Of a stretch of 52,353 bases of DNA, positions 1-52,353 are shown piece by piece. Position numbers and translations under genes: made by a program. The first letter of the stretch is position 1. Each line of letters starts with the position of its first letter. Below the pieces are notes generated by a model. That model worked only from the letters and a program-made list of their open reading frames with translations. It did not search any database and was not told the origin of the DNA. The DNA is from an uncultured bacterium (lineage in GTDB: Bacteria > Bacillota > Clostridia > Oscillospirales > Oscillospiraceae). Location of the stretch: assembly GCA_948469375.1 (NCBI GenBank), contig CAOKLO010000021.1, positions 1 through 52,353 on the forward strand, given 5' to 3'.

Positions 1-22
1 TTATACACTAGAACATCGGATT

Positions 23-1180
23 TTAGTCACCGGGAACACAAAAGCGAATTGGGAGATGAATTTCTGCCCGCCCCTCTTGTGTATAGCTGTTTATGACACG
101 TTTCTTCATTCTCGGAAAATCGTGCTTCACATACCCAATCGGAGCAAGCGCATATCCATTGACAAATCGAAGCTGCTGGCTGCTGCCATAGCGCACCTTT
201 ATATAATCAGGAATTTCGTAGCTTAGTTTTCGCTTCTTGACTTCTTTTGCAGTTTTTAATCGTTCTCGTAGTCTTAATTTTAGGCTCTTTTGGACTGAAA
301 AGGCCAGTTTTCTTAAATCCTGGCTAACCATTGTTGCCATGCCGTAGTAGTTATGGACCCCAAGCACATAGGAATTGTAGCGTGTGACCGCCGCATGTTC
401 CGAACGCTTTCCGGGGCCGGGAAACTCAATTTTGTGAATCAGCCTTTTCACATCTTCTGATATTTTCTCAAGGGACTTGTTTTTGATATGGCTCCTAACG
501 ACGTATCTGGTTTTGTGCCCATTGACCCGCTTGACTGCTTTGATACGAAAACCCAGAAATTCCGAATATAACTTTCTCAAATTTACGATTTTTGATTTTT
601 CTGGGCTTATGTCCAACCCCAGCCGCGCTTTCAGCCATCCTTCCACTGCATAATACAGCTTTTTGGCGTCTTGATAATTTTTAGCGAACAGCTTAAAATC
701 ATCAGCATATCGCACACAGGTGACTTCTTTCAGCCGGGTCGAGTTTCGCAGCATCCGAAATTGATTTCCATGATTCTTGCTCCCATTTGGATTCGTTTTC
801 ATCGCACGGTATTCACGGGTATGAACTTCCTCCCACTGGCTGGCTATCCACCAGTCCAATTCGTTCAAGACGATGTTGGATAGAAGCGGTGAGATAATGC
901 CGCCCTGGGGCGTCCCTTTTTCTGGAAAACCAATTCCCGCAACTTCCGCTTTCAGCATGGCGGATATGATACTGAGCAGCTTTTTGTCACGGATACCCAG
1001 CGTCCACATTTGTTTCAACAATTTCCCATGGTTTATATTCTTGGACAAAAGCTGGACCTGGGCTGCCCTTGCCCTGGCTATTTGCTGAACACTCAGCTTC
1101 CAAATTGAGACTGGTATATTCCGCCTGTACCACTTTCGATATATTGGGGGCAAACCGCCCTCCTCAGCAGCGGCCCGCAA
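23..1180 (-). pseudogene. group II intron reverse transcriptase/maturase, truncated
   Basis: The translation carries the fingers/palm core of a group II intron-encoded protein: a GTPQGGIISPLLSN block, the catalytic YADD motif and a thumb/X domain (NSYVLGVHNYYG). The region ending in YTQEGRAEIH normally leads into a C-terminal HNH endonuclease, but here the frame stops soon after it. Homology starts abruptly at NINHGKLLKQMW (about position 1040). The preceding RT-0/RT-1 residues, including the first catalytic Asp, are missing; the upstream 45 codons look unrelated and the frame can only start at TTG. At roughly 385 codons against about 600 for intact proteins, I read it as a 5'-deleted, probably inactive intron remnant. 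The intron 3' end would lie left of the window. Confidence 0.8.
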
Positions 1181-1551
1181 AGGCCCCTATACCGCGTTTC
1201 AGCTTCTTGAGATGTGTAACCACCGGGTCCGGAGCGTGGCACACAAGCCGTTGCAGAGGCCGACACGGGGCTGCGTGGTTTGGGTCGCAGGCCTTCAGTG
1301 CAAACAGACAATCAATGTAGCGAGAATCTGACAGAATGTCCATGGCACATTTTCATCCTCCAGAACTTTTTCATGGGGAAACGCTTCTGCCGTTAGGATG
1401 CCTCTATGATTACGGCGTGGTACATTTTTCCCAATCCGTTTCCTGCCGGATTGAACCTTTCAGAAAATTTTCATTCGCCAGAAAAGACTTTCCTTTCTGC
1501 TGGACCGGCACGAGCAGTCCCAAGCCAAGCTGCCGCCCTTTGGCGCACCCG
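1181..1551. other. gene-free stretch beside the intron remnant
   Basis: No convincing gene is seen. The part next to the reverse transcriptase may be remaining intron RNA sequence (domain I-IV), but no 5' boundary could be fixed. The open frame on the plus strand (1336-1998) runs antisense through the next gene and has no recognisable domain. Confidence 0.3.
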
Positions 1552-1971
1552 TTAAATCATTCGATACCCCGGTTTCTCCCCGCCGCAAAGCCAGTGGTCC
1601 AGCCAGTCAAAGCCCACGATCACTGGCCCGGCCAGCAGGCACCACAGCCCTGTGTAAAGCGGGCAGATCTGTCCCCACAGGTTGCCCCATTGGCGGTCGT
1701 AATTCCAAATATCCAGTCTCAGCCAGACGTTGAGCACCAGGCCCGCCAGCAGCTCTCCGCCGGTGATGGCCAGACCGCCCAGGACGGCCTGCGCCCACAG
1801 CGGCAGCGTCCAGGGGAAATACTCGTTCGCCACGTCCAGCGGTACGCACAGGGCCGTCGCCAGCAGCAGCATCGTCCAGTGGGTGTGTCCCCGCCAAGCT
1901 ACCTCCAAAAGGCCGTACAGCGCTCCGCCGCACAACCAGCGGACTACGTGCCCTTGCCATTTACACATCAT
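1552..1971 (-). CDS. small integral membrane protein, CmpB/PF06541-like
   Basis: A 139-aa hydrophobic protein with about four membrane segments. The WRGHTHW block near residue 27, a conserved NE pair and the late block WNYDRQWGNLWGQICPL resemble the family annotated as putative ABC-transporter type IV / CmpB (PF06541). That family usually ends in a W-D/N-Y-S...N..G.ICL pattern. Function is not established for the family. The ATG is preceded by AGGAGG at an 8-nt spacing, which supports the start. It stands alone between the intron remnant and the SLH gene, so context gives no role. Confidence 0.55.
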   Translation of the reverse strand: MMCKWQGHVVRWLCGGALYGLLEVAWRGHTHWTMLLLATALCVPLDVANEYFPWTLPLWAQAVLGGLAITGGELLAGLVLNVWLRLDIWNYDRQWGNLWGQICPLYTGLWCLLAGPVIVGFDWLDHWLCGGEKPGYRMI

Positions 1972-2200
1972 CAGCCCCGCCTCCTGCTTCCTTTATAGCT
2001 GCGATGATCGGGTGGAATGAGGGCGCCCTCTCCCGCCCTCATTACCCGCCCTTGCAGGCATCCATACGGCGGAAAACCGCCGGCTTTGGCATATACAGGA
2101 TGACCGTTATATAATAATATGATGGCTTTGCGCCCTCCTAGACCTGGAGCTTATTGATCCCACAGAATTCATACCCTCTATCATACCGTCCACACCGTTC

Positions 2201-2229
2201 TTGACAAAAGGGCATATTTTCAATATAAT
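2201..2229 (+). promoter_or_regulatory. sigma-70 type promoter of the SLH protein gene
   Basis: TTGACA (2201-2206) and TATAAT (2224-2229) match both consensus hexamers exactly, with a 17-nt spacer. The transcript would begin near 2236 and reach the ATG at 2294 through a strong AGAGGAGGAA ribosome site. Confidence 0.85.
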
Positions 2230-2293
2230 TTATTTTGGGTATTTGTGACTGACCAGAAGGAGCCGACAACGTAAAGAGGAGGAACTTCATTCC

Positions 2294-5200
2294 ATGAAAA
2301 AACCCTTGCGACTTCTTTCCCTTTTATTAGCGGTCTGTGTTGCCGCCGCTTCATTTCCCCAGGTGGGATTTGCTGTGGGGGAAGGAACGACCCACATCGT
2401 TCAAAGTTTGGGAAGCGTATCCGACCTTCTCGCACAGGATAAGGTAAAGGACGGCGACACGATCCAAATCACAGGCAGCGCCGTAGTTAACGCACCGGGA
2501 GCAACCGATTCAGCGCCGTCAAACAACAGGCCGTGGATCATTAATAAAAGCGTTACGATCACGGGCGGTACCCTCACGGTCCGGACTGGCGGCATTGTTT
2601 TGGACGCTGATGTGACCTTCCGAGATGTGGGGCTGTCTTTTACGTCAAATGTCCGGAATGCCATTATCGCAAACGGGCACACGCTGACACTGGAGAATGT
2701 AACCTGTGAGAATATTTCGTTTAATCTTTTCTGCGGCGGGCTGATTAACAGCAACAACGAAAATTTCACCATCCCTGCTCCCGGCGGAACTGGAACCATC
2801 CATATCAATGGGAAGACCTCACTCCAGAAGCAAGACACCTATGGCTCCGGGAATATTTACGCGGGCAATCTCTGCATGGGCGGTATGAACGCAAGCACCA
2901 ACGGCTTACAGAACAACGGCCCCGCGAATACATTTTCCGGCAATGCGGTCATCAACATTGAAGACTGTCAGAATGTGGGAACCGTCTACGCCTGCGGCGC
3001 GCAGCAGCGGATTCCTGTGGGTTCCGCCAGCGGCAAGGTGACGCTGCCGAACGCGGCGGAGTATACCGTTTCCGGCTCCGTCACCGTCAGCGGCAAGGCC
3101 CCCAATGTGTCGGGCGCAGGCTCGCAGGAGACAAATGTGGTCTATAGGGGCGACGGCAAACTGGCCTCCAGGGTGTTTTCCGATATCTCCAGCCTGTCGG
3201 TGGAATCGGGAAATCTGGAACTGACCCGCGGGAACAGCCTCCGGGAGGGCAACACCGTTTCCGTGGCCTCCGGCGCAAAGCTGAATCTCAAAAATCTTGC
3301 CGGAGACACCCTCAAAATCGACAATTTCAACGGCGGCGGCTTCCTGATCCTGACCGCACAGCAGACCCTGCCGATCACCGGTACGGTGACGGGAACTACG
3401 GCAGTTGCCATTGGCGACGTAAACTACGACAACACGCAATCCACAGCCGTGCCGACGGCGGGCCGCACTTACATCCAAGCGCCGAATTCTCAAGACGGCG
3501 CGTTCCAGCTTCTCCCCTACGCCACTCAGCCCGACATGACGCTGGTCCGCGACGACAACGGAAACTGGACGATTCCCAAAAAAGAGGAGCAGTCTTCCAA
3601 GCTTCAAAGCCTCGCCCTGGAGGACCTCCACAAGGACAGCGGAACAAAAGAGATTCTTCTGCCGCTGAATACCAAGTACAGTGGCACAGCGCTGGCCATA
3701 GACGAGATTTCCTTGACCATTCGGATCAACGGCGCCGAGGCATCATTCAACGATGAGTATATGTACTATGAAATCGCCGGCCTGCACCTGTATACAGGCG
3801 ACACAGGGAATGGGGAAGAGTTTCAGATCTATGCCGCATCTTCCTTCGAGGATCCGGTGCCTGACGGCACATACTACATTGAAATCGTTGTTCCAGGAAC
3901 CTATACTGAGTCTGGTGCGGAGCTCTCCGCGTCCTGCACCTTGACCGTTGGTGATGTGACCCCTGCACCTGTCAGCATTCCCGTCCCCCAGGCCAAAACC
4001 GGCCTGACCTGGACGGGAGCGGAGCTCACCGGCGTGGATGAGGGGACCGGCTACACCCTCACGGGGCACACGGCGGCCGATGTTGGAAACTACACCGCCA
4101 CCGCCGTCCTGCTCGACGGCTATCAATGGACCGACGGCTCGCTGGAGAGCAAGGATATACCCTGGAGCATCGCCAAATCGACAACGCCCCCCGCCGCCCC
4201 CAGCGGGCTCGCCGGCGTCGCCCCCACCTCCGCCGATGGCGCGGACGGAAAAATCACCGGAACCACCACTGAAATGGAATATTCCACCACCAGCGGCTTT
4301 TCCAGCTCCAAAGACTGCGGCGCGGGGGAGACAACCGGACTTGCCGCCGGGACCTATTATGTGCGTGTGAAGGAAACTCTGAACCACGTGGCCGGAGCTG
4401 AAGCGGAGGTGGTCGTCCCGGCCCATGACGCGCCGTATGTGACGGGAATTTCCATTGCAACGCCTGCGGGCAAAACCAAATATCAGGTGGGCGACTCTCT
4501 GGACGTGACAGGCCTGACCATCGAGGCTGCTTATTCCGACGGGACTTCTCAGACGGTGACGGTCACGGCCAATATGGTCGGCGGCTTTGACTCCAGTCAG
4601 GCTGCGGAGAAGCAGGTCCTGACCATCAGCTATGCGGGGCAGGCGGTCAGCTATGAAATCCAGATCACCGAGCCGGACATCTCCCAGCCGGACCATCAGC
4701 ACAGCTGGAGCACGGAGTGGACCACCAGCGAGGATTATCACTGGCACAGCTGTACTGTAGAGGGCTGTCCCGTTCAGGAGGACAGCAAAAAGGACGGCTA
4801 TGCCGCCCACACCGCCGGGGACTGGATCATCGACCAAGCGGCCAGCGCGACCCAAAGCGGAAGCAGATACAAAGCCTGTACCGTCTGCGGCCATGAGATG
4901 GCGCGGGAGACCATCCCGGCTACCGGCGGCGGCACTTCCAGCGGAGGTTCCTCCGGAGGCGGTTCTTCCAGCGGCGGTTTCTTCGGCGGCGGAGCGTCCA
5001 GCTCGGGCACGGTTACGACCACGGTAAAGAATCCCAACGGCTCCACCACCACAACAACGACTAACAAAGCCACCGGGACCGTGACAGTGGTCACGACAAA
5101 TACCGACGGAAGCACCGTCACCGTGGAAACTCAGAAGAGCGGCGCTGTGACCACCACGGAAAGGGCGGCGGACGGCTCCACGGTCAAAACCACGGCAAAC

Positions 5201-6109
5201 TCGGACGGCTCCAGTCAAACCACCGTCAAGCGCTCCGACGGTACGACCGCTTCCGCGTCTACGGACGTCAGGGGAACGACGACGGCTCAGGTCAGCTTGT
5301 CGGGGGAGGCCGTTGGCGCGGCCCGCAGGGACAATGAGCCGGTATCCCTGCCAATTCCCGCCGTCAATTCTGCCTCCCAGGTGGCAATCACCCTTCCCGG
5401 CGGCTTGGGGGCCGTACGGCTGGAGATCCCGGTGAAGCACGCCGCCCCCAGCGTGGTGGCCGTCATCGTGAAGCCGGACGGCTCGGAAACCGTGCTAAAG
5501 AAGTCCTTTGTGACGGGAGACGGCGTTGTTTTGACCCTGAGCGGCGCCGCCACCGTAAAGGTTGTGGATAAGAGCACCGTCTTTTCCGACGTGTCCGCCG
5601 GAAACTGGGAGAAACATGCAGTTGACTTTGTTTCCGCAAGAGATATTTTCCGCGGTACCGGCGGCGGGGCGTTCTCGCCGAACAGCTCCATGACCCGGGG
5701 GATGCTGGCCGTGGTGCTTCACAATCTGGAGGACGGCCCGGCTCATGGGTTGGGCAATTCCTTCACAGATGTTGGGGAAACCTGGTACACCGATGCCGTC
5801 CAATGGGCCGCAGAGCAGGGTATCATCAGCGGCTATGGCGATGGACGGTATGGACCCAACGACAATATTACCAGAGAACAGCTCGTCGTTATGCTGTGGC
5901 GGTACGCCGGAAGCCCGGTGGCAACGGATAAGGAGCTACACTTTGCCGACGCGGACAAAACCAGCGCCTATGCGCTGGAGGCTCTGCGCTGGGCCAGAGA
6001 GAACCGCGTTGTCAACGGAGATGGAAACGGGCTGCTGAACCCCCAGGGAGCGGCAACTCGCGCACAGGCGGCGCAAATGATGATGAATTTTATTCAAACC
6101 CAGTTATAG
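2294..6109 (+). CDS. secreted surface protein with C-terminal SLH domains
   Basis: A 1271-aa exported protein expected to sit on the cell wall. Residues 1-28 form a signal peptide (lysines, leucine-rich core, cut after GFA). A long beta-helix-like region of Asn/Gly-rich repeats follows (about 30-420). Next come a MBG-like beta domain (about 555-625), a bacterial Ig-like Big_3 domain (about 715-790), and a Cys/His-rich segment with HSCTVEGCP and CTVCG that could bind metal (about 800-875). A Gly/Ser linker and a Thr-rich low-complexity stretch (about 880-1000) lead to three SLH domains (about 1097-1271, each starting F-S/T/A-D), which usually bind pyruvylated wall polymers. The start is fixed by the signal peptide and ribosome site. 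The gene stands alone with its own promoter and terminator; its ligand is unknown. Confidence 0.85.
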   Translation: MKKPLRLLSLLLAVCVAAASFPQVGFAVGEGTTHIVQSLGSVSDLLAQDKVKDGDTIQITGSAVVNAPGATDSAPSNNRPWIINKSVTITGGTLTVRTGGIVLDADVTFRDVGLSFTSNVRNAIIANGHTLTLENVTCENISFNLFCGGLINSNNENFTIPAPGGTGTIHINGKTSLQKQDTYGSGNIYAGNLCMGGMNASTNGLQNNGPANTFSGNAVINIEDCQNVGTVYACGAQQRIPVGSASGKVTLPNAAEYTVSGSVTVSGKAPNVSGAGSQETNVVYRGDGKLASRVFSDISSLSVESGNLELTRGNSLREGNTVSVASGAKLNLKNLAGDTLKIDNFNGGGFLILTAQQTLPITGTVTGTTAVAIGDVNYDNTQSTAVPTAGRTYIQAPNSQDGAFQLLPYATQPDMTLVRDDNGNWTIPKKEEQSSKLQSLALEDLHKDSGTKEILLPLNTKYSGTALAIDEISLTIRINGAEASFNDEYMYYEIAGLHLYTGDTGNGEEFQIYAASSFEDPVPDGTYYIEIVVPGTYTESGAELSASCTLTVGDVTPAPVSIPVPQAKTGLTWTGAELTGVDEGTGYTLTGHTAADVGNYTATAVLLDGYQWTDGSLESKDIPWSIAKSTTPPAAPSGLAGVAPTSADGADGKITGTTTEMEYSTTSGFSSSKDCGAGETTGLAAGTYYVRVKETLNHVAGAEAEVVVPAHDAPYVTGISIATPAGKTKYQVGDSLDVTGLTIEAAYSDGTSQTVTVTANMVGGFDSSQAAEKQVLTISYAGQAVSYEIQITEPDISQPDHQHSWSTEWTTSEDYHWHSCTVEGCPVQEDSKKDGYAAHTAGDWIIDQAASATQSGSRYKACTVCGHEMARETIPATGGGTSSGGSSGGGSSSGGFFGGGASSSGTVTTTVKNPNGSTTTTTTNKATGTVTVVTTNTDGSTVTVETQKSGAVTTTERAADGSTVKTTANSDGSSQTTVKRSDGTTASASTDVRGTTTAQVSLSGEAVGAARRDNEPVSLPIPAVNSASQVAITLPGGLGAVRLEIPVKHAAPSVVAVIVKPDGSETVLKKSFVTGDGVVLTLSGAATVKVVDKSTVFSDVSAGNWEKHAVDFVSARDIFRGTGGGAFSPNSSMTRGMLAVVLHNLEDGPAHGLGNSFTDVGETWYTDAVQWAAEQGIISGYGDGRYGPNDNITREQLVVMLWRYAGSPVATDKELHFADADKTSAYALEALRWARENRVVNGDGNGLLNPQGAATRAQAAQMMMNFIQTQL

Positions 6110-6111
6110 AT

Positions 6112-6354
6112 TCAAAGAACAACGGGATATTTTAACAGAAAATGTGTCATCCTACACAAAATGGCCTCTCGCAGCTGCGAGAGGCCATTACTTTTCAGGT
6201 TGCATGGACAGTGGTCTGCACAGTGATTGCAGTGGATGCACCAATCAATCCGCGCCATCTTTTCTAGCCCTGCCAGGGGCAAGCGTCCCTCCGCCGGAAA
6301 TCTGCCGCCGCTGTTGAAAAGGTTGCCTGCGGGGGCATTCGGCGAACAGCAGGA
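6112..6354 (-). pseudogene. fragment of a [4Fe-4S] oxidoreductase
   Basis: An 80-codon open frame without a proper start encodes an exact ferredoxin-type cluster motif: CIHCNHCADHCP, spacing C-x2-C-x2-C-x3-C-P, with its first Cys codon at 6238-6240. The sequence before it (LPLAGLEKMARIDW) resembles the tail of 4Fe-4S-containing aldo/keto reductase-type proteins, but I cannot name the family with confidence. Further right, to about 6700, other broken minus-strand frames are present. I read this as the decayed 3' end of a deleted gene. Confidence 0.35.
6160..6189 (+). terminator. terminator hairpin after the SLH gene
   Basis: A perfect 30-nt palindrome with 15-nt arms ends in ATT followed by a short T-rich stretch, 50 nt after the SLH stop codon. 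It also lies inside the open minus-strand frame at 6112-6354. Confidence 0.7.
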
Positions 6355-6762
6355 TCATCGCTCCGGAGCGGGGTAACCGGCAGCTTAAACGAGAAGCAGC
6401 TTGGCAGGACTATTTCAGTCATCACCGCATTGGGATAATGGGGCTCACCCGCAAATCTTTCTCAAAACAGCTCTGCCATCCGGGAGATGTATTCGCGCTG
6501 CTCCACCTGATTGGCAGGGTGAAACAGTCTGAACAAGGGTTCTGTTGGTCAGTTCTACCAAATCAAGCCCCGCAGTTATCACAGATATACACCATATTGA
6601 CCGCCCGCTGCATCATATCAAAGCCGGCTTTTCGATTTAATCATGGAATTTGTACAAAAAAGTCCGCAAAATTTGTTTAATTTAACGTAAAGCCGGTTTG
6701 AAATATCCAGATTCAGGAATACATTCCAATTTCTAAATGTGGGGCACAAGGAGGCGCCGCTT
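6355..6762. other. gene-free stretch with degraded coding remnants
   Basis: No intact gene. On the minus strand short protein-like pieces separated by stops can be read (for example FHPANQVEQREYISRMAELF then a stop). The 80-codon plus-strand frame at 6438-6680 has no ribosome site or recognisable domain. The right end is AT-rich. Confidence 0.3.
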
Positions 6763-6855
6763 ATGATGTTCAAAGCAATTGCCAGCGCCAAGTCGGCGGA
6801 AACCGCTTCCTGTCGCCGATGCGTTAGGCTGTCCTATGGTTTGGAAATAGTTTGA
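6763..6855 (+). CDS. possible 30-aa peptide
   Basis: A short frame beginning ATG ATG, 8 nt after AAGGAGG, encodes 30 residues with a CRRC pair (CRRCVRLSYGLEIV at the end). It lies just upstream of the dyad and promoter of the next gene and shares no recognisable family. The ribosome site is better than chance would often give, but coding status is unproven; it may be debris of the broken region to its left. Confidence 0.25.
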   Translation: MMFKAIASAKSAETASCRRCVRLSYGLEIV

Positions 6856-6897
6856 AAATCCCAGGCTTTTTTGCTTAGGATTCCACATGGTACAAAC

Positions 6898-6944
6898 AGA
6901 TAGATGGCATATGTCAATTTATTGTTGACATATGCCATCTATCT
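6898..6944. repeat. 47-nt perfect inverted repeat over a promoter -35 box
   Basis: Two 20-nt arms (6898-6917 and 6925-6944) are perfect reverse complements around a 7-nt spacer. The right arm begins with the TTGACA -35 box of the next gene. Transcription starts downstream (about 6960), so it would not be a hairpin in that mRNA; a DNA operator for a dimeric or tetrameric protein is more likely. The DUF134 half of the downstream protein, a predicted HTH domain, is a candidate ligand (inference). Confidence 0.75.
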
Positions 6945-6953
6945 TTCTATAAT
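6925..6953 (+). promoter_or_regulatory. sigma-70 type promoter of the DUF134-NifX gene
   Basis: TTGACA (6925-6930) and TATAAT (6948-6953) with a 17-nt spacer. The -35 box is inside the inverted repeat, so bound protein would compete with RNA polymerase. Confidence 0.8.
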
Positions 6954-6981
6954 AAACGTATCTCATACGGGAGGTGTATTC

Positions 6982-7755
6982 ATGCCAAGACCTGTAAAAT
7001 GCAGAAGGGTTTGCCATTTTCCAAAGGTTTTGGAATTCCGGCCTGCGAAAACCGAGATCCAGCGCCCTCCGGTCCTCATGACCGTGGACGAGTATGAAAC
7101 GATCCGGCTGATTGACCGAGAGGGACTGTCACAGGAGGCGTGCGGGGAATGGATGCAGGTAGCCCGGACAACGGTGCAAAAAATTTACGATAGCGCCCGA
7201 AAAAAGCTGGCGGAAGCGCTGGTAGAGGGAGTTCCCCTTCATATTGAGGGCGGTGAGTTCCAGCTTTGCGATGGAAAAAGCACGGATCGTGAATGTATGG
7301 ATTGCTTTAAGCGGCAATACCATCAGCAATATGAAAAACAAAAAGGAGACAGTGTTATGAGAATCGCAGTAACCTATGAAGACGGTCAAATCTTTCAGCA
7401 TTTTGGCCGCACAGAGCAGTTTAAGATCTATGATGTACAGGACGGAGCCATCGTGTCGTCCACGGTGGTGGGCACCGGCGGAAGTGGACACGGCGCGCTG
7501 GCCGGTGTGCTTACCGCTCTGAAAACGGACGCGCTGATTTGCGGAGGGATCGGCGGCGGCGCCCAGGCCGCTCTGGCCGCGGCGGGCATACGGCTGTATG
7601 GCGGCGTATCCGGCCAGGCTGACGAGGCGGTGAAGGCTTTGCTCAAAAACGAGCTGGACTTTGAGCCTGATGTGCATTGTGACCACCATGGCCATCAGGC
7701 AGGGGGCCACACCTGTGGGGAACACGGCTGCGGGAGGCACGCCTGCGGCGGCTGA
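6982..7755 (+). CDS. DUF134 and NifX-like domain fusion protein
   Basis: A 257-aa protein. Residues 1-110 are a DUF134 (UPF0251) domain with an N-terminal PRPVKCRRV block and a helix-turn-helix like sigma region 4 (SQEACGEWMQVARTTVQKIY). Residues 126-235 are a dinitrogenase iron-molybdenum cofactor (NifX/NafY) fold: MRIAVTYEDGQIFQHFGRTEQF and an ICGGIGGGAQ loop. The tail (240-257) is His/Cys-rich and could hold metal or an FeS cluster. In clostridia these domains are often separate neighbouring genes. Here they are fused, yet a ribosome site remains at the junction. The ATG at 6982 follows GGGAGG; the in-frame ATG at 6904 lies in the dyad, upstream of the promoter, and is rejected. No nitrogenase genes are present. 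Likely a metal or redox sensor. Confidence 0.85.
   Translation: MPRPVKCRRVCHFPKVLEFRPAKTEIQRPPVLMTVDEYETIRLIDREGLSQEACGEWMQVARTTVQKIYDSARKKLAEALVEGVPLHIEGGEFQLCDGKSTDRECMDCFKRQYHQQYEKQKGDSVMRIAVTYEDGQIFQHFGRTEQFKIYDVQDGAIVSSTVVGTGGSGHGALAGVLTALKTDALICGGIGGGAQAALAAAGIRLYGGVSGQADEAVKALLKNELDFEPDVHCDHHGHQAGGHTCGEHGCGRHACGG
7342..7359 (+). promoter_or_regulatory. internal ribosome site and start codon before the NifX domain
   Basis: AAAGGAG lies 8 nt before the ATG at 7357-7359, in frame with the fusion (residue 126) and exactly at the start of the NifX domain. It could yield a 132-aa NifX-only product, or be a relic of two separate genes. Confidence 0.45.
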
Positions 7756-7782
7756 CCAGCCGACGCAGCACCCTTTGTTTTG

Positions 7783-7803
7783 TGCAAAATATTATTATTT
7801 GCA
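7783..7803. promoter_or_regulatory. dyad just upstream of the acyl-CoA dehydrogenase promoter
   Basis: TGCAAAATA and TTATTTGCA form a near-perfect inverted repeat with a 3-nt centre, ending at the base before the -35 box. The position suits an activator site. No protein could be assigned. Confidence 0.35.
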
Positions 7804-7832
7804 TTGACAAGCCTGCCTGAATATGGTATATT
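7804..7832 (+). promoter_or_regulatory. sigma-70 type promoter of the acyl-CoA dehydrogenase fusion
   Basis: TTGACA (7804-7809) and TATATT (7827-7832) with a 17-nt spacer; the start point would be near 7839. Confidence 0.75.
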
Positions 7833-7843
7833 TTCACTGAGCA

Positions 7844-7862
7844 GATAATGATTCCTATTATT
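7844..7862. promoter_or_regulatory. Fur/PerR-like box over the transcription start
   Basis: GATAATGATTCCTATTATT matches 14 of 19 positions of the classical Fur box GATAATGATAATCATTATC. It sits just after the -10 box, where a bound repressor would block initiation. Fur or PerR control would suit an iron-containing O2-handling system (inference). Confidence 0.35.
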
Positions 7863-7891
7863 GTTATAAATCACTCAAAGGAGGTCACCGT

Positions 7892-9802
7892 ATGTTGTTC
7901 CAGACCACGCAGGCTCACGAGGAACTGCGCGCCAAAATCCGTGCCTTTGCGGAGGCGGAGGTGAAGCCCAACGCCATCCTCATGGACCAGGAGAGCCGGT
8001 TCCCTGCCGAGGCCATCAAAAAATTTGCCGAGATGGGGCTGATGGGCATCCCCTACCCCAAAGAGTACGGCGGCGCGGGACTCGACGTGATGAGCTACGC
8101 CATCGCTGTGGAGGAGCTGTCCCGGGTGGACGGCGGCACGGGCGTTATTCTGTCCGCCCATGTGTCCCTGGGCACCTGGCCCATCTTCGCCTTCGGCACC
8201 GAGGAGCAGAAGCAGAAGTACCTGGTCCCCTTGGCCAAGGGCGAGAAGATCGGCGCGTTCGGCCTGACGGAGCCTAACGCGGGCTCCGACGCGGGCGGCA
8301 CTGAGACCACCGCCATCGACAAGGGCGACCACTGGCTGCTCAACGGCCAGAAGATTTTCATCACCAACGGCGGCGTGGCGGACACCTACGTGGTTTTCGC
8401 CGTCACCACCCCGGACATCGGCACCCGGGGCATCTCCGCCTTCATCGTGGAGAAGGGATGGAAGGGCTTCACCTTCGAGCCTCATTACGACAAGATGGGT
8501 ATCCGCTCCTCCGAGACCTGCCAGCTCAACTTCGACGACGTGAAGGTGCCCAAGGAGAATCTGCTGGGCAAGGAGGGCCAGGGCTTCAAGATCGCCATGG
8601 CCACTCTGGACGGCGGCCGTATCGGTATCGCCTCCCAGGCTTTGGGCATTGCCCAGGGGGCCTATGAGTCCGCCGTGGAGTACGCCAAGGAGCGCGTCCA
8701 GTTCGGCAAGCCCATCGGCTTTAACCAGGCCCTGACCTTCAAGCTGGCGGATATGGCCACCAAGCTGAAGTGCGCCCGGATGCTGGTGTACTCCGCCGCC
8801 GAGAAGAAGGAGGCCCACGAGCCCTACGGCGTGGACGCCGCCATGGCCAAGCTGTATGCCTCTGAGACCGCCCTGGAGATCGTCAACGACGCGGTGCAGA
8901 TTTACGGCGGCACCGGTTTCCTCAGGGGCATGGATGTGGAGCGGATGTACCGCGACGCCAAGATCACCACCATTTATGAGGGCACCAGCGAGGTCCAGCG
9001 CATGGTCATCGGCGCGTCCATCATGGGCAAGCCCCCCAAGAGCGCGGGCGGGTCCTCCAGCGTGGCCAAAAAGCCCGCCCCCGTCACCGGCGTGCGCAAG
9101 GGCATGATTCTCAAGGAGGGCGGCGCCAAGGAGCGGGTTGACACTCTGGTGGCCGCGCTGAAGAAGGACGGCTATGACTTTTCTGTGGGCATCCCCATGG
9201 ACACCCCCATTGCCCAGGCGGAGCGGGTGGTATCCGCCGGTCAGGGCATCGGCTCCAAGGAGAACATGAAGCTGATCGAGGACCTGGCCAAGGCCGCCGG
9301 CGCCGCCATCGGCTCCAGCCGTCCCGTGGCGGAGACCCATAAATTTGTCCCGCTGAACCGCTACGTGGGCATGTCCGGCCAGAAGTTCAAGGGCAACCTG
9401 TACATCGCCTGCGGCATTTCCGGCGCAATTCAGCATTTGAAGGGCATTAAGGACGCGTCTACCATCGTGGCCATCAACAAGAGCTCCAACGCCCCCATCT
9501 TCAAAAACTGCGACTACGGCATTGTGGGCGACGTCAACGAGATCCTGCCCCTGCTGGCTGAGGCCCTGGGCCTGGAGGAGAAGCAGCCCGCGCCTCCCAT
9601 GGTGAAAATGAAACGGCCTCCCGCTCCCAAGGCCGAGCCCATCGGCCCGCGCTACGTCTGCGGCGGCTGCGGGTATGAGTACGTCCCCGAGCTGGGCGAC
9701 CCCGACGCGGAGGTGGCTCCCGGCACCCTGTTTGCCAACCTGCCCGAGGGCTGGGTTTGCCCCGAGTGCGCCGAAAGCAAGGAGATGTTCATCGAGGCGT
9801 AG
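7892..9802 (+). CDS. acyl-CoA dehydrogenase / EtfA C-terminal / rubredoxin fusion
   Basis: A 636-aa three-part flavoprotein. Residues 1-380 are a complete short-chain acyl-CoA dehydrogenase (FGLTEPNAGSD, IYGGTGFLRG, IYEGTSEVQR), with the likely catalytic base at Glu363. After a Pro/Lys linker, residues 405-560 match the FAD-binding C-terminal half of electron transfer flavoprotein alpha (VVSAGQGIGSKEN, IACGISGAIQHLKG, NCDYGIVGD). The N-terminal EtfA domain is absent. Residues 586-636 are a rubredoxin with ligands Cys590, Cys593, Cys623 and Cys626. Electrons could run from acyl-CoA through two FADs to the rubredoxin iron inside one chain. The flavodiiron gene follows at once, and rubredoxin is its usual donor. 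The start follows AAAGGAGG. No EtfB is in the window. Domain calls are secure; the pathway is inferred. Confidence 0.92.
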   Translation: MLFQTTQAHEELRAKIRAFAEAEVKPNAILMDQESRFPAEAIKKFAEMGLMGIPYPKEYGGAGLDVMSYAIAVEELSRVDGGTGVILSAHVSLGTWPIFAFGTEEQKQKYLVPLAKGEKIGAFGLTEPNAGSDAGGTETTAIDKGDHWLLNGQKIFITNGGVADTYVVFAVTTPDIGTRGISAFIVEKGWKGFTFEPHYDKMGIRSSETCQLNFDDVKVPKENLLGKEGQGFKIAMATLDGGRIGIASQALGIAQGAYESAVEYAKERVQFGKPIGFNQALTFKLADMATKLKCARMLVYSAAEKKEAHEPYGVDAAMAKLYASETALEIVNDAVQIYGGTGFLRGMDVERMYRDAKITTIYEGTSEVQRMVIGASIMGKPPKSAGGSSSVAKKPAPVTGVRKGMILKEGGAKERVDTLVAALKKDGYDFSVGIPMDTPIAQAERVVSAGQGIGSKENMKLIEDLAKAAGAAIGSSRPVAETHKFVPLNRYVGMSGQKFKGNLYIACGISGAIQHLKGIKDASTIVAINKSSNAPIFKNCDYGIVGDVNEILPLLAEALGLEEKQPAPPMVKMKRPPAPKAEPIGPRYVCGGCGYEYVPELGDPDAEVAPGTLFANLPEGWVCPECAESKEMFIEA

Positions 9803-9829
9803 TTCCTTTTTCTTGTAAGAAAAAGGAAC
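9802..9829. repeat. hairpin after the acyl-CoA dehydrogenase gene
   Basis: Two perfect 13-nt arms (GTTCCTTTTTCTT and its complement) around GT begin at the stop codon. No T run follows, so it may be an mRNA-stabilising or dispersed-repeat hairpin rather than a terminator. No clear promoter is seen before the flavodiiron gene, which favours co-transcription. Confidence 0.5.
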
Positions 9830-9959
9830 CGAAAAAGAACTTTTGGTTCGCTTCCTTCCGGGTAGGTTTTCCAACGTCTCCGCCCGGCGACGGAAGGATT
9901 GCTCGACGATACGTATGACACTTTAATTGTATCCAATTTTGCGATAAGGAGGCTCGCTT

Positions 9960-11177
9960 ATGTACTGCGTGCGCAGTGTTACCGATAACCTATACTGGGT
10001 GGGCGCCAACGACCACCGCACCCACCTCTTTGAGAACATCCATCCCATTCCCCGGGGCGTGAGCTACAATGCCTATCTGCTGCTGGACAAATCCACCGTC
10101 CTGTTCGACACCGTGGACTGGTCCGCCTGCCGCCAGCTGCTGGAGAACCTGGACCACCTGCTGGAGGACCGGCCCCTGGACTACCTGCTCATCAACCACA
10201 TGGAGCCCGACCACGGGGCCTCCATCGAGGAGATCCTGATCCGCTGGCCCCAGGTGAAGGTGATCTCCACCCCCAAGGCGTTCATGCTCATGCGCCAATT
10301 CGGTTTCCACATCGACGGACACGAGCTGATCGAGGTGAAGGAGGGGGACACCTTCTCCTTCGGCAGCCACACCGTCACCTTCGTGGAGGCCCCCATGGTC
10401 CACTGGCCCGAGGCCATGGTCACCTTCGACCTCACCAACGGGGTACTCTTCGCCGCCGACGCCTTCGGCTCCTTCGGGGCGCTGGACGGCAAGCTGTTCG
10501 CCGACGAGGTGGATTTCGACCGGGACTGGATTGACGACGCCCGGCGCTACCTCACCAACATCGTGGGCAAGTACGGCCCCCACGTCCAGCTGCTGCTGAA
10601 AAAGGCCGGGGGCATCCTGGACAAGATCAAATTCATCTGCCCCCTCCACGGGCCGGTGTGGCGCAAGGACCTGATGTACTTCGTGGACAAGTACGACAAG
10701 TGGAGCAAGTACCAGCCCGAGGAGCAGGGCGTCCTGATCGCCTACGCCTCCATGTACGGCAACACCGAGTCCGCCGCCCAGGCCCTGGCCTCCAAGCTGT
10801 GCGAAAAGGGCTGCACCAACGTTTGGGTATATGACGTGTCCAACGTCCATGTGTCCCAGTTGGTCAGCGAGGCCTTCCGGCTCAGCCACCTGGTGTTCGC
10901 CTCCGTCACCTACAATCTGGGTATCTATCCGGTGATGCACGACTTCCTGATGCATTTGAAGGCCCTGAACTTCCAGAACCGAACCTGCGCCATCATTGAG
11001 AACGGCTCCTGGGCGGTGAAATCCGGCGACCTGATGCAGAAGTTCCTGGAGGACGAGATGAAGAACATGACCGTCCTCAACGACCGGCTCACCCTGGCCT
11101 CCGCCCTGCACCCGGATAAGGCCAGCGAGCTGGACGCCCTGGCCGACGCCATCATCGAGTCTATGGCAAAGGAGTAA
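9960..11177 (+). CDS. flavodiiron protein (O2/NO reductase)
   Basis: A 405-aa FprA/ROO-type protein. The metallo-beta-lactamase-like domain (1-250) holds the diiron ligands: His80, Glu82 and Asp84/His85 in HMEPDH, then His148, Asp167 and His230. The flavodoxin domain (257-400) binds FMN through the AYASMYGNTES loop. Flavodiiron proteins reduce O2 to water, or NO to N2O, in the cytoplasm with electrons from rubredoxin. The rubredoxin-tailed acyl-CoA dehydrogenase upstream (157-nt gap, same strand) is the obvious donor. The start is fixed by TAAGGAGG upstream. The protein lacks its own rubredoxin or flavin reductase tail, so an outside donor is required. Confidence 0.93.
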   Translation: MYCVRSVTDNLYWVGANDHRTHLFENIHPIPRGVSYNAYLLLDKSTVLFDTVDWSACRQLLENLDHLLEDRPLDYLLINHMEPDHGASIEEILIRWPQVKVISTPKAFMLMRQFGFHIDGHELIEVKEGDTFSFGSHTVTFVEAPMVHWPEAMVTFDLTNGVLFAADAFGSFGALDGKLFADEVDFDRDWIDDARRYLTNIVGKYGPHVQLLLKKAGGILDKIKFICPLHGPVWRKDLMYFVDKYDKWSKYQPEEQGVLIAYASMYGNTESAAQALASKLCEKGCTNVWVYDVSNVHVSQLVSEAFRLSHLVFASVTYNLGIYPVMHDFLMHLKALNFQNRTCAIIENGSWAVKSGDLMQKFLEDEMKNMTVLNDRLTLASALHPDKASELDALADAIIESMAKE

Positions 11178-11228
11178 GGCGGCTCGGCGCGTATCAAACG
11201 GCAGCCTCCGCCACAAAACTGCTATAGT

Positions 11229-11549
11229 TCATGGAAAGCCCGCGGAGATCAAGTAACCGCGGCCCATACGCTTTGGCCGGGCCGTCTCCGGAGTGAATTC
11301 CCTGATGCCTCCGCCCAAATACTGCATGTAATGTTGAAGGAATGGAACGACCTCATCCAAAGTGTCCCGTACCGGCTGTGTCTGGATGGACGGCACGTTG
11401 AGCCGGTAATAAAGATCCGTGCGAAACGTCCCTTCCCGTATCATTTCTTGAAGGGGCCGGTTAGTGGCCGCGATGACCCGCACATCCACCGGGACCTGGC
11501 GAATACCCCCAACCCGAGCGATGACCCGCTCCTCCAGCACACGGCAGTT
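11229..11549 (-). pseudogene. fragment of a sigma-54-dependent activator
   Basis: About 100 codons match the middle of an AAA+ sigma-54 interaction domain: RVLEERVIARVGG, VDVRVIAATNRPLQEM, GTFRTDLYYRLNV and DEVVPFLQHYM. The Walker A, GAFTGA and Walker B parts, and the C-terminal HTH, are missing. Conserved positions have also changed (for example PPLRDR became QPVRDT). Homology begins near 11545. A decayed remnant of an enhancer-binding protein; no working sigma-54 gene is seen in the window. Confidence 0.7.
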
Positions 11550-11593
11550 AATCCAGCAAACACACAAAGACGTCCTGCCAAACCGGCAGGATG

Positions 11594-11623
11594 GCAGGGA
11601 GCAGATCAAAATCTGCTCCCTGC
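11594..11623 (+). terminator. hairpin with T-rich tail upstream of cca
   Basis: Perfect 13-nt arms (11594-11606 and 11611-11623) with a CAAA loop, followed by TTTGATTT. It could end readthrough from the flavodiiron gene before cca. Confidence 0.6.
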
Positions 11624-11744
11624 TTTGATTTCAGGTGGAAATCCTGCCGCGGGCATGATATAGTCAAAGCAACTGAAAAAACGCAAAGCGCGCGAGCTTT
11701 GACGCAGGCTGAGGAAATCAGACAGAGAAAGCAGGTGGTCCGGG

Positions 11745-13088
11745 ATGAAATTTGACATTCCCGCCGGAGCGGCGCACATACTCCAAACGCTGACAAATGC
11801 GGGCTATGAGGCCTGGCTGGTGGGGGGCTGTGTGCGGGACCTGCTGCGGGGCGTCCCGCCCCACGACTGGGACATCTGCACCTCCGCCCGTCCGGAGCAG
11901 ACCGAGGCCTGCTTTGCCGGACATAAGATCATCGAAACCGGACTCAAGCACGGCACCGTCACGGTGGTGGAGGGCGGAGAACCCTACGAGATCACCACCT
12001 ATCGCACAGAGGGGCCCTATTCCGACAGCCGCCGCCCGGATTTCGTCCGGTTTGTCCCGGATTTGAAGGAGGACCTGGCCCGCCGGGACTTTACCATGAA
12101 CGCCGTCGCCCTGGGGCTGGATGGGACGCTCCAGGACCCCTTCGGCGGGGCGGAGGACATCCAAAGCGGACTGATCCGCTGCGTGGGAAAGCCCGCTCAC
12201 CGCTTTCAAGAGGACGGCCTGCGAGTGATGCGGGCCCTGCGGTTTGCCTCCGTATTCCGCTGCCGCATTGAGGAACAGACCGCCCAGGCGGTTCACCACA
12301 GCCGGGCTATGCTGAAACGGGTGGCGGCGGAGCGGATTCATGCGGAGCTGGGCAAGCTGTTGACCGGCCCCGCCGCCGGGGAGGTGCTGCGGCAATACCC
12401 CGACGTGCTGTGTGTGTTCTGGCCCCAGCTGGGGCCGCTGACGGCGATGGAGCAGAACAACCCCTGGCACTGCTGGGGCGGCTGGGAGCACACCGTCCGC
12501 GCGGTGGAGGCCGCTCCAGCCCAGCTGACCCTGAGGCTGGCCATGCTCCTCCACGACATTGGCAAGCCGTCCTGCAGGTCCACGGACAATAACGGGATCG
12601 ACCACTTCTACGGCCATCCCGGTCTCAGCGCCAAAATGGCGGACCGGATGCTTCGTGCGCTGAAATTTGAAAACAGCCTCCGGCGCCGGGTGGTTACGCT
12701 GGTGGAGTATCACGACGTGCTGCTGTCCGCCCAGGATAAGACCATCCGACGGTGGCTGGGCCGCCTGGGACCGGAGACCTTTTTCCAGCTGCTGGAGGTC
12801 AAGCGGGCGGACATCCTGGGACAAGCCCCCGAAAAGCTGGGAAGCCGTCTGGACGAGCTGGCGGAGATCAGGGCCCGGGTGGAGCAGATGACGGCAGAGG
12901 GACAGTGCCTCACCCTGAAGGAGCTGGCGGTGAACGGCCGGGATATCATAGCCGCGGGCGCACGCCCCGGCCCGGAGGTGGGCCGGGTGCTGGCGGCCCT
13001 TCTGGACCGGGTTCTGGACGAAGAGGCCCCCAACCAGCGGGCCGCCCTGTTGGAGCTGGCCCGCCGGGAGCTCCAGCGAGGCCGCTGA
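11745..13088 (+). CDS. cca: CCA-adding tRNA nucleotidyltransferase
   Basis: A 447-aa class II tRNA nucleotidyltransferase that adds or repairs the 3' CCA of tRNAs. The N-terminal polymerase-beta fold has LVGGCVRDLLRG followed by the metal-binding pair Asp41/Asp43 in HDWDICTSA. The RRDFTMNAV and DPFGGAEDI blocks and the RFQEDGLRVMRALRF neck follow. A HD domain (LLHDIGKP) lies near residue 270, as in the HD-containing bacterial type. The ATG at 11745 is 10-12 nt after a GGTGG-type ribosome site. A weak extended -10 (TGATATAGT, 11656-11664) is the only promoter hint. VanR follows 73 nt later with its own promoter. Confidence 0.9.
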   Translation: MKFDIPAGAAHILQTLTNAGYEAWLVGGCVRDLLRGVPPHDWDICTSARPEQTEACFAGHKIIETGLKHGTVTVVEGGEPYEITTYRTEGPYSDSRRPDFVRFVPDLKEDLARRDFTMNAVALGLDGTLQDPFGGAEDIQSGLIRCVGKPAHRFQEDGLRVMRALRFASVFRCRIEEQTAQAVHHSRAMLKRVAAERIHAELGKLLTGPAAGEVLRQYPDVLCVFWPQLGPLTAMEQNNPWHCWGGWEHTVRAVEAAPAQLTLRLAMLLHDIGKPSCRSTDNNGIDHFYGHPGLSAKMADRMLRALKFENSLRRRVVTLVEYHDVLLSAQDKTIRRWLGRLGPETFFQLLEVKRADILGQAPEKLGSRLDELAEIRARVEQMTAEGQCLTLKELAVNGRDIIAAGARPGPEVGRVLAALLDRVLDEEAPNQRAALLELARRELQRGR

Positions 13089-13097
13089 CTTGGCCGG

Positions 13098-13126
13098 TTG
13101 CGCCGGGAGGCCGGGCGTGTTATACT
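13098..13126 (+). promoter_or_regulatory. promoter of the vanRS-like genes
   Basis: TTGCGC (13098-13103) and TATACT (13121-13126) with a 17-nt spacer, between the cca stop and the regulator start at 13162. Confidence 0.55.
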
Positions 13127-13161
13127 GTCCTGAAGCATATTTGACGAAAGTAGGTGGACCC

Positions 13162-13857
13162 ATGACCCAGCACATCCTGGTTGTGGACGACGAGACCGCC
13201 ATCGCCGACCTGGTGGAGGTCTACCTCACCAACGAGGGCTTCGCCGTCCACAAATTTTACAACGCTCTGGACGCCCTGGCCTGTGTGGAGTCCACCGCCC
13301 TGGACCTGGCCATCCTGGACGTGATGCTGCCCGACATGGACGGCTTCGCCCTGTGCCGCCGCATTCGCGACCGCCATCTGTTTCCCATCCTCATGCTTAC
13401 CGCCCGGGTGGAGGATATGGACAAGATCACCGGGCTGACCCTGGGGGCGGACGACTACATCACCAAGCCCTTCAACCCGCTGGAGCTGGTGGCCCGGGTC
13501 AAGACCCAGCTTCGGCGGTACACCCGGTACAACCAGGGCATACCCGCCCCGGCGGAGCCGGAGGAATTCGACATCCGGGGGCTGCTCATCTCCAAAAGCA
13601 CCCACAAATGCACCCTGTTCGGGGAGGAACTGCCCTTAACACCCCTGGAATTTTCCATTCTATGGCACCTGTGCCAGCGCCGGGGCCGGGTGGTGTCCAG
13701 CGAGGAGCTGTTCGAGGCGGTGTGGGGGGAGAAGTACATGGACAGCAACAACACCGTCATGAGCCACATCGCCCGGCTGCGGGAGAAAATGCACGAGCCC
13801 AGCCGGAAGCCCAAATTCATCAAAACCGTGTGGGGGGTGGGGTACACCATTGAATAA
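13162..13857 (+). CDS. VanR-type response regulator
   Basis: A 231-aa OmpR/PhoB-family regulator. The receiver domain has the acidic pair in VVDDE, phospho-acceptor Asp53 in ILDVMLPDMDG, a Thr in LTAR and a Lys in ITKPFNP. A winged-helix DNA-binding domain fills residues 130-231 (LTPLEFSILWHL, RVVSSEELFEAVWG, VWGVGYTIE). Sequence and order (regulator, kinase, VanZ) fit the VanR group. ATG 13162 is chosen because the upstream in-frame extension has no receiver homology and crosses the promoter. It overlaps the kinase gene by 8 nt, so the two are translationally coupled. No vancomycin-resistance ligase genes are seen here. Confidence 0.88.
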   Translation: MTQHILVVDDETAIADLVEVYLTNEGFAVHKFYNALDALACVESTALDLAILDVMLPDMDGFALCRRIRDRHLFPILMLTARVEDMDKITGLTLGADDYITKPFNPLELVARVKTQLRRYTRYNQGIPAPAEPEEFDIRGLLISKSTHKCTLFGEELPLTPLEFSILWHLCQRRGRVVSSEELFEAVWGEKYMDSNNTVMSHIARLREKMHEPSRKPKFIKTVWGVGYTIE

Positions 13858-14926
13858 CAAACGTCTTTCCCGCCAGCTTTGGATGCAGTACATCCTGGCC
13901 CTGCTGGGCTGGGCCTTCGCAGTGCTTTTTACGGCCTATGTGGCCTTTCTCTTGTGCCAGATGCGGACCTGGACCGGGCGGGAGCCGATATATCACCTCC
14001 TGCATATGCTGGCCAACTATGTGGTTTTCGTCTACCTGCTGGCAACGGGGATCGGCTGGCTGGTCATCAGCTACCGCTTTATCTCCCGCCCCATGCAGTA
14101 TCTGGACGCCCTGGCCCGGGCCGCCGAAGCCCTGGCCCATCCCACGGAGGAGCCCATCGTCCTGCCCGCCGCCATGGAGCAGATGGAAGCCCAACTCAAC
14201 CTCATTCGGGAGCGGGCCCTCCGGAACGCCATGGCGGCAAAGGAGGCGGAGCAGCGGAAAAACGACCTCATCGTCTACCTGGCCCACGACCTGAAAACGC
14301 CGCTGACCAGCGTCATCGGCTACCTCACCCTGCTGCGGGACGAGCCGGACCTCTCCCCAGCGTTCCGGGCTCGGTACACCGGGGTGGCCCTGGACAAGGC
14401 GGAGCGGCTGGAGGAGCTCATCAATGAGTTTTTCGATATCACCCGGTTCAACCTCACCCATCTGGAGCTGGAAAAGCAGCCGGTGGACCTGGCTCGGATG
14501 CTCCAGCAGGTGGCCAGTGAGTTTGAACCCCAGTTCGCCGAAAAGGGCCTCACCTGCGCGTTGGACCTGCCTCCGGCGCTGGAATACGGCTGCGATCCGG
14601 ACAAGCTGGCCCGGGTATTCGACAATCTGCTGCGCAACGCCTGCTGCTACAGCACGGAGGGCACCCAGGTCAAGATTGCCGCCGCCGTGGATCAGGACGC
14701 CATCATCCTCACCTTTGCCAACTCCGGAATCACCATTCCGGAGGAGAAGCTGGAGCGGATTTTTGAGCAGTTTTTCCGGCTGGACGCCTCCCGCGCCACC
14801 CGCACGGGTGGCGCGGGCCTTGGCTTGGCCATAGCCAAGGAAATCGTTGAGCTCCACGGCGGAGCCATCTCCGCCCAGAGCGCGGAGGGGGTGACCACCT
14901 TCACGGTGGTTTTGCCGAAAGCGTAA
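13850..14926 (+). CDS. VanS-type sensor histidine kinase
   Basis: A 358-aa membrane kinase. Two membrane helices (about 14-36 and 53-75) enclose a very short outer loop of about 15 residues, then a HAMP-like linker. The dimerisation helix carries His146 in YLAHDLKTPLTSVIGYL. The ATPase domain has the N box (DNLLRNACCYS), a NSG block in place of the usual DxG, and the GGAGLGLAIAKEIVELHGG box. It begins at TTG, sharing bases with the regulator stop; the next Met is residue 12. The small loop suggests sensing within or next to the membrane, as in VanS of VanB/G-like systems. The signal is unknown. Confidence 0.87.
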   Translation: MNNKRLSRQLWMQYILALLGWAFAVLFTAYVAFLLCQMRTWTGREPIYHLLHMLANYVVFVYLLATGIGWLVISYRFISRPMQYLDALARAAEALAHPTEEPIVLPAAMEQMEAQLNLIRERALRNAMAAKEAEQRKNDLIVYLAHDLKTPLTSVIGYLTLLRDEPDLSPAFRARYTGVALDKAERLEELINEFFDITRFNLTHLELEKQPVDLARMLQQVASEFEPQFAEKGLTCALDLPPALEYGCDPDKLARVFDNLLRNACCYSTEGTQVKIAAAVDQDAIILTFANSGITIPEEKLERIFEQFFRLDASRATRTGGAGLGLAIAKEIVELHGGAISAQSAEGVTTFTVVLPKA

Positions 14927-14945
14927 GAAAATTGCAAGAATTTCG
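14925..14945 (+). promoter_or_regulatory. possible VanR binding site: tandem 11-nt repeat
   Basis: AAGAAAATTGC and AAGAATTTCGC are imperfect direct repeats 11 nt apart, the spacing typical of OmpR-family sites. They start at the kinase stop codon, ahead of a GAGACA/TATGAT promoter-like pair that would drive the VanZ gene. The 11-mer ATTGCAAGAAT here recurs in the amt promoter at 16527-16537. Confidence 0.4.
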
Positions 14946-15013
14946 CGGGAAAACCGTGAGACATTCCGGGCCTGCTTTTGGTATGATGGGATGGACCAAA
15001 GGAGGAATCGGCC

Positions 15014-16423
15014 ATGCACGATTTTATTTCGTATATCTACTACTCGTTTCGGGAGGCCGTCGTCCCCGCGCTGGCCCTGATGGCGGCGGGGGCCATGGTG
15101 CTGGCCGCGTTATACTGGTGGTGGTACATCAGGGGCGGAAAGGAACGGCGCATTCCGTTTCTGAAACAGTCGGCGGCCATCCTCCTGCTCCTGTGCTACC
15201 TGGGAGGACTGTTGGCGGTGACGGTGCTTCAGCGCACCAACGGCAGCGGTATGGTCCAGCTGCACCTGTTCCGGGCCTTTCGGGAGGCGTGGAACGCCTT
15301 CACTCTCCAGGTGTGGGTCAACCCCCTGCTGAACATCGCCATGTTCGTCCCCCTGGGCGTACTGCTCCCCCTGACGGCCAAGCCCTTCCGGCGGTGGTGC
15401 TGGACGCTGGCGGCGGGGGCGGGCACGTCTCTGGCGGTGGAGGCGCTCCAATACCTGCTGGAGCGCGGCCAGGCGGACGTGGACGACCTGTTCTGCAACG
15501 CCCTGGGAACCATGCTGGGGTACTGCCTGTGTATGTTTGTCGTCTGCTCGGCGGAGAAAAGGTGGCGGCAGGTCTTGGCCTACGCGGCCCTTCCCGCGCT
15601 GTCCGCCGCTGTGCTGGCGGGGGTTTTCGCCGCCTATGAGCTCCGGCCCTACGGCAATTTAGCCGATGCCCCGGCCTTTGCGGCCTATACCGGCGGCACC
15701 CGCTGGGTGCTGGAGTGCGGGCTGTCCGATGAACCGGGGCCCGCCGGGGTCTACTGGGCGGAGCCCTTCACTACGGCCTCCTGCGATGAATTCGCGGTGG
15801 AATTTCTGGAGCGGCAGGGGTTTGAAATCGATTTCGACCGGGACGTGGACTACTACGACAACACCACCTTCTACAGCGATCACCAAACCTTCTCGTTGTG
15901 GGTATACCACAACGACCGCTCCTATAACTATACGGACCTTCGGGTGGAGTTCGACCTGCGCTACAGCGAAAAAAAGGGCACGGCCACGGAGGAGGAGCTG
16001 CGCGCCGCCCTGGCGGGCCTGGGCATCGACGTACCCGCAGAGGTGGAGTTTCTGGAGACAGAAAGAGATGGGGAATATGTATTCCGGGCCGGCGGCGTTG
16101 AAAAAGACGGCGCTATAATAGATGGCGAGCTGATCTGCCAAGTGGCAAAGGACGGCTCTCTCTATGAGGTGCACAATAATATGTCTGTCAGCACCCTTTA
16201 TGGGGACGCCCTTGTCCTCTCGGAGCAGGAGGCCTATGAGCGGCTTCAGGCAGGCTGGTTTTCCTTGGGAGATATGTTTGAATACTACGCGCCCCGGGAG
16301 GTCCACATTGACTCCTGCCGGCTGGAATACCGCATCGACAGCAAGGGCTTTCGCCAGCCGGTGTATCTGTTCGAGCTGAGAGAGCTGGGCGCCGCGGTAT
16401 TTGTCCCCGCCCTGGCGGGCTGA
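15014..16423 (+). CDS. VanZ-family membrane protein with large extra C-terminal domain
   Basis: A 469-aa protein. Residues 1-205 hold about six membrane segments with VanZ-type features: LLAVTVLQR, NPLLNIAMFVPLGVLLPL, VEALQYLLERGQADVDDLFCNALG. Typical VanZ proteins are 150-200 aa. Here about 260 soluble residues follow, rich in acidic and aromatic positions, which membrane topology would place outside. I do not recognise that part; its tandem alpha/beta pattern vaguely recalls PepSY/YcdB-like wall domains. The start follows AAAGGAGG. VanZ alone is linked to glycopeptide (teicoplanin) tolerance in enterococci, but VanZ-like proteins are common in gut clostridia without resistance, so the role here is open. 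Confidence 0.75.
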   Translation: MHDFISYIYYSFREAVVPALALMAAGAMVLAALYWWWYIRGGKERRIPFLKQSAAILLLLCYLGGLLAVTVLQRTNGSGMVQLHLFRAFREAWNAFTLQVWVNPLLNIAMFVPLGVLLPLTAKPFRRWCWTLAAGAGTSLAVEALQYLLERGQADVDDLFCNALGTMLGYCLCMFVVCSAEKRWRQVLAYAALPALSAAVLAGVFAAYELRPYGNLADAPAFAAYTGGTRWVLECGLSDEPGPAGVYWAEPFTTASCDEFAVEFLERQGFEIDFDRDVDYYDNTTFYSDHQTFSLWVYHNDRSYNYTDLRVEFDLRYSEKKGTATEEELRAALAGLGIDVPAEVEFLETERDGEYVFRAGGVEKDGAIIDGELICQVAKDGSLYEVHNNMSVSTLYGDALVLSEQEAYERLQAGWFSLGDMFEYYAPREVHIDSCRLEYRIDSKGFRQPVYLFELRELGAAVFVPALAG

Positions 16424-16519
16424 GGCGGCTCATGGCATGGGGCAAATGGGAATCCTGCATAAAATTTTGGCATTTTCTAAAAATGATTGGTTGGGCCATC
16501 CAAAAATGCAAGGGAACAC

Positions 16520-16548
16520 TTGACATATTGCAAGAATAGGTCTATACT
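16520..16548 (+). promoter_or_regulatory. sigma-70 type promoter of the Amt-PII gene
   Basis: TTGACA (16520-16525) and TATACT (16543-16548) with a 17-nt spacer. The spacer contains ATTGCAAGAAT, also found upstream of the VanZ gene. Confidence 0.8.
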
Positions 16549-16564
16549 GCCCCCATCAGGCAAA

Positions 16565-16599
16565 GGTGCCGGAGAGCTTCACCGCTCCCGGCGCCTTTT
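16565..16599 (+). terminator. leader terminator between the amt promoter and start codon
   Basis: GGTGCCGG pairs with CCGGCGCC and the stem extends with a bulge through GAG/CTC. TTTTC follows. It lies about 10 nt after the expected transcription start and 70 nt before the ATG, so most transcripts could stop at about 45 nt unless termination is prevented. Confidence 0.6.
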
Positions 16600-16670
16600 C
16601 TGATGAGAACGCAATGGAGCGTGTCCGCGGGACGGTGGACGCGCTCCCATATTTTTGGAGGGAAAAGAAT

Positions 16671-18347
16671 ATGGATATGTCGGTATGGTATCTGGTGGGC
16701 GCCATTTTGGTGTTCTTCATGCAGTGCGGCTTTGCCGCTGTGGAGGCAGGCTTTACCCGGGCCAAGAACGCGGGCAACATCATCATGAAGAACCTGATGG
16801 ACTTCTGCATCGGCACCGTGGTGTTCGTGGCCCTGGGCTATGGCATCATGAACGGCGAGAACTACTTTTTCGGACTCATCGGTATGCCGGAGTATCAGAT
16901 GTTCACCAACTTCTACGGCTTCGACTGGTCGAACTTCTTCTTCCAGCTGGTGTTCTGCGCCACCGCCGCCACCATCGTGTCCGGCGCTATGGCCGAGCGC
17001 ACCAAGTTCTCCAGCTACTGCATCTATTCCGCCGTCATCTCCGCCCTGGTCTACCCCATCGAAGCGGGCTGGGTGTGGAACGCCCAGGGCTGGCTGGCGA
17101 AACTGGGCTTCATCGACTTTGCCGGGTCCGCCGTCATCCACATGGTGGGCGGCATCTCCGGCCTGATCGGGGCCATTCTGCTGGGGGCCCGCATCGGCAA
17201 GTACGACGAAAAGGGCAATTCCCGGGCCATCCTGGGCCACAACATCCCCTTGGCGGCCATGGGCACCTTCATTTTGTGGTTCTGCTGGTACGGCTTCAAC
17301 GGCGCGGCGGCCTCTGACGGCGCACAGCTGGCCCAGATCCTGGGCAACACCACCGTCGCCCCGGCGGTCGCCACCGTGGCCTGTATGCTGTTCACCTGGG
17401 TCAAGAACGGCAAGCCTGACGTGGGCATGTGCCTCAACGCCCCCCTGGCAGGGCTGGTGGGCATCACCGCAGGCTGTGCCAACCTGGACGCTCTGGGCTC
17501 CGCCATCGTGGGCGTGGTCACCGGCATCCTGGTGGTGGTGGTCGTGGAGACCGTTGACACCAAGCTTCACATTGACGACCCGGTAGGCGCGGTGGCCGTC
17601 CACGGATGCTGCGGCCTCACCGGCACCATCCTCACCGGCCTGCTGGCCACCGACGGCGGTTTGCTCTACGGCGGCGGCTTCCATCAGCTGGGCATCCAGT
17701 GCCTGGGCGTGCTGGCCATCGCGGCCTATACCGCCGTGGTCATGACCATCGTGTTTCTCGTCATCCGCGCTACCAACGGCCTGCGGGTGTCCGCCGAGGA
17801 GGAGATCTCCGGCCTGGACTCCACCGAGCACGGCCTGCCCTCCGCCTACGCGGATTTCATGCCTTCCACCACTCTGACCGCCATGCCCGGCGCCAACGCC
17901 TTCCCCGCGCCTGTGGCCACCAAGAGCGGCAAGAGCGTGGACGAGGCGGTGCCCGTCCAGGTGGTCACCGGGAATATGCCCGCCTCCGACGTCAGGCTGT
18001 CCAAGATCACCATCGTCTGCAACCAGGCCAAGTTCGAGCAGCTCAAGTCCGCTATGAACGACATCGGCGTCACCGGCATGACCGTCACCCAGGTGCTGGG
18101 CTGCGGCGTGCAGAAGGGCCGCACCGAGTATTACCGGGGCGTGCCCCTGTCCATGAACCTGCTGCCCAAGCTTCAGGTGGATATGGTGGTGTCCAAGGTG
18201 CCCGTGTCCCAGGTGGTGGACGCTGCCCGCAAGGCGTTGTACACAGGCCGCATCGGTGACGGCAAGATCTTCGTGTGCGGCGTGGAGAACGCTGTGAAGG
18301 TTCGCACCGGCGAGAGCGGCTACGACGCCCTCCAGGGTGAGGAATAA
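16671..18347 (+). CDS. amt: ammonium transporter fused to a PII (GlnB) domain
   Basis: A 558-aa protein. Residues 1-400 are an Amt/MEP channel with 11 predicted membrane helices and the twin pore histidines His157 (AVIHMVGG) and His311 (VAVHGCCG). After a linker, residues 443-555 are a full PII signalling domain (KITIVCNQAKFEQLKSAM, GCGVQKGRTEYYRG, NLLPKLQVDMVV, GRIGDGKIFV). PII normally plugs Amt when nitrogen is plentiful and is encoded as a separate glnK gene. Here the plug is attached. The T-loop position of the uridylylated Tyr51 is Leu493, so control by uridylylation is unlikely; ATP/ADP/2-oxoglutarate binding may remain. Start ATG 16671 follows TTTGGAGGG. An upstream in-frame GTG lies in the leader hairpin and is rejected. 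Confidence 0.92.
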   Translation: MDMSVWYLVGAILVFFMQCGFAAVEAGFTRAKNAGNIIMKNLMDFCIGTVVFVALGYGIMNGENYFFGLIGMPEYQMFTNFYGFDWSNFFFQLVFCATAATIVSGAMAERTKFSSYCIYSAVISALVYPIEAGWVWNAQGWLAKLGFIDFAGSAVIHMVGGISGLIGAILLGARIGKYDEKGNSRAILGHNIPLAAMGTFILWFCWYGFNGAAASDGAQLAQILGNTTVAPAVATVACMLFTWVKNGKPDVGMCLNAPLAGLVGITAGCANLDALGSAIVGVVTGILVVVVVETVDTKLHIDDPVGAVAVHGCCGLTGTILTGLLATDGGLLYGGGFHQLGIQCLGVLAIAAYTAVVMTIVFLVIRATNGLRVSAEEEISGLDSTEHGLPSAYADFMPSTTLTAMPGANAFPAPVATKSGKSVDEAVPVQVVTGNMPASDVRLSKITIVCNQAKFEQLKSAMNDIGVTGMTVTQVLGCGVQKGRTEYYRGVPLSMNLLPKLQVDMVVSKVPVSQVVDAARKALYTGRIGDGKIFVCGVENAVKVRTGESGYDALQGEE

Positions 18348-18362
18348 CAGCCAAACAGATTT

Positions 18363-18400
18363 TTGTACCACCCCGCCTGAAGATGGACGGGGTGGTACAA
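18363..18400 (+). terminator. hairpin between amt and purF
   Basis: Perfect 13-nt arms (18363-18375, 18388-18400) around a 12-nt loop. No strong T run follows, so termination may be partial and purF may receive readthrough. Confidence 0.55.
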
Positions 18401-18423
18401 GTCATTGATTGGAGGAGTTTACC

Positions 18424-19779
18424 ATGGCAATCCACGAGGAATGCGGCGTCATTGGGGTTTACGACCCGGCGGGGGACTGCGCCCGCACCGCCTATTACGG
18501 CTTGTACGCCCTCCAGCACCGGGGGCAGGAGGCCTGCGGCATCGCCGCCATCAACCACCGGGAGCTGTCCTTCCACAAGGACGTGGGTCTGGTGGGGGAG
18601 GTCTTTGACCAGCGCACCCTGGAGGAGCTGAACGGCGCCATGGCGGTGGGCCATGTGCGCTATTCCACCGCCGGGGGCGCCCGGAGGGAGAACGCCCAGC
18701 CGCTGACACTGAAATACGTCAAGGGCACCCTGGCCCTGGCCCACAATGGGAACCTGCCCCACGCGGATGAGGTGCGCACCAAATTCGAGTACCAGGGGGC
18801 CATCTTCCAGACCACCAGCGATTCGGAGCTCATCGCCTACGCCATCGCCCAGGCCCGGCTGCGCTGCCCCTCGGTGGAGGAGGCGGTGTGCCGGGCACTG
18901 GAGGGACTGCGGGGGGCCTGGTCGCTCATCGTCATGTCCCCTCGTAAGCTGGTGGCCGCCCGGGACCCCTGGGGATTCCGGCCCCTGTGCATGGGGAGAA
19001 GGGGAAAGGCGGTAGTATTCGCCTCCGAGTCCTGCGCCCTGGACGCGGTGGGGGCCAAGTTTGAACGGGACCTGGACCCCGGCGAGATCGTAGTGGTGGA
19101 GGACGGGGTGGTGCGCACCGTCCAGAGGCCGGAGGACGCAAAAGGGCACCTGTGCATTTTCGAGTACATCTACTTCGCCCGGCCCGATTCCACCATCTGC
19201 GGGCAGAGCGTCCACCAGGCCCGCCGACTGGCGGGGCGCTTCCTGGCGGCGGAGCACCCGGTGGAGGCGGACGTGGTCATCGGCGTGCCCGACTCGGGCC
19301 TGGACGCCGCCATGGGCTACGCGGAGGCGTCTGGCATCCCCTACGGGGTGGGGCTGGTGAAGAACCGCTATATCGGGCGCACTTTCATCACCCCCGGCCA
19401 GCGCAGCCGTGAACAGGCAGTGCGCATCAAGCTTGGCCCCCTGCGCAGCTGTGTGGAGGGAAAACGAGTGGTGATGATCGACGACTCCATCGTCCGGGGC
19501 ACCACCTCCCGGCAAATCGTCGCCCTTTTGCGGGAGGCGGGGGCCACAGAAATTCACCTGCGCTCCTCCGCGCCGCCCTTTGTCTCCCCCTGCTGGTTCG
19601 GCACCGATATCCCCAGCAAGGAGGAGCTGATTGCCTGCCGCTATTCCGTAGAGGAAATCAGGCAGCAGATCGGCGCGGACAGCCTGGGCTTTCTGAGCCT
19701 GGGGGCGCTGCACAAAATTGCTCCCAACGCCGCCTGCGGCTTCTGCGACGGGTGTTTTACCGAGAGCTACCCCATATAG
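18424..19779 (+). CDS. purF: amidophosphoribosyltransferase
   Basis: A 451-aa enzyme making 5-phosphoribosylamine from PRPP and glutamine, the first step of purine synthesis. The N-terminal glutaminase uses Cys7 of MAIHEECGVIGVY as nucleophile, exposed after removal of a six-residue propeptide. Glutamine-site blocks are RYSTAGG and HNGNL. The C-terminal transferase has the PRPP loop VVMIDDSIVRGTTSRQIV. Four cysteines consistent with the structural [4Fe-4S] cluster of the B. subtilis-type enzyme are present (HLCIFEY, SPCWFG, CGFCDGC). The start follows GGAGGAG. Other pur genes are not adjacent, which is unusual for Firmicutes; next to Amt-PII it may be linked to nitrogen supply. Confidence 0.95.
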   Translation: MAIHEECGVIGVYDPAGDCARTAYYGLYALQHRGQEACGIAAINHRELSFHKDVGLVGEVFDQRTLEELNGAMAVGHVRYSTAGGARRENAQPLTLKYVKGTLALAHNGNLPHADEVRTKFEYQGAIFQTTSDSELIAYAIAQARLRCPSVEEAVCRALEGLRGAWSLIVMSPRKLVAARDPWGFRPLCMGRRGKAVVFASESCALDAVGAKFERDLDPGEIVVVEDGVVRTVQRPEDAKGHLCIFEYIYFARPDSTICGQSVHQARRLAGRFLAAEHPVEADVVIGVPDSGLDAAMGYAEASGIPYGVGLVKNRYIGRTFITPGQRSREQAVRIKLGPLRSCVEGKRVVMIDDSIVRGTTSRQIVALLREAGATEIHLRSSAPPFVSPCWFGTDIPSKEELIACRYSVEEIRQQIGADSLGFLSLGALHKIAPNAACGFCDGCFTESYPI

Positions 19780-19790
19780 CGGAATAAAAC

Positions 19791-19825
19791 GGGGCGGACC
19801 GTCCGGAATCCGGACGGTCCGCCCC
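19791..19825. terminator. bidirectional terminator between purF and the anti-sigma gene
   Basis: Sixteen-nt perfect GC-rich arms (19791-19806, 19810-19825) with an AAT loop, between two convergent genes. A-rich sequence precedes it and AGTTT follows. Confidence 0.8.
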
Positions 19826-19837
19826 AGTTTATGCCGC

Positions 19838-21340
19838 TCAGTTGACGGGGATGGTCACGTCCCCCAGCTGGAGGGATACGACCTCCTCCAAATCTACCGG
19901 CTCCTCAAATTTCCAGGTGTTGAAGGCATCCCAGCCCTTGTTTTCGGCAGGGTCGCCGCCGGTCTCGGCGGCCTTGGCGTCCAGGTTGGAATAGCTGCTG
20001 GTTCCGGCCTTGGCGGCCACGGTGGAGCCGTCCTTCTTGACCGCGTACAGCTCCAGCCCATGGAGCGTGCCGGAGGCGTTGCTCCTCATGGTGACGCTCA
20101 GCGGGGAGAGGGTGACCTGCCGCACCTGCCAGCCCGCCGCCTCTCCGGTCCAGTCCAGAACGGCAGAGGGATAGTAGTCCATCTCAAATTCAACGGACCA
20201 GTCCCCCTCGACGTCTGTGCCCGGCCGGGTGTAGGTTCCATAGACCCGGGCCTGCCGGCCCTGGAGCTCCGCCAGGTCCTCCCTGGTAATCAGGGGGAAC
20301 AGCACGTCCAAGCCGCCCTCTACCAGGGTCTGCCGGACAACCATATATTTCGTATCAAAGTCGCTTTCAGCGCTGATAAGGTCGCAGTTGAGCGCGCTGG
20401 TGATTTGCCCGGCGGATTCTCCGGTCAGAACGGAGGTGGTTCCGGGCGGAACATAGGTGCTGAGGAAGGTTTCCGGCTCCACGCCCTCGGCAAATTCCAG
20501 CCGGATGTGGAAGCAGCCGTCGCTGGCAAAGCCCATGGCGGAAATGCGCATATCCTCCGTTCCCCCGATGTCCATGGGGGTCTGGCCCGGGGCCAGTACC
20601 ACATGCTCCTCGGGCAGGACGGAGTTGTCATACCCCAGGCCCTCGACGGAACCTGGATCGAGGATGACTTGGTCGTCCTTCCCGGCGGGCAGGCTGTCCA
20701 GAGTCTCCCCGGTGACGGAGCCGCAGGAAGCCTTAACGTTAATTTGGGCCGTCCGGGTACTCAGCTCCGTGATGGACAGCTGGGCCTTTCCCGTGGGCCG
20801 CGATGTGTCCAGGTAGTAGATTGCCGTGGAAAACAGGGCGGTTTTGGCGGCGGAGTCATAGGAGATAAAGTCAAACACGCCGGTGCTGGGACCGCCCACC
20901 ACAGAAATTCCGCTGGGAGCGCCCTTTTCCGGGTCCTTTGCCTCTCCCGCCGTGAACGTGCCCCTTACCGTCAGAAACTCGTTCAGCCGGTCCTCCTCCA
21001 CGTCCCGGACCGCCAGATAGACCCGGCCCTCCAGGTCGTCGGAGATGGCGCTGAGCACCTGCACCTCGACGCCCTGGTCGGTGGACGCCGCCCCCTCAAT
21101 GGCCTGGGCATAGGGGGCAAAGGGACCCAGCCGCTCTCCCAGCCGCTCCCATACGGCGGGCGCCGCAGTGGCCGCGGCCGCCGTGACCATCAGCGCGGCG
21201 CACACCAGCATGACCGCCGCACGGAACCCAAACCTCTTTTGCCTCATTTCAGTTCCTCCTTCCAACATTGCATAGAGCCGTTCCAGCTCCTCCTGTCCAG
21301 GGCCCAGCCGATTCATTTCTCGCCTATATTCGTTCCTCAA
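19838..21340 (-). CDS. DUF4179-type anti-sigma factor
   Basis: A 500-aa single-pass protein. A short cytoplasmic N-terminus (about 1-38) should hold the sigma factor, one membrane helix follows (about 40-62), and roughly 430 residues lie outside. The opening of the outer part resembles DUF4179 proteins paired with clostridial ECF sigma factors. It overlaps the sigma gene by 17 nt. The TTG start at 21340 is favoured by AAGGAGG placed 9-10 nt before it; ATG 21316 is the alternative. What the outer domain senses is unknown. Confidence 0.7.
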   Translation of the reverse strand: MRNEYRREMNRLGPGQEELERLYAMLEGGTEMRQKRFGFRAAVMLVCAALMVTAAAATAAPAVWERLGERLGPFAPYAQAIEGAASTDQGVEVQVLSAISDDLEGRVYLAVRDVEEDRLNEFLTVRGTFTAGEAKDPEKGAPSGISVVGGPSTGVFDFISYDSAAKTALFSTAIYYLDTSRPTGKAQLSITELSTRTAQINVKASCGSVTGETLDSLPAGKDDQVILDPGSVEGLGYDNSVLPEEHVVLAPGQTPMDIGGTEDMRISAMGFASDGCFHIRLEFAEGVEPETFLSTYVPPGTTSVLTGESAGQITSALNCDLISAESDFDTKYMVVRQTLVEGGLDVLFPLITREDLAELQGRQARVYGTYTRPGTDVEGDWSVEFEMDYYPSAVLDWTGEAAGWQVRQVTLSPLSVTMRSNASGTLHGLELYAVKKDGSTVAAKAGTSSYSNLDAKAAETGGDPAENKGWDAFNTWKFEEPVDLEEVVSLQLGDVTIPVN

Positions 21341-21815
21341 GATCGCCTTCCTCCTTCAACTGTTCCCGCAGCTTGTCCCTGGCACGGGACAGGCGGGATT
21401 TGACCGTCCCCTCGCTTTTGCCGATGATTTTGGATATTTCCGCCACGGAATACCCCTCGTAGTAGTACAGATGGATGGGAATCCGGTAGCGGGTGGGCAG
21501 GGCCAGCACCGCCTGCGTCACGCTGCCCTCCCGGGGTCCCTCCGGGGCGGATATGTCCTCATTCAAAGGCTCCTCCCGTCTGCGCCAGGGCAGACGGAAC
21601 AGGTCGCTGGCGCAGTTGGAGGCCACCCGCAGCAGCCACGCTTTGGCGTGGGCCTCGCTGTCAAAATCCGGCCGGGTTTTCACCAGGCGGAGAAACACCT
21701 CCTGCATCACGTCCTCTGCGTCGGCGCGGCTGCCCGTCCGGGCGTAGGCCAGCCGGTACACCGCCGGGGCGTATTGCCGGGCCAGCGCCCCCGGGTCGTT
21801 CCAAAGCTCCTCCAT
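21324..21815 (-). CDS. ECF RNA polymerase sigma factor
   Basis: A 163-aa two-domain sigma factor. Region 2 covers APAVYRLAYARTGSRADAEDVMQEVFLRL and region 4 covers TRYRIPIHLYYYEGYSVAEISKIIGKSEGTVKSRLSRARDKL. It is of the SigW/SigV-like group. ATG 21815 follows AAAGGAGG; the longer upstream frame crosses the promoter and a hairpin and is rejected. It forms a two-gene operon with the anti-sigma gene and is probably autoregulated from the site at 21840-21865. Confidence 0.9.
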   Translation of the reverse strand: MEELWNDPGALARQYAPAVYRLAYARTGSRADAEDVMQEVFLRLVKTRPDFDSEAHAKAWLLRVASNCASDLFRLPWRRREEPLNEDISAPEGPREGSVTQAVLALPTRYRIPIHLYYYEGYSVAEISKIIGKSEGTVKSRLSRARDKLREQLKEEGDLEERI

Positions 21816-21839
21816 GGGATTCCTCCTTTCTGATGTTAA

Positions 21840-21865
21840 TACGGAATGGCAGGCGGATTGGTTCC
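21840..21865 (-). promoter_or_regulatory. ECF-type autoregulatory promoter
   Basis: On the minus strand GGAACC (21860-21865) and CGTA (21840-21843) are separated by 16 nt, the pattern recognised by SigW-like ECF factors. It lies 25 nt before the sigma start codon. Confidence 0.6.
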
Positions 21866-21910
21866 ATTTTTCCCAAAGTTTTTGTCCGGTTTTGGAAGAC
21901 GGCCAGGCAG

Positions 21911-21947
21911 AGCAGCGGCGCATGGGAAAATCCCATGCGCCGCTGCT
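21911..21947. terminator. terminator downstream of the MATE gene
   Basis: Perfect 17-nt arms around a 3-nt loop, 9 nt beyond the MATE stop codon. The T run lies on the plus-strand side, so strength in the MATE direction is uncertain. Confidence 0.65.
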
Positions 21948-21955
21948 TTTGTGCG

Positions 21956-23302
21956 CTAAGCCGCCGCTTCCTCCGGGCGCTTGCTCCACGGCCCGGTGCG
22001 GTAGAAGAAAAAGGAGACGGCCGTGGCCACGGACCAGCCCCCCGGCCAGGCACACCAGATCCCGGTGGAGCCCAGCTGGGTTTTGGACAGGAACAGGGCC
22101 AGCGCCACGCGGAGAATCAAATCGATGAAGGTGGCGGTCATGAACTGCTTCATCAGTCCGGAGCCGCGCAGCACACCGTCCGCCGCCAGCTTGGCGGAGA
22201 TGACGAAATAAAACGGAGAGAGGATGCGCAGGAAGGCCAGACCCGATTGGAGCGCCGCCTCAGTGGGCTCGTTCAGGAACAGGTACAGCGCCCAGCGCCC
22301 CCCGAAGAAGTACAGGAGAAACAGAGGCAGGCTCAGCGCCCAAACCAGCTTGAGCGCTGCACGGAAGCCCTCCGGGATGCGGGAGAGCTTTTTCGCCCCC
22401 AGGTTTTGGGCCGTATAGTTGGAAATGCCGTTGCTCAGGGTGGTGAAGGAGGTAATCACCAGATTGTTCAGCTTTACCGCCGCGGAATAGCCCGCCATAA
22501 CGCCGGTGCCAAAGCCGTTGATGACGCCCTGAATAATGATGTTGCCTACGGAAATAAAGCTCTGCTGCAGCATGCTGGGGACGGCAATGACGGCGATTTT
22601 TTTGAGAATGGGAAAGGAAAACACCTGAAATTTCTCCCGGCTTTCAATCCGGCTCAGCCGCCGGAACACCACGGCCACCGCCAGAATGCAGCTCACCCCC
22701 TGGCACAGAAGGGTGGCCCAGGCCACGCCGTCCACCCCCATGCCAAAGCCCGCCACGAACAGGATGTCCACGCCGATGTTGGCGGTGGAGGAAAAGGCCA
22801 GAAAGAGAAAGGGCGTGCGGGAATCCCCCAGGGCGGAGAAAATACCGGTGGAAATGTTATAGAAGAACACAAAGGGGATGCCCCAGATGTAGATATCCAG
22901 ATACAGCTTGGAATCCGCAAAGGCCTCCTGGGGAGTGTGGATGAGGCGGAGCAGTTCGTCACAGCCCAGCAGTCCCCCGGCCATCAGCGCGGCGCACAGG
23001 ACTGCGCTGGCGATGCAGGCTGTGGACACCGCCGTTTTCATGGTCCCGTACTCCTTCGCCCCGAACAGCTGGGACACGATAACGGAGCAGCCGATGTTGC
23101 AGCCAAAGGCAAAGGCGATGAAAATCAGCGTCACCTCGTAGCTGTTGCCCACCGAGGCCAGGGCGTTTTCCCCAATGAACTTCCCGGCCACCAGGCTGTC
23201 CGCGATGTTGTAGAGCTGCTGAAAAATGATGCTGCCGAACAAGGGAAGGCAAAACTGCCACAGCACGGCTTCCGGCTTGCCTACGGTCAGGTCTTGATTC
23301 AT
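21956..23302 (-). CDS. MATE-family multidrug exporter
   Basis: A 448-aa membrane protein with twelve predicted helices in two similar halves. It begins PEAVLWQFCLPLFGSIIFQQLYNIAD, typical of the NorM/DinF-like MATE branch of gut clostridia, and includes NIGVDILFV and an NGISNYTAQNLGA block. MATE proteins expel cationic or other toxic compounds using a Na+ or H+ gradient. ATG 23302 follows AGAGGAG; the upstream extension has no homology. It is transcribed away from a LysR regulator, which probably controls it. The substrate cannot be read from the sequence. Confidence 0.88.
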   Translation of the reverse strand: MNQDLTVGKPEAVLWQFCLPLFGSIIFQQLYNIADSLVAGKFIGENALASVGNSYEVTLIFIAFAFGCNIGCSVIVSQLFGAKEYGTMKTAVSTACIASAVLCAALMAGGLLGCDELLRLIHTPQEAFADSKLYLDIYIWGIPFVFFYNISTGIFSALGDSRTPFLFLAFSSTANIGVDILFVAGFGMGVDGVAWATLLCQGVSCILAVAVVFRRLSRIESREKFQVFSFPILKKIAVIAVPSMLQQSFISVGNIIIQGVINGFGTGVMAGYSAAVKLNNLVITSFTTLSNGISNYTAQNLGAKKLSRIPEGFRAALKLVWALSLPLFLLYFFGGRWALYLFLNEPTEAALQSGLAFLRILSPFYFVISAKLAADGVLRGSGLMKQFMTATFIDLILRVALALFLSKTQLGSTGIWCAWPGGWSVATAVSFFFYRTGPWSKRPEEAAA

Positions 23303-23369
23303 GAGAGACACTCCTCTTATCCCGGAAGGTTTTCGGCGGGCCGTACGATTGACTTTCCGCCGCAATGCT

Positions 23370-23399
23370 ATTATAATCGGTTTGCGCCGCATATGTAAA
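23370..23399 (-). promoter_or_regulatory. promoter of the MATE gene
   Basis: On the minus strand TTTACA (23394-23399) and TATAAT (23370-23375) with an 18-nt spacer, inside the divergent region shared with the LysR gene. Confidence 0.6.
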
Positions 23400-23446
23400 A
23401 TATTAATTTTTGCTGTTGATAATATCAAAATGATATGGTGAACTGT

Positions 23447-24340
23447 ATGAACATCAGCTATGACAGCTACCGGGTCTTTTACCACGCCGCCAAATATGGG
23501 GGCTTTACCCAGGCCGCCAACGCCTTAGGCGGCAACCAGTCCAACATCACGCGGACCATCAAAAACCTGGAGGCGGCCCTGGGGTGCAAGCTGTTCGTCC
23601 GCTCCAACCGGGGGGCGCAGCTGACGCCCGAGGGCAAAAAGCTGTATGCCCACGTTTCCCTGGCCTTTGAGCACATCCAGGCCGGAGAGGATGAGATCGC
23701 TTCCCGGCAGAGCCTGCGCAGCGGCCTGGTCACCGTGGCGGGCAGTGAAATCGCGCTGCACTGCTGCCTGCTGCCGGTGCTGAAGGCATACCGGGCCGGC
23801 TACCCGGGGGTGCGCATCCGGGTATCCAACCACTCCGCCCCCCAGGCCATCGAGGCGGTGAAGGACGGCTTAGCGGATTTTGCGGTGGTCACTCTGGCCA
23901 ACCGCCTGCCCAAATCCCTCCGCTGGCACAAAATCATAGAGATTCAGGAAATACCTGTGGCCGGGGCCGCCTTTGCCTTCCTTCGGGACAGAACCATGCC
24001 CCTGAGCGGGCTGGCGCGCCTTCCGCTGGTGGGGCTGGGCCCCCATACGGCCACCTTTGACTTTTACAGCCGCCTGTTTGCGGCAGAGGGCCTGCCCTAC
24101 CGTCCCGACATTGAGGCGGCCACGGCAGACCAAATTTTACCCATGGTGAAGAGCGATTTGGGGGTGGGCTTTGTGCCGGACTCCTTCGCGCGGGACGACA
24201 TTGAGGCGGGGAGCGTGTTCACGTTTTCCCTGGAAACCCCCATCCCCAAGCGCCCCGTGTGTCTTTTGAAGCAGGAGAACCGGCTGCTGAGCGTGGCCGC
24301 CCGGGAGCTGGAGCGCATGATTTTGGCGGCGGGAGGCTGA
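23447..24340 (+). CDS. LysR-family transcriptional regulator
   Basis: A 297-aa regulator. Residues 1-60 are the LysR winged HTH (SYRVFYHAAKYGGFTQAANALGGNQSNITRTIKNLEAALGCKLFVR). Residues 88-290 form the periplasmic-binding-protein-like effector domain. The chosen start, MNISYDSYRVFY, aligns with other family members; GTG and ATG codons 12 nt upstream are alternatives. Position and divergence suggest that it controls the MATE gene and itself through the 145-bp intergenic region. The inducer is unknown. Confidence 0.85.
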   Translation: MNISYDSYRVFYHAAKYGGFTQAANALGGNQSNITRTIKNLEAALGCKLFVRSNRGAQLTPEGKKLYAHVSLAFEHIQAGEDEIASRQSLRSGLVTVAGSEIALHCCLLPVLKAYRAGYPGVRIRVSNHSAPQAIEAVKDGLADFAVVTLANRLPKSLRWHKIIEIQEIPVAGAAFAFLRDRTMPLSGLARLPLVGLGPHTATFDFYSRLFAAEGLPYRPDIEAATADQILPMVKSDLGVGFVPDSFARDDIEAGSVFTFSLETPIPKRPVCLLKQENRLLSVAARELERMILAAGG

Positions 24341-24366
24341 TGGCGCAAAGCGTTAGACAGAGAATT

Positions 24367-24401
24367 GAGAGGGCCTCGCCGCAAAGCGGCGAGGCCCTCT
24401 C
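24367..24401. terminator. terminator after the LysR gene
   Basis: Perfect 16-nt GC-rich arms with an AAA loop, 26 nt after the stop codon. No T tract is visible. Confidence 0.65.
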
Positions 24402-24489
24402 GTCAATGTCATCCGGTCTGTCCCCTCAGATCCGTTTTCCCCATTCCTTTTCAAGCCGGAGCCCCGGTGGGGCGGCGGCTTCCGCCGGC

Positions 24490-24867
24490 TCACCCGGTCC
24501 CGAACAGCTCTGAAAACAGAGCGCGCATATCCAAATAAATCTCTCCCTCCGTCACGGTGTACAGCCGAATCCCGTGGGTCCGGAGGGACCGCCAATACCG
24601 GGACACTTCTCCGGAATCCGTTCCCAAGCAGGAGAGACTGAACAGCAGCAGAATATCCACCCTCTGCCGCTCCATGGCGTTTTTGAACTTCAGCAGCCCG
24701 GGGAGCTCCGCCAGACGGCCCTCTCCCCTGTCCCCAGAGCGGCCCACAATTTCAAAATTATGCTCCTGGGCGTAGGCCTCCAGCCTGCGCTTCTGCATGA
24801 GCAGAACGTCGGCGTTGTTTCTATTGTTGGCCGCACGGCGGTACAGCCATACCCGATTCCCGTTCAT
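24490..24867 (-). CDS. stand-alone resolvase-like domain without the catalytic serine
   Basis: A 125-aa protein with the serine-recombinase N-terminal fold: VWLYRRAANN, LEAYAQEHNFEIVG, RQRVDILLLFSLSCLG, YWRSLRTHGIRLYTVTEG. In active recombinases the first strand reads Y-x-R-x-S; here the Ser position is Ala (YRRAAN), and the DRLxR arginine region reads SCLGTD. The DNA-binding part is absent. It should therefore not recombine DNA and may serve in binding or dimerisation. It lies 48 nt after the PilZ gene on the same strand and probably shares its mRNA. It begins at ATG after AAAGAGGTG. Confidence 0.7.
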   Translation of the reverse strand: MNGNRVWLYRRAANNRNNADVLLMQKRRLEAYAQEHNFEIVGRSGDRGEGRLAELPGLLKFKNAMERQRVDILLLFSLSCLGTDSGEVSRYWRSLRTHGIRLYTVTEGEIYLDMRALFSELFGTG

Positions 24868-24915
24868 CGCGGCACCTCTTTGTCAATATCGTTTGCATTC
24901 AGACGAGTGCCTTTG

Positions 24916-25644
24916 CTAGAGGAGCAGCTTCTGTTCGGTTCTCCGGCGAATGGCCTTAATGTCCTGAAGCAGCCTGCCGCGGCCGGCCTTGTCCAGCCGG
25001 GTAAATAAAAGTCCGTATTCAAAGAAGCCGCCTCCTCTGGGGGCGGCCCGCACCACCCGGCAGGGGTAGACGGAGGCGTTCCCCGGCCCCCCGGTCAGCT
25101 GGACCTGAAGCTGGAGCGGCCGGTCCACCTGGTAGGCTTGCTCCGTCACAATACAGGCCCCGCTGGTGCTGATGTTAAGCAACCGGCATGGCTGAGACAG
25201 GTTCAAAGCCGCGTCCTCCACAACACAGATACCAGCGGGCGGAGTCAAGGGATACCGGACGCTTTTCCGCGGCGTTTCGTAGGAGATCGGTTTCAAACCT
25301 CCCACCATGCACTGCGATCCGGTGGAATCGACCACCCGGCCCAGCAAAAGGACGGGTGACATTCCGGCGTCATGGCCTCGGACCAGCACGGCGCTTCCGA
25401 CCCGGCAGACCGGGAAGCCCTGTTCCCCCGGAATGCGCTCAATGGTCAGCTCGTTGGAATCGCTTGCGGCCAGCCGGCCAAAGAACAGCACGGCGTCAAA
25501 ATCCTTCATCACTTCGATGGGCATTCCTTGATCCAGGGCTGAAGCAGGCGCGTCAAGGACCCCTCCCGGCTCCGGCTGAGGCTTGCCCCTCTGACCAGGG
25601 GCAAATTGGCGGAGCTTTGTTTTGAAAAATGAAATCAAACTCAT
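24916..25644 (-). CDS. PilZ-domain c-di-GMP receptor, YcgR-like
   Basis: A 242-aa cytoplasmic protein. The N-terminal half (about 40-120) resembles a YcgR-N/PilZN beta barrel. The C-terminal PilZ domain holds the c-di-GMP signature: Arg126 and Arg130 in RKSVR, and N157-x-S-x-x-G162 in NISTSG. Such proteins tune motility or surface behaviour in response to c-di-GMP. No flagellar or cyclase genes are nearby. ATG 25644 follows AAGAGG. It heads a two-gene unit with the resolvase-like gene, behind a promoter shared with a divergent Xre regulator. Confidence 0.8.
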   Translation of the reverse strand: MSLISFFKTKLRQFAPGQRGKPQPEPGGVLDAPASALDQGMPIEVMKDFDAVLFFGRLAASDSNELTIERIPGEQGFPVCRVGSAVLVRGHDAGMSPVLLLGRVVDSTGSQCMVGGLKPISYETPRKSVRYPLTPPAGICVVEDAALNLSQPCRLLNISTSGACIVTEQAYQVDRPLQLQVQLTGGPGNASVYPCRVVRAAPRGGGFFEYGLLFTRLDKAGRGRLLQDIKAIRRRTEQKLLL

Positions 25645-25688
25645 TGATGCCTCTTTATAGATTGTCGGTTTTTGGTTTGTAATATTTT

Positions 25689-25743
25689 CTTACAGGATGT
25701 AAATCTTTATTACAATAATAAACCATAATAATGGTATTGTCAA
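25689..25743. promoter_or_regulatory. divergent promoters with an internal operator-like dyad
   Basis: Leftward: TTGACA (minus strand, 25738-25743) and TATTAT (25715-25720), 17-nt spacer, for the PilZ gene. Rightward: CTTACA (25689-25694) and TACAAT (25711-25716), 16-nt spacer, for the Xre gene. A near-palindrome ACCATAATAATGGT (25722-25735) lies in the leftward spacer and over the rightward start point, so one bound repressor would shut both. Confidence 0.6.
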
Positions 25744-25761
25744 GGTGACGGAGGCGATGCC

Positions 25762-26007
25762 ATGAAGATCTATGATTTTGGCGGAAAAAAGAACATCTCT
25801 GGCGACCGTATCCATCAAGCAAGAACGGCCCTGCGGTTATCTCAATCCGAGCTGGCCGCCCGGATGCAGGTCAACGGCGTCACAATTGAGCGTGAAGCCA
25901 TCAGCAAAATCGAAACGAGAGACCGTTTTGTGACAGACTATGAATTGATGATGTTCGCAAAGGTCCTTGGCGTTCCCTTGGAATGGCTTGTAAAAGAAAG
26001 TGAATAG
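25762..26007 (+). CDS. Xre-family regulator
   Basis: An 81-aa protein that is essentially one HTH_3 domain: RIHQARTALRLSQSELAARM, then AISKIETRDRFVTDYELMMFAKVLGVPLEWL. Small regulators of this kind usually repress themselves and neighbours. The ATG follows GGAGGCGATGCC. It is read away from the PilZ unit, and the dyad at 25722-25735 is its likely operator (inference). Confidence 0.8.
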   Translation: MKIYDFGGKKNISGDRIHQARTALRLSQSELAARMQVNGVTIEREAISKIETRDRFVTDYELMMFAKVLGVPLEWLVKESE

Positions 26008-26224
26008 GTTCAGAAGCCGCCTGTGACCTCTGGGCCTTATTTTTTTGTCCATTCTTGTGGGAAATCCTATTTATATTTCAATAGGATATGCGGAATTTCC
26101 TGGCTTGACAATAGCTTTTGCACGAAAAGCAAAAATTCCGTGCGAATGGCATTCCACCGCGGTTGACGGGCCATTGCCTTCATGTTACGCTGTAACCAGC
26201 GGAAGCAGCGGGAGGGGTGTCGGA

Positions 26225-28108
26225 ATGAATAAATGGATGCGTACCACGGTAGCCGGCTTGGCGTCGCTGGCACTGTGCGCGGTGTTTGGCACGGTGCTGC
26301 TGGTCTATGCAAAGCCCTTTAGCGATCAGACCTATTCTCTGGCCATGACCTGGGAAACGGAGGCCATGCCCGATGGCTGGGTCTACGACCAGAAGGGTTG
26401 GACGGTGTTCACCCAGGAGGGCGAAGCTTTCACGGAGCTGACTGCGGACGGCTACGGGGGCTTCTCCGGCATGGAGTCCCCAGGAGAGACCTTCTATTTC
26501 TCCCGCACCATGGAGGAGGCGCTGAACTGCCCCACCCTGCGCCTGACGCCAGGGGAAACGGCCATCGCGATTTTTCTGGACGGCGCTCTGCTCTACACCG
26601 ACTGCCCGGAGCTGGACAACCGGGTGGGCTATCTGCATCTGCCCACACTGGAGTGGGACCGGACGGAGCCGGTGATGGTGCCCCTTCCCGGAAACTATCT
26701 GGGAAAGACGCTGACCGTCGCCCAGGCCACCTATCCTGAGTGGGAGACGGACAGCGCCAAGGTCTACCCGATCGCCCTTGCCCTCTACAGCTCCTACGCC
26801 TACGAGAGCGGCCTGATCGCGGAGAGCTTCCGGACCGCCGTCCCCACCTCGCTGGCCTTTGCGGCGGGGGTGGTGCTGCTGTTCCTGTTGGTGCTGCAAA
26901 CCTTCCGGGGAACGCCGGATATGAGCACGGTGTGCGGCGCGCTGCTGGCATTTTTCTGGCTGGCAGGCCGGCTGGCGCAGACCTCCTTTGCCCACCTCTA
27001 CTTCTCCATGCTGCCGGTGGACCTGGTCACACTGTGCTGGGACCTGTGCCTCACTCTGCTGCTGGTATTTCTGTCCTCCCACCTGACGGGACGGTGGAGC
27101 ATCGTCCCCTGGGGCCTCACAATCATACAGGGCTTGATGGTGCTGGCAAGTCTTATTCTGCAAATCACACAGAGCATGACGCTTCAGTTTGTGCAGGCGG
27201 CCTCCGGAGTCGGCCTGATCGGGCTGCTGGCGGCGCTGGTGTGCGGCGTTGGGGAGTGGAAGCGGGGAAGCTGGTTTTACCGCTGGTTCTGCCTGCTGAC
27301 GGGAATTGGAATCGCGTTGTGGATTGCGGCGGCGGTCTCCACCCCTTCTGCGGTGGAGATTTGGCAGCAGTTCACCATGGGAGCGGCGGGCTATTTTCTG
27401 TGGCGGCTGATGCTTCCCGCGGCGGTGGCTGCGCTGGTGACGGCCATCGCCGGAGCGGTCCGCAGCGAGACCGCCCGGTGGGCGCAGGCGCGCCTGCTGA
27501 GTCAGCGCTTTGAGCTGACTCAGGACAGCTACGAGGCCATGCGGCGGCAGCATGAGCAGGTGATGATGCTCCGCCACGACATGGCAAAGCATCTCCGGCT
27601 TCTGCGGCAGATGACGGCAGACCCCAAAACCCAGCGCTACCTGGACGAGCTGCTGGGGGATACGGAAAAAATCCGCTCTGTGGTCCAGAGCGGAAATGAA
27701 ATGCTGGATATTATTTTGAACAGCAAGCTGAGCGCCGCAGCAGACGCCGGAATCGCGGTGGAGCTTATGCGGGCGCAGGCCCCGCCCCGGCTGCCCCTGT
27801 CCGACGCGGAGCTGTGCTCCCTGGTGGTAAACCTGATGGACAACGCCCTGGAGGCGGCGGGCGCCCCGGGGTTGGAACACCCTTATATCAAGCTGGACCT
27901 GCACATTAAAAACGACTTTTTCGCCTTCACCTGCGAGAACTCCATCACACCGGAGTGGCTGGACCGGGAGACTGCGCCGGGCCACGGCCTGGGCCTGGAA
28001 ATCGTCCGCCAGATTGTAACGCGGCATGGAAACCTGACCAAAACGGAGTACGGCAGGGACTTTTATCGGGTGGCCGTCGTGCTGCCCCTGCGTCAGCCGC
28101 TCAAATAG
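26225..28108 (+). CDS. membrane sensor histidine kinase with GHKL ATPase domain
   Basis: A 627-aa sensor. A helix at 8-30 anchors it, an outer beta-rich domain fills about 35-215, and about seven membrane helices follow (220-420), an arrangement like 7TM-DISM receptors. The kinase core has a phospho-acceptor His451 in LRHDMAKH and an AgrC/LytS-type ATPase (NLMDNALEAAG, GHGLGLEIVRQIVTRHG). It lacks the usual HisKA helix pair motif, as in the HPK10 group that works with LytTR regulators. ATG 26225 follows GGGAGGGG; the open frame further upstream is not supported. Its partner is probably the LytTR regulator, which converges on it and overlaps by 16 bp. Confidence 0.8.
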   Translation: MNKWMRTTVAGLASLALCAVFGTVLLVYAKPFSDQTYSLAMTWETEAMPDGWVYDQKGWTVFTQEGEAFTELTADGYGGFSGMESPGETFYFSRTMEEALNCPTLRLTPGETAIAIFLDGALLYTDCPELDNRVGYLHLPTLEWDRTEPVMVPLPGNYLGKTLTVAQATYPEWETDSAKVYPIALALYSSYAYESGLIAESFRTAVPTSLAFAAGVVLLFLLVLQTFRGTPDMSTVCGALLAFFWLAGRLAQTSFAHLYFSMLPVDLVTLCWDLCLTLLLVFLSSHLTGRWSIVPWGLTIIQGLMVLASLILQITQSMTLQFVQAASGVGLIGLLAALVCGVGEWKRGSWFYRWFCLLTGIGIALWIAAAVSTPSAVEIWQQFTMGAAGYFLWRLMLPAAVAALVTAIAGAVRSETARWAQARLLSQRFELTQDSYEAMRRQHEQVMMLRHDMAKHLRLLRQMTADPKTQRYLDELLGDTEKIRSVVQSGNEMLDIILNSKLSAAADAGIAVELMRAQAPPRLPLSDAELCSLVVNLMDNALEAAGAPGLEHPYIKLDLHIKNDFFAFTCENSITPEWLDRETAPGHGLGLEIVRQIVTRHGNLTKTEYGRDFYRVAVVLPLRQPLK

Positions 28109-28821
28109 TCCACCATCCGCTGCTGCAGCTCGTCCAGCCGGTAGCGGCTGACGGGCAGAACAGCTCCGGTGGTCAGCTCCAGCTCCCGGTTCCGAACATA
28201 GCGGACATGCTCCAGATTTACCAGATAGGAGCGGTGGGAGAGGACGAATTGACGCTCCGGCAGCATGGCCGCCAGGTCGGAGAACTTCATGCCGACCGTC
28301 TCCTCCCGGTTCTCGGTCAAAATCAGCCTTGTGATTCGCGCCACCGCTTCCGCGTAAACCACATCGGAATAGGAGATCCTGTGCCGCCCCCTGCTGGTGG
28401 GCAGAAGGATCTCCTTTTTCTCATAGAAGGTTTTGTGGCAGAACAGCAGGGCCTCCCGCAGCTGCTGCGGCTGGATGGGCTTTGCCAGATATCGGACGGC
28501 GGCGACCTCATATCCCCGCATGGCCAGCTCCCGGTTGGAGGAAATGAAAACAATAGCGGCGCTGTCGCCCAGCCTCCGCAGGGCGGCGGCCAGGTCCATA
28601 CCGCCCAGGGCGTCCATCATCACGTCCAACAGGAGTATATGGTAGCTTGTACCTTTTCTGACTGCCTCCAGCAGCTCTGTGCCGTTGGAGTAAGCGGAAA
28701 CCGCGCAGGAAAGCCCCGCAGCCTGCAAGATTTCCCTGGTCAGTCCGGCGATTTGGCGGCGGTCCGACGGGTCGTCGTCACAGACGGCTATGCGCAATTG
28801 TGAGCGCGGATCTCCCTGCAT
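28093..28821 (-). CDS. LytTR-family response regulator
   Basis: A 242-aa AgrA/LytR-type regulator. Receiver features are VCDDD, phospho-acceptor Asp66 in ILLLDVMM and the Lys in LAKPI. The LytTR DNA-binding domain covers about 140-240 (ISYSDVVYAEAV, FVLSHRSYLVNLEHVRYV). ATG 28821 follows AGGGGGG. It is transcribed towards the sensor-kinase gene and the last 16 bp of the two genes overlap, so the pair is tail to tail rather than an operon. No peptide pheromone gene was found nearby. Confidence 0.85.
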   Translation of the reverse strand: MQGDPRSQLRIAVCDDDPSDRRQIAGLTREILQAAGLSCAVSAYSNGTELLEAVRKGTSYHILLLDVMMDALGGMDLAAALRRLGDSAAIVFISSNRELAMRGYEVAAVRYLAKPIQPQQLREALLFCHKTFYEKKEILLPTSRGRHRISYSDVVYAEAVARITRLILTENREETVGMKFSDLAAMLPERQFVLSHRSYLVNLEHVRYVRNRELELTTGAVLPVSRYRLDELQQRMVDYLSG

Positions 28822-28855
28822 GGCGGGTCCCCCCTAAAAAAGCCTTTATGCCCTT

Positions 28856-28883
28856 ATTATACCACGGATTCTGTTCGAGGCAA
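28856..28883 (-). promoter_or_regulatory. promoter of the LytTR regulator
   Basis: On the minus strand TTGCCT (28878-28883) and TATAAT (28856-28861) with a 16-nt spacer. Confidence 0.5.
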
Positions 28884-28960
28884 GAGCGCCGATATGGCGG
28901 AAGCCGGCTGCATTCCGAATCTTTACCCTGCAGGGCGGCCGAAAAAGTCCCTCAGAACGC

Positions 28961-28997
28961 GCATTGACAGCCGCCTTGACTGGGCGGCTGTCAATGC
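28961..28997 (-). terminator. terminator of the flavoprotein gene
   Basis: Perfect 15-nt arms (28961-28975, 28983-28997) lie 12 nt beyond the stop codon of the gene at 29010-29702. Confidence 0.6.
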
Positions 28998-29009
28998 TTA
29001 AAAGCCGGC

Positions 29010-29702
29010 TTATGATTTCCACGGACGTTTTTTCTCCGTCCATCCCTTGCCGCGCCAGTAGCTCATATCCGCCTCATTCCACCCCCGCTTCTGCATTTGG
29101 CGCATAACGGCAAAAAAGAATCTCGTCTTTATAGACGGCCTGACCCGTCCCTGGCCCGCCTTGAGCTTGCGGGCCAGCCTGTCAAGTTTCTTCTCAATAC
29201 TCCGCTTCTTTTTCCCGCTGACCCGTTCCCACGAGGTTTCCATAACCGCAACACCATATCGATAGGTTTTTGCCACACCCCAAAAGAACGTGCTGTCAGC
29301 CATATCCCGGTTTGTGCTTTTCATCCCGGCCCCAGCCGCTGTGGAAATGCAGACCGCCTGCTTGGAAAACATTTTCTCCTCGGGCCGGTGTACCATCCAG
29401 CGCCATCCGTAGTGGTCCAGAAACGCCTTCATGGCCCCCGTCGCGTGATAGACATAGACCGGGCTTGCCAAAATCAGCACATCGGCACGGTCAATCGCCT
29501 CCGTGATGGGGGCCAGCCTTTCAAAATGCGGGCATCGCTTCTCTGATTCACAAAAGCAGACGGTACAGCCCACACAAAGCTCTCCAAAGTCCCTGGGCAA
29601 AAAGAACTCTGTGACCCCGCCCTCCAATTTTTCCGCCAGCGACCGCGCGATATGGCAGGTGGAACCCTGGTGGCTTTGACCATGAATAATGGTGATATCC
29701 AA
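29010..29702 (-). CDS. flavodoxin-fold NAD(P)H:FMN oxidoreductase, FeS-flavoprotein-like
   Basis: A 230-aa protein. The FMN_red fold is shown by ITIIHGQSHQGSTCHIARSLA (phosphate loop) and LILASPVYVYHATGAMKAFLDH. A compact cysteine cluster (Cys43, Cys46, Cys49, Cys51, Cys57, in LCVGCTVCFCESEKRC) lies where iron-sulfur flavoproteins hold a 4Fe-4S cluster, so electron transfer is likely. The Lys/Arg-rich C-terminal 80 residues are longer than in simple reductases. It stands alone; its partner is unknown. Confidence 0.75.
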   Translation of the reverse strand: MDITIIHGQSHQGSTCHIARSLAEKLEGGVTEFFLPRDFGELCVGCTVCFCESEKRCPHFERLAPITEAIDRADVLILASPVYVYHATGAMKAFLDHYGWRWMVHRPEEKMFSKQAVCISTAAGAGMKSTNRDMADSTFFWGVAKTYRYGVAVMETSWERVSGKKKRSIEKKLDRLARKLKAGQGRVRPSIKTRFFFAVMRQMQKRGWNEADMSYWRGKGWTEKKRPWKS

Positions 29703-29937
29703 TGAAACCGCCGCTTTCTATTTTATACGTTAAACCGTAACATTTCCGTCCCCAATTTTACCACGTTTATAGTTTCCTATCATGTATCGTTGATTTTGAA
29801 ATCGGTGCTGTTCTATGCTCATTATATACCACAGATTCCATCCTGCGTCAAGGCGTTAGGGATAGCGATAGGGGTACAAACGGAACCAAGCAAATCCCAG
29901 CGGCCCCATATTTTGACTGCGCCCGCTGGATACACAC

Positions 29938-29966
29938 TTGACTTTTTCTCGAACCGTTCATATAAT
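29938..29966 (+). promoter_or_regulatory. promoter of the PepSY protein gene
   Basis: TTGACT (29938-29943) and TATAAT (29961-29966) with a 17-nt spacer. The remainder of 29703-30026 shows no gene. Confidence 0.75.
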
Positions 29967-30026
29967 AACCTTGTTATTATTGCACCTTACGATGGAAGAT
30001 CTCAAAACAAGAAAGGGGTATTTTCT

Positions 30027-30818
30027 ATGAAAAAGGCGGAGTTTTGGAAAGGATTTGGCCTTGGCTTTACGGTACTATTGTTACTCATGTGCCTATGTAT
30101 GACTGCCTTTGCGTCTTCCAAACGGACTATTGATGTAGAGGATGGTATTGGCATCTCTATCAATGGGGCAACCTTTATCCCGAGGGATGCCACCGGGAAT
30201 CAAGTTTCGGTCTTCATCTACAATGGGACTACCTATGCTCCTGTCCGCGCTATTGGAGAAGCTATGGGGCTGGATGTCAAGTTTGACTCGGCTAATCGAA
30301 TGGTTCAGCTTACCACACAGGATCGTTTGCTTGCTCAAAGTGGGGCTTCTGGCTCCTATATAAGTGCTGATCGGGCCAAAGAAATTGCCTTGGCGGACGC
30401 TGGCCTAAAAGAAGGAAATGCTGTGTTCCTGAAGGTCAAATTGGAGCGAGATGACGGACGATATCAATATGATGTAGAATTTTATAGTGGCACGACAGAA
30501 TATGGCTATGAGATTGATGCCATTACAGGGAAAATCCTCAGTGCAGGTCGGGAATTAGACGATTTTATTGTCCCCGTAGGCACCTCTGACGGTTCTGCCG
30601 GTGACGGAACAATTTCTGCGGATCGAGCCAAGGAAATCGCCTTGGCAGATGCCGGAGTCAATGCGAATGATGCGGTTTTCAAAAAGGTCAAATTGGACCG
30701 GGACGATGGTCGGCTGGAATACGAAGTGGAGTTTTATGCCGGCTCTATGGAGTATGAGTATGAAATCAATGCCAAGACAGGAAGCATTATCAGCCGAGAT
30801 ATAGAATCGCACAACTGA
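30027..30818 (+). CDS. secreted stalk-domain and double PepSY protein
   Basis: A 263-aa exported protein. Residues 1-29 are a signal peptide (positive start, LLLLMCLCMTAFA). Residues 38-95 resemble the copper amine oxidase N-terminal/stalk domain (ISINGATFIPRD, TTYAPVRAIGEAMGLDVKFD). Two PepSY repeats follow (about 111-173 and 195-258), both starting ISADRAKEIALADAG and about 70 percent alike. PepSY domains often inhibit or modulate peptidases or sense wall conditions. It has its own promoter and terminator; ATG 30027 follows AAAGGGG. The coding is noticeably more AT-rich than neighbouring genes, which hints at later acquisition. Confidence 0.8.
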   Translation: MKKAEFWKGFGLGFTVLLLLMCLCMTAFASSKRTIDVEDGIGISINGATFIPRDATGNQVSVFIYNGTTYAPVRAIGEAMGLDVKFDSANRMVQLTTQDRLLAQSGASGSYISADRAKEIALADAGLKEGNAVFLKVKLERDDGRYQYDVEFYSGTTEYGYEIDAITGKILSAGRELDDFIVPVGTSDGSAGDGTISADRAKEIALADAGVNANDAVFKKVKLDRDDGRLEYEVEFYAGSMEYEYEINAKTGSIISRDIESHN

Positions 30819-30832
30819 ATATCTGTGCTTGC

Positions 30833-30861
30833 AGGGGCAGTGTTTTATAGGCACTGCCCCT
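30833..30861 (+). terminator. terminator of the PepSY protein gene
   Basis: AGGGGCAGTG and CACTGCCCCT pair across a 9-nt loop and TTTC follows. Confidence 0.7.
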
Positions 30862-30885
30862 TTTCGGTGAAATTCCCCTTGACAA

Positions 30886-31158
30886 ATGTTCTCTTGGGGC
30901 GAAGTCCAGACTATGAGGAACCGGGTGGAACGGTTGAAAGGCTGTAACAGGGCATGGGATACAGAAACCTATGAGGCCAGCAATGTGAAGGTGCTGTTGA
31001 GGACGTTCCTGTGTAAAGACAGGTTTTGCCCTAACTGTCAGGCTGTCAAGCGGACGATACTGTGGAACCGCCTCCAGCCCTATGCAGAACAAGGATTCCT
31101 TGTACCATATGACGCTGACCGTTGGGGTTATGCGGCGTTTTCTTGGACACGCCAATAG
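30886..31158 (+). pseudogene. fragment of a plasmid replication initiator (protein rep)
   Basis: The 90-codon frame keeps only the N-terminal zinc-binding-like part of rolling-circle Rep proteins: VERLKGCNRAW and LLRTFLCKDRFCPNCQAVKR, where family members show a cysteine before R-x-C-P-x-C and then basic residues. The catalytic HUH and Tyr motifs that should follow are absent; the frame stops shortly after. It is likely the scar of an earlier element, 1.4 kb from the present integrative element. Confidence 0.4.
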
Positions 31159-31184
31159 GGGTAAAATGGGGCAGAATGCCAAAA

Positions 31185-31212
31185 GGGGTTGCCGCTCCAA
31201 AACGGCAACCCC
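31185..31212 (-). terminator. terminator of ychF
   Basis: GGGGTTGCCG and its complement form a 10-nt stem with an 8-nt loop; on the minus strand TTTTGGC follows. It lies 35 nt beyond the ychF stop. Confidence 0.7.
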
Positions 31213-31247
31213 CAGTAATTCCAAGGTTTCAATGATGAAGTTTTGTC

Positions 31248-32345
31248 TTACACATTAAACCGGAACAGAATAATATCTCCGTCCTGCACCACATACTCCT
31301 TGCCCTCGGAGCGGATAAGCCCCTTTTCCCGGGCGGCGGCCATAGAGCCGCAGTTCTTCAAATCCTCAAAGGCCACCGTCTCCGCCCGGATGAACCCACG
31401 CTCGAAATCAGTATGGATCTTGCCCGCCGCCTGGGGGGCCTTGGTGCCCCGGACGATGGTCCAGGCCCGGCACTCGTCCTCGCCGGAGGTGAGGAAGGAG
31501 ATCAGCCCCAGCAGGGTATAGCTGGCACGGATCAGCCGGTCCAGGCCGGACTCAGCGATGCCTAAATCCTCCAGGAACATGGCTTTCTCGCCGGCAGGCA
31601 GCTCGGCAATCTCCGCCTCCAGCTTGGCGCACACCGGGATGACCTGCGCCCCCTCAGCTGCGGCCCGCTGGGACACCAGGCCATAATAGGGCACCCCCGA
31701 CGGGTCCGCGAAGCCGTCCTCATCCAGGTTGGCGGCGTAGATGACGGGCTTGAGGGACAGTAGCTCGCTGGTGGCAATCAGCGCACCGTCCTCCTCGTCC
31801 ACCTCAGCCAGATAGGACCGGGCGGACTTGCCGTCGTTGAGCCAGTCCCGCAGCCCCTCAAACACCTCAGCCTCGTGGTTGAACTTCTTGTCCGCCTTGG
31901 CGGCTTTCCTGGCCTTGTCGATGCGCCGGTCGGCCATCTCCACATCGGCCATAATCAGCTCCAGGTCGATGATGTCCATGTCCCGGATGGGGTCGGTGGA
32001 GCCCTCCACATGGATGACGTTCTCGTCGTCAAAGCACCGCACCACATGGACGATGGCGGCGCACTCCCGGATGTTGGCCAGGAATTTGTTGCCCAGGCCC
32101 TCCCCTCTGGAGGCCCCCTTCACCAAACCGGCAATGTCCACAAACTCCACCACGGCGGGGGTAGTCTTTTTGGGCTTATAGAAGTCGCTGAGCCAATCCA
32201 GCCGGCTGTCGGGCACGGCCACCGTGCCCACGTTGGGATCAATGGTGCAGAAGGGATAGTTGGCGCTCTCCGCGCCCGCATTTGTGATGGCGTTGAACAG
32301 AGTGGACTTGCCCACGTTGGGAAGTCCCACGATGCCTAATTTCAT
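31248..32345 (-). CDS. ychF: YchF/OLA1-type ribosome-associated ATPase
   Basis: A 365-aa Obg-family P-loop protein. It shows G1 GLPNVGKST (7-15), a DIAGLVKGAS G3 block and, in place of the guanine-specific NKxD, NLDED, consistent with the known ATP preference of YchF. A helical insertion and a C-terminal TGS domain (RGTKAPQAAGKIHTDFERGFIRAE) follow. The full length is typical. ATG 32345 is chosen because it opens the conserved MKLGIVG; AGGAGG lies 11 nt before. The integrative element begins within 200 bp upstream, so the original promoter may have been replaced. Confidence 0.95.
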   Translation of the reverse strand: MKLGIVGLPNVGKSTLFNAITNAGAESANYPFCTIDPNVGTVAVPDSRLDWLSDFYKPKKTTPAVVEFVDIAGLVKGASRGEGLGNKFLANIRECAAIVHVVRCFDDENVIHVEGSTDPIRDMDIIDLELIMADVEMADRRIDKARKAAKADKKFNHEAEVFEGLRDWLNDGKSARSYLAEVDEEDGALIATSELLSLKPVIYAANLDEDGFADPSGVPYYGLVSQRAAAEGAQVIPVCAKLEAEIAELPAGEKAMFLEDLGIAESGLDRLIRASYTLLGLISFLTSGEDECRAWTIVRGTKAPQAAGKIHTDFERGFIRAETVAFEDLKNCGSMAAAREKGLIRSEGKEYVVQDGDIILFRFNV

Positions 32346-32541
32346 TTTTCTCTCTGCCTCCTGATTTTTCAAGGGTTTCCGGCGTTTGAATGATGTCTAC
32401 CACACCATTTATACACCATTTTCGCATTTAGATACGCTTAGATATATAGAGTTATGGCCATTCGGCCACTCTTTGTCGCTAAGTTCGTAGCGGCGGCTCT
32501 TTGAGGTCTGGTTTGCATTACATCCCACCACACCATCCGAT
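32346..32541. other. junction between ychF and the integrative element
   Basis: This AT-rich spacer contains two ACACCATTT copies (near 32400-32418) and a related CACACCAT further right (about 32528-32537), possible integrase arm sites. The element end should lie here, but the core attachment repeat cannot be fixed without the other end of the element or an empty site. Confidence 0.4.
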
Positions 32542-33723
32542 TCAGGCACTTTGGTGAGATTCAAATTGCCTCACTGCATTTGCCATAGAATCGTCAGTCA
32601 CATGGACATAGCGGTCCATCGTCGTTTTAATGCTGGCATGGCCGAGCAGTTTCTGCAAAACTTTCGGCTGCATACCGCTCTCAATTGCCCGAGTTGCATA
32701 GGTATGGCGAAGCGCGTGCATACAAAATCGCTTGATTCCCGCCTCATCACAAAGCTTATACAGGTGGGTATCATAGGAGCTATTCTTGTTCGGCATCCCC
32801 GTTCGGAAATTGATGAAGACCAGATCCCGCATAACAAGCTGCGATTTGACACCCGTTCGCCGGTCGATATACTCCAGGGTTTGCGAGAGCATTGGAGCTT
32901 CTTTTCGGTAAGCCCGACTTAACTCCACACCCTGAAGTATCTCATATGCTCGGTTAGTCAAAGGGATCGTTCGATAACTTTGCTGGGTTTTGGGTGGACC
33001 CGCCCTCCAAAAAGCTTGCTTATGCCGATACTCTAGCGTTTTATTGACAGTCAAAGTCCGTTTTTCCCAATTAATCGCATCCCATGTCAACCCAATTACT
33101 TCACCAGTACGCAATCCCGTTTCTAATATCAGTGCGTACTGCGCATAGTTATGTGACCTTTGTGCGGTTTCCAAGAATTTCCCCTGCTCTTCCACAGTAA
33201 GATACTTGATATCATCCACTGCTCGAACAGGCTTAGAGTAACGAACCCCATTCATAGGATGTTTAATAATCAGGTCATTCATCAATGCTGATTTGAACAT
33301 GGTCCCCATCGTAATATATGCTTGACGAATTGTCGATCCAGCATAATCTGCTTCCATCCTGTTGAGGACGACCTTGCAGTGCATAGGTTTGACGTTCGAC
33401 AGCAGCATACCACCAATCACAGGCTGAATATTGTGAACATACCGCTCCCGGTAGTTTCTACGAGTATTCGGTGCCAAGTCCGCAATCATATTCTCTTGCC
33501 AAAACTCAAACCATGTGTCCACAGTCATATCCGATGGAACAAGAATATTGTCATGCGTATCTGCAAATCGAGCTTCCTCCAACCAGTTCCGTGCCTCTGG
33601 AAGTGTAGGAACATACTTCTCGTGGCGCTTTCCATGCTTATCTACAAATCTTGCGTAATAAAAACCATCCTTCCTTTGGCAGATGCCCTTGCCGCATTCT
33701 TTCCCTTTTAAGTTCTTTCCCAT
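32542..33723 (-). CDS. int: tyrosine integrase, Tn916 Int-like
   Basis: A 393-aa integrase. An N-terminal arm-binding domain (about 8-60) and a SAM-like core-binding domain (65-160) precede the catalytic domain. Catalytic residues are Arg205 (TGLRTGEV), His336 and Arg339 (HALRHTYATR), His362 and Tyr372 (MDRYVHV). It should cut and join the attachment sites of the element. The start follows AAAGGAG. Xis lies immediately upstream, in the Tn916 order, with a terminator and promoter packed between them. Confidence 0.93.
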   Translation of the reverse strand: MGKNLKGKECGKGICQRKDGFYYARFVDKHGKRHEKYVPTLPEARNWLEEARFADTHDNILVPSDMTVDTWFEFWQENMIADLAPNTRRNYRERYVHNIQPVIGGMLLSNVKPMHCKVVLNRMEADYAGSTIRQAYITMGTMFKSALMNDLIIKHPMNGVRYSKPVRAVDDIKYLTVEEQGKFLETAQRSHNYAQYALILETGLRTGEVIGLTWDAINWEKRTLTVNKTLEYRHKQAFWRAGPPKTQQSYRTIPLTNRAYEILQGVELSRAYRKEAPMLSQTLEYIDRRTGVKSQLVMRDLVFINFRTGMPNKNSSYDTHLYKLCDEAGIKRFCMHALRHTYATRAIESGMQPKVLQKLLGHASIKTTMDRYVHVTDDSMANAVRQFESHQSA

Positions 33724-33753
33724 GAGGTGCGCTCCTTTCCTACTATAAGAAAA

Positions 33754-33773
33754 AGAGCCAATGCAATGGCTCT
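33754..33773 (-). terminator. terminator between xis and int
   Basis: On the minus strand AGAGCCA pairs with TGGCTCT and TTTTCTT follows. Readthrough from xis would stop here. Confidence 0.7.
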
Positions 33774-33802
33774 ATTTTATCATAATAGTCCATATATCTC
33801 AA
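33774..33802 (-). promoter_or_regulatory. int promoter abutting the terminator
   Basis: On the minus strand TTGAGA (33797-33802) and TAAAAT (33774-33779) with a 17-nt spacer. The start point would be near 33767, inside the terminator stem, so its transcripts should escape termination. Confidence 0.55.
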
Positions 33803-33814
33803 TAGGAACTGGCG

Positions 33815-34021
33815 TTAGATCACTGTTTTTTTGCTAACAAACTCTTCAAATTCTTTTCGCTTGACCAATTTCTTTGTACCTACATAGAGCACAAAAGGAC
33901 AATTAGGCGTACGCAAGAGACTCTCAATCTTATTTATGCCGATATTACTATATTCTGCCGCTTCTCTAATTGTAAGCGTCATTTTCAAATGGATGGGAAC
34001 CTTTTCAGCCTCTATAGCCAC
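33815..34021 (-). CDS. xis: excisionase, Tn916 Xis-like
   Basis: A 68-aa winged-helix protein (MTLTIREAAEYSNIGINKIESLL, then LYVGTKKLVKRKEFEEFV) of the Tn916 Xis type. It bends the element ends and steers Int towards excision. It starts at GTG, 8 nt after GGGAGG; an overlapping ATG is out of frame and stops after three codons. A long gene-free region lies just upstream and may regulate it. Confidence 0.85.
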   Translation of the reverse strand: MAIEAEKVPIHLKMTLTIREAAEYSNIGINKIESLLRTPNCPFVLYVGTKKLVKRKEFEEFVSKKTVI

Positions 34022-34059
34022 ATTATGGTCCTCCCTTTATAGTTGATTTCAAAATAATT

Positions 34060-34440
34060 ATAGAACGTGAGTAGCAGGTGGCAGTTGGCTGGACTGCTCC
34101 ACGGGCCTTACCCCCAGGGCTTTACTGGTATCTCCCACAGCCTGCGACGGATTGGTTACCGCTCGGACCATGGCCAAGACAGCGTATCATGATTAAACAT
34201 GTGGGTCATCGCCCTAAGTCGCCACAACTTATTTGTGTGCAATGTGCGGCTCACCCGTAACCTCCTCTCTTAGATTGGGATCATGGCCTGCTCCATTCAC
34301 ACGGCTTTCCCTCCACAGGACCACATGCCTAACGTACCTGCTATCTCTATGAGGGCCAAAGCCCTATTTATCAAGGTGCAGACGATGCCTTCCCAAAGGC
34401 TTTTCACGCCTTTTCATCCCCTTCCCCGAAAAATGTAACG
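34060..34440. ncRNA. possible structured RNA region next to xis
   Basis: About 380 nt without a credible gene on either strand, unlike the tightly packed neighbours. Local hairpins include AGGGC-CAAA-GCCCT (about 34353-34366) and GCCTT-CCC-AAAGGC (about 34387-34400). A distant complementary pair, TAGCAGGT (34072-34079) and ACCTGCTA (34336-34343), extendable by wobble pairs, would close a domain of about 270 nt. A strong hairpin (34457-34496) lies at the right end. Read rightwards this resembles an RNA ending in a terminator; read leftwards it would be a leader to xis. Transfer origin is another possibility. I do not recognise any known RNA family. Confidence 0.35.
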
Positions 34441-34456
34441 GCTTTTGCCCACAGGC

Positions 34457-34496
34457 GAAAAATTCCGGCCCATTTATATAAATGAGCCGGAATTTT
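34457..34496. terminator. 40-nt near-perfect palindrome
   Basis: GAAAATTCCGGC and its complement flank an AT-rich centre, with only one mismatched pair in 40 nt. A and T runs on the two sides make it a plausible terminator in both directions. The stretch 34497-34683 is AT-rich with no gene. Confidence 0.6.
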
Positions 34497-34683
34497 CCAT
34501 TTTGGTGCCAAAATCATTAATATTTACATAACCATTATAGGTTTTGTACGTTCGAAATATCAGGAGATCTTTTAAAGTATTTTGTTGCAAAATGGGTGGA
34601 AAAGCAGAGCATATTAATAGATAATTTGATATTATCCTGCAAAGTAGGGATTGAAAGCCTCTATCTCAGCTTTATCGCCTTGC

Positions 34684-34742
34684 AATCATAACAAAGGCCG
34701 CACAATCTCGATTTAAGAGACTGTGCGGCCTTTGTTATGATT
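34684..34742 (-). terminator. long terminator of the parMR-type operon
   Basis: Twenty-six-nt arms (34684-34709 and 34717-34742) with a short loop; the stem overlaps the parR-like stop codon at 34735. Confidence 0.75.
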
Positions 34743-35124
34743 GGTCAAATAACTTGAGACTTTCGACCATAGCATCAATATCCCGTTCGCTGGGGCCAGG
34801 CGGTATTTCCGAAAACTGACCGTCTTCTGTGGGAACCACGGCCTTCCCTTCCATAAACTCACTCATAGAGGTTTTTACCATGTCCCGAACCATTGCCAAT
34901 AACTGCTCTTTGGTATGAAGAGGCTGGTAGGTGATTTTAATCTTTGAACCGGGCATCTCCATCTCAGGATGGCGTTCCAGATAATCTACAACAGCCATGA
35001 CGATGAAGTCGCTCTTTTTATTCCCCATCCGTTCTAAAAGGGAGCCTACTCGGGACTTCTCCTCTGTGTCAGCACGCCACTGGAGGGAAAATCGGAACCT
35101 ATCATCCCTGCGCAAAGCCTTCAC
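34735..35124 (-). CDS. ParR-like partition adaptor protein
   Basis: A 129-aa protein encoded directly after the ParM-like gene and overlapping it by 23 nt. The N-terminus (RRDDRFRFSLQWRADTEEKSRVGSLLERMGNKKSDFIVMAVVDYLERHP) fits a ribbon-helix-helix fold, as in plasmid StbB/ParR proteins that bind the centromere and cap the actin filament. The C-terminal half is acidic and probably contacts the filament. It starts at GTG. Assignment rests mainly on gene order and the RHH-like start. Confidence 0.7.
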   Translation of the reverse strand: MKALRRDDRFRFSLQWRADTEEKSRVGSLLERMGNKKSDFIVMAVVDYLERHPEMEMPGSKIKITYQPLHTKEQLLAMVRDMVKTSMSEFMEGKAVVPTEDGQFSEIPPGPSERDIDAMVESLKLFDQS

Positions 35125-36043
35125 CGACCTTTTGGGCCTGCATTTGGCGTAGCTGGGCGGTAGCTAACATCCCAAATCCCACAGCATTGGCCTTTGGGTC
35201 TGCAACAAATTCAGCCTTTGCCACCTGAGAAGACGTTTCAATAAAGGGTCGGAACAGCGCTGCCCCACCGCCAGTGAAGATGGCAGGGGTAGCCCGCAGA
35301 TCCACCTGAAGCTCACGGAGCTTATCCAGAATACCAGCCGCATAGCTTTTTACGGTGGTGCGGATGGTTCCCTGCACGTCATTGGGAAGGATCGTAGGTC
35401 GGCCTTGAATCACATCAGCGATGTGGTCGTCGTCGATCTTGATATCGTGAAGGGCACTGACCCGGCCAATGATTCCATTAGCCATAGGGATAGCGCCCAT
35501 CTCCAGGCTGCGGCAAAACTGCATATCTGGCTGAACACCTCGCAACAGCAGTACGTCGGTAGTAAACCCACCAATATCCACAACGAAGGTACGGGGGTTC
35601 TTTTGAATAATCTGGGCCTGCGGAACCACGGCAGCGTAGGCTTGGGGATAAACCAGCACCTGTCGGATCATTAAACTGATCGGAGAATCGTTGAACTTGA
35701 ACTGCACAATGCCTCGCTTGAAATAATCCGCAAAACGATTGCGTAACTCATAGTGCTCCGGTGGTAAGCCGATGGCCAGTTCTGCCTCAACCATAGGCTG
35801 CAGTGCGTCTCGCTGGCGCAGCTCCTTAGCAATGGCAAACAGGCTAAGGACGAAAAATCTCTCGTCCTTGGTCTTGTCCCGCATGTAGGGGATGCGCTCA
35901 CCGGACAGTGTCCAGAATGTACCGCCGAACTCCAGTACATCTGTCTCCACCGGAGGCTTTACCGGGTAATCTGTTAAACCAGAGGTGAAAACAAAGCTTG
36001 GGGTTTTGATGGCCGAATTGCCATGGTCAATCGCAAATAGCAT
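35102..36043 (-). CDS. ParM/StbA-like actin-fold partition ATPase
   Basis: A 313-aa actin-like protein. Phosphate 1 is AIDHGNSAIKTP, phosphate 2 is VVDIGGFTTDVLLLRG and the adenosine motif is PAIFTGGGAALFRPF, in the ALP/ParM order. Such filaments push DNA copies apart before division. On an integrative element it would stabilise the excised circle or replicating form. ATG 36043 is chosen because AGGAG lies 8 nt before it; the GTG three codons earlier falls inside that ribosome site. Its promoter is at 36074-36102. Confidence 0.85.
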   Translation of the reverse strand: MLFAIDHGNSAIKTPSFVFTSGLTDYPVKPPVETDVLEFGGTFWTLSGERIPYMRDKTKDERFFVLSLFAIAKELRQRDALQPMVEAELAIGLPPEHYELRNRFADYFKRGIVQFKFNDSPISLMIRQVLVYPQAYAAVVPQAQIIQKNPRTFVVDIGGFTTDVLLLRGVQPDMQFCRSLEMGAIPMANGIIGRVSALHDIKIDDDHIADVIQGRPTILPNDVQGTIRTTVKSYAAGILDKLRELQVDLRATPAIFTGGGAALFRPFIETSSQVAKAEFVADPKANAVGFGMLATAQLRQMQAQKVGEGFAQG

Positions 36044-36073
36044 AATGGTCACTCCTATTCATTCAGATATTTT

Positions 36074-36102
36074 ATTACACGGATACCAATACGTATTTGC
36101 AA
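36074..36102 (-). promoter_or_regulatory. promoter of the parM-like operon
   Basis: On the minus strand TTGCAA (36097-36102) and TGTAAT (36074-36079) with a 17-nt spacer. No clear iterated centromere repeats are seen around it. Confidence 0.55.
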
Positions 36103-36228
36103 CGAAAATGAGTATGTTGAATTGAAAAGTTCTTACATCCTTCTGTCCTGAGAAATGAGTCTTGAGCACTCTTTTGTAATCCTCAGCGTACAGTTCCACC
36201 GCGAAAACCGAGCAGAAGGAGAACCACC

Positions 36229-36540
36229 CTATTTCTTCACGAGACTCTTTACGATAGCCGTTATATTTTTCAACTGTTCACTATCCAACTGCTTGAGGTA
36301 TCCAATCAAATCTTTTAAGCGAGCTGGGTCTTCGGAATCATCATCGAAAAAATCCGCTGGTGTAATGCCTAAATAGTCGCAAATATAAAAAATCCCTGCG
36401 AGTGAGGGCATTGATTTTCCGGTTTCAATGTTATTGATATAACCTGGATTCTGTCCTATTGATAAGCTCATATCACGGGCAGAAACCCCTTTTTTCTCCC
36501 GCAGTTTTGCAAGTCGAAGCGAAAAGGCTTGTTCATCCAT
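36229..36540 (-). CDS. Xre-family regulator of the integrative element
   Basis: A 103-aa protein. The HTH_3 domain (LRLAKLREKKGVSARDMSLSIGQNPGYINNIETGKSMPSLAGIFYICDYLGITPADFF) fills residues 6-68 and a short helical tail follows. It is a likely repressor of element genes. ATG 36540 begins the conserved part and follows AAGGTGG; the longer upstream frame is unsupported. It is read away from the SLOG gene. Confidence 0.8.
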   Translation of the reverse strand: MDEQAFSLRLAKLREKKGVSARDMSLSIGQNPGYINNIETGKSMPSLAGIFYICDYLGITPADFFDDDSEDPARLKDLIGYLKQLDSEQLKNITAIVKSLVKK

Positions 36541-36665
36541 CGTTCTCACCACCTTCTGCCATATTGTAGCCCACATATTTATAATTTTCTTGGCTTGCAG
36601 CCCATTCTTGTGATAATATATGGGTTTATAGGCTATACAGCAAATAATATAGGGGGTTACAGACG

Positions 36666-37154
36666 ATGAAACTAAAAACATGTTGCTTTACAGGGCATCG
36701 GCAGCTACCGAATAAAGATCAAAATCAGATTGCTCGAAAATTAGAATCTTCGATTGAGTTGCTCATACAATCTGGTTATCTTTATTTTGGCGCAGGGGGC
36801 GCTTTGGGCTTTGACACACTTGCCGCAAAAACAATCCTACAGTTACAAGAGAGATATCCACAAATACGGTTAATTCTTGTGCTGCCATGCATATCTCAGG
36901 CGAATCTCTGGCCAGCAGCAGACATAGCGGTCTATCAGAAAATTATGGAGCAGGCAAACAAAGTTGTTTATATTTCTCAAAAATACACCCCAGACTGTAT
37001 GCTTAGGCGTAACCGTCATCTTGTAGATTATAGCAGTGTCTGTATCTGCTATCTGAATAAGACGACTGGCGGCACCGCCTATACAGTTAAATATGCTCAA
37101 AAATGTGGACTGCAGATTATTAATATTGCAGAGGGGCTCTCGATGGAAACTTAA
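36666..37154 (+). CDS. SLOG-fold protein, YspA/DUF1273-like
   Basis: A 162-aa Rossmann-like protein: CCFTGHRQLP at the start, YFGAGGALGFDTLAA (nucleotide-binding GxGG loop), LILVLPC and a CYLNKTTGGTAYTVKYA block. These fit SLOG proteins of the YspA/DUF1273 group, thought to sense nucleotide-derived ligands and often found on mobile elements and in defence loci. It is the only rightward gene of the element. ATG follows AGGGGG. Confidence 0.75.
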   Translation: MKLKTCCFTGHRQLPNKDQNQIARKLESSIELLIQSGYLYFGAGGALGFDTLAAKTILQLQERYPQIRLILVLPCISQANLWPAADIAVYQKIMEQANKVVYISQKYTPDCMLRRNRHLVDYSSVCICYLNKTTGGTAYTVKYAQKCGLQIINIAEGLSMET

Positions 37155-37159
37155 CAGCA

Positions 37160-37198
37160 GCAAAAGAGCGAGACAGCACAGCTGCCCCGCTCTTTTGC
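37160..37198. terminator. terminator between convergent genes
   Basis: GCAAAAGAGCG and its exact complement (37188-37198) flank a 17-nt loop; the A and T runs make it useful in both directions. Confidence 0.7.
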
Positions 37199-37212
37199 GT
37201 AGTAAGATACTG

Positions 37213-38316
37213 TTAGTCCAGATGGTGCTTCATCATAAAAAACTCCCAGATATAGTCATCCATGCCATTGTATTCTGGCGACCACAGGTAGGTGCCAAAG
37301 GTCAGTGGCAGCCCACCCAAGAGTTGTATCAACTTACTGTAAGCAGCTTCCACATGCCAGTTCTTCAAATAATCCATATCAAAGCAGGTCATCACATGGC
37401 GAACTCCCAGCTCCGTCAGCTCGTTCAGGGCCTTCTCCAGATAGTGGAGTGAGGTAACCCCGGGAATAGCCAAAACAGTCTGCCCAGTGAAGAAATGGAC
37501 GATATCCGCTTTCATATACCCTTCAATCAAATAAACACATTCTTGAACAGGGCCAGCCATATGGCACCAGTTTTCAGCCCCCACACCATCCTTTTTGTCT
37601 ATGCTGGAAAAAGTGAGGAATTTTCCGCCTTTACTCATTTTTTTGTCCAAACGGATATGAATACTTTGGATTCGGCCAAGTCGGTCACGACAAGGGATCA
37701 TGATGCCCCGCAGGTAAATAGCCATTGTCCAACGTCCATCCCCATCCCGGTAAAAGCCGGGGACTCCAAACAGCTCATGTCCCTCCATAATCAGTTCCTT
37801 TGCTAACGCATGAAACCCTACAAGTGGTGTTGTTCGATATCCCAGCCGGTCAATCTCTTGATTGGTCAGGCCACGCCCCCGCAGATTGTCCCTATGATCC
37901 GAAGCCAATGTTAATTTGCTGAGGAGCGCCCGGTAAACACGATCTCTCGTTTCGATATTGACCAGTGGGGCTTGGGGTATCTCTGCCGGTCCTGACCTGG
38001 GTTGTACTCGCTTCCGGCCTCTTGCTTTACCAGAGTAGCTGCTTTCTTTACCACCCAACCGCTCCGTCAAATCTTGATGTACTTTATCCCGCGGCACGCC
38101 AGTATAGTAAGCATAGAGATCAAAAACTCCACCCTCAAACTGACCACATTTGGGACAGCGGAACACATTGCGCTTGAGGTTGATATTTAGATGCCGCTTT
38201 CTTGATCCGACATGGTCACAAACTGGGCAGGGGATATTATAGGAACTCCGGTCCATAGGCGGCTGTGGAATTGGCAGGAGCGGCAGGATATCGTTCATTT
38301 GATAGCGCAGTTCCAT
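37213..38316 (-). CDS. DUF3854 / toprim primase-like protein
   Basis: A 367-aa protein. Residues 25-70 hold a CHC2-like zinc finger (CPVCDHVG, then RCPKCGQFEGG). The middle carries a GIMIPCRDRLGRIQSIHIRLD block. A TOPRIM-like DUF3854 domain follows (YLIEGYMKADIVHF, AIPGVTSLH, MTCFDMDYLKN). Such proteins are thought to prime replication of mobile DNA. ATG 38316 sits 7 nt after AAAGGGGGTG. It ends the long leftward operon. Confidence 0.75.
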   Translation of the reverse strand: MELRYQMNDILPLLPIPQPPMDRSSYNIPCPVCDHVGSRKRHLNINLKRNVFRCPKCGQFEGGVFDLYAYYTGVPRDKVHQDLTERLGGKESSYSGKARGRKRVQPRSGPAEIPQAPLVNIETRDRVYRALLSKLTLASDHRDNLRGRGLTNQEIDRLGYRTTPLVGFHALAKELIMEGHELFGVPGFYRDGDGRWTMAIYLRGIMIPCRDRLGRIQSIHIRLDKKMSKGGKFLTFSSIDKKDGVGAENWCHMAGPVQECVYLIEGYMKADIVHFFTGQTVLAIPGVTSLHYLEKALNELTELGVRHVMTCFDMDYLKNWHVEAAYSKLIQLLGGLPLTFGTYLWSPEYNGMDDYIWEFFMMKHHLD

Positions 38317-38379
38317 TACCACTCACCCCCTTTCCTCGGTGTCCTGTGTGGCGTCGCCCCGTTTTTTATATTCTTCATT

Positions 38380-38715
38380 TCATGATAAGGGTTCTGTTTC
38401 CCGAAAAACCGCAGTATAGATATCCGTTTCATCACAGCTTTCCTTTGTCAATTCCAGCAGCGAAAAGCAGCGTCCATACTCCTGAAAACTCTCAGTGGAG
38501 ATGCGGTCCGGGGTATCTTCCGGGGACAGGCAGTAGACCTTACAGATTTGGAGCTGGTCAAAACTGCCAACAGTATAGGACTCCACATAGTCCGGAGTGT
38601 AGTAGGCCCCTGGTCGTGGATCAGGTTTGCACACAGAAATAGCTACCCACAGCCAGAAACCAATAACACCTGCAATGCCCAGGGCACAGGAAATTGAGCG
38701 CACAGTTTGTTTCAT
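38380..38715 (-). CDS. small membrane-anchored protein, unknown
   Basis: A 111-aa protein with one N-terminal helix (residues 9-29, LGIAGVIGFWLWVAISV) and a short polar domain outside. No recognised family. ATG 38715 follows AAAGGAC. It lies between the annealase-like gene (47 nt upstream) and the primase-like gene in the same operon. Confidence 0.55.
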   Translation of the reverse strand: MKQTVRSISCALGIAGVIGFWLWVAISVCKPDPRPGAYYTPDYVESYTVGSFDQLQICKVYCLSPEDTPDRISTESFQEYGRCFSLLELTKESCDETDIYTAVFRETEPLS

Positions 38716-38762
38716 AGCTTGTCCTTTCCGGGGGCCGGCGCAAAACCGGCCCCCTTGTTTGT

Positions 38763-39521
38763 TCAAGCGGTAGCCTTGACCGCCTCGTCACAGATCAGCT
38801 TGGCCGCAGCTACAATTTCAGCGTTGCCGGTAAACTTGGTGGCCACCCAATGCAGCGCTTTGGGGTCGATCTGTAAGACTTCTCCCAGCGTCTTGCCGTT
38901 GTACTTGGCAATTGGGCAGGCAACCTTCAGCGCCTTTTCAAAAGGCGTCAGTTCGGGTTCTCTCGGCTTGGCTGCCGGGGCTGCCTGGACCGCAGGCGCG
39001 TCGGACACCGGAGACGGTACGCTCCCAGCAGAGGCGTCTGCGGGGTCACCACTCCACATGATACTGCCCAGCTCATCTACGACCGGTGCGTCAAAGGAGT
39101 CACCAGCGGCTCCAAACTGGAGCCCAAATCCAGCGTTGCGCAGGGCAATGCCCACTGCGGCAGTCTGCGCCCACTCCCGGGGAGATACGGTGGGCTTATC
39201 CAGCAGATAGCCTCTGGAGGCTGTGGCCTCGGCCAGGAACTGTTCCACCGGTGCGGAATAATGGGGATAGATCCGAGCCGTAGCAACAAAGCAGTCCTTC
39301 CCCGCTGTGACAGAAACTGCGATACGCCCCTCGGGGTACTTCAGCCGGAACCAGCCAATCTGGACCATGACCGGAAGCCGCAGTCTCTTTTCGCCGCCGT
39401 TGGGGCTGTTCAGATCGGTATACTCCACCGCCAGTGCAGAGGGGTCGAACCCTTCCACGGCGTTAATTTTCTGCAGGGCCTCCATAGCCATCTGCTTCGC
39501 TTGGGTATTTTCCATAGTCAT
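38763..39521 (-). CDS. possible single-strand annealing protein
   Basis: A 252-aa protein of uncertain family. Residues 45-140 show RLPVMVQIGWFRLKYPEGRIAVSV, TARIYPHYSAPVEQFLAEATASRG and EWAQTAAVGIALRNAGFGLQFG, a pattern like the core of Erf/Rad52-type phage annealing proteins (A-x-T-x-A-x-x-R-A-L...G). A Pro/Ala linker leads to a small C-terminal domain (YNGKTLGEVLQIDPKALHWVATKF) like those at the end of ExoX-type nucleases. The same operon encodes a YqaJ-type exonuclease, the usual partner. Its ATG overlaps the previous stop. Confidence 0.5.
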   Translation of the reverse strand: MTMENTQAKQMAMEALQKINAVEGFDPSALAVEYTDLNSPNGGEKRLRLPVMVQIGWFRLKYPEGRIAVSVTAGKDCFVATARIYPHYSAPVEQFLAEATASRGYLLDKPTVSPREWAQTAAVGIALRNAGFGLQFGAAGDSFDAPVVDELGSIMWSGDPADASAGSVPSPVSDAPAVQAAPAAKPREPELTPFEKALKVACPIAKYNGKTLGEVLQIDPKALHWVATKFTGNAEIVAAAKLICDEAVKATA

Positions 39522-39985
39522 GACGCAGGCACCTCCTTCTTTTTAATGGGCACAAATGTATTTCGGAACTGAAGCCAAGCGGGAAGCAGCGTCTGGATCA
39601 CCTTGCCGATCTCGTGACTGTAGCTATCCGGGGCGGACGGTGAAAAACTGGAAAACCGCTTGCGGTAATCTTCGATCACCCTCCCTAGGTTATTCTGGGC
39701 AGCGTCCCGCTCCTTCTGGGTATCAGGCCCTCTGTTGGGACCGTAGCGGCGCTCCAAGGCGAGGCACTGCACGTAGGCATCCAGCATCTTATAGTGTCCC
39801 AGCAAAAACTGGGTCTCCATGGTGACCGGAGCCGTCCTGCAGAACATCTGGCAGGTTTCCAGCACACCGATCCGATACACAATCTCACCGTGCCGCCAGA
39901 TAACGTCAGCCGGAACGCCGCCCTTGGCAATGCGCTGATCCATCTCGCTGCGGAGGTTATAGAGGTTTTCAAGAACAGTTGCCAT
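39518..39985 (-). CDS. conserved element protein, unknown
   Basis: A 155-aa mostly helical protein with no recognised family (MATVLENLYNLRSEMDQRIAKGG at the start). ATG 39985 follows GAAGGGAG. It lies between RecD2 and the annealase-like protein, coupled to the latter by an ATGA overlap, so a role in element recombination or replication is possible but not shown. Confidence 0.55.
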   Translation of the reverse strand: MATVLENLYNLRSEMDQRIAKGGVPADVIWRHGEIVYRIGVLETCQMFCRTAPVTMETQFLLGHYKMLDAYVQCLALERRYGPNRGPDTQKERDAAQNNLGRVIEDYRKRFSSFSPSAPDSYSHEIGKVIQTLLPAWLQFRNTFVPIKKKEVPAS

Positions 39986-39999
39986 ATTTTCTTCTCCCT

Positions 40000-42180
40000 T
40001 CACGATTTTGCTGTTTCGGTAATACGGGAAGCCAGCATGGTGTTGCGTCTCTCTGTATCCGTCGTCTGGATAGCCTGGATAACCGCTTGCCAGTCGCCAA
40101 CAATCTGCGCTCTGCGCTTGGCGCGAGTAAGCCCGGTATAGACCAGAGGACGCTTGAGCATACGTCCATGGCAATTCTGGATGCTGAGCAGTACAGAGTC
40201 GTACTGGCCGCCCTGGGATTTATGGATCGTGGTAGCATAGGCAAGGTCAAGGTGGCTCAAACTCTCCTTATCCTCATAGGATACAATGCGGTCATCATGG
40301 AAGTCCACTTCTACCAGGAAGCTATCGCCGTCCCGCTCAATTTTGCGGATATAGCCGATGTCGCCGTTGCTGACCTCATCCCGATTCTTGGTCTGCATGA
40401 CCTTATCCCCTAGACGGAAGATGCGCTGGGCCAAAGCAAGTTCAGGCTTGTTCAGGCCAGGCGGATTGACCAGGGCACGCAACCGTTCATTCATACTTCG
40501 TACGCCGGTCTCAGTCTTGGCCCGGAACGGGGTAAGCAACGCCACATTGTCCACGCCATATTGTGCCACCTCCTGCATATACAGCCGCTCCAGCCATTGG
40601 GCGGACTGCTGAATATCGGCGGAACTCCAGAATTGGAAGTCCCCATCAAACTGGAGACTTGCATTGCCGTGGCGGATACGCTGGGCGTTTTCGGCGATCA
40701 TGCTACCCTCACTCTGGCGAAACACCTTGTCCAACATGACCATCGGGATCCTGCCGCAGCGCAGCATTTCACTGAGTACCGCGCCCGGCCCTACGGATGG
40801 AAGCTGGTCGGCGTCCCCTACCAGCACCAGCCGGCACATCGGCGGCAGTGCATGGAATAGATACCAGGTCATGGCCATATCCAGCATACTCACCTCGTCT
40901 ACCAGTACCAGATCGGCGTTCACCAGTTCTGGCATGGTCAGGGTGTTGGTCTCACCGGCGGTCAGGTTCAGCGCCTTATGGACGGTGCAGGCGGGCAGTC
41001 CGGTGCTCTGCTCCAGCCTCCGCGCCGCACGGCCCGTTGGCGCACAGCAGATGATGTCCGCATCTGGAAACGCTTTGCGGTAGATGTTTAGAAACACGCG
41101 CTGGATAGATGTTTTGCCGGTACCAGGGCCGCCGGAGATAATACAGAGAGGTGATGCTAGGGCGGTCTTAACCGCCTGCCGCTGTTCCGCTGCCAAAACA
41201 AACCCCAGTTCCTCCTGCTGCTGATCAATCTCGTCATCCAGGTCCCCAATATAGGGCAGGCTGCCCCGTTGGAGCATCTCTCGAACGCATTGGGCGGTGC
41301 CATTCTCGGCTTCGACCATGATGGGCCGGTAAACGTGGCTCTGATACAGAGCCAGCCGATCCGCCTTCAGCATCTCAAAAGCCTCGTTGGCAACAGCTAT
41401 GCGGTTCAGACCCGGCGTGCGCAGCAGTTCCACCGCCTGCCGGACAAAGTGCTCTTTGTGCAGGCACAGATGTCCCTTTTGCTCAGCAACTTCCAGTGTA
41501 TGGAGCAGTCCGGCAGCGACGCGCTCAGGGGCTGTCCTGGGAATACCCTGACGTTCCGCCAATCGGTCTGCCACCTCAAATGACAGCAGCCCTTGTTCAA
41601 ACACCTCATAGGGACGCTCTTTCAGCAACTCCTCCGCCCTGATACCCAACTCCTTTTGCATACGAACGGCTTGCCCAGCGTTGACATCCAATGGTGCCAG
41701 CATGGTGATGATCCGCCGGGCGCTTCGAGTCTCCAAGTATGAGTCTCGAAGCTGTTCACAGTGCTTACTACTGATGCCGGGCACCTCACGGATGCGGTCC
41801 GGGTCATTGTCCAAAACTGTCAGGGTATCGTCCCCAAAGGTATTGTAAATACGCTCGGCCAGCCTCTTGCTAATACCACGGATCAGGCCGGAGGAGAGAT
41901 AGGTAACGATCCCATTCTTGCCGGGTTCAATAATCTCCTCGTAGGACTCCATCATAAACTGAAGCCCATATTTGGCGTCCTTTCTCCATCTGCCAACCAT
42001 GTCCACCTTCATCCGCTCCATGATGGGCAGGTAGTAGCCCACTACCGTGATGCTGTTCAGCTTATTTCCCTGTCCATCCAGTACAGTCTCACAGGGCGCA
42101 TAGAGCGCCACGGTGTAGCTGCCCTTCTGGGCATTCTCAACACTCTTGGGGTAGATCAGTCTGAAAAATTTACACTTCAT
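40000..42180 (-). CDS. RecD2-like DNA helicase
   Basis: A 726-aa SF1B helicase. The N-terminal OB and helix-hairpin-helix part (1-330, with REVPGIS and LERPYE-type repeats) is typical of RecD2 and distinct from RecBCD RecD. Motor motifs: Walker A GGPGTGKTS (350-358), Walker B VDEVSMLD (427-434), GDADQLPSVGPG, QNAQRIR-type motif IV and the C-terminal YATTIHKSQGGQYD and YTGLTRAKRRA. It would unwind DNA 5' to 3' during replication or repair of the element. ATG follows AGGAGGG. Confidence 0.9.
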   Translation of the reverse strand: MKCKFFRLIYPKSVENAQKGSYTVALYAPCETVLDGQGNKLNSITVVGYYLPIMERMKVDMVGRWRKDAKYGLQFMMESYEEIIEPGKNGIVTYLSSGLIRGISKRLAERIYNTFGDDTLTVLDNDPDRIREVPGISSKHCEQLRDSYLETRSARRIITMLAPLDVNAGQAVRMQKELGIRAEELLKERPYEVFEQGLLSFEVADRLAERQGIPRTAPERVAAGLLHTLEVAEQKGHLCLHKEHFVRQAVELLRTPGLNRIAVANEAFEMLKADRLALYQSHVYRPIMVEAENGTAQCVREMLQRGSLPYIGDLDDEIDQQQEELGFVLAAEQRQAVKTALASPLCIISGGPGTGKTSIQRVFLNIYRKAFPDADIICCAPTGRAARRLEQSTGLPACTVHKALNLTAGETNTLTMPELVNADLVLVDEVSMLDMAMTWYLFHALPPMCRLVLVGDADQLPSVGPGAVLSEMLRCGRIPMVMLDKVFRQSEGSMIAENAQRIRHGNASLQFDGDFQFWSSADIQQSAQWLERLYMQEVAQYGVDNVALLTPFRAKTETGVRSMNERLRALVNPPGLNKPELALAQRIFRLGDKVMQTKNRDEVSNGDIGYIRKIERDGDSFLVEVDFHDDRIVSYEDKESLSHLDLAYATTIHKSQGGQYDSVLLSIQNCHGRMLKRPLVYTGLTRAKRRAQIVGDWQAVIQAIQTTDTERRNTMLASRITETAKS

Positions 42181-42189
42181 CTCACCCTC

Positions 42190-42870
42190 CTACACCAGTA
42201 CCAGTTCGGTAGTGGGGATATAGACGGTCCGCTCCTCCAGCGAATGGTTCTGGGCGATATACAAGGCCTCCACTACTATGTCATCTGCGAGCCGGTCAAA
42301 CTCCTGCACCAGTTCTGTCCGTTGCTGGAGTTCGTAGATGGACCAATCCTCAAAATCTTCATCCATGTCAACGCTTCGACCTGGATAAGAAAAAATTTTT
42401 ATGGGCGGTTTAATGAAATCCACACGAGTCCCTTTATTACATACCCCGCACCGAGTCCCGGTTTTTGCTATGGAAGTATAATTTTTTTGTCCGCAATAGG
42501 TACAGTAGGAACGATATTCGCTGGGTTCGCTTCCGCCTTCGTATAGAACCAGATAACCACCACTGCGGCCGTTCCAGCCGGCCTGCCACAGATAGTTGTG
42601 TCGGCGGTTGAAACCCTCAATCAGATCATTGAGCTGGTAATAGAACTCAGACACTTGGATTAAATCCCAGAGTTTGTCTGTCATCTCCCGATCTAGGCCA
42701 AGATTGTAGAGCTTCATGTTGCAGGCGTAAGAAGTGCTTCGGTTCCAACTGCGCATTGTGTCATACCGAAAATGGCCTGATAGGTAGGCTGTCATCTCCG
42801 CTCGGGATCGCTTATCCACACGTTTAGAGAAAAGATGCCGGCTGGAGGGCCCTTTTTTGCTCGACACCAC
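42190..42870 (-). CDS. zinc-ribbon element protein, unknown
   Basis: A 226-aa protein. A four-cysteine zinc ribbon (CTYCGQKN then CGVCNKGT) lies near residues 120-145, after a basic N-terminus. The C-terminus is acidic. No family is recognised. It starts at GTG, 7 nt after AGGAGG, and ends 9 nt before recD2. Confidence 0.6.
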   Translation of the reverse strand: MVSSKKGPSSRHLFSKRVDKRSRAEMTAYLSGHFRYDTMRSWNRSTSYACNMKLYNLGLDREMTDKLWDLIQVSEFYYQLNDLIEGFNRRHNYLWQAGWNGRSGGYLVLYEGGSEPSEYRSYCTYCGQKNYTSIAKTGTRCGVCNKGTRVDFIKPPIKIFSYPGRSVDMDEDFEDWSIYELQQRTELVQEFDRLADDIVVEALYIAQNHSLEERTVYIPTTELVLV

Positions 42871-42938
42871 GCTGTCACCTCCTGTAAAATAAGCACAGGG
42901 AGGCCGCAGTTGCGGCGCTCCCCGTAGGTATATGTTTC

Positions 42939-43976
42939 CTATGTGGGCTGAACAAAAACCTTGAGCTTCCGGCTCTCAGAGGATTTAAGAGCAGCCTGAT
43001 AGATACTGGGGTGCTCTTTCTTGAGGTAGCCGGAATCTACACGGCGCGTGACCCTTGTTACAAAGTCCACCAACAAGGTATCTGTGGTGGTGGATAACAC
43101 ACCATGCTCATGGGCTTTCATCAATTCCGCAATTCGAACGCTGTGTGCGTCAATTTTCGCCTCGTTTTCTTTCAATTTCTGCTTTAATGCAGTATTTTCA
43201 TCCTGGAGTGCAACAATTCCACGCAGAGATTTCTCATATTTCATGGGGAACTCGATGGTCGGCAAGCCCTTCTGGCTTGGACCACAAATATTTGCCAATG
43301 CCTTCAAAGCAAGTGCGGGATCCACCTCTGTCATAGCGGGCGGCTTATCATGCCGCAGGCTCCAAATCCATTGATCCAGCCGCTCAAAGATCATGTCCTC
43401 CTTGGCTTTATCCCGAATCAGATCTGGTGTGGCTAGGTCATTATCCGGATTGTTGCCCCAGAGGGCAGAGAAAGCGCCAAAATCTAAGTCCATTACAGCC
43501 AGATAGTAACGTAGCTGAAACTCATAATAGAGCGGGTAGGCGCCATCGGCCCAGTCGCCAGCCTTGTGGTAAGTGCAGCTCTTGCACTCCAGAACACCGG
43601 GCTTGCCATCGGCTTTGCGGATGATTCGCCGGTCAATATCCGCCAAGGCATATGGAAAGTCTGCATGTTGATACATATTGGTATCATCAATGACAGTGTC
43701 TCCCGTCCTCTCAGCATAAAAATGGGCTGCAATCGGCTCAAGCATGTGGCCCATCTGCAACTGCAAAGGGTTGGGCTTATCTTTTGGCTTCATACGGCCC
43801 TTTTTGACCATCCACAATTCCAGTGGAGTGGTCCACGGTGACAGGCCAAAGATTGTGGCCACATCACTGCCGCCAACAGTGTACTCAATATCCCCTTTGG
43901 GACCATGTTCCCGGCACTCCAACCAGCGCTTTTCATCCATTCCCGCACAGTCGCACAAAATAATTGGCGCGGCCAT
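42939..43976 (-). CDS. YqaJ/lambda-exonuclease-like recombinase nuclease
   Basis: A 345-aa protein. Residues 30-215 form the PD-(D/E)XK YqaJ fold: GGSDVATIFGLSPWTTPLELW, GHMLEPIAAHFY, ALADIDRRI and VLECKSCTY (catalytic E-x-K), then YYEFQLRYYLAVM. A coiled segment and a basic tail follow. Such nucleases trim DNA ends 5' to 3' to make single strands for an annealing protein; the candidate partner is at 38763-39521. Its start overlaps the previous stop (TAATG). Confidence 0.82.
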   Translation of the reverse strand: MAAPIILCDCAGMDEKRWLECREHGPKGDIEYTVGGSDVATIFGLSPWTTPLELWMVKKGRMKPKDKPNPLQLQMGHMLEPIAAHFYAERTGDTVIDDTNMYQHADFPYALADIDRRIIRKADGKPGVLECKSCTYHKAGDWADGAYPLYYEFQLRYYLAVMDLDFGAFSALWGNNPDNDLATPDLIRDKAKEDMIFERLDQWIWSLRHDKPPAMTEVDPALALKALANICGPSQKGLPTIEFPMKYEKSLRGIVALQDENTALKQKLKENEAKIDAHSVRIAELMKAHEHGVLSTTTDTLLVDFVTRVTRRVDSGYLKKEHPSIYQAALKSSESRKLKVFVQPT

Positions 43977-45118
43977 TACCAGCTCACCTTCTTCGCCAGG
44001 TCATAGTCGCTCCAGCGCAAGGTGAGCGCCCGAGCCATGTTCTCCTGGAGCGACAGCAGCTTGCTCTCAGGTGCGCCGCTGACTTTCAGGTTGAACGGAA
44101 TCTCCTGCATGGCAATGAACACGTCATGGGCGGAGGCCGGGTTGTCACCATTGACTGTTTCAAACATGGCGATGGCCGCAATCGCGGCCTTCTTAGGCAT
44201 AGCCAGTTTTTTGCACACAGCGGTCATGGCGTTGATCGGGTAGTCCAAGTGAATGGTGAGCAGCTTACTCAGCTGGGCGACAGAGTCACCAAACTGGGCG
44301 AACAGCATATCCAGATCGTCCACAAAGTCGGGAACCTTGGACTGCCGACGATGCTCGACGGCTACCATACCGCCGATGTGGATGGGGTACTGAAGACCCA
44401 TGAGAAGTGCCGAGACTTTGGCTGAGGCTACGCCAGTATCTGAGGTGGAAAAGCGGATGCCAGGCATCAGTTTGGCCGCCAAAGCTTTTTTCCCTTCCGC
44501 CTCCAGCATTTTCTCATAGGTGCTGAGAAGGGTTTCTTTTTGGTCAGGCAACTTCCAGGATGCGCTGGTGATGGCATGGTCGGAATAGCCGGACTCGAAC
44601 TCGTTACCCGGAAACCGCTCGTCCATTTTCTTCTGCAGCCCATCCAGCAGCTGGTCGATCTCCAGGATGGAGTAGTCCCGGCTGTCCCCGGAATGGGCTG
44701 CCGACACCTTCTCACCTCGAATCAGCAACAGGGCGCTGTCTTTGTGCAGTTCCAGACAGGAGTTAAGCACTTCAGCCAACTTTGTCCGCGCGAGCTTGGG
44801 CAGGGCGGTGCCGTTGATCTTGGCCCGATCCAGCAGGCTCTTGTAGGCAGTGTCTCGTAGGGGGAAGTACCGGCCGCCCACTCGGATGGCCAAGCCTAGG
44901 TTTGCTGCCGTGTCGGCGATGGCCTCTTGGCTGACAGAGGGGTCGAAGCCAGATTTGTCCCCATAGAGCGGAGACTTCGTGTCCAGTGCGGCCACACGAA
45001 GGCTTTTGACCTCGCTGCGTTCCCACAGACTGGCCTTGCACTGCTCTTCGTGGTAAGCCAGCAGGTCCGGGAACTGGTTGAACTGGATGGAATAGCTGTC
45101 TAAGCATTGTTTTACCAT
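43976..45118 (-). CDS. conserved element protein, DUF932-like
   Basis: A 380-aa protein. Layout and length recall DUF932 (plasmid/phage) proteins, but I cannot confirm a match. It is mixed alpha/beta without membrane segments. ATG 45118 follows AAAGGAG. It is the first gene after the promoter at 45319-45347 and its tandem leader terminators. It is translationally coupled to the YqaJ-type nuclease, which suggests a DNA metabolism role. Confidence 0.55.
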   Translation of the reverse strand: MVKQCLDSYSIQFNQFPDLLAYHEEQCKASLWERSEVKSLRVAALDTKSPLYGDKSGFDPSVSQEAIADTAANLGLAIRVGGRYFPLRDTAYKSLLDRAKINGTALPKLARTKLAEVLNSCLELHKDSALLLIRGEKVSAAHSGDSRDYSILEIDQLLDGLQKKMDERFPGNEFESGYSDHAITSASWKLPDQKETLLSTYEKMLEAEGKKALAAKLMPGIRFSTSDTGVASAKVSALLMGLQYPIHIGGMVAVEHRRQSKVPDFVDDLDMLFAQFGDSVAQLSKLLTIHLDYPINAMTAVCKKLAMPKKAAIAAIAMFETVNGDNPASAHDVFIAMQEIPFNLKVSGAPESKLLSLQENMARALTLRWSDYDLAKKVSW

Positions 45119-45173
45119 TTTCAATTTCTCCTTTTCTGTTTGATTGTGGCAGACTGCCCTAAATATACAAAAA

Positions 45174-45196
45174 CAGCGTCTCTTCTCGGGACGCTG
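45174..45196 (-). terminator. second leader terminator before the recombination operon
   Basis: On the minus strand CAGCGTC pairs with GACGCTG and TTTTTGT follows, 55 nt before the ATG at 45118. Confidence 0.6.
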
Positions 45197-45231
45197 CATT
45201 TGCCAGTATGAAGTTGGCGCGGAAAACGAAA

Positions 45232-45263
45232 AAGTGCCATTTGCAAACATGCAAATGGCACTT
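45232..45263 (-). terminator. first leader terminator before the recombination operon
   Basis: On the minus strand a perfect 14-nt stem with a 4-nt loop is followed by TTTCGTTTT, about 50-80 nt after the predicted transcription start. Confidence 0.75.
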
Positions 45264-45318
45264 CGTTACACGGAAAACTATGCGCACTTTTCTTGCGGCA
45301 CTGATACTGTATGATACG

Positions 45319-45347
45319 ATTATACCATCCGCAAAGCGTTCCGTCAA
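45319..45347 (-). promoter_or_regulatory. promoter of the recombination/replication operon
   Basis: On the minus strand TTGACG (45342-45347) and TATAAT (45319-45324) with a 17-nt spacer. Confidence 0.8.
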
Positions 45348-45434
45348 TGCTGAAACTACAGTTTTGGCTCAGTACGCAAATAAAACAACCATAATCTGCT
45401 CTAACTCTGCAGCATTCATTCTGTAACCGCAATA

Positions 45435-46361
45435 CTAAGCATATTTTTTCAGTGCCCAAACGCCCCTTCCAGAACGGCAAAAGACATTGGGATGATACTG
45501 CAGAGTCTGACGCACTTTGTCCTTCCAGTGCTGTTGCTGCTGGGCACGCTTATAGCTGCCCACCGCCTCATAGATCTGCTCCAAGGCAACAGGGGTATGG
45601 AAGGACTCCATAGCGTCAGCTATAATATCCCTCCATGTGGCACCGGGCATATCCCGGATATCGCCCTGCAGCTGGTAGGTCATCAGCAATGGATAGGTAA
45701 GCGGCATATCCTTCCGCAAAAGCAGAACATATTCATGTACAATGGGAATAAACTTGCCGCTATAGCTGCGGCGGTCGGAGACGCAGTTGTGCTGGGTCTT
45801 GATAACGACATTCTCTAGTGTACCTGGCTTGGTCAGTTCAAAGAGCATACTCAAAAGGCGTCCCTTCTTCTTGACGTCGCCCACCAGCACAGCCATGCGG
45901 CCGCCCTTCTCCAGCGCACAGAACTGCTTCATCATGCAGTAATTCATAGCCTGGACAAAGCCTTCCCAGGTTGGAATCCGGGAAAGATCAAAGCGGCGAG
46001 GGTCATAGCCGTACCGCTGTTGTACATCTGCTGCCCGGTACATGACATCCGAATACTTGATGATATCCCAGTATGGCGGATGCCAGAAGATAAACTGTGG
46101 CCGCTCAGGGATGTCACTGTGGAGCAGGTCAAATCCGCTGTGCAAATCGTAGGTGTGGCTGTGGATGCCCATGGTGCGGGCGGCGTCGCCGGTGGTATTG
46201 CTGCCGCACATATAGTCGCAGATCTCCTGGACGCCGAAGTGGGCAATCAGATCCTCAATCAGTTTTGGAGAACAGTTGCCGCGGTATTTGTTATTGCCGC
46301 CCTCACCACGCTCCGGGTAGGATACGACGGTGGTTAATGCGTTCCTTTGGTTCGTCATCAT
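45435..46361 (-). CDS. DNA methyltransferase-like protein with HPPY motif
   Basis: A 308-aa protein. Motif I, ICDYMCGSNTTGDAA (about 47-61), matches the SAM-binding DPFxGSGTT block. Motif IV reads HPPYWD (94-99) where amino-methyltransferases have D/N/S-PP-Y/F. The C-terminal part includes EYVLLLRKD and a winged-helix-like end. It may methylate element DNA or a related target; the His substitution makes activity uncertain. No restriction gene is adjacent. GGGAGG lies 12 nt before ATG ATG at 46361. Confidence 0.7.
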   Translation of the reverse strand: MMTNQRNALTTVVSYPERGEGGNNKYRGNCSPKLIEDLIAHFGVQEICDYMCGSNTTGDAARTMGIHSHTYDLHSGFDLLHSDIPERPQFIFWHPPYWDIIKYSDVMYRAADVQQRYGYDPRRFDLSRIPTWEGFVQAMNYCMMKQFCALEKGGRMAVLVGDVKKKGRLLSMLFELTKPGTLENVVIKTQHNCVSDRRSYSGKFIPIVHEYVLLLRKDMPLTYPLLMTYQLQGDIRDMPGATWRDIIADAMESFHTPVALEQIYEAVGSYKRAQQQQHWKDKVRQTLQYHPNVFCRSGRGVWALKKYA

Positions 46362-46397
46362 GACAGATGACAGCCTCCCTTCTGTTTTAGATAGCAT

Positions 46398-46430
46398 AAG
46401 GAGACTGTGGGGAATGTCCACAGTCTCCTT
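46398..46430. repeat. hairpin after the HipA-like gene
   Basis: Perfect 13-nt arms with a 7-nt loop lie 15 nt beyond the HipA-like stop. No T run follows in either direction, so it may be an RNA-stabilising or processing hairpin. Confidence 0.5.
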
Positions 46431-46445
46431 GATGGTGTTGTGATT

Positions 46446-47558
46446 TCAGTCCGATAAAATGAGGTGTATCCGCCCTTGAACAATCCTGCTCAGGGAGTCC
46501 AATCTTTCTTGCTCCGCATGGATGCGGGGGTGCTGCTGGAACGTAAAGTCCTTCAGTTCCATCAGGTCCCGGCGAATATCGTCCGTCAGCAGACCTTTAG
46601 CGTTTCGGATGAAGTCCTGGCCCAGTCTGGGCTTGCATCGCCGCAGATACCAGGACGGGTCTGCCAGTTGGTCATTGTCCAACTCCGACAGCAGACTCCG
46701 GTTGTGGTCAAACACCGGAGCCATCCCCTGGACCTCCAGAGTCTCTGTATCAAACAGAACTCCGAAGTTGCCGTAATGGCGGTCGGTATTCAGGATGATG
46801 GCGTCCAGTATGCACATCCGCCGGAACGCATCTCCGCTGCCAATGCCATCGAAATAGGCCAGCAGCTCCGGTATGGTACGCTCCTCCCCGCAGAAGACTG
46901 CGCCAGCTTTTGCAAGCCCCACAGCCTCACTGGTAAAGAGCGGACATTTGCTGACCAGCTTCTCCCGGTAAAAGTCCATGTCGTAGGGCACTGCCTCGCG
47001 GCACAGCCGCTCAGATAACTGCGCAGCCAGGTACTCGGAGAGCGGTTCGATCTCATAGTGTGCGCTGCCGCTTTTATAGAGATAAACGCCGCTTTCTTCC
47101 CGTTTCCAGCACTTGGCATAGTATCCGTCTGTCCCGAACTCCGGGGATGTGGAGGACAGGTCTGTCTCGCTGATGATACCGTCAAAGGCAGCCTCACTGA
47201 TGATCTCGCTGAACGGATTGGTATAGAGGGATACCTCCTGCCAGGTCAGCGGCGAATCCGCTTCCCGCACCCAGAAGGTATCGTTCAGTGACAGCGCGTG
47301 GGTGACACGCAGGAACCCCTCTGGGTCGTCGCATCCATACTGCTCCAATAGCTGCTGGATATGCTTGCGGTGCTTGGGGGCTTTCCGCTGGTCCAGGAAC
47401 GCCGGCAGGCCTCGGTAGCCAATCGGCCGGAGTGCGGTGAGCCACTGGTCTTCAAAAAACTCCGGCTCGTCGAACTCGTTGCGCCGACAGTGGAATGCCA
47501 GCATAGGGAGATCCTTATTAAGCAAAATGTAGTCCGTTTTTCCACCATGAGTTGCCAT
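46446..47558 (-). CDS. HipA-like kinase
   Basis: A 370-aa protein with a HipA/CtkA-type kinase core. The late catalytic block LNTDRHYGNFG (256-266) has Asp259 and Asn264, followed by the metal-binding PVFDHN (281-286, Asp284). VYLYKSG (158-164) could supply the ATP-binding Lys162. HipA toxins phosphorylate tRNA synthetases or other targets and are normally held by a HipB antitoxin. No HipB-type HTH lies beside it. ATG follows GGGAGG and it has its own promoter. It could be a free-standing kinase like those on other clostridial elements. Confidence 0.75.
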   Translation of the reverse strand: MATHGGKTDYILLNKDLPMLAFHCRRNEFDEPEFFEDQWLTALRPIGYRGLPAFLDQRKAPKHRKHIQQLLEQYGCDDPEGFLRVTHALSLNDTFWVREADSPLTWQEVSLYTNPFSEIISEAAFDGIISETDLSSTSPEFGTDGYYAKCWKREESGVYLYKSGSAHYEIEPLSEYLAAQLSERLCREAVPYDMDFYREKLVSKCPLFTSEAVGLAKAGAVFCGEERTIPELLAYFDGIGSGDAFRRMCILDAIILNTDRHYGNFGVLFDTETLEVQGMAPVFDHNRSLLSELDNDQLADPSWYLRRCKPRLGQDFIRNAKGLLTDDIRRDLMELKDFTFQQHPRIHAEQERLDSLSRIVQGRIHLILSD

Positions 47559-47590
47559 TGCCTGGTCCTCCCTTCTTTCTGGATGGTCCC

Positions 47591-47619
47591 ATTATACACA
47601 GGAACAGCCTTTTTCGCAA
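47591..47619 (-). promoter_or_regulatory. promoter of the HipA-like gene
   Basis: On the minus strand TTGCGA (47614-47619) and TATAAT (47591-47596) with a 17-nt spacer; the leader is about 25 nt. Confidence 0.7.
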
Positions 47620-47632
47620 TGACAGGATTTCT

Positions 47633-48070
47633 TCATCCGCCATTTTCCACTGATTGATAGTCAACATCAATCGGAACATCGGTCAGGATCCGAACATAAC
47701 GGCCGAATAGCTGTACTAGCTGTTCTTCGGTCAAATCACGCTCGCTATTCTTTAACTGCCAGGGATAGCTTGGAGAATACAGCAAGTAGGCAACGCTATC
47801 AAAATTATTACAGGCTGTCATTTGAATTCCCTCGGCCTCCTCAATCACCTTCTGGAGAAGTGTGGCCAGTCCCAAAAGGTAATCCTGGTCAAACTCCATA
47901 TAGTCATCCCAGGTTGGCTCGGTTATGTTTGCTTCAGTCAACCATCTCTGTATTGTGGCATGGAATTCAGGGGCATGGTTCAGCAACTCCTGCAGTTTTC
48001 CCACATCCTCTTCTTTGATATCATCAACGCATATACCGTAGCCATAATTATGCCATGTACTATAGCTCAT
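47633..48070 (-). CDS. small acidic element protein, unknown
   Basis: A 145-aa acidic protein (MSYSTWHNYGYGICVDDIKEED at the start) with no recognised family. It is coupled by an ATGA overlap to the gene before it. Acidic, soluble proteins of this size on mobile elements are sometimes inhibitors of host defences, but nothing in the sequence shows that. Confidence 0.55.
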   Translation of the reverse strand: MSYSTWHNYGYGICVDDIKEEDVGKLQELLNHAPEFHATIQRWLTEANITEPTWDDYMEFDQDYLLGLATLLQKVIEEAEGIQMTACNNFDSVAYLLYSPSYPWQLKNSERDLTEEQLVQLFGRYVRILTDVPIDVDYQSVENGG

Positions 48071-48675
48071 ACCTTGCCCTCCTTATGTTTCTCTTTGATA
48101 GCATGTACCCTCAGTTCCCTGTCGGTAAGAAATCGCTCAGAATTATCCCAGAGGTACTTACGGGCAAAAAAGGTCAGCGTCCCGCCCAGCTTTCCGAAAA
48201 TCTGCATTTCGGACAGGGATGTCCCCAGCGTTTTATAAGTTCCCAGGCGCCACAGTTTCTTCTCCCCATCTTCTGAAATGCGTCCCTTCGCATAACAGAC
48301 GAGGTAGATGCCCTCGTTGCCGCCGAAATTGACATCAGTGATGAAGACAAAGTCATCACAGGTGATTTTGGCAGGACCGTCCAAGGTGTACGGCTGAAAA
48401 TAGTCCAGAATTGCTTCAGCTTCAGCAAAATGTCCGCTGTCTACCGCCATTTGCTGGATAGCCTTCATGAAAGATTCTCTGGTATCCCGGTTGATCTTTA
48501 TCTTGATGTGCGGGTCATCCTCGACATACTCTTTGCAGGTTCTTGCAGTAGAGCTGCCTTGAAACTGTCTTCTTACATATTCAGAAGAATGCCCACAGCT
48601 GATTGTCGGATCATTTCCAGAACCAATAATGTGCCGCCAAGCACACCACCAACACATCGGTTGTTCACATTTCAT
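48067..48675 (-). CDS. element protein with N-terminal cysteine cluster, unknown
   Basis: A 202-aa protein. Residues 3-45 carry several Cys/Trp/His positions (CEQPMCWWCAWRH, SCGHSSEYV, RTCKEY) suggesting a metal site; the rest is mixed alpha/beta. No family is recognised. ATG 48675 follows AGGAGG and overlaps the preceding gene by 11 nt. Confidence 0.55.
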   Translation of the reverse strand: MKCEQPMCWWCAWRHIIGSGNDPTISCGHSSEYVRRQFQGSSTARTCKEYVEDDPHIKIKINRDTRESFMKAIQQMAVDSGHFAEAEAILDYFQPYTLDGPAKITCDDFVFITDVNFGGNEGIYLVCYAKGRISEDGEKKLWRLGTYKTLGTSLSEMQIFGKLGGTLTFFARKYLWDNSERFLTDRELRVHAIKEKHKEGKV

Positions 48676-49438
48676 CTTGACGCACCTCCTGAGCAGCACC
48701 TGTATCCGCAAAGTGGTCCGGCATCACGAAAAACTTGTCCCGGCTCAAAAGGCCGAGCATCGTCAGCGCCTCCATAAAGCCAAACAGCTGATGGCAGGCT
48801 GTGTCCGGGTTAACCACAGAGTAATGCTGGTTTTTGATCTCGCAGCGAAGACGTTTCTCGCATTTCGTAAGAAGATGTTCTGTGAACTCTGGGCTGCTCC
48901 ATACCAAACTCTTGCAGATGATCCAAACGCCATAGTCATCGGCATGGCTGGAGGAGACCTCCCGATGGGTCAGCTTGGAGAGCAATGCAAAAAGGTGGCT
49001 ACTGTCCACACAGTCATCATCAAGGAACATCAATACATCCACATCCTGCAGATCGAGACGCTCGCAGATTTTCTCACTGAGTGTCTCGTCCATCTCCTGG
49101 TCAGTTTTGATTTGCATATCCCAATAGTAATAGTCCTGTCTGTGCAACGAGACGGTGTATCCAGAACCCAATTCCGTGTTTACAATCTCTTGGAGCTGCG
49201 CCGTCAATTCGTCCCAACCCAAGTAGACCGTTTCATACTCCGGCGTATGTCCATCGTTGAGCAGTTGTGCCAGACCAGCGTTCCCCTGCATCAGCCAGAC
49301 CCCGTATTCTTTGTCGGTCAACCCCAAAAGGTCTTGCAGGGACTGACGCGCTACCTTTTCTTTATGCCAAATTTCAACCCATGCGTCGATGGCGCTGATG
49401 GAACACTGCCCAGTCTGAAACAATTCTTTGAATGTCAT
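48665..49438 (-). CDS. element protein of unknown function, DUF-type
   Basis: A 257-aa protein. The first 60 residues (FKELFQTGQCSISAIDAWVEIWHKEK, LQDLLGLTDKEYGVWLMQG) form a helical module seen repeatedly in clostridial mobile-element proteins. The rest is acidic alpha/beta with LMFLDDDCVDSSHLFALLSKL. No catalytic motif was found. ATG 49438 follows GGAGG. Confidence 0.55.
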   Translation of the reverse strand: MTFKELFQTGQCSISAIDAWVEIWHKEKVARQSLQDLLGLTDKEYGVWLMQGNAGLAQLLNDGHTPEYETVYLGWDELTAQLQEIVNTELGSGYTVSLHRQDYYYWDMQIKTDQEMDETLSEKICERLDLQDVDVLMFLDDDCVDSSHLFALLSKLTHREVSSSHADDYGVWIICKSLVWSSPEFTEHLLTKCEKRLRCEIKNQHYSVVNPDTACHQLFGFMEALTMLGLLSRDKFFVMPDHFADTGAAQEVRQDEM

Positions 49439-49472
49439 AAAATAACCTCCGATTTTTGAATGATACGAAACA

Positions 49473-49505
49473 TGAGGGGAGAAGGCACTTGGCCTCCTCC
49501 CCTCA
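49473..49505 (-). terminator. hairpin after the AAA+ gene
   Basis: TGAGGGGAGGAGG on the minus strand pairs with CCTTCTCCCCTCA with one mismatch, 13 nt beyond the stop; only a short T stretch follows. Confidence 0.5.
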
Positions 49506-49517
49506 AACACCAGCCCT

Positions 49518-50630
49518 TTAGGCCGTCAGATAATGGATGTTCCGGCCCACCACACGGGCAAGCGTCATGTAGTCCGGCACCAGCTTTTCTTTCTCCTCCG
49601 CCGTCTTGTGTTCAGCAGGCGTACCATCAAAGCTCAGGGTAATAAATTCCCCAGGCAGGATCAATGCGCCGCGGCCGGGGTCATAGCTGCAGTTGGAAGG
49701 ATTGAACACAGCATTGACGCCACTCTTCCTCTTATCGTCCCACAGATAGATGTAGGTCTCGCTGTCCAAGTCGAAGAGATCCAACTGCTCGTTTTTTGCA
49801 ACCATGGTATCCCCATTTTTGAAATGTAGTGTGATGTTGTAGTCCTCCGCGTTGGTGTTTACGATATTCAGGTCGAGGATTGCCTTCTCAAAGGGCTCCC
49901 CCAGACGGAGTTCAAACGCAATAGCGCGCAGGCAGTCATAGTTAAGGGAGACCTTTTTGGAAAAGAGGATCACCTTTTCGATCTCTGCATGATACTGGCT
50001 GCCCAGTTTATCGGTAAGATACGCCAGAATCTCCTCCGGGGTCGGGTAGTCGAACCGAAAATGGTAGTGGAACCGCCCCGGCCGGTTGATCAGGTAATCG
50101 TTCAGACGGTGCAGGCTGTTGCAGGTGATGATAAACAGCTTTTTGCCCTGAGCCGTGCCGTCGAACAGGCTGAGCAGCCTGGACTGCGGGTTAGCCTCAT
50201 TGTCGCCGGCACGAATTTCGCCGAAGGTCTTGTCAAATTCATCAAACAGGAATACAGCCTCCTGTTCGATGGACTCGATATAGGCAGCGATGCCTGGGAC
50301 AAACTGGTCGATGATGATGACCGGATGCCCGGCGGCAACCGCCTGCTCGCACAGGCAGCGGGCGAAGAGGGATTTCCCAATGCCCTTGTCGCCGCTCAGG
50401 ATGACGCCCATGTTCCGCTGGAACAGAGCGAAAGCCTTCAGAACCTTGTTGACCTTTTCTGTGTGGACCCCATAGACCTTCTCCTGAACAGCCAGGTCGG
50501 TGCGCTCCTCCAAATAGAACCCGGACATCTGCGCAAAGCGCACGGTGTAGGTCTTGGCCGGAAGGGCGTCGTAGGCTTTCAGGGAATCGTTGTGGATCTC
50601 ATACCGGGTCCCAATGCTGATTGCTTTCAT
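49518..50630 (-). CDS. AAA+ ATPase of the integrative element
   Basis: A 370-aa AAA+ protein. Walker A GDKGIGKS (80-87), Walker B AVFLFDEFD (125-133), a sensor-1 ITCNS and an Arg-finger region NRPGRFHY are all present, so ATPase activity is likely. The last 120 residues form a separate beta-rich domain. FtsH/CDC48-like classic AAA features suggest a protein or DNA remodelling role. Start is taken as ATG 50630; a GTG 18 nt upstream is possible. It follows the PcfJ-like gene by 27 nt. Confidence 0.75.
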   Translation of the reverse strand: MKAISIGTRYEIHNDSLKAYDALPAKTYTVRFAQMSGFYLEERTDLAVQEKVYGVHTEKVNKVLKAFALFQRNMGVILSGDKGIGKSLFARCLCEQAVAAGHPVIIIDQFVPGIAAYIESIEQEAVFLFDEFDKTFGEIRAGDNEANPQSRLLSLFDGTAQGKKLFIITCNSLHRLNDYLINRPGRFHYHFRFDYPTPEEILAYLTDKLGSQYHAEIEKVILFSKKVSLNYDCLRAIAFELRLGEPFEKAILDLNIVNTNAEDYNITLHFKNGDTMVAKNEQLDLFDLDSETYIYLWDDKRKSGVNAVFNPSNCSYDPGRGALILPGEFITLSFDGTPAEHKTAEEKEKLVPDYMTLARVVGRNIHYLTA

Positions 50631-50657
50631 AGTGTTATCACAACTCACTTTCTTATT

Positions 50658-51890
50658 TTAGACTGCGATATTGATTTGTTTTGCACGTCCCCAGTGGTTC
50701 AGGAACTTCCGCTCTTCCTGGGTGATGCTGCGCCGGTTCATACCCTGCGCCTGGCAGATGCTTTGTCCGCACAGCTGGAGTGTCACCAAGGACTGCCCCG
50801 GTGCGCTTCTGCGCCGCAGGAACAGGATATGGCACTCCCCGGAGGCGACACGGTCGATATAGTCCCCTACACAGTGGCTGAGGTTGATTCCCTCGTCTGC
50901 CAACTCCCGGGGCTCGGTGGGCACCACAACACAGTAGCCCTGAGCGCTGTACTCCAGATCCTTGACCTGTTCGGCCTGTTCCGCAAAGTTTTGGCACTGC
51001 TCCGCCGCGCTGGCCAGGTTGACCTTTAGCGACATCACATCATGGGCGGTCTTGAAATGCTCCGGGTACTTCTCCTTGACCTTGCCATAGAAATTTTTTT
51101 GCATGGAGAGATAATCCATGTATTCCCGGAAGAATTGCCCATTCACCTCGCCATAGCCCTGCCGGTAGAGGTCAAAGCAGAGATAGTCGATGAACCGCCG
51201 CAGGTTGATATTGTACTCCGACTCCATGATCTTCGAGAAATTGGAAACCTCATATCCTGCATTGTACTGATATGATGAATCAAACCGGATATCACGCACG
51301 CCGGATCGAACCAGTTGCTCAGCAAAGTACATGGCCTCGTTGGCGCCGTAGTGTTCCTCAATCCAGAAAATGACAGGGATACAGTTCTGATATTTCCCGC
51401 TGGCAGTGCCCTGCGCCGGGAACAACTGTGCCACCCGCGTGAACAGACGCTTATTCTGCTCCCAGTAACGCACATGTTTCTTAGGCTCCTCCGGGCTGAT
51501 AGGCACATTATGGCGGCACATATCCGAAAGTGTCTCGTCCTCAATCACTGTAGTGATAAAGTCGGCGGACTCCTTGAACACAGCACCAAGCCAGGTTACC
51601 TGCTGAAGGCTGATGAAGCTGTCCTTCAGGTCCCGGAGGAACGAGCGCAGGTTTGCGTTGGTCACCGGATCAATAGCACCACTTTTGCAGTCGCGGATAT
51701 AGTAGAGGCCCTGACTGACCAGAATCACCAGTTCCCTGCGAATCTTTTGGGTCTGACGCCGCAGGATAAAGTCGGTGTTGTTCTGCAGTACCACTTCATA
51801 GGTCACAGTGGGCTTTCGCTGGGCACCGTCCAGGTTAATAATATAATCTTTCAAAGAAACTGCGGGTGTGTTGACAGTAGCTTCCGACAT
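50658..51890 (-). CDS. PcfJ-like protein
   Basis: A 410-aa protein with the PcfJ family signature near its end: LADEGINLSHCVGDYIDRVASGECHILFLRR. PcfJ-like proteins are found on conjugative plasmids and integrative elements of Firmicutes, usually close to transfer genes, with no settled biochemical role. ATG follows AGGAGG. It lies between the sigma-like gene (36 nt) and the AAA+ gene. Confidence 0.8.
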   Translation of the reverse strand: MSEATVNTPAVSLKDYIINLDGAQRKPTVTYEVVLQNNTDFILRRQTQKIRRELVILVSQGLYYIRDCKSGAIDPVTNANLRSFLRDLKDSFISLQQVTWLGAVFKESADFITTVIEDETLSDMCRHNVPISPEEPKKHVRYWEQNKRLFTRVAQLFPAQGTASGKYQNCIPVIFWIEEHYGANEAMYFAEQLVRSGVRDIRFDSSYQYNAGYEVSNFSKIMESEYNINLRRFIDYLCFDLYRQGYGEVNGQFFREYMDYLSMQKNFYGKVKEKYPEHFKTAHDVMSLKVNLASAAEQCQNFAEQAEQVKDLEYSAQGYCVVVPTEPRELADEGINLSHCVGDYIDRVASGECHILFLRRRSAPGQSLVTLQLCGQSICQAQGMNRRSITQEERKFLNHWGRAKQINIAV

Positions 51891-51926
51891 AACTGTAACC
51901 TCCTGTTTGTTTTTTTGATATGTGTG

Positions 51927-52353
51927 TTACCACACTCTAACAGGACGCCGGGTTCCTGGAATTGCGTCCAGATAGTAGACCTTGATCTTATCCAGAGCGG
52001 CCTTGACCGTGCGCTCCCGCTTGGACTCCTGATCGTCCAGATAGCGGATAACGGCCCTGCGCTCCTCTTCATCCAGACGGGACAGTGCCTGACGCATGGC
52101 AGACGACAGTTCTACAGTCTCCTTTTTGGGCTCCGCAGCCAGGAACCGATCCATCCCCTCCGATTGATCCAGGGACACAACAACAGGCCTTTCCCGATTG
52201 CCAAAGCCTGTGAGTCCGCAGGGCCGGTGCTGCCGCTTGATGGTCAGCACGGCGTACTGCAGCTTCATCCAGATATGGGCCTGGATGCACTCAGACCGGG
52301 TGGGGTCGAAGGTCTCGATGGCGCTCAGGGCGGCCATGGCCAGCTCCTGATAT
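51927..52353 (-). CDS. sigma-factor-like protein, cut by the window edge
   Basis: The 5' end lies beyond the window. The visible part starts within a region-2-like helix (LAMAALSAIETFDPTRSECIQAHIWMKLQYAV), where sigma-70 proteins show A-x-x-x-F-D-P. The second half (LDEEERRAVIRYLDDQESKRERTVKAALDKIKVYYLD) resembles a degenerate region 4. It may direct element transcription or be a sigma-derived structural relative. The frame stays open to the edge; an ATG at 52337 is possible but the homology seems to begin earlier. Confidence 0.5.
   Translation of the reverse strand, partial: YQELAMAALSAIETFDPTRSECIQAHIWMKLQYAVLTIKRQHRPCGLTGFGNRERPVVVSLDQSEGMDRFLAAEPKKETVELSSAMRQALSRLDEEERRAVIRYLDDQESKRERTVKAALDKIKVYYLDAIPGTRRPVRVW

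Follow-up and report, generated by a model that had tools for sequence, protein, structure and literature searches.

Two adjacent genes of an uncultured Oscillospiraceae bacterium, probably a gut anaerobe, very probably encode a butyryl-CoA:oxygen oxidoreductase (BOOR), in which electrons from an acyl-CoA would pass through a fusion protein to a flavodiiron protein (FDP) and reduce O2 to water. The assignment is made by analogy with the Fusobacterium nucleatum BOOR, which combines the fusion protein BCR with an FDP (Bystrom & Wolthers 2024, Biochemistry 63:2352, as cited in the relevant parts of PMC12288474, PMC12630350 and PMC13404960); the gene pair FN1423–FN1424 carries the name BOOR where it is treated in PMC12630350. 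The domains, motifs, conserved pairing and clade of the partner protein described here come from our own analysis, and activity and complex formation are taken from the reports on F. nucleatum. Both genes lie in a 52,353-nucleotide stretch of DNA (contig CAOKLO010000021.1 of assembly GCA_948469375.1; hereafter, the window), in which an original prediction, made from the letters of the sequence, had located both open reading frames (ORFs) at the exact coordinates and on the correct strand (Table 1). Its interpretation as a whole is partly supported, and the mechanism that it proposed, from acyl-CoA to O2, was not new.

Table 1 Features of the gene pair and its flanks in the window
Feature	Coordinates	Strand	Basis and remarks
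BCR-type fusion: acyl-CoA dehydrogenase, FAD-binding half of EtfA and rubredoxin	7892..9802	+	ORF and Pfam; 636 residues
Class A flavodiiron protein (ODP/β-lactamase-like diiron domain and flavodoxin)	9960..11177	+	ORF and Pfam; 405 residues
Promoter-like site TTGACA-17-TATATT, with TG before the second hexamer	7804..7832	+	11/12 consensus positions; consensus match only
Perfect inverted repeat, 13-bp arms, 2 bases between	9802..9829	.	Starts at the final base of the fusion stop codon

Domain architecture of the fusion and its partner

Five Pfam families score over their curated cut-offs along the fusion: Acyl-CoA_dh_N (residues 6–118), Acyl-CoA_dh_M (122–217) and Acyl-CoA_dh_1 (229–377) in the dehydrogenase part, followed by ETF_alpha, the FAD domain (440–520), and Rubredoxin (587–633) in the C-terminal half. 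By NCBIfam EtfA models, which score below their cut-offs here, the EtfA part reaches to about residue 559. No PF01012 domain (EtfA domain I/EtfB) was listed for the fusion by the Pfam search at E ≤ 0.001. The dehydrogenase part carries an IYEGT motif at residues 361–365, the Glu of which (E363) we take to be the catalytic residue; it is invariant across 11 and across 25 aligned proteins, and the four rubredoxin cysteines (C590, C593, C623 and C626) are likewise invariant across 10 and across 25 aligned rubredoxin-bearing proteins. The Pfam matches, E363 and the four cysteines thereby bear out the prediction that an acyl-CoA dehydrogenase with its Glu, the FAD half of EtfA and a four-Cys rubredoxin share one chain, the three-part composition expected of the fusion in a BOOR.

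The gene that follows after a gap of 157 bp encodes the partner, in which the Pfam search matched ODP and Flavodoxin_1 and found no rubredoxin, confirming the predicted same-strand flavodiiron gene without a rubredoxin of its own. Residues H80, E82, D84, H148, D167 and H230 of the partner, presumably the six diiron ligands, are invariant in all 39 flavodiiron rows aligned; with a full ligand set and the ODP and flavodoxin domains only, the protein belongs to class A.

We propose that the dehydrogenase part would oxidize butyryl-CoA, or another short acyl-CoA like it, to crotonyl-CoA, with its FAD accepting the two electrons, and that these would then move to the FAD of the EtfA-derived domain and on to the rubredoxin in the fusion, from which they would reach the FMN and then the diiron site of the FDP, where O2 would be reduced to water. 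We infer both this order of carriers and, by analogy, that the copy in the window acts as the F. nucleatum pair does. According to section 8 of PMC12288474, that pair has the same domain set, leads from acyl-CoA to O2 and uses butyryl-CoA, with the two proteins forming a complex for which O2-reducing activity is reported. The predicted chain from acyl-CoA to O2 without EtfB agrees with this account.

Conserved pairing and a distinct flavodiiron clade

Of 60 related genomes (the one under study counted), 18 encode the fusion at full length and another carries it split across two contigs, and a phylum-wide search of 398 genomes returned nine matches at E ≤ 1e-150, comprising five full fusions (again with our own genome among them), one fusion lacking rubredoxin (from genome G150) and three ordinary dehydrogenases. 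An FDP gene comes next on the same strand in all 22 rubredoxin-bearing fusions of the same phylum, our own included, a count in which the FDP gene of L050 is cut by a contig end and the fusion of G032 is divided between two contigs. When titled genome records were scanned with the C-terminal portion of the fusion as query, 531 relatives were confirmed; in the best 80 of these, which are the nearest relatives and no random sample and which overlap with the set of 22 through common genomes (contigs of identical length occur in both), the FDP gene is next on the same strand at 77 loci, and the remaining three loci stop at a contig edge. Record titles among the best 80 of 531 include Agathobaculum, Flavonifractor, Intestinimonas, Oscillibacter, Butyricicoccus, Roseburia, Eubacterium, Lachnospiraceae and others. 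The pair is widespread, and the pairing is far beyond chance. A check of gene neighbourhoods had been part of the original prediction, and its outcome is a conserved pairing; a class A flavodiiron gene adjoining on the same strand and kept in relatives is also what a BOOR calls for.

Several loci depart from the intact arrangement. The fusion is only partial in one ORF at ten of the 80 loci, which were kept in the count; seven of these are cut by the contig start, and in three (L102, L104 and L135) the frame is broken despite a contig that continues upstream. These broken frames count against the BOOR reading, as do the FDPs split over two ORFs at L082 and L135 (among the best 80 of 531). So does the fusion of G150 (L061:7386-9071, on G150:C5), which consists of the acyl-CoA dehydrogenase and the FAD half of EtfA in 561 residues, is 60% identical to that of the window, and has neither a rubredoxin nor, within its 16-kb stretch, a flavodiiron gene; of 21 genomes from its order, G150 alone has a match at E ≤ 1e-145. 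On visual inspection, the gene comes after an apparent amino-acid ABC transporter. At another locus, L136, a second flavodiiron gene lies right behind the partner gene on the opposite strand (L136:6792-8006 and L136:8062-9267); its product is 56% identical to the FDP of the window and falls outside the partner clade.

That clade emerged from a tree of 39 FDPs, in which 16 fusion-adjacent proteins group together with support of 100/100, apart from 23 others that include the second FDP of the host genome (contig C97). The partner FDP is thus a lineage of its own by the criterion that we set. The tree drew on full-length ODP-family proteins of 30 chosen genomes and of the 80 loci, excluding nine weak or partial ODP matches, one of them over cut-off, and 112 distinct proteins (82 partner, 30 other) were thinned to the 39 (16 partner, 23 other) by dropping near-identical rows and partner rows of fewer than 380 residues, with the protein of the window placed first. 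The tree program flagged six long end branches, all in the rows of other FDPs, with a warning that long branches meet there.

The closest PDB match of the partner FDP is 1ycf, an entry named nitric oxide reductase, and NO had been put forward beside O2 as an acceptor. This match would suit a pair acting mainly as an NO reductase, and against it stand the partner FDPs as a clade of their own, in a tree that covers no F. nucleatum FDP, and section 8 of PMC12288474, in which the F. nucleatum pair is reported not to reduce NO. On that published result, NO as an acceptor is probably wrong, and we rejected NO reduction as the main role; we regard it as extremely improbable.

Metabolic context and flanking sequence

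The host genome is available as a draft with 91.6% completeness and 6.24% contamination. PF01012 has just two matches in it, located on contig C19 and corresponding to EtfB and to EtfA, the gene of the latter reading open to the contig end. RnfC is present over cut-off, 3-hydroxyacyl-CoA dehydrogenase (3HCDH_N) has five matches, two of them strong, and thiolase is represented by pieces at two contig ends, one scoring over and one below cut-off. Given RnfC, EtfBA, 3HCDH_N and the thiolase pieces, a butyryl-CoA/crotonyl-CoA cycle with Bcd–Etf and Rnf is therefore plausible, and the published cycle of this kind is possible in this host.

Two acyl-CoA dehydrogenases of the same genome, at L205 (G000:C57) and L206 (G000:C58), have in their vicinity acyl-CoA dehydratase activases (TIGR00241, scoring over cut-off) and relatives of family III CoA-transferases, the latter all below the model cut-offs. 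An acyl-CoA dehydrogenase with a dehydratase activase and a family III CoA-transferase is an arrangement as in reductive amino-acid pathways, and the C57 and C58 neighbourhoods may mean that this genome encodes fermentation pathways of that kind. A search of the draft genome for an HpaB-family protein (4-hydroxybutyryl-CoA dehydratase) found none.

Many relatives have a separate dehydrogenase about 55–60% identical to the fusion. None was found in the host draft genome, of which the other three acyl-CoA dehydrogenases are 42–46% identical to the fusion; in a genome of draft quality, this absence of a close separate Bcd weakens the BOOR reading, in which the supply of butyryl-CoA is putative. 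It would favour the same machine running mainly on another acyl-CoA, such as one supplied by 2-hydroxyacyl-CoA pathways of amino-acid fermentation, as would the C57 and C58 neighbourhoods and the top NCBIfam model of the fusion, acryloyl-CoA reductase AcrC, which scores 477.5 bits where 640 is the cut-off and likewise counts against the BOOR reading. We consider such a main fuel unlikely, however: in the PDB, the dehydrogenase part has as its top five matches proteins named acyl-CoA or butyryl-CoA dehydrogenases, the F. nucleatum enzyme uses butyryl-CoA in the account given in PMC12288474, and the draft in which the close Bcd was sought is incomplete and slightly contaminated. In the PDB search with the whole fusion, the best stretches among the 60 of 206 matches listed all fall within residues 2–411, a region that covers the dehydrogenase part and just enters the linker.

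The partner FDP could also be one client among several. PF00301 matches nothing in the draft genome but the rubredoxin of the fusion, and this, with the second FDP on contig C97, would fit a fusion that is mainly a rubredoxin-linked dehydrogenase for other acceptors, such as rubrerythrin or that second FDP. A partner FDP nevertheless adjoins the fusion in every rubredoxin-bearing case with room for it, and the fusion-adjacent FDPs are a single clade, which makes such a role decidedly unlikely. Very unlikely, in our view, is a pair that both burns another acyl-CoA, for example from reductive amino-acid fermentation, and serves as a general rubredoxin-level source of electrons for O2 defence, the second FDP included. 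The reading as a BOOR is the one that we retain.

The flanks of the pair have some small peculiarities. Downstream of the promoter-like site in Table 1 is a second, at 7833–7861, with 9 of 12 consensus positions, and the interval 7740–11300 holds these two against a mean of 0.7 (s.d. 0.9) in 50 shuffles. Because the first site lies just upstream of the fusion gene, the gene may, as judged from sequence, have its own start of transcription. Between the two genes, the palindrome at 9802–9850 is a dispersed repeat found at 19 places in the draft genome, that of the window included (22 match rows, three of which are opposite-strand hits at the same places). Measured by ORF ends, gaps between fusion and FDP genes range from 35 to 179 bp in the nine closest loci (L064–L072) of the best 80 of 531, and the median over this whole set is 23 bp.

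The ORF upstream of the fusion (6904–7755) joins a DUF134 domain and a NifX/NifB-type (Nitro_FeMo-Co) domain. No homologue of it was found at E ≤ 1e-8 in the best 80 of 531 loci or in the 23 stretches taken around fusions from the genome searches, some of which extend only a short way upstream, and we therefore rejected it as a part of the system. Of the 80 loci, 63 have an intact fusion start preceded by 900 bp or more of sequence, and 18 of these 63 have an Rrf2-like gene directly upstream (L113, L115, L129, L137, L143 and 13 more), in agreement with the regulator noted in PMC13404960. The count excludes the 17 loci with no intact start or less than 900 bp upstream, five of which (L098, L104, L107, L117 and L135) also have an Rrf2-like ORF. 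Family membership was checked for four of five Rrf2 proteins sampled at related loci, and no relative of the five was found among the ORFs of at least 60 residues in the window. What is peculiar to the copy in the window is thus that no Rrf2 gene was found alongside it, that it has its own promoter-like site and that a dispersed palindrome separates its two genes.

Comparison with known systems

The F. nucleatum BOOR shares with the pair in the window a three-part fusion, a two-domain flavodiiron partner and adjoining genes, and the putative orthology with FN1424/FN1423 rests on this architecture and gene order. It belongs to another phylum, whereas the titled relatives of the pair in the window are Bacillota; Fusobacterium is absent from the records of the best 80 of 531 loci. 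The original prediction had a fermenter burning off O2 by a route that bypasses EtfB and the respiratory chain; in the treatment given in PMC12288474, the F. nucleatum BOOR is instead read as linked into energy conservation by Bcd–Etf and Rnf, not as standing outside the energy system. According to section 8 of the same source, BOOR lets anaerobes clear O2 with a weak reductant rather than NADH, conserving free energy, and may reduce butyrate output under O2. Homologues in gut Clostridia are covered in a 2026 preprint (PMC13404960), which gives Pfam architectures of both BOOR proteins identical to those found here, and a neighbouring Rrf2 regulator; the pair in the window differs from them in that its surrounding ORFs include no relative of the five sampled Rrf2 proteins.

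With the bifurcating Bcd–EtfAB complex, the fusion has in common an acyl-CoA dehydrogenase and the FAD domain of EtfA, but it has no EtfB and no EtfA domain I (PF01012) and carries an additional rubredoxin. An electron-bifurcating complex of that kind was rejected on these absences, and because of them bifurcation involving NADH and ferredoxin is not expected. Class A flavodiiron proteins include, for example, Moorella FprA. The FDP of the window resembles other members in its two domains and full ligand set and differs in belonging to a clade tied to the fusion gene; its donor is likely to be the rubredoxin fused to the dehydrogenase. The system is already known and the locus brings no new mechanism; it extends the known hosts by one lineage and, through genomic data, independently supports the pairing already published.
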